From Bacillota bacterium (lineage in GTDB: Bacteria > Bacillota_I > Bacilli_A > Erysipelotrichales > Erysipelotrichaceae), in NCBI GenBank assembly GCA_018065105.1, contig JAGHTX010000198.1:1-37262 (forward strand): DNA of 37,262 nt, written 5' to 3'. The stretch's first letter is position 1, and each line of letters starts with the position of its first letter. This document shows positions 1 to 37,262 of the stretch, one piece after another. Both the position numbers and the translations under genes were made by a program. Under the pieces are notes generated by a model. That model did not search any database. It was not told the DNA's origin and saw only the letters and a program-made list of their open reading frames with translations.

Positions 1-130
1 AAACATAGAGCTAGATGGTTGCTTAGATGATTCTATATTTGGCTATTTCATTATACCATGATATATAGGCTTTCATCGCCAAAATTGTTTACTGTTAGAA
101 AATACATAAATGGTACGCAATACGTCTCTC

Positions 131-159
131 TTTTCAAATTTTGCCAAGCTTGGTATTAT
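131..159 (+). promoter_or_regulatory. possible sigma-A promoter for gpsA-tagD
   Basis: TTTTCA at 131-136 and TATTAT at 154-159 are 17 bases apart and lie upstream of the GpsA-TagD start. The -35 matches the consensus at only four of six positions, so this is tentative. Nothing else is recognisable in positions 1-205. Confidence 0.3.
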
Positions 160-205
160 AGTAACGTACAAAATATGTATAAGTAACAAGAAGTGAGGTA
201 TTAAT

Positions 206-1666
206 ATGGTAAAACTATCAATCATTGGAACAGGTACTTGGGGAATTGCCTTAGCGAATATGCTTTGCATGACAGGACATGATGTAATGGCATGGTCTGC
301 CTTACCCGATGAAATTGATTATATTCAAAAATATAGAAAACACCCAAAATTAGGAGATACAAAGATTCTAGAAGGGATCTCTTTGACAAAAGAATTAAAA
401 GAAGCCGTAGAAGGAAGAGATGTGATCGTTTTTGCGGTCCCATCCAACTTTGTACGTTCAACGGCTGCTCGAGTTGCTGAATTTATCCAACCCGATCAAA
501 TCATTGTCGATGTAGCAAAGGGAATCGAACCACATACTTTATTCACAATGTCTGAGATTATCGAAGAAGAAATCAATAAAGTAAAACCTTTTGATTATGG
601 ACAAATCGTAGCTCTTTCCGGACCAACTCATGCAGAAGAAGTATCCATTGGAAAACCATCTACTATTGTATCGGCTTGTGTCAATGAAAAGAATGCCAAG
701 ACTGTGCAAGAAGCTTTTATGGCTCCGTTTATGCGTGTTTACACAAACTCCGATATTAAAGGGGTAGAATTAAGTGCGGCATTAAAAAATATCGTAGCCT
801 TAGCCGCTGGTATTTGTCATGGATTGGGATTTGGAGACAATGCGACAGCTGCTTTAATCACACGTGGAGTGGCAGAAGTCAGTACTTTAGGAATCTCTAT
901 GGGATGCTCCACACATACATTCTATGGTTTAGCCGGAATGGGAGATATGATTGTAACTTGTACTAGTCAACACTCTCGAAACAACCGTTGCGGTACGTAT
1001 ATTGGACAAGGATATCCAGTCAAAGAAGCCATTGAAAAAGTGGGGATGGTTGTAGAAGGGATCAACGCCTTAGATGCTGCTTATGAACTTAGTGTAAAAT
1101 ACAACGTCGAATTACCAATCATTCGTTCTGTATACGATGTCGTAAAATTTGGATTAAGTCCTAAAGATGCGGTTAAAAAAATCTATGCTCGTGAAAGTAA
1201 AGAAGAACTTCCTTTCTCAGTTTTAGAAGCTATGCACGAAAATTTAAACGAACCAAAGAAGAGCATGCCAAAAATCAAACGTGTTATTACTTATGGAACT
1301 TTTGACCTATTACACTATGGTCATATCAATCTATTAAGACGTGCAAAAGCCATGGGAGATTACTTAGTTGTTGCACTTTCTACCGATGAATTTGCGACAT
1401 TGGAAAAAGGAAAACCATGTTACTTCAATTACGAAGAACGTAAGATGTTGCTTGAATCTATGCGCTATGTTGACCTGGTTATTCCGGAAGAAAACTGGGA
1501 TCAAAAATCTAAAGATTGCCAACTTTATCAAATCGATACATTGGTTATGGGAGAAGACTGGAAGGGAAAATTTGATGATCTAAAAGAAGAAGGAATCAAC
1601 GTTATTTACTTACCACGTACTCCAGAAATCTCGACTTCTCAAATTAAAGAAGATTTACACAATTAA
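206..1666 (+). CDS. GpsA-TagD fusion: glycerol-3-phosphate dehydrogenase / glycerol-3-phosphate cytidylyltransferase
   Basis: This 486-aa cytoplasmic protein joins two enzymes in one uninterrupted frame. Residues 1 to about 340 are NAD(P)-dependent glycerol-3-phosphate dehydrogenase (GpsA): GTGTWG nucleotide loop at 8-13, SGPTHAEEV at 138-146, the expected catalytic lysine K194, and the GLAGMGD...SRNN block at 241-260. Residues 356-486 match full-length TagD (about 130 aa): GTFDLLHYGH at 364-373 holds the HxGH nucleotidyltransferase motif, and RTPEISTS at 471-478 is the RTxGISTT-type motif with E in place of G. The linker is about 15 residues. Inference: DHAP is reduced to sn-glycerol 3-phosphate, which is activated with CTP to CDP-glycerol, the donor for glycerol-phosphate wall polymers. 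The start is supported by a GTGAGG site seven to eight bases upstream. The gene looks monocistronic, ending at a terminator, with glycosyltransferase genes downstream. Confidence 0.95.
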   Translation: MVKLSIIGTGTWGIALANMLCMTGHDVMAWSALPDEIDYIQKYRKHPKLGDTKILEGISLTKELKEAVEGRDVIVFAVPSNFVRSTAARVAEFIQPDQIIVDVAKGIEPHTLFTMSEIIEEEINKVKPFDYGQIVALSGPTHAEEVSIGKPSTIVSACVNEKNAKTVQEAFMAPFMRVYTNSDIKGVELSAALKNIVALAAGICHGLGFGDNATAALITRGVAEVSTLGISMGCSTHTFYGLAGMGDMIVTCTSQHSRNNRCGTYIGQGYPVKEAIEKVGMVVEGINALDAAYELSVKYNVELPIIRSVYDVVKFGLSPKDAVKKIYARESKEELPFSVLEAMHENLNEPKKSMPKIKRVITYGTFDLLHYGHINLLRRAKAMGDYLVVALSTDEFATLEKGKPCYFNYEERKMLLESMRYVDLVIPEENWDQKSKDCQLYQIDTLVMGEDWKGKFDDLKEEGINVIYLPRTPEISTSQIKEDLHN

Positions 1667-1700
1667 CAGAAGCTTTGTCTTCTGTTTTCTTTTCTTTTTG
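1665..1700 (+). terminator. intrinsic terminator after gpsA-tagD
   Basis: An 8-bp perfect stem (AACAGAAG at 1665-1672 with CTTCTGTT at 1679-1686) and a 6-base loop are followed by a T-rich tract to 1699. The stem begins at the stop codon. Confidence 0.85.
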
Positions 1701-1711
1701 TATAAATATGA

Positions 1712-1717
1712 TAGAAT
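1712..1717 (+). promoter_or_regulatory. -10 box six bases before the ATG (candidate leaderless start)
   Basis: TAGAAT at 1712-1717 is followed by exactly six bases and then the ATG at 1724. No Shine-Dalgarno sequence precedes the ATG, so a transcript from this box would begin at or next to the start codon. No convincing -35 is seen; the region where it would lie is the T tract of the preceding terminator. Confidence 0.4.
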
Positions 1718-1723
1718 ACTGTT

Positions 1724-2488
1724 ATGAGTAATGAAAAAGTTACAATTTCAATTGTTTCCTACAACAATTTTAAAGATGTAAAGAAGGCCGTTGATTCCAT
1801 TGAGCGATTAACCGATCCTTCTTTAAAAAAGCATATTTATATTATAGATAATGCGAATGAAGAAGCGTTGTATAAAACATTGAATTATGAAGATGTAGAA
1901 TATATTCGCAGTCCTAGAAATATTGGATTTGGGGCAGGACACAATAAAATTGTTTCCGAACTAAATTCGGCTATCCATATTGTGATGAATCCGGACATCG
2001 TGCTCGTGGAAGATTCAATTTCCAAATTGTATGAGTTTATGAAGGATCCAGACATTGGAATGTGTATACCTAGACTTGTGGATGACCGTGGTAACTCCTT
2101 AGATGTTTATCGTAGAGAGGTTACCATTTTTGACATGTTCATTCGTATGTTTGCCAAAGGAATGTTTAAAAAGAGACAAGCGTACCACTCTCTTCAGGAT
2201 CAGGACTATTCAAAAGTCTTTCCAGTACCATTTGCACAAGGAAGCTTTTTAGTGATTAAGACCCAGCTTCTACAAAGTCTTGGTGGATTTGATGAAAGAT
2301 TCTTTATGTATATGGAAGATGCAGACTTATGCAAGAGAGTAAACGAAGTATCTCAATTGGTGTATTTCCCTGGTACAACCATTATTCATAAATGGGAAAA
2401 AGGTTCTCATAAAAACTATAAATTATTCAAGATTCATGTACGCTCTATGATTTCTTATTTTAATAAATGGGGATGGGCTTGGAAATAA
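1724..2488 (+). CDS. family 2 glycosyltransferase
   Basis: A 254-aa GT2 protein (GT-A fold) that would transfer a sugar from a nucleotide donor, probably for a surface polysaccharide or wall polymer. The N-terminus has the beta-strand and loop TISIVSYNNFKDVKKAVDSI. VMNPDIVLVED carries the NPD variant of the DxD metal/nucleotide motif seen in rhamnosyltransferase-like GT2 enzymes. FFMYMEDADLCKR contains the later ED acid pair. There is no membrane segment. It lies 12 bases before a second GT2 gene and heads a GT2-GT2-GT8 set. The ATG has no ribosome binding site but has a -10-like box six bases upstream. Donor and acceptor cannot be told from sequence. Confidence 0.9.
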   Translation: MSNEKVTISIVSYNNFKDVKKAVDSIERLTDPSLKKHIYIIDNANEEALYKTLNYEDVEYIRSPRNIGFGAGHNKIVSELNSAIHIVMNPDIVLVEDSISKLYEFMKDPDIGMCIPRLVDDRGNSLDVYRREVTIFDMFIRMFAKGMFKKRQAYHSLQDQDYSKVFPVPFAQGSFLVIKTQLLQSLGGFDERFFMYMEDADLCKRVNEVSQLVYFPGTTIIHKWEKGSHKNYKLFKIHVRSMISYFNKWGWAWK

Positions 2489-2500
2489 TAGGAGGAGCTT

Positions 2501-3490
2501 ATGATCAGTGTTGCGATGACTTCTTATAATGGGGCTTCTTATATTGTTGAACAATTGGACAGTATTCTACACCAAACCCTTCCAGTGGATGAAATCATTC
2601 TTTGTGATGATGGATCTTCGGACCAGACTCTATCTTTGGTAAGGGAATACATCGAAAAGAATAATTGTACAAAAATTAAATGGATACAAAATGACAAAAA
2701 TTTAGGATATAAATATAATTTTAAAAAAGCCATGATGCACTGTTATGGTGATTTTGTCTTTTTAAGTGGCCAAGATGATACCTGGTTAGAAAATAAGGTC
2801 GAAACTATGATCCATACGATGAAAAATCGTAAAGAAATAAAGGTTTTGGCATCCAGTTTTGAATATATCAATGCGCAAGGACAGCCATTGAAAAAAAGAG
2901 AAGGGAATACTTACAACAACGATGGACTCTACCATCGACAAGTTTTAGAAAACAACATGTGTATTCCTGTTTCTTTTAAGGAATTATTACGAGAAAACTA
3001 CTTTCAGGGAGCCTCTTTGTGTATACGAAAAGAAATTGTTCAAGAGTTCTGTGTACATTATAAAGACTATATAACGCACGATTGGTTTATAAATCTTTGT
3101 GCGGCAAAATACAATGGAATGTATTATCTAAATACGGTTTTATTTCAATATCGCATTCATGAGAAAAACAATTTAGGAATACCTATGTTAAATAACTCTC
3201 TGGTTAACTGGTTCCTACAAGCCAACCAGGAAGAGAAAAGAATGTTAGCTTTTAGCACATCCAATGCATACATTGAACAATTAAAGACAAATAAAGATCC
3301 ATATTATTTGGAAAATGAAAAAGAGTTATCAGAAATTCAGCATTTTCTACAAGATTGTCTGGAAATCTTAAAAAAGCGAAAATGCATCGAATGGATCAAG
3401 ATGTCTACAAACGAAATGTATACGTATTTTAGAAGTCCAAAGACAAAAATTATGGATATTGTATTTGTACTTACACATAAGGGGAGGTAA
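2501..3490 (+). CDS. family 2 glycosyltransferase
   Basis: A 329-aa GT2 enzyme. The N-terminal GT-A domain shows MISVAMTSYNGASYIVEQLD, then ILCDDGSSDQT (the donor-binding DDGS motif) and LSGQDDTW (DxD region). The roughly 100 C-terminal residues are helical and lysine-rich, as in enzymes that dock on the inner membrane face, but there is no clear membrane segment. A strong AGGAGG site precedes the ATG. Genes either side are 12 and 3 bases away, so it belongs to one operon with the flanking transferases. Closest in style to the dTDP-rhamnosyl/galactosyl GT2 enzymes of capsule and rhamnan clusters; exact sugar unknown. Confidence 0.9.
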   Translation: MISVAMTSYNGASYIVEQLDSILHQTLPVDEIILCDDGSSDQTLSLVREYIEKNNCTKIKWIQNDKNLGYKYNFKKAMMHCYGDFVFLSGQDDTWLENKVETMIHTMKNRKEIKVLASSFEYINAQGQPLKKREGNTYNNDGLYHRQVLENNMCIPVSFKELLRENYFQGASLCIRKEIVQEFCVHYKDYITHDWFINLCAAKYNGMYYLNTVLFQYRIHEKNNLGIPMLNNSLVNWFLQANQEEKRMLAFSTSNAYIEQLKTNKDPYYLENEKELSEIQHFLQDCLEILKKRKCIEWIKMSTNEMYTYFRSPKTKIMDIVFVLTHKGR

Positions 3491-3493
3491 AAG

Positions 3494-4504
3494 ATGAGAA
3501 GCTTAAGTGTCTTATATCAAAGTGACAACAATTATGCCGTTCTTACGGGTGTTTCCATTTTATCCCTATTTAAAAACAATACGCATTTGGATCGCATTCG
3601 TGTCTATTATCTGGATGACAATATTCTTCCAGAAAATAAAGAAAAAATTTTAGAAATTGCCAAAGAATATAACCGAGAAGTTATTTTTCTGGAAACCCAA
3701 TCGATTTTAAAAAGACTCAAAGAGATGAATGTGGTGCCTTATAAGAATACTTACACAACCTATTTTAAATTGCTTGCCATTGATTCTTTAGAAATCGAAG
3801 AAGATCGCATTCTTCAATTGGATGGAGATACTATCATCAATGAACCATTGGACGAATTGATCGATTACGATCTGGAAGGTGTGGTATGTGCGGCAACCTA
3901 TGATTGTATTATGAATCGATATAAAAGCCTGATCGATATACCATTAACCGATAAATACTACAATTGTGGGGTTTTGTTGATTAATAAAAAAATGTGGAAA
4001 GAGTACGAATGTGAAAAAAAGATACTCGATCATGTTCTTCATAAAAGAAATCGTTATCAAATCGTAGATCAAGATATCATTAATGTCTTATTTCGAGACA
4101 AAATCAAATATCTTCATTGTAAATACAATTTAAACAGTGGTTTCTATATTTATGGAATCGAGCAATCGTTTAAAATGTACGATTTGGATGCTTCTATTTT
4201 TAGCACGAAAGAACAGGTAGAAGAAGCGATGGCTAAGCCTTATATCAATCACTGTATGGGCTCTTTTACCGGAAGGCCTTGGCATGAGCACAATATTCAT
4301 CCACAAAGCGATTTATACGATCTATATTATGCCCAATCGCCATGGAAAAATCAGAAGAAGATGTCGTATACTCTTTCGACCACAAATAAGCTGCAAAAGT
4401 TTATGTATCTATATTTTCCTAGACCCGTATTTTGTTTCATATATAAGATAATGAAACAAAAACGCTATGAGAAGGTAAACAATGAAATTCAAAAAGAAGC
4501 GTAG
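3494..4504 (+). CDS. family 8 glycosyltransferase
   Basis: A 336-aa GT8 enzyme (LgtC/GspA-type retaining glucosyl- or galactosyltransferase). Recognisable blocks: the N-terminal LSVLYQSDNNYAVLTGVSI, the DGD metal motif at residues 110-112 in LQLDGDTII, YYNCGVLLIN (the N-C-G-V-L-L-I signature), DQDIINVLF, and the late HCMGSFTGRPWHEH block with the second metal-binding histidine region. There is a good GGGGAGG ribosome binding site and only 3 bases after the previous gene. It probably acts on the same surface glycan as its GT2 neighbours. The next gene has its own promoter, so this may be the last gene of the short operon. Confidence 0.92.
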   Translation: MRSLSVLYQSDNNYAVLTGVSILSLFKNNTHLDRIRVYYLDDNILPENKEKILEIAKEYNREVIFLETQSILKRLKEMNVVPYKNTYTTYFKLLAIDSLEIEEDRILQLDGDTIINEPLDELIDYDLEGVVCAATYDCIMNRYKSLIDIPLTDKYYNCGVLLINKKMWKEYECEKKILDHVLHKRNRYQIVDQDIINVLFRDKIKYLHCKYNLNSGFYIYGIEQSFKMYDLDASIFSTKEQVEEAMAKPYINHCMGSFTGRPWHEHNIHPQSDLYDLYYAQSPWKNQKKMSYTLSTTNKLQKFMYLYFPRPVFCFIYKIMKQKRYEKVNNEIQKEA

Positions 4505-4518
4505 AATAAGAAAAGAAC

Positions 4519-4546
4519 TTGATTTCGGATACAATTCTTATATAAT
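4519..4546 (+). promoter_or_regulatory. sigma-A promoter of the LCP gene
   Basis: TTGATT (4519-4524), a 16-base spacer and a perfect TATAAT (4541-4546) lie 28 bases before the LCP start codon. A GGAGG ribosome binding site is at 4563-4567. Confidence 0.7.
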
Positions 4547-4573
4547 ACGTTTTGAAATAGATGGAGGTCTATT

Positions 4574-6253
4574 ATGAGAAATGAACAAGGACTCGCAATG
4601 AAGCTTTTAAAAATCGTTATCTCGGTTCTTTTAATCGCTGCCACTGCTGCATTAGTGTTTCAAATTTATCATTTAAATATATTGCCAACGAATTTATTGA
4701 TTCCAATCGATTTATTAATTGTGTTGTTTGTGATTGTATTACTATTTGCCTTAAACTTTAGTGTGCGTAGAGCCTTTTCAAGCGTATTGATGTTAATCAT
4801 CACCACATGCATTGCTCTTTCGTTTGGACTTGGAAGTATGTATTTAATGTATACTTTTGATACTCTATCCGATGTATCTGGTAAAACAGGGGGAAATGTG
4901 CGTAACAACATTTGTGTGGTTACTCTAGCTAATTCTTCCTATGAGGAATTATCCGATCTAGAAGGTAAAAAGGTTGGAACCTTAAACAAATTGGATGAAG
5001 TGAGCACAAAAGGAATTAAGAAAGATATTAAGAAAAAGGAAATTAATCTTAGCTATAAGAAATACGATGCGGTACAGGCCGAAGTGGATGCCTTATACGA
5101 AGGAGAAGTTGAAGCCATTATCTTAAATCGTGTATACTTTGATTCGGTTGCAGAAATTGAAGGATACGAAACCTTTAATACCGATATTAAGACACTATAC
5201 ACATATTCTTACTATTCAAAAGAAGCCAATGAACCACTTGTGGTATCCGATGTAACCACAAATCCATTCACTATTCTAATCAGTGGAAATGATAGCTATG
5301 GAAAAGTAGAAGACGTAGCTCGTTCGGATGTAAACTTATTGGTTACAGTAAATCCAGTGACTTCCACAGTATTGATGACAAGTTTACCACGTGATATGTA
5401 TGTTCCGATGGTTTGCGAAGATGGAGCATGTCCAGTAGGAGCCTATGACAAATTAACGCACACAGGAATGTATGGAACCGATACAACCATTCAAACCATT
5501 CAACAAATGTTAAACATTGACATTAACTATACTTTCCGCGTTAACTTCTCCAGTGCAATCGACATTGTCGATACCCTAGGAGGAATTGATGTGTTTATTG
5601 AAGAAGGATTTGAAGTAGAACACTTCTTCGTAGACGGATCCGATGGTGTAAAAGCTGGATGGAACCACTTAGATGGAAAACGTGCTTTGGCATTCTGTCG
5701 TGAACGTAAGGCCTATCTAGATGGAGATTTCCAACGTGCGCGTAACCAGCAACAAGCTTTACAAGCCATCATCAAAAAGGCCATTTCGAGCGATATGTTG
5801 ATGAACTATACAGACTTGTTGAAAATCATGAAGGGTGCCTTTGAAACCAATATGTCCATGGATGAAATCACTTCTTTATTACGATTTGAACTACAAACTA
5901 TGCCAGATTGGAAGTTTGAAAACTATGTAATCATGGGAGAACCGGACGTAATGGCTTGTGCAAGTATGGGAAATCTAGGTGCTTCGGTAATCGTGCCAGA
6001 TGAATACTCTGTAGGAATTGCACACGATAAGATTGAAGCGGTATTAAATGGAGAATCTTCGGAAACCGTTGTCGATGAATCAGGTATTGAAGCAGCTGGA
6101 TCCAATCCAGATTATGACTACAATGCTGCCGTTATTGAAGAATTGATCGCACAAGGATATTCGGATTACGAAATTGAATTGTATTTCCAAGGATTGTTAG
6201 ATATGGGAGACCAAACCGATACATATCACGAGGAAGGAATTCCTTCGGAATAA
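4574..6253 (+). CDS. LCP (LytR-CpsA-Psr) family glycopolymer transferase with extra extracellular domain
   Basis: A 559-aa membrane protein. Three hydrophobic segments (about residues 11-33, 41-61 and 69-92) anchor it. Residues 110-215 look like a small substrate-binding-protein-like domain (LEGKKVGTLNKLDE, then AEVDALYEGEVEAIILN). The LCP domain follows at about 231-400: VARSDVNLLVTVNP and SLPRDMYVPM carry the conserved arginines and aspartates that hold a polyprenyl-pyrophosphate, and FCRERKAYLDGDFQRARNQQ is the second arginine-rich block. LCP enzymes move lipid-linked wall teichoic acid or capsule onto peptidoglycan at the outer membrane face. The tail is acidic. It has its own promoter and terminator, so it is regulated apart from the transferases. 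Confidence 0.93.
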   Translation: MRNEQGLAMKLLKIVISVLLIAATAALVFQIYHLNILPTNLLIPIDLLIVLFVIVLLFALNFSVRRAFSSVLMLIITTCIALSFGLGSMYLMYTFDTLSDVSGKTGGNVRNNICVVTLANSSYEELSDLEGKKVGTLNKLDEVSTKGIKKDIKKKEINLSYKKYDAVQAEVDALYEGEVEAIILNRVYFDSVAEIEGYETFNTDIKTLYTYSYYSKEANEPLVVSDVTTNPFTILISGNDSYGKVEDVARSDVNLLVTVNPVTSTVLMTSLPRDMYVPMVCEDGACPVGAYDKLTHTGMYGTDTTIQTIQQMLNIDINYTFRVNFSSAIDIVDTLGGIDVFIEEGFEVEHFFVDGSDGVKAGWNHLDGKRALAFCRERKAYLDGDFQRARNQQQALQAIIKKAISSDMLMNYTDLLKIMKGAFETNMSMDEITSLLRFELQTMPDWKFENYVIMGEPDVMACASMGNLGASVIVPDEYSVGIAHDKIEAVLNGESSETVVDESGIEAAGSNPDYDYNAAVIEELIAQGYSDYEIELYFQGLLDMGDQTDTYHEEGIPSE

Positions 6254-6263
6254 AGAATGCAGG

Positions 6264-6300
6264 AAACAACTTCATAGAAAATGGAGTTGTTTTTATTTTG
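6264..6300 (+). terminator. intrinsic terminator after the LCP gene
   Basis: A 12-bp stem with one T-G wobble (6264-6275 with 6281-6292) closes a 5-base loop and is followed by a T-rich tract. It lies 10 bases after the LCP stop codon. Confidence 0.85.
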
Positions 6301-6309
6301 TGATATAAT
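6301..6309 (+). promoter_or_regulatory. extended -10 promoter for the tandem glycosyltransferase
   Basis: TGATATAAT is a full extended -10 element (TGnTATAAT). No good -35 is visible, which is normal for this promoter type. It directly abuts the T tract of the preceding terminator and lies 34 bases before the chosen ATG. Confidence 0.6.
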
Positions 6310-6343
6310 ACAATGGTATTTGTGCAATAGAATAGGAGACAGT

Positions 6344-8794
6344 ATGAAACAGAACATTATTTGGGAAATTGAGAAAATTCAATATAAAAAAATACAAGAT
6401 GCATCCTATTTTAAGCTCGTTGGATGGGCGTTAGCCAAAGACAAAAAAGAATTGTCTTATCAAATATGGATCGATGAGAAAGAAGTATCTTTTCAACAGG
6501 AAGTCTTAGAATTTGAAGATATCTATCAAATCTATAGCGATTATCTCGATACAAACAAGATCGGATTTTCCATAAAAGTACCTGTACAAGAAGAAGTGAG
6601 CTCTTTTGCCTTTCATATAAAAAACAATGAAGAAACCATTTCCTATACATTGAATGCCAAACAAATTGCCGATATTACTTCCATTGGGGAAATCGACTAT
6701 GAAGTTGAAGAATTCAAATACGATGTTGCGAAGAAAGAATACTTTGTGACCGGATGGGCACTGGATATTCTTGGAGAAGAAGTGGAACTTACCATTTTAG
6801 ATTCTCAAAATCAGAAAATAGAAGCGAAAAAAACAGAAAACGATATATATATCTGTTTCTATCCAAACCAGAGAAACATTGGCTTTAAATTGGTATTTCC
6901 TTCCGAAGAAGGCATTTCTTATCGCCTGCTGATGAAATCGAAAAACGATGAAAAAGAAGTACAACTGGTATCCGAAACAAAACAGTCGAATATTCCAACT
7001 TCTCGTTTTGCATATATTGTGAAAAAGGGAATACGTTACCTGGAAAGAAACGGAGTTAAGAAAACCCTAAAACGTGTGTTTCTTCGTAATAGCGAAATTG
7101 TGAAATATAACCAATGGTTAGAAGCGCATGCCCCTTCTTTACAGGAACTTGCCCAACAAAGAGAAACCAATTTTGCCTATGCACCAAAAATAAGTGTTAT
7201 CGTGGCAACCTTTAACACCAAAGAATCGTATTTAAAAGAAATGATCGATTCTTTAGTTTCTCAATCGTATCAAAATTGGGAACTTTGCGTTGCCGATGGA
7301 AGCACGAACGATTTTGTGCAGGACTATATACAAGAACACTATTCAAAAGAAAAACGCATTGTGTTCAAAAGACTGGAAAGAAATTATGGGATTTCTGGAA
7401 ATATGAATGCTGCTCTGGAAATGGTAAGTGGGGAGTATGTAGGATTGTTTGATCACGATGACCTGATTACTCCAGATTGTCTATATGAGATCGTATCTTC
7501 TTTACAGGTTGTACGACACGAAGCCATTTACACCGATGAAGATAAACTGGACGATGAAAAACAACGTTTTGTGGAACCCCATTTTAAACCTGATTACAGC
7601 ATTGACCAGTTGTGTTCGCATAACTACATTACCCACTTTTTTGTGGTTTCTAAAAAGTTGGTCGATCAAGTGGGTGGCTTACGCGAAGAATACGATGGAT
7701 CACAGGATCACGACTTTATCTTGCGTTGTTGTGAAAAAGCCAACAGTGTACACCACATTCCTAAGATTCTTTATCACTGGAGAATGCATTTAGCCAGCAC
7801 GGCTATGAATCCCGAAAGTAAAATGTATTGTTACACATCGGGAAAGAAGGCGGTACAAGCCCATTACGACCGCTTACATATTCGCGCAAAATCCGAAATG
7901 TTAGGTGCCCCATTGTATGGAATCTATCGTTCTCACTTTGAAACACCAGGAAATCCTTTGGTATCTATTGTGATCCCAAATCGTAATTTAAAAGACACGC
8001 TAAAAACTTGTATTGATTCTTTATACAAAGTAAATACTTATAAAAATTTTGAAATTGTGATAGTCGAAAATAACAGCACTGAAGCCGATATTTTTGATTA
8101 CTACAAAGAATTAGAAAATACGAAAGACAATATCCAAATTGTCACATGGAAAGATGAATTTAATTATTCCGCAATCAACAACTATGGTGTCCAATTTACC
8201 CATGGGGATTATCTATTATTCCTGAACAACGACACCGAAGTGATTTCGGAAGAAGCGATATCTGAAATGTTAGGATATTGTATGCGAAAAGATGTAGGAT
8301 GTGTTGGAGCTAAACTTTTATATCGCGATCGTACGATTCAGCACTGTGGTGTTGTCATCGGATATAAAGGCTATGCAGCCGGTGCCTTTACTGGTCTAAA
8401 AGAAGATGACTTTGGCTATATGGCTAAGCCTCTGATCAACGCAAACTATTCGGCTGTAACAGCCGCTTGTATGATGGTAAAACGAAAAGATTTTGATGCC
8501 GTGCAAGGATTTGATCCAGCCTTTAAAGTGGCATGTAACGACGTTGATTTCTGTCTGAAAGTTCGTTCATTAAATAAAGTAAACGTATTAAATGTGTATT
8601 CTCTTTGGTATCATGACGAATCCAAGACTAGAGGACTGGATACCCAGGGAGAAGCATACGAACGTTTTCAAAGAGAAGTGAAGCTTTTCCAAGCGAAATG
8701 GCCAGATATCCTTGCCCAGTCAGATCCATTTCATAGCCCAAACTTTAACTTAGAAATTGCTCCATTTGTCTTACCATATAAGAGAGGTTACTAA
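6344..8794 (+). CDS. large protein with two GT2 glycosyltransferase domains
   Basis: An 816-aa cytoplasmic protein. Start chosen at 6344, after an AGGAG site at 6334-6338; in-frame codons further up overlap the promoter. Residues 1-210 form two beta-rich repeats, each with a GWAL motif (VGWALAKDK and VTGWALDIL), perhaps sugar-binding. The first GT2 domain starts near 282 (KISVIVATFNTKESY; DHDD metal motif at 370-373; later QDHDFILRC and the RMHLAST region). The second starts near 538 (VSIVIPNRNLKDTL; LLFLNNDTEV; NDVDFCLKVR). This N-beta/GT2/GT2 layout is seen in rhamnan and O-antigen synthesis proteins that add alternating sugars. It may build the main chain exported by the ABC system at 15377-17508. 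The stop overlaps the start of azlC by one base. Confidence 0.9.
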   Translation: MKQNIIWEIEKIQYKKIQDASYFKLVGWALAKDKKELSYQIWIDEKEVSFQQEVLEFEDIYQIYSDYLDTNKIGFSIKVPVQEEVSSFAFHIKNNEETISYTLNAKQIADITSIGEIDYEVEEFKYDVAKKEYFVTGWALDILGEEVELTILDSQNQKIEAKKTENDIYICFYPNQRNIGFKLVFPSEEGISYRLLMKSKNDEKEVQLVSETKQSNIPTSRFAYIVKKGIRYLERNGVKKTLKRVFLRNSEIVKYNQWLEAHAPSLQELAQQRETNFAYAPKISVIVATFNTKESYLKEMIDSLVSQSYQNWELCVADGSTNDFVQDYIQEHYSKEKRIVFKRLERNYGISGNMNAALEMVSGEYVGLFDHDDLITPDCLYEIVSSLQVVRHEAIYTDEDKLDDEKQRFVEPHFKPDYSIDQLCSHNYITHFFVVSKKLVDQVGGLREEYDGSQDHDFILRCCEKANSVHHIPKILYHWRMHLASTAMNPESKMYCYTSGKKAVQAHYDRLHIRAKSEMLGAPLYGIYRSHFETPGNPLVSIVIPNRNLKDTLKTCIDSLYKVNTYKNFEIVIVENNSTEADIFDYYKELENTKDNIQIVTWKDEFNYSAINNYGVQFTHGDYLLFLNNDTEVISEEAISEMLGYCMRKDVGCVGAKLLYRDRTIQHCGVVIGYKGYAAGAFTGLKEDDFGYMAKPLINANYSAVTAACMMVKRKDFDAVQGFDPAFKVACNDVDFCLKVRSLNKVNVLNVYSLWYHDESKTRGLDTQGEAYERFQREVKLFQAKWPDILAQSDPFHSPNFNLEIAPFVLPYKRGY

Positions 8795-9486
8795 TGAAAA
8801 ATACATTTAAACTAGGAGTTAAAGATGGTATTCCCATTTGTTTAGGCTATTTTTCCGTATCTTTTGGAGTCGGAATTTTGGCGATTAAAAGCGGATTGTC
8901 CGCTCTTATTGCGGTAATCATTTCCGCAACCAATTTGACTTCCGCTGGTCAAGTTGCCGGGATTGGCGTGATTGCGGTAGGTGGTTCTTTTATCGAAATG
9001 ATCTTAACGCAATTGCTGATCAATTGTCGATATTCACTGATGGCATTGTCTTTGTCACAGAACTTATCGAAAAGTTTTACCCTTCCACATCGTATGTTGG
9101 CAGCCTTTGGGATTACCGATGAAATCTTTGGTGTCGCTGCCTCCAAAAAAGAACCATTAACACCAACCTATATGTACGGTTTGATTAGTATTTCAACGAT
9201 TGGATGGGTAGCAGGGACTTTCTTAGGAGCTGTATGTGGAGAAATCTTGCCACCTATTCTTACAGCGTCCTTAGGTATTTTATTATATGGAATGTTTATT
9301 GCGATCATTATTCCGCCTATTCGTCAATCCAAGGCGAATCTTACCGTTATCTTGTTAGCGGCCTTTATCAGTTGTATGATCTACTATTTTGCCAGCTGGA
9401 TTTCGGGAGGATTCTCCATTATTATCAGTGCCGTTGTAGCGGCCGGTATTATGGCCTATGTTGCCCCTGTTAAGGAGGAAGAATAA
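8794..9486 (+). CDS. azlC: AzlC-family branched-chain amino acid exporter subunit
   Basis: A 230-aa polytopic membrane protein of the AzlC/BrnF family, which together with a small AzlD partner exports branched-chain amino acids and analogues. The N-terminus GIPICLGYFSVSFGVGILA and the SLSQNLSK...FGITDEIFGV region are typical, as is the length. It starts with a TAATG overlap on the preceding glycosyltransferase stop, with a GAGAGG site, and its own stop overlaps azlD in the same way. Translational coupling to a glycosyltransferase is odd and may only reflect compact packing. Confidence 0.92.
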   Translation: MKNTFKLGVKDGIPICLGYFSVSFGVGILAIKSGLSALIAVIISATNLTSAGQVAGIGVIAVGGSFIEMILTQLLINCRYSLMALSLSQNLSKSFTLPHRMLAAFGITDEIFGVAASKKEPLTPTYMYGLISISTIGWVAGTFLGAVCGEILPPILTASLGILLYGMFIAIIIPPIRQSKANLTVILLAAFISCMIYYFASWISGGFSIIISAVVAAGIMAYVAPVKEEE

Positions 9487-9785
9487 TGCGTCTAGTAATC
9501 TATTTAGTCTTGATGGCAGGTGTTACCTACTTAATTCGTATGATACCTTTTGCGCTTTTTACTAAAAAAATCGAATCTCGTTTTATTAAAAGCTTTTTAT
9601 ACTATGTACCTTATGCGGTATTAAGTGCGATGACTTTCCCAGCCATTTTTTATTCGACCGGAAATACATTATCCGCAACCATTGGAACCATTGTCGCTTT
9701 GATCTTGGCATATTTCAATTGTTCCTTAACAACCGTTGCCTTAAGTGCAGCGGTAGCCGTATTGGTTGTATTATTTATTGTATAA
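9486..9785 (+). CDS. azlD: AzlD-family branched-chain amino acid exporter subunit
   Basis: A 99-aa membrane protein with about four hydrophobic segments and the family start MRLVIYLVLMAGVTYLIRMI, plus a small basic loop (TKKIESRFIKSFLYYVPYAVL). It is the small subunit that works with AzlC. TAATG overlap with azlC and an AAGGAGGA ribosome binding site. No clear terminator follows. Confidence 0.92.
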   Translation: MRLVIYLVLMAGVTYLIRMIPFALFTKKIESRFIKSFLYYVPYAVLSAMTFPAIFYSTGNTLSATIGTIVALILAYFNCSLTTVALSAAVAVLVVLFIV

Positions 9786-9826
9786 TTGTACATTGAGAGA
9801 AAATTTCATGGTTATTCAAGAGAATT

Positions 9827-9843
9827 ATGAAAAATATTTTCAT
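9827..9843. repeat. inverted repeat, possible operator or weak terminator
   Basis: ATGAAAA and TTTTCAT form a perfect 7-bp dyad around a 3-base centre. It sits 36 bases before the TTGACA of the amino-acid transporter promoter. It has no G/C pairs of note and no T tract, so an upstream protein-binding site is more likely than a terminator. Confidence 0.35.
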
Positions 9844-9878
9844 GATAATAATTTATTTACATATTGTTTCGGCTTTTC

Positions 9879-9908
9879 TTGACAATACTATGAAAGAATT
9901 GTTAAAGT
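9879..9908 (+). promoter_or_regulatory. probable promoter of the amino-acid ABC operon
   Basis: A perfect -35 TTGACA (9879-9884) is followed after 18 bases by a weak -10 TAAAGT (9903-9908). It lies about 45 bases before the start codon of the binding protein. Confidence 0.45.
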
Positions 9909-9952
9909 TTTATCGGATATATATTTATTTTAAATATAAGGAGAAAAGAATT

Positions 9953-10762
9953 ATGAAAAAAATGGTTAAATTTGGATTGGCTGCATTAATGGGAGCTAGT
10001 ATGTTAGTTGGATGCTCAAGCTCTAAACCAGCTGCAGAAGAAACAGCTTCAAAAACAGATGCTGAACAAGTCGTTGAAAATGGAAAATTAGTTGTTGGGG
10101 TAACTGATTTCGCACCAATGGACTACAAAGACGAAAATGGAAACTGGATTGGATTTGATGCTGACCTAGCAACTGCTTTTGCGAAAGATTTAGGAATTGA
10201 TGTAGAAATTATTGAAATCGACTGGGACAACAAAATCCTAGAATTAAACAACAAATCTGTAGACTGCATCTGGAATGGTATGACTTTAACCGATGAAGTT
10301 AAAAGCTCTATGGAATGCTCAAATGCATACTGCAACAATGCACAAGTTGTAATTGTGAATAAAGATGTAGCGGATAAATATAAAGATACTGAATCTTTAA
10401 AAGACTTAACGTTTGCGGTAGAAGCTGGTTCTGCTGGGGAAGAACAAGCCATCGCTTATGAATTAAACTACACAGCTGTTCAAAACCAAGCAAACGCTTT
10501 AATGGAAGTAGCTGCTGGAACTAGCGATGCTGCAATCATTGACTCATTAATGGCTGCTGCTATGGTTGGTGAAGGAACTGGATACGAACAATTAACTTAT
10601 ACAGTTGGATTAAATGCAGAAGAATACGGTGTTGGATTCCGTAAAGGATCTGATTTAGCTGCGAAGTTAAATGATTTCTTCAAAAAATGTTACGAAGATG
10701 GAACATTAAAAGAAATTGCAGAAAAATACGGTGTTCAAGCATCTTTAATTGAAATGAAATAA
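9953..10762 (+). CDS. amino-acid ABC transporter substrate-binding lipoprotein
   Basis: A 269-aa lipoprotein. Start chosen at 9953, where AAGGAG precedes MKKMVKFGLAALMGASMLVG and the lipobox LVGC; the longer reading frame upstream has no signal sequence logic. The mature part is a family 3 solute-binding protein: GKLVVGVTDFAPMDYKDENG, then GFDADLATAFAKDLG and IWNGMTLTDEV, the usual polar-amino-acid binding layout. It would be anchored on the outer membrane face and deliver its ligand to the permease encoded next. The ligand is not predictable; polar amino acids or cystine are the family's common choices. Confidence 0.93.
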   Translation: MKKMVKFGLAALMGASMLVGCSSSKPAAEETASKTDAEQVVENGKLVVGVTDFAPMDYKDENGNWIGFDADLATAFAKDLGIDVEIIEIDWDNKILELNNKSVDCIWNGMTLTDEVKSSMECSNAYCNNAQVVIVNKDVADKYKDTESLKDLTFAVEAGSAGEEQAIAYELNYTAVQNQANALMEVAAGTSDAAIIDSLMAAAMVGEGTGYEQLTYTVGLNAEEYGVGFRKGSDLAAKLNDFFKKCYEDGTLKEIAEKYGVQASLIEMK

Positions 10763-10789
10763 GACTGACACATTTTAAATTTAATTTTG

Positions 10790-10813
10790 TGAGAGCAATT
10801 CGTATTGCTCTCA
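10790..10813 (+). terminator. hairpin between binding-protein and permease genes (attenuator-like)
   Basis: A perfect 10-bp stem (TGAGAGCAAT with ATTGCTCTCA) closes a TCGT tetraloop. Only a short, interrupted T-rich stretch follows, so it may stop only part of transcription or protect the 3' end of the upstream mRNA. Either would leave more binding protein than permease. Confidence 0.6.
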
Positions 10814-10838
10814 TTCTGTGCGTTTAAGGAGATTTAAT

Positions 10839-11525
10839 ATGGAAACATTTTTACAACAATTGCCTACGGTATTGCACGCACTAAATATTGGGTTTCTTCA
10901 AACTCTAAAGCTATTTATTGCCACTTTAGTGGGTGCCATTCCTCTTGGATTATTGATTTGTTTTGGAAGTACATCCAAATATAAAATTATTTCTGGATTT
11001 TTTAATATTATCATCTGGATCGTTCGTGGAACCCCATTGATGATCCAATTGTTGATCATTTATTATTTCCCAGGTCTTGTATTACACAATCCGGTCTGGG
11101 GAGGAAGTGAAACCGGACGTTTCATGGCTTCTGCACTTGCCTTTATTGTCAATTATGCATGTTACTTCTCAGAAATCTTCCGTGGAGGAATCCAGGGAAT
11201 TTCGGTAGGACAGGACGAAGCCGGATTGGTGTTAGGAATGTCCAAAGTCGAAATCTTTGTACACGTTAAGTTACTACAAATGATTAAACGAATTCTTCCA
11301 CCAATGTCCAATGAAATTCTAACATTGGTAAAGGATACTTCGTTAGCACGTATCATTGCCCTTCAGGAAGTAATCTGGGCAGGTCAATCTTTTATGAAAG
11401 GTTCACAAGGAATTTCCGGGGAAATCTGGCCATTGTTCTTTACGGCATTCTACTACCTAGTTTGTAATGGAATCTTAACTGTCGTATTGAATCGATTGGA
11501 AAAGAAATTGGAATTCTTTAGATAG
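10839..11525 (+). CDS. amino-acid ABC transporter permease
   Basis: A 228-aa HisM/GlnP-type permease with about five membrane segments. The EAA-like loop GGIQGISVGQDEAGLVLGMS, which contacts the ATPase, is clear, as is IWIVRGTPLMIQLLIIYYF. Start chosen at 10839 after AAGGAG; the seven extra in-frame codons upstream have no ribosome binding site. It forms the channel for the binding protein encoded upstream and is followed after 9 bases by the ATPase gene. Confidence 0.93.
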   Translation: METFLQQLPTVLHALNIGFLQTLKLFIATLVGAIPLGLLICFGSTSKYKIISGFFNIIIWIVRGTPLMIQLLIIYYFPGLVLHNPVWGGSETGRFMASALAFIVNYACYFSEIFRGGIQGISVGQDEAGLVLGMSKVEIFVHVKLLQMIKRILPPMSNEILTLVKDTSLARIIALQEVIWAGQSFMKGSQGISGEIWPLFFTAFYYLVCNGILTVVLNRLEKKLEFFR

Positions 11526-11534
11526 GAGGAACGT

Positions 11535-12320
11535 ATGGCTATTTTAAAAGTAGAGCACTTATCCAAATCATTTGGTAGTACAAAAGTATTAAAAGACATT
11601 TGTTTTTCCTTGGAAAAGAGTGAAATTCTTTCCATCATTGGATCTTCTGGGAGTGGGAAAACAACATTACTACGTTGTTTAAACTTCTTAGAAACCCCAA
11701 ACAATGGAATTATTTTAGTCAACGAAAAAGAAGTTTTTAATGGGAAGACACAAAAAACTTTAACCGAATCACAAAAGAAGGAAAACCGTTTACACTTTGG
11801 ATTGGTTTTCCAATCTTTCAACTTGTTTCCTCAATATACAGCTTTAGAAAATGTTACTTTAGCTCGTAAATTAGCAGCAAAGAAAGAAAAAGATTATAAA
11901 TCTAGAAAAAAGGAAATTCTTCAGGAAATTGAAGAAGAAGGAATTCAATTGTTGAAACAAATGGGATTGGAACATAGAATGCATCAATATCCTCACCAGT
12001 TATCGGGTGGACAATGTCAACGTGTGGCCATCGCTCGTGCCTTGGCTTTAAAACCAGACATCTTGTGCTTCGATGAACCAACATCGGCTCTAGACCCAGA
12101 ATTAACAGGAGAAGTATTGAAGGTTATTAAAGAACTGGCTGAACAAAAAATGACAATGGTTATCGTTACTCACGAAATGGCCTTTGCCAAAGATGTATCC
12201 GATAAAGTAATTTTTATGGACAATGGTGTGGTTCTTGAATACGGAAGTCCTGAAGAAGTCTTCGACAATCCAAAAGAAGAACGTACAAAACAATTCTTAG
12301 GAAGATTTATCAACGAATAA
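11535..12320 (+). CDS. amino-acid ABC transporter ATP-binding protein (GlnQ-like)
   Basis: A 261-aa cytoplasmic ATPase. Walker [11 protein letters not shown]-loop [12 protein letters not shown], signature [15 protein letters not shown], Walker [15 protein letters not shown] and the switch histidine in IVTHEM are all intact. It powers the importer with the two genes before it. An insertion rich in lysine and glutamate after the Q-loop ([12 protein letters not shown]) is slightly longer than usual. AGGAGG ribosome binding site; strong terminator after the stop. Confidence 0.95.
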
Positions 12321-12350
12321 GAGTGTATCACAGTACACTCTTTTATTTTT
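12319..12350. terminator. terminator after the ABC operon
   Basis: A 9-bp perfect stem (AAGAGTGTA with TACACTCTT), a 6-base loop and a T-rich tail on the plus strand. On the minus strand the tail is weak (TTATTC), but the same hairpin could end the opposite 58-aa gene, whose stop lies at 12343-12345. Confidence 0.85.
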
Positions 12351-12519
12351 TGATGGATAAGTAAAAGGACATAGAACCAAAACAGAAGCTGAGACTACCA
12401 TAAACGATAGGAAAGATCGCATCAGCCATCCCGCCTTGTTTATAGTGAATGATTGTGGCGATCACAAAACAGATACCAGCCATGTAAAATAAGATTCCAA
12501 ATATTTTAAAACGATTCAT
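12343..12519 (-). CDS. small two-segment membrane protein, unknown
   Basis: Start chosen at 12519 on the minus strand because GAGGTG sits six bases before this ATG; the longer frame upstream (to 12627) would run through the divergent promoter. The 58-aa product has two hydrophobic segments (about residues 5-22 and 31-54) joined by a short polar loop with HYKQGGMAD. I do not recognise a family. It is convergent with the ABC operon and divergent from the tocopherol-cyclase-like gene. Confidence 0.6.
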   Translation of the reverse strand: MNRFKIFGILFYMAGICFVIATIIHYKQGGMADAIFPIVYGSLSFCFGSMSFYLSIKK

Positions 12520-12581
12520 ACGATTCACCTCATCTTTAGTATAGCTTACCTGGTAAAGAAAAGATATGAATAGACAAATAA

Positions 12582-12610
12582 TTGAACAATGTAATAAATG
12601 TGTATAAAAT
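12582..12610 (+). promoter_or_regulatory. probable promoter of the tocopherol-cyclase-like gene
   Basis: TTGAAC (12582-12587) is followed after 17 bases by TAAAAT (12605-12610), or after 15 by TATAAA preceded by TG. An AGGTGAT ribosome binding site follows. Confidence 0.5.
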
Positions 12611-12627
12611 AAAAATAGGTGATGCAT

Positions 12628-13731
12628 ATGTTTAATAAGAAAGATGTAAATAGAAATCAGTATATGTTAAAAGATACTGGATACGATTGGTGGTGGCACT
12701 CTTTTACGGCACATGATGAAAAGGGAGAAGAGAAACCATTTTTTATCGAGTATTTTTTAATCAATCCCAAGTACGGAAAAGAAAGTCCTATTTTTGGACA
12801 ACTTCCAGAAAAAATTAAGCCATCGTATTTGATGATCAAAGCGGGATGCTGGAAAAAAGGAGCGGTACAGCTACATCGCTTTTTTGGATGGGATTCTGTT
12901 CGAATTCAGCGTAACCCATATCAAATTATGGCAGACGATTGTTTGGCCTGTGAGACGCGTTTAATCGGCTCTATAGACATTTCTAAAGAAGAAAGTGAAA
13001 ACCATCCTGAATGGATGTGTGATGATGGACAAATGAGTTGGGATCTACATGTCGATAAAGAAATTGCCTTTAACGTAGGATATGGAACCTCAAAATTATT
13101 TAGAGAAACCAATGCGTTTGAAATGTATTGGCATGCCCAGGGAATGAAAACCAAATATGCCGGCACTATCGTATTCAACGGAAAAAAATATGAGGTCGAT
13201 CCGGATACGTGTTTTGGATATGCCGATAAAAACTGGGGACAGGATTTTACTTCTCCCTGGGTCTGGTTATCCAGCAATCATATGGTAAGTAATTTGACAG
13301 GAAAAAGGTTAGAAAATTCTGTTTTTGATATTGGTGGTGGAAGACCAAAAGTGTTCTTTGTACCTCTTCCTAGAAAACTACTTGGTGTATTCTACCACGA
13401 AGGAAAAGAATACGATTTTAACTTTTCACATTTTTGGAAAGGTGTACACACGATATTTCATTGTGAGGAAAAAGAAGATCAGATTGAATGGAAAGTGGTT
13501 CAATCTAACTCAAAATACCATATGAAAACGCATATAATCTGTGATAAGAAAGATATGTTGTTAGTGAACTATGAATCTCCCGATGGACAAAAAAGACACA
13601 AACGCTTATGGAACGGAGGAAATGGCGTTGGTCGAATTACCTTATATAAACGTGTGAACAATAAATTGGAATTAATCGAAGATGTAAATGTCTACAATGT
13701 TGGTTGTGAATTTGGAGAATATGAAAATTAA
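12628..13731 (+). CDS. tocopherol-cyclase-like (lipocalin-fold) protein
   Basis: A 367-aa protein without signal peptide. The block GYADKNWGQDFTSPWVWLSS (KNWG at about 201-204) matches the EKNWG...W.W signature of the tocopherol cyclase family, a paired lipocalin-like beta-barrel fold related to CrtC. The N-terminus DWWWHSFTAHD also fits the family's aromatic start. In plants and cyanobacteria the family closes the chromanol ring, but Firmicutes members have no known tocopherol pathway, so the substrate is unknown; a hydrophobic small molecule is my inference. ATG at 12628 chosen because AGGTGAT lies just before it; in-frame GTG 12619 and ATG 12622 overlap that site. Confidence 0.75.
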   Translation: MFNKKDVNRNQYMLKDTGYDWWWHSFTAHDEKGEEKPFFIEYFLINPKYGKESPIFGQLPEKIKPSYLMIKAGCWKKGAVQLHRFFGWDSVRIQRNPYQIMADDCLACETRLIGSIDISKEESENHPEWMCDDGQMSWDLHVDKEIAFNVGYGTSKLFRETNAFEMYWHAQGMKTKYAGTIVFNGKKYEVDPDTCFGYADKNWGQDFTSPWVWLSSNHMVSNLTGKRLENSVFDIGGGRPKVFFVPLPRKLLGVFYHEGKEYDFNFSHFWKGVHTIFHCEEKEDQIEWKVVQSNSKYHMKTHIICDKKDMLLVNYESPDGQKRHKRLWNGGNGVGRITLYKRVNNKLELIEDVNVYNVGCEFGEYEN

Positions 13732-13733
13732 GT

Positions 13734-13762
13734 TTCTTAATTATATTATTTTTCGATATAAT
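13734..13762 (+). promoter_or_regulatory. probable promoter of the GH1 gene
   Basis: A perfect -10 TATAAT at 13757-13762, with only a poor -35 (TTCTTA, 13734-13739) 17 bases upstream. It lies 33 bases before the ATG. Confidence 0.45.
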
Positions 13763-13783
13763 ATAAAAAAGGATTTATTATAG

Positions 13784-15289
<1,506 letters not shown>

Positions 15290-15299
15290 TTCGTATTCT

Positions 15300-15336
15300 A
15301 CAGAGAGCTTTATATGGCTCTCTGTTTTCTTTTTCC
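15300..15336 (+). terminator. intrinsic terminator after the GH1 gene
   Basis: A 9-bp stem (ACAGAGAGC with GCTCTCTGT) around an 8-base loop, followed by a T-rich tract. Confidence 0.85.
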
Positions 15337-15376
15337 GACATATTTTGATATATTCTTTCTTAGAACGGAGAAGCAC

Positions 15377-16223
15377 ATGAGCAAAGACAATATACATGTA
15401 CATATTTCTTCCAAACACAATCCATTCGATTTGAAATTAGACGAAGTATGGCAATATCGCGATCTAATCCTGTTGTTTACCAAACGTTCTTTTACGGTGT
15501 CTTATAAACAAACGATCTTAGGTCCATTATGGCTATTTATCAATCCTCTGATTACCTCGATTATTTATGTCATTCTATTTGGAAACATTGCCAAATTGGG
15601 AACCGATGGAATTCCTATGTTGTTGTTCTATTTATCTGGAAATGCACTATGGTCTTATTTCAATTCCTGTTTGACAAATAACGCTTATACTTTTACGGGA
15701 AATGTACATTTATTTGGTAAGGTCTATTTTCATAGACTTACCATTCCTATTTCAAACATTCTAACGGCTATGATTCGTTTTTTTTATTCAAATGATACTG
15801 GTCGTGGTATTAATGTTCTATTACACTATCAAAGGCGCTATCCACGTATCCATTTTACGAATCTTTCTGATTCCTTTTATCTTGATCTGGTTAGGAATTC
15901 TAGGATTGGGATTTGGGATCATCGTCTCTTCCATGACAACAAAATATCGAGATCTATCGGTTCTTGTCGGTTTTGGAATGCAGTTATGGATGTATGCTAC
16001 CCCGGTGGTCTATCCTCTTAGTCAGGTACCTGATTTTTTAAGAAGCATTATCTTAATCAATCCGGTAACCAGCGCTATGGAATTGTATCGATACGCCTTA
16101 TTTGGTGTAGGTACGATTCAGTTCACATCCATTCTTATTTCCTTAGGTATCATGGGAATTGTTGCCTTGCTAGGAATAGTCATTTTTAATCGTGTAGAAA
16201 GAACCTTTATGGATACTGTATAG
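15377..16223 (+). pseudogene. frameshifted TagG/Wzm-like ABC-2 polysaccharide exporter permease
   Basis: Two overlapping frames together encode one ABC-2 permease. The first (15377 to a stop at 16021) reads as family sequence up to the T8 run at 15778-15785: KRSFTVSYKQTILGPLWLFI, then ALWSYFNSCLTNNAYTF and GKVYFHRLTIPISNIL. After the run it becomes nonsense. The other frame (from about 15786 to 16223) continues the protein: VSSMTTKYRDLSVLVGFGMQ and YATPVVYPLSQVP. Removing one T gives an uninterrupted product of 281 aa, the usual family size. It would form the channel exporting a lipid-linked wall glycopolymer or O-antigen-like chain. Start after GGAG. It may be a true pseudogene, a phase-variable gene or a sequence error; the ATPase next to it is also shifted. 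Confidence 0.85.
15778..15785 (+). repeat. T8 homopolymer at the permease frameshift
   Basis: Eight Ts in a row sit exactly where the permease frame breaks. Seven Ts restore the full frame; nine give a stop three codons later. Tracts of this length can slip during replication or transcription and are also error-prone in some sequencing methods. Confidence 0.8.
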
Positions 16224-16232
16224 GTGAAAAGT

Positions 16233-17508
16233 ATGGAAATGAATCAATTAGCGATAAAATTATCGGGAGTAAAAAAACAATATCGTTTAGGCGCGATTGG
16301 CGGAAGAACCCTCCAAGCCGATTTGCAATCCTGGTGGGCGAAAAAAAGAGGAAAAGAAGATCCAAATCTGAGAATTGGTGTAGATGCCCGTTTAATTGGA
16401 CAAACGTTCTGGGCCTTAAATGGAATCGATTTGACCATTCAAAAGGGAGAACGATTGGGAATCATTGGGGCCAATGGTGCCGGAAAATCAACCATGTTAA
16501 AACTGCTTGCGCGGGTTACGGCTCCTACCGAAGGAGAAATCGATATCTGGGGAAGAGTTTCGAGTATGTTGGAAGTTGGAACAGGTTTCCATGGGGAAAT
16601 GACAGGACGAGAAAACATTTATATGAATGGTGCCATTCTTGGCTTGAGCAAAAGCGAAATCGATCAAAAGATGGAAGACATCATTGATTTTAGCGAAGTC
16701 CGTGATTACTGATACCCCGGTAAAACGTTATTCTTCTGGAATGTTTGTAAAACTGGCCTTCTCGGTAGCGGCGCATTTAAATTCCGAAATATTAATTATG
16801 GATGAAGTCCTAGCCGTAGGCGATATGGCCTTCCAAAATAAGTGTTTAAATAAAATGCGAGAAGCGGCAGATGTGGAAGGAAAGACCGTACTTTATGTAA
16901 GCCACAATATGCAGACCATCCGAAATCTATGCCAAAGATGTATTGTCATGGACCAAGGAAAAATCTTCTATGATGGAGATGTCGAAAGTGCCATTGCCTT
17001 ATATATGAATCTTGGTTTAGGAGGAAGTCAGGTAGAAATCGATCTAGACAAACATGCCTATGGAAATCGTGAACTCTATTCGAATGTTCGTATGAATCAC
17101 CTATCTTTGGTAGATAAAGTGACGCCAACCTATAGACGTGGCGAACCTTTAAATTTAGGCATTTCTATCAAAGTCGATCAGCCATTGGAAGATATTGTAT
17201 TTCGAATTGTGTATCGTAGTGATACGGATTTAGCCATTGGTAGCTCCTGGTCACAGAAAATGAACATAGACAAGCCAGGGGAATATGTATTACATATATC
17301 AACACCTTTGGATGTGTTTGAAAAAGGAACCTTCTACGCAACCATCGGCTTATATAAACAGGATGAGATTGGTAGAAACAAACTATTGGATCAGGTGGAT
17401 CGGGCTTTCAAATTTGAAATCCAGGGAAACAATATCTGGAATACAAACATTCGAGGTTATCTGCACTTAGGAGATTTACTAGCTTCGATTGAAGAGATCC
17501 AACAGTAA
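16233..17508 (+). pseudogene. frameshifted TagH/Wzt-like exporter ATPase with C-terminal carbohydrate-binding domain
   Basis: The first frame (16233-16712) has Walker A IGANGAGKS and the Q-loop region ending at SEVRDY plus a TGA. The second frame picks up at 16711 with DTPVKRYSSGM (signature), ILIMDEVLAVGD (Walker B) and LYVSHNM (switch histidine), then a Wzt-type beta-sandwich domain to 17508. Family members read D-Y/F-I-D-x-P-V-K here, so loss of two bases (an isoleucine codon) or gain of one explains the break. There is no homopolymer at the site. Restored length is about 425 aa. Walker A and Walker B fall on separate fragments, so neither alone can hydrolyse ATP. A TTG at 16684 could allow restart of the second half, which I think unlikely to give function. 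AGGTGA precedes ATG 16233. Confidence 0.85.
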
Positions 17509-18023
17509 AAATAGATAGGTTGTAAAAAGGAATATAACAGTTCTCCAAAAGAGATGACACTTCCAAAACTTAAGAATGGGAAAGTGGCAAGGCCAAAGAT
17601 GGCAAATATTCCTAGCAGCCATTTCTTAAAGGAAAGATCAATCATATACAATGGGTGGAACGCAAATTTCACCCATTCTATTATGTATCCAGCAATGCAA
17701 AGGATAGATAACCAAACGTGTAGATCGTTGTAGATTCCATACGTTTCTTTATAGGGAATACAACAAGCAATAAACATGCCTATGTGAAAAAGGGCATGTA
17801 TTTTTTTTGAATACGGCAAGTGATAATAATTCCAAATGGTTGAAGAATAATAGTAGGTTAGTATCGTTGTGCTGAAAGCCCATGTTAAAAACAGAAACAA
17901 ATGATGATGAAGATAGCCCAGTCCCGTTTGATTTTCATAAAAGATATAAATCAAAAAAAGGGGAAGGATATTCAACAAAGGATTGATTATGAAGGTAAAA
18001 AACCACAAATTTAACTTTTTCAT
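17457..18023 (-). CDS. multi-pass membrane protein, unknown
   Basis: A 188-aa, very hydrophobic protein with about five or six membrane segments, aromatic-rich (W, Y, F) and with several histidines (HHHLF, DLHVW). I do not recognise a family. Its 3' end overlaps the 3' end of the exporter ATPase gene by about 50 bases on the opposite strand. There is no ribosome binding site before its ATG, but a good -35/-10 pair ends six bases upstream. It is divergent from the type VII secretion operon, 81 bases away, so a role in that system is possible but unproven. Confidence 0.65.
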   Translation of the reverse strand: MKKLNLWFFTFIINPLLNILPLFLIYIFYENQTGLGYLHHHLFLFLTWAFSTTILTYYYSSTIWNYYHLPYSKKIHALFHIGMFIACCIPYKETYGIYNDLHVWLSILCIAGYIIEWVKFAFHPLYMIDLSFKKWLLGIFAIFGLATFPFLSFGSVISFGELLYSFLQPIYFYCWISSIEASKSPKCR

Positions 18024-18029
18024 AAAAAA

Positions 18030-18057
18030 ATTATAGTTTTTTTTATAATTTTTGCAA
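18030..18057 (-). promoter_or_regulatory. promoter of the divergent membrane-protein gene (candidate leaderless)
   Basis: Read on the minus strand: TTGCAA (18057-18052), 16 bases, then TATAAT (18035-18030), then six Ts and the ATG at 18023. TTGCAA is its own reverse complement, so it could also serve a plus-strand promoter for the secretion operon, where I find only a poorly spaced TATAAA at 18071-18076. Confidence 0.6.
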
Positions 18058-18104
18058 ATTTATTCGTATATATAAATGTGGGGTATGAAAGGAGTTAAAA
18101 AAAG

Positions 18105-19070
18105 ATGGAAAACATGATTCAAATATTAGAACGAGACGAAGGACACTTACTCTTACAGTTAAAGGATATGAAAAATTTTGACCCGGGTGTATTTACCCAG
18201 ATGGAGATGGATGAAACATGCATACGCTGTGTGCTGATGAACCAGGCGCTCGGCATTATCTCTTATCAAACACAGGGCTTAATCTCTTTAAATGACATGT
18301 TGTCACAATACCAGTTTAAAAAGGAAGAAGGACTTACATTCTTGTGTGATCTATTTCGAAGTATTATCGCCGTAAATCGAAACAAGCCGATTTTGTTGCA
18401 TCCCGATTATGTCTTTGTGACAAAATACGGAGATTCTTTTCGATTTATTTCGTTACCTATTCATCTAGAAAATCCCTATTCAGATAATGAACAAAATATT
18501 GCCTTCTTACAAAATGTGTTAAAGATCTATCAAGCGCAAAGTCATTTTGAGATTCCCGGTTATATCTGTTGTTTTATGAAAAGTGCGGAGTTTTCTTTAC
18601 CCAATCTAATTCTAGGATTGGAAAATCTGGTACAGGTCAAGAAAGAGAAAAAATTCTTCTTTCGCAAAAGAAGGGTACACTCTTTCCGCGTTTCTGAACC
18701 ATTCCAACCACTCTATAAACCAGAAAGTGTTGAACCAGTAAAGGAAACCGTTTTTGATGATAATAAAACACATCTAATCGGACAGCCACAAACACAATTC
18801 TCTTATCTATTGATCCAGGGAGAAAATGTACCCCTTCGTACAGAAAATGTTTTGGTCGGTCGTTCTATGGCCTGTGATATTCGACTAGAAAACGAATCAA
18901 TTTCATTAAAACACGCTAAGTTAATTTGCCAGGACAACAAGTGGTATATCCAGGATTTAAAGAGCACGAATGGAACGTATCTAAATCATAAAAAGGTACA
19001 AAGAAAAATGCGCCTAAGAGATAATATGCTGGTTCAATTTGGCCAGGTAGAATGTGAATTCCATTCATGA
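18105..19070 (+). CDS. type VII secretion-associated DUF6382-like / FHA protein
   Basis: A 321-aa cytoplasmic protein, first gene of the secretion operon. Residues 1-175 resemble DUF6382, a domain found ahead of FHA domains in Firmicutes: ILLHPDYVFVTKYGDSFRFI followed by SLPIHLENP is the most telling stretch. A basic linker (KKEKKFFFRKRR, 179-190) follows. The FHA domain at about 233-320 has GRS (252-254), S-L-K-H (267-270) and STNGT (287-291), the residues that read phosphothreonine. It probably docks on a phosphorylated partner; the next gene encodes a kinase-like protein. Ribosome binding site AAAGGAG with a longish 10-base gap. Its TGA overlaps the next ATG by four bases (ATGA). Confidence 0.85.
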   Translation: MENMIQILERDEGHLLLQLKDMKNFDPGVFTQMEMDETCIRCVLMNQALGIISYQTQGLISLNDMLSQYQFKKEEGLTFLCDLFRSIIAVNRNKPILLHPDYVFVTKYGDSFRFISLPIHLENPYSDNEQNIAFLQNVLKIYQAQSHFEIPGYICCFMKSAEFSLPNLILGLENLVQVKKEKKFFFRKRRVHSFRVSEPFQPLYKPESVEPVKETVFDDNKTHLIGQPQTQFSYLLIQGENVPLRTENVLVGRSMACDIRLENESISLKHAKLICQDNKWYIQDLKSTNGTYLNHKKVQRKMRLRDNMLVQFGQVECEFHS

Positions 19071-20419
19071 GTCGTTATAAAAAAATTAAAAGTATCCAAG
19101 AAAATGTAGAACAAGTGGAAGATCAAATTACCGGGAAATTGTGTATTCAAAAAAGTGTGGATCAAAATGCACCGTATCTGCTCCTGCATCAATTTCATGT
19201 CGAAGTAGACATTCTTTCTACATTGCATCATCCTCAAATACCAGAAATTATGAATGTCTATTCAGAAACCAATCGTCTAATCTTAGTAGAATCCTTCATT
19301 CCTGGAAAAGACTTTTCTTATTATCTTACGCATTCCTCCCTTCTATTTTGTCTACATCGAACAAGATATATGCTGGAATTGATAGATATTATGCAGCAGA
19401 TCCACGAGATTGGTTACCTATATATTGATCTAAAACCTTCCAATCTACTTCTTTATAAAAATCATGTACATTTAATCGATTTTAACGCCTGCATCCCCAT
19501 GCACTCTTCCCAGGCTGTATTCGCTTCTAAAGAAAATGTATCGGCTGAATTGTACAGTACTGAACAAAAAAACGAAAGCACCGATGTGTATTCTTTCGGA
19601 AAGCTTCTCCAACATGTATATCCACATTCTTTATATTTTTTCATCAAAAAGTGTACAAAAGCGGATAACGGACAACGCTATCAAAGCTGGAAAACCATGA
19701 AAAAAGCATTTTTGGTTCATATATGGTTACGACGTATCTTTTTATCTTTTTTAATCATACTGTCTGTCTTTTTTATCGAGGTACGTTATTTTACAACGGA
19801 GGTGACACCTTTAAACAATTATCGTCAAGAGCCAAACATTACTACTTTTTTTAACGCTTACCAGGATACGCTTTCCCAGTTTTCCGGCACAACGCAAGAA
19901 AAAATTCAAATGAATCTATATCAATGGTTGGAAAAGGATTGGATTCCTAAAAATCTATGGAAAGATACCTATATTGGTAAATTCTTATTGTTACAAAGCA
20001 TTCAATCGAAAAATCCCATTTTGTGTCATAAAGTTCTAGATAAGATTGAAAATACGGAAACCATGGAAAGATATGTACTCCTCGCCAATCATATCATGAA
20101 TCCTGAAAAGAAAATCTTAAAAGAACAGGTGAATGCCTATTTAGCGGACATAGAAAAAGGCGATATTCAATTACTGATGCCTATTCTATTAAACGCAAAA
20201 TACATCCTGGATCCGGAACAAATGGAAAAAGTAAATGCGAGCCTGATACAAGAAAAAGAAGCGTATGAATGTGTCGATGCGTGTACAATTCTAGAATACA
20301 ATTTGTTTCTTAAAAGTCAGAATCAGTCTTGTTTTATAAACATGCAGGATTTTGAGAAACGTTTTGGAAAAGAACGCAGCTGGGAAGAGCTATATGAATT
20401 ATTTGGGAGATCAAAATGA
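19067..20419 (+). CDS. EssB/YukC-like membrane protein with kinase-like cytoplasmic domain
   Basis: This 450-aa protein has the size and layout of EssB/YukC: cytoplasmic kinase fold (1-215), one membrane segment (about 219-242) and a helical outer domain (243-450). Known EssB/YukC domains are pseudokinases. Here many kinase landmarks remain: K29 (VAIK-type lysine in CIQKSV), E46 (helix C), YIDLKPSN with D121, K123 and N126, LIDFN with D138 (DFN for DFG), STE at 164-166 in the APE position, and D173 in STDVYSFG. Missing are the glycine-rich loop and the H and R of HRD. It may bind nucleotide or have weak activity; that is inference. It would be the membrane scaffold of the secretion machine. 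Four-base ATGA overlaps on both sides imply translational coupling. Confidence 0.8.
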   Translation: MSRYKKIKSIQENVEQVEDQITGKLCIQKSVDQNAPYLLLHQFHVEVDILSTLHHPQIPEIMNVYSETNRLILVESFIPGKDFSYYLTHSSLLFCLHRTRYMLELIDIMQQIHEIGYLYIDLKPSNLLLYKNHVHLIDFNACIPMHSSQAVFASKENVSAELYSTEQKNESTDVYSFGKLLQHVYPHSLYFFIKKCTKADNGQRYQSWKTMKKAFLVHIWLRRIFLSFLIILSVFFIEVRYFTTEVTPLNNYRQEPNITTFFNAYQDTLSQFSGTTQEKIQMNLYQWLEKDWIPKNLWKDTYIGKFLLLQSIQSKNPILCHKVLDKIENTETMERYVLLANHIMNPEKKILKEQVNAYLADIEKGDIQLLMPILLNAKYILDPEQMEKVNASLIQEKEAYECVDACTILEYNLFLKSQNQSCFINMQDFEKRFGKERSWEELYELFGRSK

Positions 20420-22140
20420 AACCGTTCATATCATTTATTGTTCCATTCTTCTTTCTTTTGAATCCATCTTCGCAAGAAATCTATCTTTCCCAATCAAAAA
20501 CCATTCACATCGCTACCGATGAGAACATCGATTTTACCCAAAGCGAAATTCTTCTAAATCATAAGAAATTAGAAGATTTACATGAATTCGTGTTCACGGT
20601 AGACAAAGAAGGAAAGAATGTACTGGAATACACTTTAGTTAATGAGGCGGGAGAGATAGTAGAAAAAGGGGAGAGAATTTATATTCTAGATACACAAAAT
20701 CCAGAGATAAAAGTATCGCAAGGATATGTGGAATTCGAAGACTCTATTGGTCTATTTGAAGATTCGAATGTGAGAGTAGAGATCAAGGATGACACATTAT
20801 CGCAAGAAGAGATCTATGTCGATGACAAGCGCACCGAACTTGAGAATGGATCCATCTTTCTTAAAACGGAAAATAAAACCCTCAAAATTGAAGTCAGTGA
20901 CCACGCAGGACACCGTGTAAAAAAAGAATTCAAAATCGAAGTGTTAGAGCCGGTAGAAATGTTTTCTTCTGTTGATTCTGCCTATACGCTGGATCCTACG
21001 TATCAGATTTTTAGTGAACAGGACCTATCGGATTATGAGTTAGTTGTCAATGGAGATGCACAGGATTCTTTTATTTATGATTTTGAGAAAGAGCAGGAAT
21101 ACTTTATTCTTGTGCGACATAAAAGATATCCGGATTTAATTGTCTTCTCACAACATCTAGATTACTACAATCATCCTCTTGAGCTGAACCTGCAAGCCGA
21201 CCGATACAAATCAAACTCTTCTATACATGTTCTTTGTGAAACCCAAAATGAATACTTAGAAGAAGTAAAAATCTTCGATAGCTTAGGAAATAACTATGAT
21301 TTAGGACAATCCATCGAATATAAGGCCAAAGAAAACAGTTCGCAGAAAATAGAGTTGACAGCCATGGCCAAAGATTTATTTGGAAGAGTCGTCTCCAAAA
21401 AGTTAGATTTACAATTAAGCACTTTGGCACCAGAAATGGAACTGTCTCTAAACGATCGAAAAATGCTGGAAGATAAGGAATATGTCTTTGTGGATGTAGA
21501 TTCTTTGGATATACAGAGTACAGCACAAAGAAAAGAAGAATTTAGAGTGGATGGAGCAGTGAAACAATACGTTTCGCTAGAAGCAGCTCTACGTGATCTT
21601 CCCAAGGGGAAAACACTTGCCTACTTCGTCCGATTGGAAGATGAATTTGGAAATACAAGTCAAAAGTTGTATACCTTTAAAAAAGAATACAAAGCTCCTC
21701 TTGTCAGCCAGGAAACCTACAATTCGACTAGAGACGTGATAGAAAGTCGTGTATGGTCGGTGGATGAGAAAGGGGAAGTCAAGCTTGTCGAAAATCACGA
21801 AGAGAAGGTTTGGCATCCATTGATCTATATGGACCCAGAGGAACTCGTAAGTGGAAAACAAGCGGATATTATTTTCTTTAATATGAAAGAGATTAAAGCC
21901 CTTCGTATCAACGGAAAAGAAATCGATATAAGTTCTTTAAAAAAGGATTCCATGGGAAATTGGAAATATACGTATACCATTCCTAGACAAAGTAAAGAGA
22001 TCAAAGTAGAAGTGAAGGATGCATCCAATCAATGGTTAAAAAAGACTAGCTCTGTAAAAAGTGCCAACAATACTTCTATCTACTATTGGATTCCATGTAT
22101 TCTTCTCCTTCTGTTCTTTATCGTCGTTAAATATGTCTAG
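20416..22140 (+). CDS. single-pass surface protein with Ig-like repeats in a T7SS operon
   Basis: A 574-aa protein with a short N-terminal hydrophobic segment (about residues 3-17), a long beta-rich outer region and a C-terminal membrane helix (about 552-572) with almost no cytoplasmic tail. The outer part looks like several bacterial Ig-like units: the stretches DTQNPEIKVSQGYVEFEDSI, LKIEVSDHAGHRVKKEFKIE and IELTAMAKDLFGRVVSKKLD each show the strand pattern with a conserved D/A-x-F/A-G turn. I know no standard T7SSb component like this. It stands where EsaA or EssA would be expected between essB and essC, and neither is found in the window. Role inferred: outer part of the secretion channel or an adaptor. 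Overlaps essC by eight bases. Confidence 0.7.
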   Translation: MKPFISFIVPFFFLLNPSSQEIYLSQSKTIHIATDENIDFTQSEILLNHKKLEDLHEFVFTVDKEGKNVLEYTLVNEAGEIVEKGERIYILDTQNPEIKVSQGYVEFEDSIGLFEDSNVRVEIKDDTLSQEEIYVDDKRTELENGSIFLKTENKTLKIEVSDHAGHRVKKEFKIEVLEPVEMFSSVDSAYTLDPTYQIFSEQDLSDYELVVNGDAQDSFIYDFEKEQEYFILVRHKRYPDLIVFSQHLDYYNHPLELNLQADRYKSNSSIHVLCETQNEYLEEVKIFDSLGNNYDLGQSIEYKAKENSSQKIELTAMAKDLFGRVVSKKLDLQLSTLAPEMELSLNDRKMLEDKEYVFVDVDSLDIQSTAQRKEEFRVDGAVKQYVSLEAALRDLPKGKTLAYFVRLEDEFGNTSQKLYTFKKEYKAPLVSQETYNSTRDVIESRVWSVDEKGEVKLVENHEEKVWHPLIYMDPEELVSGKQADIIFFNMKEIKALRINGKEIDISSLKKDSMGNWKYTYTIPRQSKEIKVEVKDASNQWLKKTSSVKSANNTSIYYWIPCILLLLFFIVVKYV

Positions 22141-25100
22141 TCTCTATATTTATTTTGATCAGGAAGTGCGTACGCTTTTCTTTGAAAAGGAAATTCGCTT
22201 TCGTTCGTTTCAAATCTATATCAACAAGAAAAAATGTATTATTGAAAAAGGAAGCGATAGACGAATCTGTAACGATCGAGGATCCGTCAGTTTTGAGAAT
22301 TATCGATTTATTTTTCACCTGAATCCAGAAGAATGGTATTTACTCGATATATCTGCAATAGAAACCATTGGGCGACAAGCTTCTTGCGATTTATGCATAC
22401 CTTCTTCTCATATATCCAATATCCATGCTCGTATTTATAAAGTGAAAGATGAATACTGGGTACAGGATTGTCAGAGTCGAAATGGGTTATATAAAAATGG
22501 AACCCAAATCAAAAATGCCAAAATGGTAGATATGGATATATTCTATTTAGCCGATCACATTCTTTACTATATTCACGGATACATTTTAACCAACCAAAAA
22601 GTGAAGTCCTGTCCTTCAATTCCTTACTCAAATCCAAAAAATATGGAAAGTCTTCAACATGTAATCCCTCCTGCATTTACATTTCATAAAATTTCTTTAG
22701 AGTCTCCTGTCTTATTAGAGCCTCCTAAAAAATCCAAACTATTTCAGGCCATAGGTCCTGGATTGCTCATATTTTTATCCAGCGGACTTTCTATTCTGGT
22801 CGAAAAATGGATTTCCAGTGCTACGTTTTCAAATACTCGCCTTATTAGTCCTGTTTGTATGGGCATTACGTTTTTATCGTATGGACTCATCAATCGCAAG
22901 AGTACATACAAAGATGATCTGCAAACTTTTATACAACAGGAAAAGTTGTATTTGTCGTATTTAAAAAAGAAAGAACAAGAAATGGAAAGCTCTTTAAAAA
23001 ATCAGGAAGGATTTCTTCAAGAAGAGAAGTTCTATTTCCATAGTCTTAAAGAGAATAAATTAGAAGAGATGAGAGTATTATTAGGCAATCGTTCTTCTAT
23101 CTATTCTTTCTTTCAGGCTTCTTCCATTTCCTATCAACATGAAAACAATTCCCTGGTCCAAAAAGAAAAAGAACTATTAGAAAAAGGGAATCAAACAATT
23201 TTAGAAAATTGTTTCTTTACACCCAATCAGCGTATCTGGATTCCTTTTGATGTAGAAGTCGAATATTTGTACTCGATCATCCTCCAAATTCTACAAGTAA
23301 AAAAGCCGATGAAGGTAGTGATTGGGATGCAAAAGGTGTCAAAGGAAAATAGAGTCTTTGCCTTTTCTCAGTGTATTTATTACGATTCCTTCCTTTCTAT
23401 CGATTCCAATGAAGAATATCTTCTTATCACAGATAGTGTGTCTATTGTACAAAGACTTAACCCAAAATCTTTGATCTATATTTCTAACCAGCCTTTTACA
23501 TTTCCTTATGATCAGAAAGTAGAAAATATAGTGCAAGTCGAAAGAGTCGAGGAAAAGCTTAGAAGTCTTCTTTATTGCCAAAATCAAAACGGCAAGGATA
23601 TCGAATCGTATTTTCAAAAAGGGGAAGAGGAGCGTGTGTATCTGGATTGTTGTGTAGGACTGGATATCGATCAAAAAGAAATCTGGTTAAATTTTCAAGA
23701 AGGGATAGATGGACCACATGCGCTGGTAGCGGGTATGACTGGATCGGGGAAAAGTGAATTTCTTTCCGTATTACTGATGGGATTGATTGTTCGTAACGAT
23801 CCAAAGTATTTTCAATATATCCTTGTGGACTTTAAGGGTGGTGCCTTTGGAACCTCTTTCTATGAGTATTCACACTGTGCCGGGATGGTTACGAATCTAG
23901 AAGAAGAGAATTTAAGTCGCTTGATGCAAAGTCTACATTTTGAAATTCAAAAAAGACAATTGATGTTACAAGAGGCAAAAGAAAAAGAACCCCAGATGGT
24001 CAGTCACATTGACGCGTACAACAGATTGAATAAAAAGAAAATATCGCACTTGTTTATTATTGTCGATGAATTTGCACAAATGAAAATGAAGTATCCCGAA
24101 TACTTAGAGAATTTAAAAGAATATGCCCGCATTGGTCGTTCCTTAGGGATTCATCTCATACTGGCAACCCAGAAGCCCATGGGTGTTGTAGATGAACAAA
24201 TCTGGTCGAATTCAACGCTAAAAGTATGTTTAAAGGTCAACAGTGAAATGGATAGTAAGGAAATGTTACACAATGAGAAAGGTGCCTATTTAAAGAATGC
24301 TGGAGATTTTATTGCCCAAAACCTGGAAAGACAAGTAGAAGGAAAAGCTTTTTATCTTCAAAGTTCGGTATCCCAGATTTCTGACTGGATGGAAGTGAAA
24401 GAAAACACAGAACCTGCAAAGAATCCAACCATATTGGCCACTCTATCCAAACGTATTCCCAAAGGAAATCACAAATGGGTCTTGTTGCCGCCTTTATCCC
24501 AATCCATGTCGTATCTTAAAAATCAATGGGCCTGGATGGATCTTCCTTCTTTACAGCAGCAACAAAGATTGTTTCTAGAAACAGGACAGTCGATGATCGT
24601 ACTTTGTCAATCCAAAGAAAAGAACCAGGAATTTGTGAATACGATGATCACTATATTTAGAGATACGATTCGAACCCTGGGTACGCAGAATTTTGGAAAC
24701 TTTCCAAAGATCGAGGAAAAACAAGCTAGACAAGGGGAACAGACGTGGTTGATCGTACAGGAAAACTTAGAATGGCTCGTACCTTATCTACAATATAAAA
24801 ATCTACGAATTATTGTATTGGTTCGTTCATGTGGTATCAAGATTCATAGCTATTTATCTCAATTTCATTTTAAATGTTGTATCCATTATGAAGAACTGGA
24901 TGTTGTTCGTACTTTTATGGATCAGTTCCAAATCGGTAAAGCACCATTTTTAAAAATTGACAAGGAATGTCATACCGTTCTGTATCCTCGTTTTTTAGAA
25001 CCAATATCGATTGGACAATACAAGAAGGAAGAAAAGATTTTTATAGGCATGGACAATACCAGTCAAACCCCTGTGTTTTATTCACATTCCTCGCCTTTAC

Positions 25101-25429
25101 TGGTTTGTTTCGTACAACAGTCTAAGGAGAGAGAAGTTATAGAGTTTGTTTCCTCGGTTTTAAAAGAATATCCGCATTTAGTGTTGGGAAAAGATATCGT
25201 TGTGATCAATTTATTAAAAGATATAGATTATTTTTCCAGTGGGCTCTATTCACAAATCCAATATGACATCAATATTTTATGGATTGGGCAGGGGATTCAG
25301 GAATATGGATACGTTTTAAAAAGAAGCATTCCCTACGAAAGAGATATGGATCGCATCTTTTATGAAGGAAAGGAAATTAGGAAGTTATTGTATGGAACAG
25401 ATACAAGTGTTTGTCCAGGAATTGTTTAA
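22133..25429 (+). CDS. essC: EssC-like FtsK/SpoIIIE ATPase of type VII secretion, short form
   Basis: The motor of the system, 1098 aa from ATG 22133 (characterised EssC is near 1480). Residues 1-75 look like a degenerate first FHA unit; a second FHA spans about 78-150 (IGR 79-81, SRNG 115-118). Two membrane helices lie at about 203-223 and 235-255. The first FtsK domain is intact: Walker A GMTGSGKS at 534-541, VDFKGGAFG at 565-573, Walker B LFIIVDEFAQ at 640-649, and ATQKP at 678-682. Two later units remain only as short remnants (about 780-955 and 968-1095) with no Walker A; the position where one would stand reads ETGQSMIVLCQSKEK (816-830). The longer frame upstream lies inside the previous gene, so I chose the later ATG. 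Confidence 0.88.
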   Translation: MSSLYIYFDQEVRTLFFEKEIRFRSFQIYINKKKCIIEKGSDRRICNDRGSVSFENYRFIFHLNPEEWYLLDISAIETIGRQASCDLCIPSSHISNIHARIYKVKDEYWVQDCQSRNGLYKNGTQIKNAKMVDMDIFYLADHILYYIHGYILTNQKVKSCPSIPYSNPKNMESLQHVIPPAFTFHKISLESPVLLEPPKKSKLFQAIGPGLLIFLSSGLSILVEKWISSATFSNTRLISPVCMGITFLSYGLINRKSTYKDDLQTFIQQEKLYLSYLKKKEQEMESSLKNQEGFLQEEKFYFHSLKENKLEEMRVLLGNRSSIYSFFQASSISYQHENNSLVQKEKELLEKGNQTILENCFFTPNQRIWIPFDVEVEYLYSIILQILQVKKPMKVVIGMQKVSKENRVFAFSQCIYYDSFLSIDSNEEYLLITDSVSIVQRLNPKSLIYISNQPFTFPYDQKVENIVQVERVEEKLRSLLYCQNQNGKDIESYFQKGEEERVYLDCCVGLDIDQKEIWLNFQEGIDGPHALVAGMTGSGKSEFLSVLLMGLIVRNDPKYFQYILVDFKGGAFGTSFYEYSHCAGMVTNLEEENLSRLMQSLHFEIQKRQLMLQEAKEKEPQMVSHIDAYNRLNKKKISHLFIIVDEFAQMKMKYPEYLENLKEYARIGRSLGIHLILATQKPMGVVDEQIWSNSTLKVCLKVNSEMDSKEMLHNEKGAYLKNAGDFIAQNLERQVEGKAFYLQSSVSQISDWMEVKENTEPAKNPTILATLSKRIPKGNHKWVLLPPLSQSMSYLKNQWAWMDLPSLQQQQRLFLETGQSMIVLCQSKEKNQEFVNTMITIFRDTIRTLGTQNFGNFPKIEEKQARQGEQTWLIVQENLEWLVPYLQYKNLRIIVLVRSCGIKIHSYLSQFHFKCCIHYEELDVVRTFMDQFQIGKAPFLKIDKECHTVLYPRFLEPISIGQYKKEEKIFIGMDNTSQTPVFYSHSSPLLVCFVQQSKEREVIEFVSSVLKEYPHLVLGKDIVVINLLKDIDYFSSGLYSQIQYDINILWIGQGIQEYGYVLKRSIPYERDMDRIFYEGKEIRKLLYGTDTSVCPGIV

Positions 25430-25616
25430 AGAGAAAAGAACCTTTTTGGTCGATTCTCGTTTTACCATGGAACAATTCTTAAAAGAAATATCGGATAGTG
25501 AGCATCATCACTATGAGAGATCATTTTTTAGTATTGAAAACAACTGTTTTGTCGATTTGAAAAAATCATTTCAAGAGAATCATATCGTCAGTTTTGACCA
25601 TTTGGTTCTTGTATAG
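25392..25616 (+). CDS. EsaB/YukD-like ubiquitin-fold protein
   Basis: A 74-aa protein. Start at 25392 (AGGAAG seven bases upstream), inside the end of essC, an overlap of 38 bases. The pattern fits a beta-grasp fold as in EsaB/YukD: a first strand IQVFVQE, a second strand RTFLVDSRFT leading into helix MEQFLKEIS, and a final strand SFDHLVLV. Similarity is by pattern and by gene position only; sequence identity to EsaB is low. EsaB proteins are small cytosolic factors needed for T7SSb activity, possibly touching EssC, which matches the coupling to essC here. Confidence 0.65.
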   Translation: MEQIQVFVQELFKEKRTFLVDSRFTMEQFLKEISDSEHHHYERSFFSIENNCFVDLKKSFQENHIVSFDHLVLV

Positions 25617-25627
25617 AAAGGAGTACT

Positions 25628-25921
25628 ATGAGAATTCAAGTCAACTACGAAGAAGTATTACAAGCTTCTTCTCATTTATCCCAAAAGGGAAATCAATATG
25701 AACAAATTATAAATCAAATTTATTCACGAATGCATGAGATGCAATCCATCTGGCAGGGAAGTGATAACCAGGCTTTCGTTAACCAATTGGAAGCTTTTCA
25801 ACCAAAATTGAAACAGGTTAAGGCCGTTATTGATTCGTATGCGAGCTTTTTAAATGCGAGTGCGCATCAATATCAACAGCTTCAACAAGATCGTATCAAT
25901 CAGGCTCGTCGCTTAGCATAA
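25628..25921 (+). CDS. WXG100-family protein (EsxA-like)
   Basis: A 97-aa helix-turn-helix protein with the central WQG turn at 42-44, the family's defining feature. There is no classic YxxxD/E export motif at its C-terminus: Y82 is followed by Q at +4. WXG100 proteins are secreted as dimers by EssC-type motors. Strong AAAGGAG site; 15 bases before a second WXG100 gene. Inference: it pairs with that neighbour, which does have the motif. Confidence 0.93.
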   Translation: MRIQVNYEEVLQASSHLSQKGNQYEQIINQIYSRMHEMQSIWQGSDNQAFVNQLEAFQPKLKQVKAVIDSYASFLNASAHQYQQLQQDRINQARRLA

Positions 25922-25936
25922 CAGGAGGAATCGAAT

Positions 25937-26224
25937 ATGTCACAAATTCAAATTTCTGCAGAAGATGTCTTATCTTACAGCCAGCAATTATCCGGCCTAA
26001 AAGAAGAAGTTTCAAATGTATTCTTAGAAATCCAGTCGAAAATGAACGGGTTGAATTCCGTATGGTCTTCACCGGCCAGTGAAAAACTTATTGCGCAATT
26101 TCAAAGTTTAAAACCATCGTTTGATCAATATGTAGAAGCCTTAAGCCAATACGCTTTATATCTGCAACAAACCTCCCAATCGTACCAAGAAAATGAAAAT
26201 GCCTTATCGCAAGGAATGCAGTAA
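25937..26224 (+). CDS. WXG100-family protein with degenerate WSS turn (EsxB-like)
   Basis: A 95-aa helical hairpin protein. The turn is WSS (43-45) in place of WxG. The C-terminal helix ends with YQENE (83-87), a good YxxxD/E type VII export signal. AGGAGG ribosome binding site. Its TAA overlaps by one base the ATG of the 57-aa ORF that follows. Likely forms a heterodimer with the previous WXG100 protein and carries the export signal for the pair. Confidence 0.92.
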   Translation: MSQIQISAEDVLSYSQQLSGLKEEVSNVFLEIQSKMNGLNSVWSSPASEKLIAQFQSLKPSFDQYVEALSQYALYLQQTSQSYQENENALSQGMQ

Positions 26225-26397
26225 TGGATCCTTGCAGCTACTATCAAAACCTATATTCTTTTTTATCCAAACTGAAATCGAGTCTGTCTTCCACTTGTAT
26301 GAGTCCGGAAGAAGCACAAGCCTTAAGTCAATCTATCCAGTCTTTAATGAAGTTGATTCAAGTACAAATCTATGAATATCAACACCAGCCAATATAG
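26224..26397 (+). CDS. 57-aa helical protein, likely T7SS substrate partner
   Basis: This short frame begins with an ATG that shares one base with the preceding TAA (taATG) and runs 57 codons to TAG at 26395-26397. The product is MDPCSYYQNLYSFLSKLKSS followed by a second helix with MSPEEAQALSQSIQ and LMKLIQVQIYEY: a two-helix, uncharged-polar-rich peptide with two cysteines. It overlaps the next gene by 26 bases, which would leave that gene without an upstream gene to couple to if this frame were not translated. By position it resembles the small helical targeting partners encoded before LXG-type substrates. No recognised family. Confidence 0.7.
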   Translation: MDPCSYYQNLYSFLSKLKSSLSSTCMSPEEAQALSQSIQSLMKLIQVQIYEYQHQPI

Positions 26398-27169
26398 ATC
26401 TCTATCCAAACAAATTGCTGGGTATATACGTTATGGTTACGTATTTACCACTCCCTCTCTTTCCTATCGTCACAATCAGATCCAAAAGAAGTTATCCTCT
26501 TTAAGCAGTTATTTTTCGCAAAGTGCATCTTCTATTGAAACTAATGAAAGTTCCTTATTGAATTCTTCAAGAGCGGGTGTACAAATGTCATTCAATCACT
26601 ACATCAATTGGAATTCGATTCTTTCTAAGAAGGAAGGGAATTCTTCCGCCAACTTTAATATGAAGTATGCCTACAAAGAGGTTACGGCTTTTCAAATTCA
26701 GAGTAAGTATTTTAATTCGAGAATGGACTTTGACATCGGACAGTTCCGTGCCCAGGGAGATGCTAAGCTGGCTATCTGGAAAAATAAAATTTTGAATCCC
26801 GATCTCTCTTTAGTCGGTTCTTTATACGCTTCTTTATTTACTACCGGAGTAAGTGCGCAATTGGGAAATGGACAAGTGTATGCCAATTTAAATGCCAATG
26901 GTAGTGTTGGTACGGTGTATGCCAATTGTAAAGGGGTACTAAATGTAAAAGAACAAACCTTGGAATTAGGTATTGGGGCGGCTGGAGCGCATGGGGAAGT
27001 CAGCTGCAGTTTTAATGTGATGGGTAAAAGGATCATTCTGACTGGACAAGGATCGATTGGAAGTGCGGAAGCAAACATTAGCTATTCCCATAAAAATCGT
27101 GAATGGGAATTTGGAAGTAAACTTGGCTTTATTGCCGGTCTGGGATTTAAGGTACATGTGAATTATTAA
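26372..27169 (+). CDS. candidate T7SS-secreted protein with glycine-rich beta C-terminus
   Basis: A 265-aa protein. Residues 1-80 are helical, Ser/Gln-rich and resemble a short WXG/LXG-like targeting region, though I see no clear WxG or LxG motif. From about 130 on, alternating strands with Gly, Ala, Ser and Asn (VSAQLGNGQVYANLNANGSV, GIGAAGAHGEVSCSF, LTGQGSIGSAEANISYSH) predict a regular beta-solenoid or barrel-like fold. There is no signal peptide. Its place between WXG100-type genes and DUF4176 suggests a substrate of this secretion system. No immunity gene is evident unless the DUF4176 protein fills that role, so toxicity is not supported. Its start has no ribosome binding site and overlaps the 57-aa ORF. 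Confidence 0.65.
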   Translation: MNINTSQYRSLSKQIAGYIRYGYVFTTPSLSYRHNQIQKKLSSLSSYFSQSASSIETNESSLLNSSRAGVQMSFNHYINWNSILSKKEGNSSANFNMKYAYKEVTAFQIQSKYFNSRMDFDIGQFRAQGDAKLAIWKNKILNPDLSLVGSLYASLFTTGVSAQLGNGQVYANLNANGSVGTVYANCKGVLNVKEQTLELGIGAAGAHGEVSCSFNVMGKRIILTGQGSIGSAEANISYSHKNREWEFGSKLGFIAGLGFKVHVNY

Positions 27170-27183
27170 AGGAGGGATAAAGA

Positions 27184-27456
27184 ATGAAAGAATTTTTACC
27201 TTTGGGAAGTGTCGTTACATTAAAGAATGGTACAAAACGTGTAATGATTGTTGGTCGTCTACAAAGTAAAACGGGAGAAGAAGACATCTACGATTACGCT
27301 TCTGTGCTCTGGCCAGAAGGGTTAGTGGATTCGTCGCATTTCTATTTGTTTAACCAGGAAGATATTGAGTGTATGTATCATGTTGGTTTACAGGACATAG
27401 AAGAATTTAACTTTCGTTTTCGTTTAGAAGAAGAATGTAAAAAAATACGAGTATAA
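27184..27456 (+). CDS. DUF4176-family T7SS accessory protein
   Basis: A 90-aa cytosolic protein. The N-terminus FLPLGSVVTLKNGTKRVMIV, then GRLQ, YDYASVLWPEG and the FNQEDIECMYHVGLQDIEE end fit DUF4176, a small SH3-like beta family found at T7SSb loci of Firmicutes. Members encoded beside LXG effectors in streptococci act as substrate accessory factors; here the likely client is the 265-aa protein just upstream (gap 14 bases, AAGGAGG site). Last gene of the operon, ending at a terminator. Confidence 0.85.
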   Translation: MKEFLPLGSVVTLKNGTKRVMIVGRLQSKTGEEDIYDYASVLWPEGLVDSSHFYLFNQEDIECMYHVGLQDIEEFNFRFRLEEECKKIRV

Positions 27457-27460
27457 AAAA

Positions 27461-27489
27461 GAGCTACATTTCGTAGCTCAATTTTTTTT
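27461..27489. terminator. bidirectional terminator between T7SS operon and foldase genes
   Basis: A 7-bp perfect stem (GAGCTAC with GTAGCTC, 5-base loop) has a run of Ts on the plus side (27482-27489) and a run of As on the left, which gives Ts on the minus strand. It can end both convergent units. Confidence 0.88.
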
Positions 27490-28393
27490 ACTTTTCTTCT
27501 TTTTGTGCCAATTCAGGGTGATTAATGATGTATTCTGGATTGTTTGCACGGAAATAATCGAATACATATTGATCGTGGATGATGAAGTTGTATTTCTTCA
27601 TGTAGTAAGCTAATACAGTAGAAGAGAAATTTGAATCAGATTGTAAGCTTGATTTTAAATCTTTTTTCACATCTTTTAATGTTTTACCATCTAAAACAGC
27701 TACATACGCTCCAGATTCTGTGTCATTTGTGAATACTTCATCAATAACACCTGGTTCACTTTTATATAAAGTATTGATTAATCTTGTAGGCAAGTTTTCT
27801 GATTTTGTCGAAACAAAGATTTGTTCGTTGCTGATTGAAGCTTCATCGCTAGCGTATTTTTCATATACACTCGCAAATTCTTCTCCATTCTTTAAATCTT
27901 CTAAAGCTTTCTTTGCGTTCTTTTCATCATCACAAGGAATGATGTGCGCTAAAGTTGGCTTATTTTCTTTTTTGATTGTTTTCCAGTTTTCTTTGATGTA
28001 CTTATCGATTAATTTATCCGCTTGAACAGATGGAACTAAGTAATCCATTACGTAATCATCCACTGATTCGTATCCATAGCTTTTGATTGCTTCTTCGATA
28101 TCTTCATCGCCATACATTTCTTTGACAGATTCAAATTGTTTGTTGGCTTCTTTTTTGATTTTGTCTGTTACTTCGACTTCTTGGTTGTAAATAATTTTAC
28201 GAGTTTCTTGTAAAACTTCTTGAGGAATGTTTCCTGCTTTAAGAGCGTTATATTCTTTTTCTTTCGTAATTGTTGTAGAACCAACTGTCATAATGACTTC
28301 TTTGGCTGTATCTTTTTTAATTGTAGCGTTAGCGCCTGCACATCCAGAAAGAAGTAGGGAAGCGCTTAAAAGAGAAATCGCAAATTTTTTCAT
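27488..28393 (-). CDS. PrsA-like lipoprotein foldase (parvulin-type peptidyl-prolyl isomerase)
   Basis: A 301-aa lipoprotein: signal peptide with lipobox LLSGC, then a helical N-terminal part and a parvulin-like domain starting at TLAHIIPCDDEKNAKKALED, with the FASVYEKYASDEAS motif, which is typical of PrsA/PpiC. It would work on the outer membrane face, helping exported proteins fold. The usual GG-L-G stretch of the parvulin core is weak here, so enzymatic activity is uncertain while chaperone action remains possible. AAGGAG site. One base separates it from the upstream foldase gene. Convergent with the secretion operon. Confidence 0.85.
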   Translation of the reverse strand: MKKFAISLLSASLLLSGCAGANATIKKDTAKEVIMTVGSTTITKEKEYNALKAGNIPQEVLQETRKIIYNQEVEVTDKIKKEANKQFESVKEMYGDEDIEEAIKSYGYESVDDYVMDYLVPSVQADKLIDKYIKENWKTIKKENKPTLAHIIPCDDEKNAKKALEDLKNGEEFASVYEKYASDEASISNEQIFVSTKSENLPTRLINTLYKSEPGVIDEVFTNDTESGAYVAVLDGKTLKDVKKDLKSSLQSDSNFSSTVLAYYMKKYNFIIHDQYVFDYFRANNPEYIINHPELAQKEEK

Positions 28394-28394
28394 A

Positions 28395-29408
28395 TTAGTT
28401 TTCTCCTTTCATATCGCTGATATAAGATTCTATGCGTTTTTGAATCGCTTTGTCAGTAAACTTAATGTCTACTTTCTTAGCAGCTTCTTCAACAATTGTG
28501 ATATCTAAGTGTGCATTATCCGAAAGGATTGCAGAGATTACATTGTTCTTTATTGTTTCATTACCATCATCATAAATCTTCTTAAGGTCTGTTTCTTCAA
28601 CACGAACTTTGTATAACTTAGTTGTTCCATAGTTTTGGTCGGTAACAGTTACCCAGTCACTTGTTTCTCCTTTGTTTAATGCTTTGGCAGCTTCTAAAAC
28701 TTCAGCAGGTAATGTAGTAGCTTGTGTATCTGCATCTACATATCCTAAGTATCCTTCGCTGGAAGCTGTTGCTGCATCTTCAGATAATTCTGTAGCAGCT
28801 TTTCCGAAAGATTCTTTTTCGATTTCTGTGTCAATTAAATCTTTCTTCTTTGTTTCTTCTTCTGTTAATTCTTCTGGATTTACAACGGCCATAGAGATAA
28901 TAGAAACGGTACGAGCTTGTTTTTCTTCAACAGCTCCACGTAAATCTTCGAAGTTCTTTTCGATGTATTCAACATCCATTTGTTTTTCTTTGGCGAAAGT
29001 TAAACAATAATCTCTTAATTCATCGAAGCTTCCATATCCAAAGTTTCCTAATTCAGTCGCAATGGAAAGCTTGTAGTCACCTTGGCTGTTTGAAGAAGCG
29101 TTCGCTTCAATGTTAAGCTGCATGTTCTTCGCTTGACTTTTTAAATCATCTGTAGTTTGAACATATTCATTGATTACGGCGTTACGATATAAACTGAATA
29201 ATAATGCATCATCGTTAGCGCTTAATTTTTCGTATATTGCATCCGAAGTAATATCTTCGCTTGCCACAGTTGCTAAGACAGAAGATCCATCGCTAGTTTT
29301 TCCTGATACATTATACTTGTTGTTGTCGTATACAAAATATCCAACAAATCCAATGATAATTACGGCAATTAATACGACAAACCAATTCTCTTTTAGAATT
29401 TCACCCAT
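28395..29408 (-). CDS. membrane-anchored PrsA/SurA-like foldase
   Basis: A 337-aa protein. Start chosen at 29408, where AGGAGGT lies seven bases upstream; the longer frame would cross the promoter. One membrane helix at about residues 9-27 is followed by an outer domain. Helical SurA_N-like sequence comes first, then a parvulin-like core with GYLGYVDADTQATTLPAEVL and LNKGETSDWVTV, the place of the family's GGxLG/GE-S motifs. It shares layout with the lipoprotein gene after it, and the two probably arose by duplication and divergence. Likely extracytoplasmic folding helper. Confidence 0.8.
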   Translation of the reverse strand: MGEILKENWFVVLIAVIIIGFVGYFVYDNNKYNVSGKTSDGSSVLATVASEDITSDAIYEKLSANDDALLFSLYRNAVINEYVQTTDDLKSQAKNMQLNIEANASSNSQGDYKLSIATELGNFGYGSFDELRDYCLTFAKEKQMDVEYIEKNFEDLRGAVEEKQARTVSIISMAVVNPEELTEEETKKKDLIDTEIEKESFGKAATELSEDAATASSEGYLGYVDADTQATTLPAEVLEAAKALNKGETSDWVTVTDQNYGTTKLYKVRVEETDLKKIYDDGNETIKNNVISAILSDNAHLDITIVEEAAKKVDIKFTDKAIQKRIESYISDMKGEN

Positions 29409-29441
29409 GTCGGTACCTCCTATATATAAAAAGACCACTAA

Positions 29442-29470
29442 ATTATACGAAATAAATGATAAAAATGCAA
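29442..29470 (-). promoter_or_regulatory. promoter of the foldase operon
   Basis: On the minus strand TTGCAT (29470-29465), 17 bases and a perfect TATAAT (29447-29442) precede the foldase gene, followed by AGGAGGT. Confidence 0.7.
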
Positions 29471-29478
29471 TGATTGTC

Positions 29479-29488
29479 AAGACGTCTT
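29479..29488. promoter_or_regulatory. palindrome between divergent promoters, possible operator
   Basis: AAGACGTCTT is a perfect 10-bp palindrome. Outside it, TGATT on the left and AATCA on the right extend the symmetry imperfectly (29471-29498). It sits two bases before the SUF -35 and nine before the foldase -35, a good place for a shared regulator. Confidence 0.5.
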
Positions 29489-29490
29489 AA

Positions 29491-29519
29491 TTGAATCATA
29501 GATTAAATTTTGTTAATAT
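29491..29519 (+). promoter_or_regulatory. promoter of the SUF operon
   Basis: TTGAAT (29491-29496), 17 bases and TAATAT (29514-29519) preceded by TGT, an extended -10. It lies 27 bases before the sufC ATG, which has a GAGGAA site. Confidence 0.6.
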
Positions 29520-29545
29520 AGTCTCTGTGAAAAGAGGAATCAATA

Positions 29546-30364
29546 ATGAGTGAGTTAGTTATTAAAAATCTTCATGTAAGCGTTGAAGAAAAGGAAATTT
29601 TAAAAGGATTAGATCTAACTATAAATTCAGGGGAAAGACATGCCTTAATGGGGCCTAATGGGAACGGAAAAAGTACTTTATTAGCCGCTATTATGGGAAA
29701 CCCTAAATATACGGTAACAGAAGGAAGCATTACTTTAGATGGTAAAGATGTTTTAGCGATGGAAGTGGATGAAAGAAGTAAAGCCGGTTTATTTCTTGGA
29801 ATGCAATATCCTAGCGTAATTTCAGGAGTTACAAACTCTGATTTCTTAAGAAGTGCCATCAATGCACGTCAGGAAAAACCTATTGGGTTATTTAAATTTA
29901 TCAAACAAATGGACAAAGCCATTCAAAAATTAGAAATGAAACCAGACCTAGCACACCGTTTCTTAAACGATGGTTTCTCAGGTGGGGAAAAGAAACGTAA
30001 CGAAATCGTACAAATGATGATGTTAAAACCAAAATTTGCGATGTTAGACGAAATCGACTCCGGATTAGACGTGGATGCGTTACGTATTGTTAGCGATGCT
30101 ATCAACGAATGCCAGGAAGAAACACAAATGGGATTGTTAATCGTATCGCACTACGCTCGTTTCTATGAATATTTAAAACCAACACACGCTCATATTTTAG
30201 TGGATGGAAGAATCGTAGTATCTGGAGATGCCAGCTTAGTTGAAAAAGTAGACACAGAAGGATACGAATGGATTGAAAAAGAATACCAAGTAAAATTAGT
30301 AAAAGAAGATAAAAAACAACCAATTTCTTTAGGAAGTTGCGCTGTCAATAAAAAAGGAGCCTAG
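29546..30364 (+). CDS. sufC: SufC, Fe-S cluster assembly ATPase
   Basis: A 272-aa cytoplasmic ABC-type ATPase. Walker A GPNGNGKST at 36-44, signature FSGGEKKRNEI, Walker B FAMLDEIDSGLD and the switch histidine in LIVSHYAR are intact. SufC drives the SufBCD scaffold on which iron-sulfur clusters are built. The C-terminal tail after the ATPase core (YQVKLVKEDKKQ onward) is slightly longer than usual. First gene of sufCDSUB; its stop overlaps the ribosome binding site region of sufD. Confidence 0.97.
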   Translation: MSELVIKNLHVSVEEKEILKGLDLTINSGERHALMGPNGNGKSTLLAAIMGNPKYTVTEGSITLDGKDVLAMEVDERSKAGLFLGMQYPSVISGVTNSDFLRSAINARQEKPIGLFKFIKQMDKAIQKLEMKPDLAHRFLNDGFSGGEKKRNEIVQMMMLKPKFAMLDEIDSGLDVDALRIVSDAINECQEETQMGLLIVSHYARFYEYLKPTHAHILVDGRIVVSGDASLVEKVDTEGYEWIEKEYQVKLVKEDKKQPISLGSCAVNKKGA

Positions 30365-30367
30365 AAC

Positions 30368-31165
30368 ATGGAAGTCACAGGAATGAATACATTCCAGCAA
30401 GCGATTGATATCTCGAATGCGCAAGAACTTCACCTATGCACAAAAACATTTTCAAAAGGTGAATTCTTTGTGACATGTAAAGAAGATGCAACGTCTTTAG
30501 ATCTAGTATTAGATATGGAAGAAAATAGTTCATGTTCAATTCTTTTACTAAACCAGGTAGAAAAAGAAGTTACCATTCATGTAACGATGAATATGAACCG
30601 TGATTCTTATTGTAAAATGGGTGTTTTGGATGTACAAAATGCACCAATGACATGGAATCAAAAAGTAAATTTACTAGAAGAAGGTGCAAACTTCGAATTA
30701 ATTTCTGGACAATTGTGTTTACCAAACATGGAAAAGACAGGAAATTTAGAAGTTGAACACTTAGCTGGAAATACATATGGAGAAATGAAAAACTTTGCGG
30801 TACTTTCCGATGAAGGAAAATACGAAATGGTAGCGAATGGGAATATCAAAAATGGTTGTCACGAAGCCCAATCGCACCAGGCAACACGCGTATTAACTTT
30901 AGGAAAAGGACACAGTGCCAAAGTTGTTCCATTATTATTAATTGATGAAAACCAGGTAAAGGCATCACACGCCTTATCTATTGGACAACCAGACGAAGAC
31001 CAATTGTATTATTTACAATCCCGTGGTCTTACTAAACGACAATCCTTAGGATTATTAAGCGTTGGATATTTCATGCCTGTTATTGAAATGATCCAAGACG
31101 AAAAAATGCAAGAAGAAGTTCGCATGTTAGTAGAAAGCAAGGTTGGACTATATGGAAACAAATAA
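30368..31165 (+). CDS. sufD: SufD, compact Fe-S scaffold subunit
   Basis: A 265-aa protein, much shorter than SufD of E. coli or Bacillus (over 400 aa). The beta-helix core and the C-terminal helical end are present: PLLLIDENQVKASHALSIGQ and DQLYYLQSRGLTKRQSLGLL are the best family matches. What is missing is most of the N-terminal helical domain. It pairs with SufB and SufC. AAAGGAG ribosome binding site overlaps the end of sufC; its own end overlaps sufS by 14 bases. Confidence 0.9.
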   Translation: MEVTGMNTFQQAIDISNAQELHLCTKTFSKGEFFVTCKEDATSLDLVLDMEENSSCSILLLNQVEKEVTIHVTMNMNRDSYCKMGVLDVQNAPMTWNQKVNLLEEGANFELISGQLCLPNMEKTGNLEVEHLAGNTYGEMKNFAVLSDEGKYEMVANGNIKNGCHEAQSHQATRVLTLGKGHSAKVVPLLLIDENQVKASHALSIGQPDEDQLYYLQSRGLTKRQSLGLLSVGYFMPVIEMIQDEKMQEEVRMLVESKVGLYGNK

Positions 31166-32393
31166 AATTAGAGAAGATTTTCCAATTTTAAAAAGAACTA
31201 TGAGTGGAAAACCCGTTGTTTATTTTGACAATGGTGCCACTACTTTAAAACCACAACCCGTTATTGATGCGATCACAAATTACTATACATACCTAGGAGC
31301 CAATGCACACCGTGGAGACTACGAAATGAGTGGGCAAGTGGATGATGCTTTTGAAGGAGCTAGAAAGACAGCACAAAAATTCTTAAACGCCAAACACGTA
31401 GAAGAAATTGTCTTTACTTCTGGTTCAAGCATGGGACTTAATGAAATCGCCATTATGGTCACTCGTCAATATTTAAAAGAAGGCGATGTGATTCTTAGCG
31501 ATGAAAGCGAACACGCTTCGAGTTATTTACCATGGTTACAAGCTGGAAAAGAAAAAGGAACAAAAATTGATTTTATTCCTTTGGATGAAGAAGGAAAGAT
31601 CACTATTGAAAACTTTAAAAAAGTTTTAACCGATCAGGTAAAGGTGGTTGCCTTAGCTATGGTATCGAACGTATTAGGCTTTACTGCCCCTATTAAAGAA
31701 ATGGCAAAAATCTGTCATGAACGTGGAATTCTACTTGTAGTAGATGGGGCCCAAAGTACACCACATTTACCAATTGATGTACAAGATCTAGATGTAGACT
31801 TCTACGTTTTAAGTGCTCACAAAATGTGTGGACCAACGGGTGTAGGTGTCATGTATGGAAAGAAAAAGTATTTGGATGAACTTCAACCTGTATTCTATGG
31901 TGGAGAATCTAATGCACGCTACAATAAATGTGGAGACTTGATTTTAAAAGAATCCCCATTAAAATTCGAAAGTGGAACACAACCGATTGAAGGTGTAATT
32001 GGTATGGCAGCGGCTATGAAATACATCGACAGTATTGGAAAAGAAAACATCCACGAATACGAAGTGGAATTAAAGAAGTATTTTTTAGAACAAACCAAAG
32101 ATCTAGAAAACTTAATCGTATACAATCGCAATGCAGAAAGTGGAATTGTCACTTTCAACATGAAAGATAAAGGACAATTGATTTTTGCACAAGATGTGGC
32201 AAGCTTTTTAAATACCCAGGGAATTGCGGTAAGAAGTGGACAACACTGTGCGAAATTATTACCAGACATTTTACAAGTACCAGCAACCATTCGTGCTAGC
32301 TTCTATTTCTACAACACAAAAGAAGAAGTAGACCGTTTAGTTGCAGCCTTAAAAGAAGTAACGTTAGAAAATTGTGTAGACATTTTCTTCTAG
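31152..32393 (+). CDS. sufS: SufS, cysteine desulfurase
   Basis: A 413-aa PLP enzyme that takes sulfur from cysteine for cluster assembly. FDNGATTLKPQPVIDA opens the family pattern; K224 in SAHKMCGPTG binds PLP and C366 in RSGQHCAKLL is the persulfide cysteine. Start at ATG 31152 chosen over TTG 31143; both lie within the end of sufD. It donates sulfur to SufU encoded next. Confidence 0.96.
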   Translation: METNKIREDFPILKRTMSGKPVVYFDNGATTLKPQPVIDAITNYYTYLGANAHRGDYEMSGQVDDAFEGARKTAQKFLNAKHVEEIVFTSGSSMGLNEIAIMVTRQYLKEGDVILSDESEHASSYLPWLQAGKEKGTKIDFIPLDEEGKITIENFKKVLTDQVKVVALAMVSNVLGFTAPIKEMAKICHERGILLVVDGAQSTPHLPIDVQDLDVDFYVLSAHKMCGPTGVGVMYGKKKYLDELQPVFYGGESNARYNKCGDLILKESPLKFESGTQPIEGVIGMAAAMKYIDSIGKENIHEYEVELKKYFLEQTKDLENLIVYNRNAESGIVTFNMKDKGQLIFAQDVASFLNTQGIAVRSGQHCAKLLPDILQVPATIRASFYFYNTKEEVDRLVAALKEVTLENCVDIFF

Positions 32394-32405
32394 AAAGGAG
32401 TCATT

Positions 32406-32840
32406 ATGGCAATCGATCCAACATTATTAAGAGAAATTATTATGGATCACTATGAGTATCCAAGAAACAAAGAATTAATCCAAGACGATAGTTATTTGTC
32501 TCGTCATATGGCTAGTGACTCTTGTATCGATGACATTACCGTACAATCAAAAATCGCAAACGGAAAAATCCAAGATATCCGTTTCGATGGTACTGCCTGT
32601 ACAATTGCGACTTCTTCAACATCGATTATGACTGAATTATTAGTGGATAAGACGGTAGAAGAAGCCAAAGAAATCTTAGAAAACTATTTTTCTATGATTG
32701 ATCAAAAAGAATATGACGAAGATTTATTAGAAGAAGCAGTTGCCTTCCAAAATGTAGGAAAACAAGCCAATCGAATCAACTGTGCAACGATTGGATGGAA
32801 AGCAATGCGTGATATATTAAAAGAAAGCGAAGGTGAATAA
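32406..32840 (+). CDS. sufU: SufU, zinc-dependent sulfur-transfer protein
   Basis: A 144-aa protein. The zinc ligands known from Bacillus SufU are in place: C40 and D42 in SDSCIDD, C65 in DGTACTI and C126 in RINCATI. The residue between C40 and D42 is isoleucine where glycine is usual. SufU takes sulfur from SufS. AAAGGAG site and close spacing to sufS and sufB. Confidence 0.95.
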
Positions 32841-32842
32841 GA

Positions 32843-34243
32843 GTGAACGAAGAAGCAAAGAATATTTCACTTTCCGCCGATGGAGATTTTATTGACGACT
32901 ACAATGCCGTATTCGAAACTCCAAAAGGATTAACCGAAGACATCGTTCGTGAAATTTCCCAAATTAAAGGGGAACCAGAATGGATGTTAGAATATCGTTT
33001 AAAATCTTTACAATGCTTCTTAGACAAGCCTATGCCAACATGGGGAATTGATCTAAGTACGATGGATTTTGACGATTATACATATTATTCAAGACCAAGT
33101 GATAAAAAGACAAACAACTGGGATGAAGTACCAGAAACAATCAAAAATACATTTGAAAAATTAGGTATCCCAGAAGCCGAAAGAGAATTCTTAGCCGGAG
33201 CCAGTGCCCAATACGAATCGGAAGTTGTTTATCACAACATGTTAGAAGAAGTCGAAGAAAAAGGTGTTATTTTCCTAGATATCGACTCTGGTTTAAGAGA
33301 ACACCCAGAAATCTTTAAAAAGTATTTCGATACTGTCATTCCTTACAATGACAATAAGTTCTCGGCCCTAAACGGAGCGGTTTGGTCTGGAGGATCGTTT
33401 ATCTATGTACCTCCTGGGGTCACTTTGGAAAAACCACTACAATCGTATTTCCGTATCAACTCGGAACGTATGGCACAATTTGAACGTACCTTGATCATTG
33501 TGGATGAAGGATCCGATATCCATTATGTAGAAGGATGTACAGCTCCTTCTTACTCAAAAGATTCATTACACGCAGGTGTTGTTGAAATCGTCGTAGGTAA
33601 GAATGCGCGTTGTCGTTATACAACCATCCAAAACTGGTCAAAGAATATCTATAACTTAGTTACCCAACGTGCCAAAGTATTCGAAGGTGGACAAATGGAA
33701 TGGGTAGATGGAAACGTAGGTTCTTTAGTAACCATGAAATATCCAACTTGTATTTTAGCGGGAGAAGGAGCCAAAGGAACAGCCATTACCATTGCGGTAG
33801 GAGATGGAGTTCAAAAAATTGACTCGGGATCAAAGATGATTCACTTAGCGCCAAATACAACAAGCCAGATCATTTCAAAATCCATTTCTAAAAATGGTGG
33901 ACGTACAAACTATCGTGGTTTAATTCGCCACAATTCAAAAGCTTATGGCTCAAAGAGTAAAGTAGAATGTGACACTTTGATCTTAGATGAAATCTCAACA
34001 AGTGATACGATTCCAACAAATGTTATGATGAATGAAAACTCAACCATCGAACACGAAGCAACCGTATCCAACATCAGTGAAGAACAATTGTTCTATCTAA
34101 TGTCTCGTGGACTTTCTCGTGAAAAAGCCACAGAAATGATTGTTATGGGATTCCTAGAACCATTCACAAGAGAACTACCAATGGAGTATGCGGTTGAATT
34201 GAATCGTTTACTACAATTAGATATGAGTGATTCCATTGGATAG
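32843..34243 (+). CDS. sufB: SufB, Fe-S scaffold subunit
   Basis: A 466-aa scaffold protein of full family length. Typical blocks: [71 protein letters not shown] and [23 protein letters not shown] start, with AAGGTGA a few bases before it. With SufC and SufD it forms the complex that builds and passes on clusters. Its 3' end overlaps the next gene by 17 bases. Confidence 0.97.
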
Positions 34244-34736
34244 AAAACAAGTTTTACAAAGAAGAAAGCTTGTATACAATCGAATAGAAAAAGAAAAGGC
34301 AATTGCACAGGCAATATTGCCTTTTTTAAAAGGAAAAGTAGCCCTTTATAGTCCCATTGGTAGTGAAGTAAATATATTAGAATACATTGACTACAAAGAA
34401 GCCTATTTTCCTGTTTGTTTAGAAGACTACAAGATGGAATTTTATCAGTATACAGATAATCCAATCAAAGGGGCTTTTGATGTATTGGAACCAGAAAGAA
34501 TTCATCGAATTGATCCCAAAGAGATTGATGTTATGATCATTCCCATGGTTGGATTTTATAAAACCCAAAGAGTTGGATATGGAAAAGGATATTACGATCG
34601 ATATCTACAAAGATGTGATACTTTAAAGATAGGAATCGCTTTTGATGAACAAGAGATGGAACCTTTTGAAAAGAAAGAAACTGACATCAATATGGATATG
34701 GTCATCACCCCAACTCGAATTCTACAGGAGAAATAG
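34227..34736 (+). CDS. 5-formyltetrahydrofolate cyclo-ligase
   Basis: A 169-aa enzyme that makes 5,10-methenyl-THF from 5-formyl-THF with ATP. The motif [19 protein letters not shown] (normally PGVxFD..G.RLGxGxGYYDR) is decisive, with DVMIIPMV before it. GTG 34227 is the likely start, inside the end of sufB; TTG 34236 is an alternative. It appears to be co-transcribed with SUF. Confidence 0.93.
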
Positions 34737-34737
34737 T

Positions 34738-35364
34738 ATGAGAATTTTAATTTATGGCGATAGTAATACCTGGGGATACGATGCCAAAACGGGAAAAAGA
34801 TTTGAAAAGAGATATCCAAAATATCTTCAAAAAATGATGCCTCAACACGAATTTATCGAAGAAGGATTACCAGGTAGAACGCTATGTCAGGACGATCCTT
34901 ACGATGAAGATCGAAATGGGAAAAAATATATTTCCATGGTCATTAAATCCCACGAACCCTTGGATATGATATGGATCAACTTAGGTACCAACGATGCCAA
35001 GCGTATGTTTAGTACCAATATCTATAGTATGGTAAAAGGATTAAAAGCTGTATTAAGCATTGTATTAAATCCAGCACTCTATAGAAACTATGGAAAAATC
35101 CCGGAAGTCTGGATTATTCGTCCAGCCCGTATGCATCCGGATTATGAATTAAAGAAAACGACAAAAGCGAACTTCGGAAAAGAAGGGGATGCGATTATGG
35201 AACAGCTAGCTGTCGCTTATAAAAATGTCTGTGCGGCCGGGGGTGTAAAATTCATCGATACCAAAGACGTCATTATGGCCGATAAATTTGATGGTATTCA
35301 CATTACTGAAGAAAGTCATAAGAAATTGGCAATCTATTTAAAAAAGAAACTGGAGGAAAAGTAA
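34738..35364 (+). CDS. SGNH/GDSL hydrolase
   Basis: A 208-aa esterase-type hydrolase. Start at 34738 after AGGAG, one base beyond the previous stop. The four blocks are there: GDSNTWGYD (nucleophile serine in block I), the glycine in EEGLPGRT, LGTNDAK (block III Asn) and DGIHITEESH with the catalytic Asp and His. Closest in motif style to cytoplasmic aryl esterases of this fold. No signal peptide, so it acts inside the cell. Substrate unknown. TAATG overlap with the next gene. Confidence 0.92.
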   Translation: MRILIYGDSNTWGYDAKTGKRFEKRYPKYLQKMMPQHEFIEEGLPGRTLCQDDPYDEDRNGKKYISMVIKSHEPLDMIWINLGTNDAKRMFSTNIYSMVKGLKAVLSIVLNPALYRNYGKIPEVWIIRPARMHPDYELKKTTKANFGKEGDAIMEQLAVAYKNVCAAGGVKFIDTKDVIMADKFDGIHITEESHKKLAIYLKKKLEEK

Positions 35365-36428
35365 TGAGTGCTTTAATTAAAGGAAATCAATTTTGGAAAC
35401 ACTTTGAACAACAAGAAGCGACCATTCGTCAATGTCTGATCAATCAGGATTATGAAACATTGTTTCCTATTGTCGAAGCCTTGGATGAAGAAGTGTATGA
35501 AAACTTTGGAACACATTTCTTTGTCGAAAATACGTATGGAGAATTTGAAGCCACATTTGATACAGGACCCAATAAAACATGCCAATATTTAGGAAATATG
35601 CTGGTACGTCTAGCTCCCAATGGTATCACAAAAAAGTGGATCCTACACGAAACCCTTCCACCACTATCGCAAAAAGCGATTCAGGCCCAAGTACAAATCA
35701 GAGATGGAGTCTATACCTTATCGGACTTCTATGCCTTCTATGAAGTAGACGACAACAGTCAAACGGTATCCGTTAAGATCTATTGTCCAGCTTTCAGTTT
35801 AATCGACAACGATGAAAATAAACGATTAATGAGTTTATACTTATTAGAATTAGCGCTTGGACAAAAAGAATACGAAGCCTATATTTCCAATGTTACGTAT
35901 TTGGATCAACCCGACCGTAATTTAAAATTCTGTGAATTGATGGCCTTTTATGATACCTTATGTGACATGGCCGAAGAAAAAGGATGGAAATTTTACGATA
36001 GTGCCTTAGACATCTATTCTGTCTATCAGCCATATCAGGATTTTGCCCACGATTCTTTAAGAAAAGACATGAAGATTATTTTTACCACAAATCCATTGTT
36101 GATTGAAACAACATTGGAAAAACAAGGGGATGTTCTGTTGGATATGGAAGCCAAACAAGGCGAATATGGATTTATCTATTACTCCAATCCATACAACAAC
36201 CAGCAAGATGCGATCTATCGTCAAACCTTAACCAAACAATTTAGCGATATGTTTGAAAAATATCCGGTAGCTCGTGTTATTGGTGGAGCCATGGGAAAAA
36301 GCTATTCTTACATAGATGTAGCGATCTTCGATCGACAAGAATTCGGCAAACTATTCGCACGAATCCAAAAACAACTAAGAGACAATGTAAAACTGCATTA
36401 CTCGAAATTTAAAGATGTTCTAAAATAA
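35364..36428 (+). CDS. unknown protein, last gene of the SUF-linked operon
   Basis: A 354-aa soluble protein with no signal peptide or membrane segment. I do not recognise it. Residues 1-130 look alpha/beta with many aromatic residues (NFGTHFFVENTYGEFEATFD); the C-terminal half has KIIFTTNPLLIETTLEKQGD and VARVIGGAMGKSYSYIDVAI, which read as a beta-alpha sandwich. It is acidic overall. The start overlaps the hydrolase stop, with a GGAGG site, so the two are probably made together. A strong terminator follows. Confidence 0.8.
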   Translation: MSALIKGNQFWKHFEQQEATIRQCLINQDYETLFPIVEALDEEVYENFGTHFFVENTYGEFEATFDTGPNKTCQYLGNMLVRLAPNGITKKWILHETLPPLSQKAIQAQVQIRDGVYTLSDFYAFYEVDDNSQTVSVKIYCPAFSLIDNDENKRLMSLYLLELALGQKEYEAYISNVTYLDQPDRNLKFCELMAFYDTLCDMAEEKGWKFYDSALDIYSVYQPYQDFAHDSLRKDMKIIFTTNPLLIETTLEKQGDVLLDMEAKQGEYGFIYYSNPYNNQQDAIYRQTLTKQFSDMFEKYPVARVIGGAMGKSYSYIDVAIFDRQEFGKLFARIQKQLRDNVKLHYSKFKDVLK

Positions 36429-36453
36429 TGTGTACTTTGTTACACATTTTTTC
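36427..36453 (+). terminator. terminator of the SUF-linked operon
   Basis: An 8-bp stem (AATGTGTA with TACACATT) around a 6-base loop, followed by TTTTCTTT. It begins at the stop codon of the last gene. Confidence 0.85.
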
Positions 36454-36454
36454 T

Positions 36455-36487
36455 TTCGGAAAAAGAAAAAGCGAATGGCTTCGCTTT
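36455..36487 (-). terminator. terminator of the HD-domain gene
   Basis: On the minus strand an 8-bp stem (AAAGCGAA with TTCGCTTT) and a GCCA loop are followed by a T-rich tract. It overlaps the stop codon. Confidence 0.85.
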
Positions 36488-36932
36488 ACATCTGTTCTAA
36501 TCTTTTTATTTCGTAGTCTTTTAATTCTTCTTCGGGATTTTCTAAGTATTTGGCAAGAAGATCTGCATCTTTAAGCACTTCATCAAAAGAAGAATGGATC
36601 GACTCTTTTTGACTGTGCACCGAAATACAGAAAACAATCTTTTCAATTTCCTCACTGGTAAAAATAGAAAGAGAGTTTAAATACGTTTTGGCAAATTCGC
36701 TTCCTTTCTGGGCATGCATTTTAGGAAGAGCTCCCTCATAAAATTGACTATAGTCATGAAGAATAGCAGCAATCTGTGCCAGTTCAACATCTTCATTTCT
36801 CTTTTTTGATAAAAGGGTAGCATTGTTTACTACAGCCGAAGTGTGCGTAAGAGCAACAGTGCGAATGTTCTGATTGTATATGTTAGCGTATTTTGTGTAG
36901 ACAAAATCACGGACGATAGATACTCGATTCAT
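36486..36932 (-). CDS. HD-superfamily hydrolase
   Basis: A 148-aa HD-domain protein. Metal ligands: the H in ALTHTSAVV, the HD pair in AAILHDYSQF, H in CISVHSQKE and D in EVLKDADLLA. Members hydrolyse phosphate esters or nucleotides; the substrate cannot be named. There is no ribosome binding site; TATAAT ends six bases before the ATG, which makes it a candidate leaderless gene. It lies downstream of the cold-shock gene on the same strand. Confidence 0.88.
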   Translation of the reverse strand: MNRVSIVRDFVYTKYANIYNQNIRTVALTHTSAVVNNATLLSKKRNEDVELAQIAAILHDYSQFYEGALPKMHAQKGSEFAKTYLNSLSIFTSEEIEKIVFCISVHSQKESIHSSFDEVLKDADLLAKYLENPEEELKDYEIKRLEQM

Positions 36933-36938
36933 AAGCCC

Positions 36939-36944
36939 ATTATA
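36939..36944 (-). promoter_or_regulatory. -10 box six bases before the ATG (candidate leaderless start)
   Basis: TATAAT on the minus strand is followed by GGGCTT and the ATG of the HD gene. The region of a -35 falls in the T tract of the csp terminator and matches poorly. Confidence 0.5.
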
Positions 36945-36949
36945 TAGAA

Positions 36950-36980
36950 AATTAAAAATAAAAAAAAGAGCCGAAGCTCT
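36950..36980 (-). terminator. terminator of the cold-shock gene
   Basis: On the minus strand AGAGC-TTCG-GCTCT, a stable UUCG tetraloop hairpin, is followed by a run of Ts. Confidence 0.88.
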
Positions 36981-36989
36981 GATTTAAAA

Positions 36990-37193
36990 CTATTTAACTG
37001 GTGTAACGTTAGTAGCTTGTTTACCACGTTCGCTATCTTTAAGATCGTAAGTTACGGTTTGTCCTTCTTCTAAAGTTTTATATCCATCAACGTTGATAGA
37101 AGAGAAGTGAACAAAAATGTCTTTTCCGTCTTCACCAATAATGAATCCATAACCTTTTTCAGCATTGAACCATTTTACTTTACCTGTAATCAT
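36990..37193 (-). CDS. cold-shock protein (CspA family)
   Basis: A 67-aa RNA-binding protein of the CspA/CspB family. [15 protein letters not shown] (RNP1 region KGYGFI) and DIFVHFSSI (RNP2) are intact, and the length is exactly that of the family. It would bind single-stranded RNA as a chaperone and is often among the most abundant proteins. AAGGAGG ribosome binding site seven to eight bases before the ATG. Confidence 0.97.
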
Positions 37194-37208
37194 AAATAAA
37201 ACCTCCTT

Positions 37209-37246
37209 TTACTAATTTAGAAGAATAATTAGTAAGCGTATCGCTT
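37209..37246 (-). promoter_or_regulatory. structured leader of the csp mRNA
   Basis: Just upstream of the AAGGAGG site are a 9-bp perfect stem (TTACTAATT with AATTAGTAA, 9-base loop) and a smaller hairpin (AAGCG with CGCTT). They overlap slightly, at 37234-37235, so the two may exclude each other. This suggests a temperature-responsive leader; the upstream part is cut by the window end. Confidence 0.45.
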
Positions 37247-37262
37247 AAAACAATCAATCCCC

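What the first reader, a model, noticed from the sequence alone, without database searches (positions are those of the whole stretch)
18105..27456. Compact, divergent type VII secretion locus lacking EsaA and EssA
Ten genes, mostly overlapping, carry EssC-, EssB-, EsaB- and WXG100-like proteins and DUF4176. No EsaA (multi-pass, with large outer domain) or EssA is present. Instead there is a DUF6382-like/FHA protein at the front and an Ig-like single-pass protein. The locus is complete at both ends (divergent gene on the left, bidirectional terminator on the right), so the missing parts were not cut off by the window. It may be a separate T7SSb subtype.
Basis: partly seen in the sequence, partly recalled or inferred. 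Interest (0 to 1): 0.85.

Follow-up and report, generated by a model that had tools for sequence, protein, structure and literature searches.

The report
Stripped-down type VII secretion system
A common gut-bacterial family carries a small, fixed protein-export machine of the type VII kind that belongs with a published subtype (T7SSe) rather than the textbook Staphylococcus/Bacillus one, but has shed several parts and seems to serve one conserved cargo instead of a changing set of toxins.

Summary
The ten genes are real, intact and at the stated coordinates. The genome has no detectable EsaA, EssA or EssB/YukC. The "EssB-like" gene is not YukC: it is a TseD-type membrane kinase. Gene content (DUF6382/FHA protein, kinase, Ig-chain protein, FHA-EssC, small ubiquitin-like candidate, two WXG100 proteins) matches T7SSe as published by Garrett et al. 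2024 (PMC11217815), so "separate T7SSb subtype" is superseded. Strict T7SSe membership fails: the phosphatase (TseF) and the small membrane proteins TseH/TseK are missing from the locus. The same order recurs in 15 loci of Erysipelotrichaceae (Floccifex, Holdemanella, Faecalicoccus, Absicoccus, Catenisphaera, Faecalitalea), mostly at one chromosomal site, and relatives form a reduction series from phosphatase-bearing to kinase-less loci. New here: the lineage itself; a kinase that lost its glycine loop and DFG glycine while phosphothreonine-binding residues of both FHA domains stay; one conserved ATPase site; and a slowly evolving, non-polymorphic helix-plus-beta protein (26372-27169) that is the only non-WXG cargo candidate, since the genomes hold two WXG100 genes and no recognisable LXG protein. 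Verdict: new reduced variant of a known kind. Function is inferred.

The parts
18105..19070 (+). TseJ-like protein: weak DUF6382 N-terminus, C-terminal FHA domain with all phosphothreonine-binding residues
   Evidence: FHA 3.8e-20, DUF6382 8.7e-4 below cut-off; G-R-S-H-N kept in all relatives
19067..20419 (+). TseD-like membrane kinase: cytoplasmic kinase fold, one transmembrane helix (~213-240), extracellular helical C-terminus; glycine loop lost, DFG changed to DFN, K29/E46/D121/K123/D138 kept
   Evidence: Pkinase 3.6e-19; alignments; profile comparison with T7SSe-like kinases 99.9%, with YukC 0.2%
20416..22140 (+). TseI-like protein: N-terminal signal/anchor, chain of Ig-like domains, C-terminal transmembrane helix
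   Evidence: AlphaFold2 pLDDT 87; Foldseek to Ig-domain chains, E to 4e-11; homologous to the Ig protein of phosphatase-bearing loci 99.4%
22133..25429 (+). TseC/EssC-like FHA + FtsK ATPase, 1098 aa; Walker A only in the first ATPase domain, downstream ATPase domains short and without Walker A
   Evidence: FtsK 1.1e-20, FHA 5.2e-13, TIGR03928 6.8e-80; motif scan and alignment
25392..25616 (+). small protein in the TseB/EsaB position (ubiquitin-like by position and length; sequence test negative)
   Evidence: no Pfam hit; same place and size in relatives
25628..25921 (+). WXG100 protein A1 (WQG turn)
   Evidence: PF06013 1.3e-13
25937..26224 (+). WXG100 protein A2 (W-S-S turn, conserved C-terminal YxxxE)
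   Evidence: PF06013 4.3e-11; alignment
26224..26397 (+). 57-aa helical protein, candidate secretion partner of the next gene
   Evidence: recurs in 13 of 14 other complete loci; dN/dS 0.07-0.6
26372..27169 (+). 'X': conserved candidate cargo; N-terminal helical hairpin and long amphipathic beta-strand domain; no known family
   Evidence: no Pfam/NCBIfam family; model pLDDT 70; found in 40/273 family genomes; dN/dS 0.04-0.20
27184..27456 (+). DUF4176 protein, accessory of unknown function
   Evidence: PF13780 1e-28
27461..27479 (.). terminator-like stem-loop with T runs on both strands
17457..18023 (-). divergent conserved membrane protein on the left, kept beside the locus in most relatives (not part of the machine)

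Best explanation
The locus encodes a reduced secretion machine of the T7SSd/e/j group, nearest T7SSe. Proposed working: the membrane ATPase (TseC-like, one ATPase site) captures the A1:A2 WXG100 pair through the C-terminal YxxxE of A2, and the 265-aa protein X, whose helical N-terminus pairs with A2 and/or the 57-aa protein, and pushes them across the membrane. The Ig-chain protein stands through the wall in the place EsaA has in T7SSb. Assembly or activity is set by threonine phosphorylation that the FHA domains of TseJ and TseC read; the phosphate comes from the membrane kinase in the locus or from the housekeeping PrkC-type kinase. X is the fixed cargo, a surface or membrane protein rather than a variable toxin. 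Shown: gene content, homology, recurrence, motif states, purifying selection, absence of other WXG100 or recognisable LXG proteins. Inferred: secretion, pairing, wall crossing, phospho-control, the role of X.
For: Gene set equals TseJ-D-I-C-(B)-A-A2 of PMC11217815 by domains. D and I are homologous to their counterparts in g53 loci that also have the PPM phosphatase and the order J-F-D-I-C-B-A1-A2-x-X-DUF4176. Same order in 15 loci, usually between the same neighbours. FHA phosphothreonine residues kept nearly everywhere. A PrkC/PrpC pair lies elsewhere in the genome. Only two WXG100 genes per compact genome and no LXG match. X, WXG100s and DUF4176 evolve slowest, with dN/dS well below 1. YxxxE in A2 of all loci aligned.
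Against: TseF, TseH and TseK are missing from the locus; TseH/TseK could not be sought genome-wide. The B gene has no family match. No named T7SSe ATPase was in the tree, so placement among published clades is untested, and the branch joining all X-bearing loci has low support (35). Altered kinase motifs leave its activity open. No secretion data exist.
Confidence: 0.8

Rival explanations
1. A degenerate T7SSb (ess/yuk) locus that lost EsaA and EssA and whose EssB has diverged.
For: EssC with an N-terminal FHA domain scores best with TIGR03928, the Firmicutes EssC model; WXG100, EsaB-sized gene and DUF4176 are also common in T7SSb loci.
Against: Kinase gene shows no homology to YukC but 99.9% to the kinases of phosphatase-bearing loci; Ig-chain and DUF6382/FHA genes are not T7SSb parts; true T7SSb loci with YukC exist in the same order and look different.
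Confidence: 0.06
2. [quoted passage not shown]
For: Order WXG100 - small helical protein - helical/beta protein - DUF4176 resembles T7SSb effector modules, where DUF4176 genes often sit; X beta region is strongly amphipathic (z 5.1) and its best structural matches are pore formers, though not significant (E 1.8e-3, prob 0.18).
Against: X is conserved to its last residues across genera, under purifying selection, single copy, without a variable C-terminus or a candidate immunity gene; no LXG match.
Confidence: 0.25
3. A decaying, no longer functional system.
For: Series of losses: phosphatase, kinase motifs, later ATPase sites, and in Merdibacter kinase and Ig protein.
Against: All ten reading frames intact in many genera, dN/dS well below 1 in nearly all genes and pairs, invariant Walker A lysine and Walker B of the first ATPase, fixed chromosomal site.
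Confidence: 0.05

Closest known systems
T7SSe (Garrett, Higginson & Palmer 2024, PMC11217815)
   Same: TseJ (DUF6382+FHA), TseD (membrane kinase), TseI (Ig-like, C-terminal membrane helix), TseC with FHA and kept phosphothreonine motif, TseB position, two WXG100 proteins, Bacillota
   Different: No TseF, TseH or TseK in the locus; kinase lacks glycine loop and has DFN; single Walker A; short ATPase and Ig protein; X, 57-aa protein and DUF4176 as constant parts
T7SSd (Actinomycetota)
   Same: A, C, D, I present; few components
   Different: This locus is in Bacillota, has J, a B-position gene and two WXG100 proteins, no H
T7SSj (Clostridium)
   Same: J, D, I, C, B; no TseH
   Different: T7SSj has TsjF and TsjK and one core WXG100
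T7SSb (S. aureus Ess, B. subtilis Yuk)
   Same: FHA-EssC, WXG100, small EsaB-position protein, DUF4176 often present
   Different: No EsaA, EssA or YukC
J-F-D-I-C-B-A1-A2-x-X-DUF4176 loci of genus g53 (L099, L100, L137)
   Same: Same order plus PPM phosphatase, same left neighbour, homologous D and I, X and DUF4176
   Different: Canonical kinase motifs, longer ATPase (~1305 aa) and Ig protein (850-1042 aa)

Membership tests
T7SSb | EssC-type FHA/FtsK ATPase | tested here: met
T7SSb | EssB/YukC | tested here: not met
   none in 33 X-bearing genomes while found in two T7SSb relatives; profile comparison 0.2%
T7SSb | EsaA/YueB | tested here: not met
   TIGR03929 absent in own genome, control B. 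subtilis over cut-off; no multi-pass protein in the locus
T7SSb | EssA | tested here: inconclusive
   PF10661 absent but also missed in two YukC-bearing relatives
T7SSe | two WXG100 proteins TseA/TseA2 | tested here: met
T7SSe | TseC ATPase with FHA and phosphothreonine-binding residues | tested here: met
T7SSe | TseD membrane-anchored Ser/Thr kinase | tested here: met
   catalytic motifs altered
T7SSe | TseI Ig-chain protein with C-terminal membrane helix | tested here: met
T7SSe | TseJ DUF6382 + FHA | tested here: met
   FHA strong, DUF6382 below cut-off
T7SSe | TseB ubiquitin-like protein | tested here: inconclusive
   position and size fit, no Pfam hit
T7SSe | TseF PPM phosphatase at the locus | tested here: not met
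   only PP2C match in the genome is the gene beside PrkC at C154
T7SSe | TseH and TseK small membrane proteins at the locus | tested here: not met
   genes overlap or lie 11-15 bp apart, no room; rest of genome not testable
T7SSe | ATPase clusters with published TseC sequences | not tested
   no named TseC reference available; own tree shows only that the 14 compact rows in it form one clade (99)
T7SSd | Actinomycetota, no ubiquitin-like gene, TsdH present | tested here: not met
   Erysipelotrichaceae; no room for H
T7SSj | TsjF and TsjK present | tested here: not met

The most novel reading that the evidence does not exclude
A dedicated, vertically inherited T7SS with a single fixed cargo (X plus the A1:A2 pair), doing an envelope or colonisation task rather than toxin delivery, in which the locus-encoded kinase has become atypical, and been lost in Merdibacter, while the FHA readers are kept and may now be driven by the housekeeping PrkC.
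Probability: 0.35. Interest if true: 0.7.

Novelty: new variant of a known kind. Interest (0 to 1): 0.5.

Why it matters
It gives the T7SSd/e/j group a compact member in cultured gut commensals, with a natural series of part losses that shows which parts are dispensable (phosphatase, kinase motifs, later ATPase sites, even kinase and Ig protein) and which are not (FHA readers, first ATPase, WXG100 pair, X, DUF4176). It also offers a case of a T7SS without variable toxins, so the question of what T7SS does besides antagonism becomes testable in one operon.

Tried and rejected
T7SSb with diverged EssB: rejected by profile comparison. Deletion of a standard locus: rejected because the order is shared by many genera. 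Missing parts elsewhere in the genome: EsaA, EssA, YukC and a second PP2C not found. Second EssC: the other match looks like a FtsK/SpoIIIE-type protein of the kind found in nearly every relative. A single-sequence genome-contig scan with the ATPase gave nothing; the X alignment gave 20 named loci. Structure search with X gave no significant match, and its C-terminal 30 residues are modelled poorly. DUF6382 as a T7SS marker: rejected, two DUF6382/FHA genes lie in unrelated neighbourhoods of this genome. Phylum search with DUF6382 found no loci outside the family. No Rfam RNA in the window.

Full report
What is there. The window is contig C216 of a 244-contig draft genome; its relatives of the same genus include Floccifex porci, so it belongs to the Erysipelotrichaceae. 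Ten co-directional genes run from 18105 to 27456. Neighbours overlap by 4, 4, 8, 38, 1 and 26 bp or are spaced by 11, 15 and 14 bp. Order: FHA/DUF6382 protein (J), membrane kinase (D), Ig-chain protein (I), FHA-FtsK ATPase (C), small protein (B), two WXG100 proteins (A1, A2), 57-aa protein, 265-aa protein (X), DUF4176. A divergent gene lies on the left and a stem-loop with T runs on both strands on the right.

Missing T7SSb parts. EssA (PF10661) and the EsaA N-terminus (TIGR03929) give no match in the genome. YukC/EssB (PF10140) is absent from the window's genome and from all X-bearing genomes tested, though it is found in two T7SSb-bearing relatives. The EssA result is weak, because the same model misses those two relatives as well. 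Profile comparison gives 99.9% probability with the kinases of phosphatase-bearing and other long-locus relatives and 0.2% with YukC.

What it matches. Garrett, Higginson and Palmer (2024, PMC11217815) describe T7SSc-T7SSj. Their T7SSe has TseA, TseA2, TseB, TseC (FHA with phosphothreonine motif), TseD (membrane kinase), TseF (PPM phosphatase), TseH, TseI (Ig-like, C-terminal membrane helix), TseJ (DUF6382 + FHA) and TseK. Seven of the genes here fit: J, D, I, C, A1 and A2 by sequence or structure, and B by position only. The Ig protein was modelled at mean pLDDT 87 and matches chains of Ig domains. TseF, TseH and TseK are missing from the locus. So it works like a T7SSe and resembles it part by part, but does not meet the published component list. 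The paper's main text names no Erysipelotrichaceae.

Recurrence and reduction. The same order is complete in 15 loci including the window: Floccifex, Holdemanella, Faecalicoccus, Absicoccus, Catenisphaera, Faecalitalea and others; one of them (Catenisphaera) has no detected 57-aa gene. Most share the left neighbour and, on the right, two PrsA-like genes and sufC, which points to vertical descent. X is found in 40 of 273 family genomes, 19 of 60 genera. Genus g53 (L099, L100, L137) has the same locus with a PPM phosphatase between J and D, a canonical kinase and, in L099, a 68-aa single-helix gene before I. L092, L096 and L098 show no phosphatase in the locus but keep canonical kinase motifs. 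The compact loci lack the phosphatase and have altered kinases. Merdibacter loci (L116-L118), L046 and L090 have lost both D and I. In an ATPase tree the 14 compact rows form one clade (SH-aLRT 99); the branch uniting all X-bearing loci has support of only 35, so a single linear series is suggested, not shown.

Motif states. In every compact locus the kinase has no glycine loop and DFN instead of DFG, but keeps the lysine, the helix-C glutamate, the catalytic aspartate and the DF aspartate (K29, E46, D121, K123, D138 invariant). Loci outside the compact clade that have the kinase keep GxG and DFG. It may thus be an atypical rather than a dead kinase. The phosphothreonine-contacting residues of the FHA domains of J and C are kept almost without exception, even where the kinase gene is gone. 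The genome has a PrkC/PrpC pair at another site, which could supply the phosphate; that is inference. Walker A occurs only in the first ATPase domain, here and in all X-bearing relatives scanned, including g53.

Cargo. A1 has a WQG turn; A2 has W-S-S and a C-terminal YxxxE kept in all loci aligned. The nine compact genomes checked each hold exactly two WXG100 genes and no LXG match. X has an N-terminal helical hairpin and long beta strands (model pLDDT 70, C-terminal 30 residues unreliable), no known family, alternate-residue amphipathicity (z 5.1) and no significant structural match. X, the WXG100s and DUF4176 have the lowest dN/dS (0.01-0.05 in the Faecalicoccus pair), C, I and D higher (0.10-0.16). 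Many dS values are near or above 1, so the ratios are rough. This is the opposite of a polymorphic toxin. [quoted passage not shown]

Proposed working. ATPase C exports the A1:A2 pair and X; I spans the wall; J and C read threonine phosphorylation by D or PrkC. Export, pairing, wall crossing and phospho-control are inferred from homology and anatomy; none was tested.

Verdict. The interpretation needs to move from 'new T7SSb subtype' to 'reduced relative of published T7SSe'. Novel parts are the lineage, the losses, and the fixed cargo X.

Noticed in passing
15314-17508: An ABC-2-type permease and its ATP-binding partner (teichoic-acid/polysaccharide exporter type, by reading the sequence) are each split over two overlapping reading frames (15314-16021/15792-16223 and 16224-16712/16684-17508), suggesting frameshifts or assembly errors.
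   Followed up: no
L042, L173, L175, L040: Another T7SS arrangement in the same family: A1-A2-(643-709 aa single-helix protein, weak Ig hint)-ATPase-B, in L042 and L173 next to an IF-2 gene, without J, D, X or YukC; the large protein is not detectably homologous to I.
   Followed up: partly
L168-L172, L174 (class-level family f11): Small genomes (0.9-1.6 Mb) with ~1500-aa TsxC ATPases and mostly WXG100 genes but no detected YukC, J, D or I in the fetched 12-20 kb.
   Followed up: partly
L136 and L099 (genome G142): One genome carries two different T7SS loci: the T7SSe-like one and a larger one with J, PPM phosphatase, kinase, a 1660-aa Ig protein, a second FHA protein, a 351-aa gene in the place of the ParA/TadZ-like ATPase gene of L045, B and the ATPase.
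   Followed up: partly
L116-L118, L046, L090: Loci that keep J, ATPase, B, WXG100 pair, X and DUF4176 but have lost kinase and Ig protein.
   Followed up: partly
L134:7790-9409, L135:452-1636: Two further DUF6382/FHA proteins of the window's genome in neighbourhoods without T7SS genes, so this domain pair is not a T7SS marker.
   Followed up: yes
L121: Ileibacterium valens has the locus split: A1-A2-X-DUF4176 on one strand, ATPase and Ig protein on the other.
   Followed up: no
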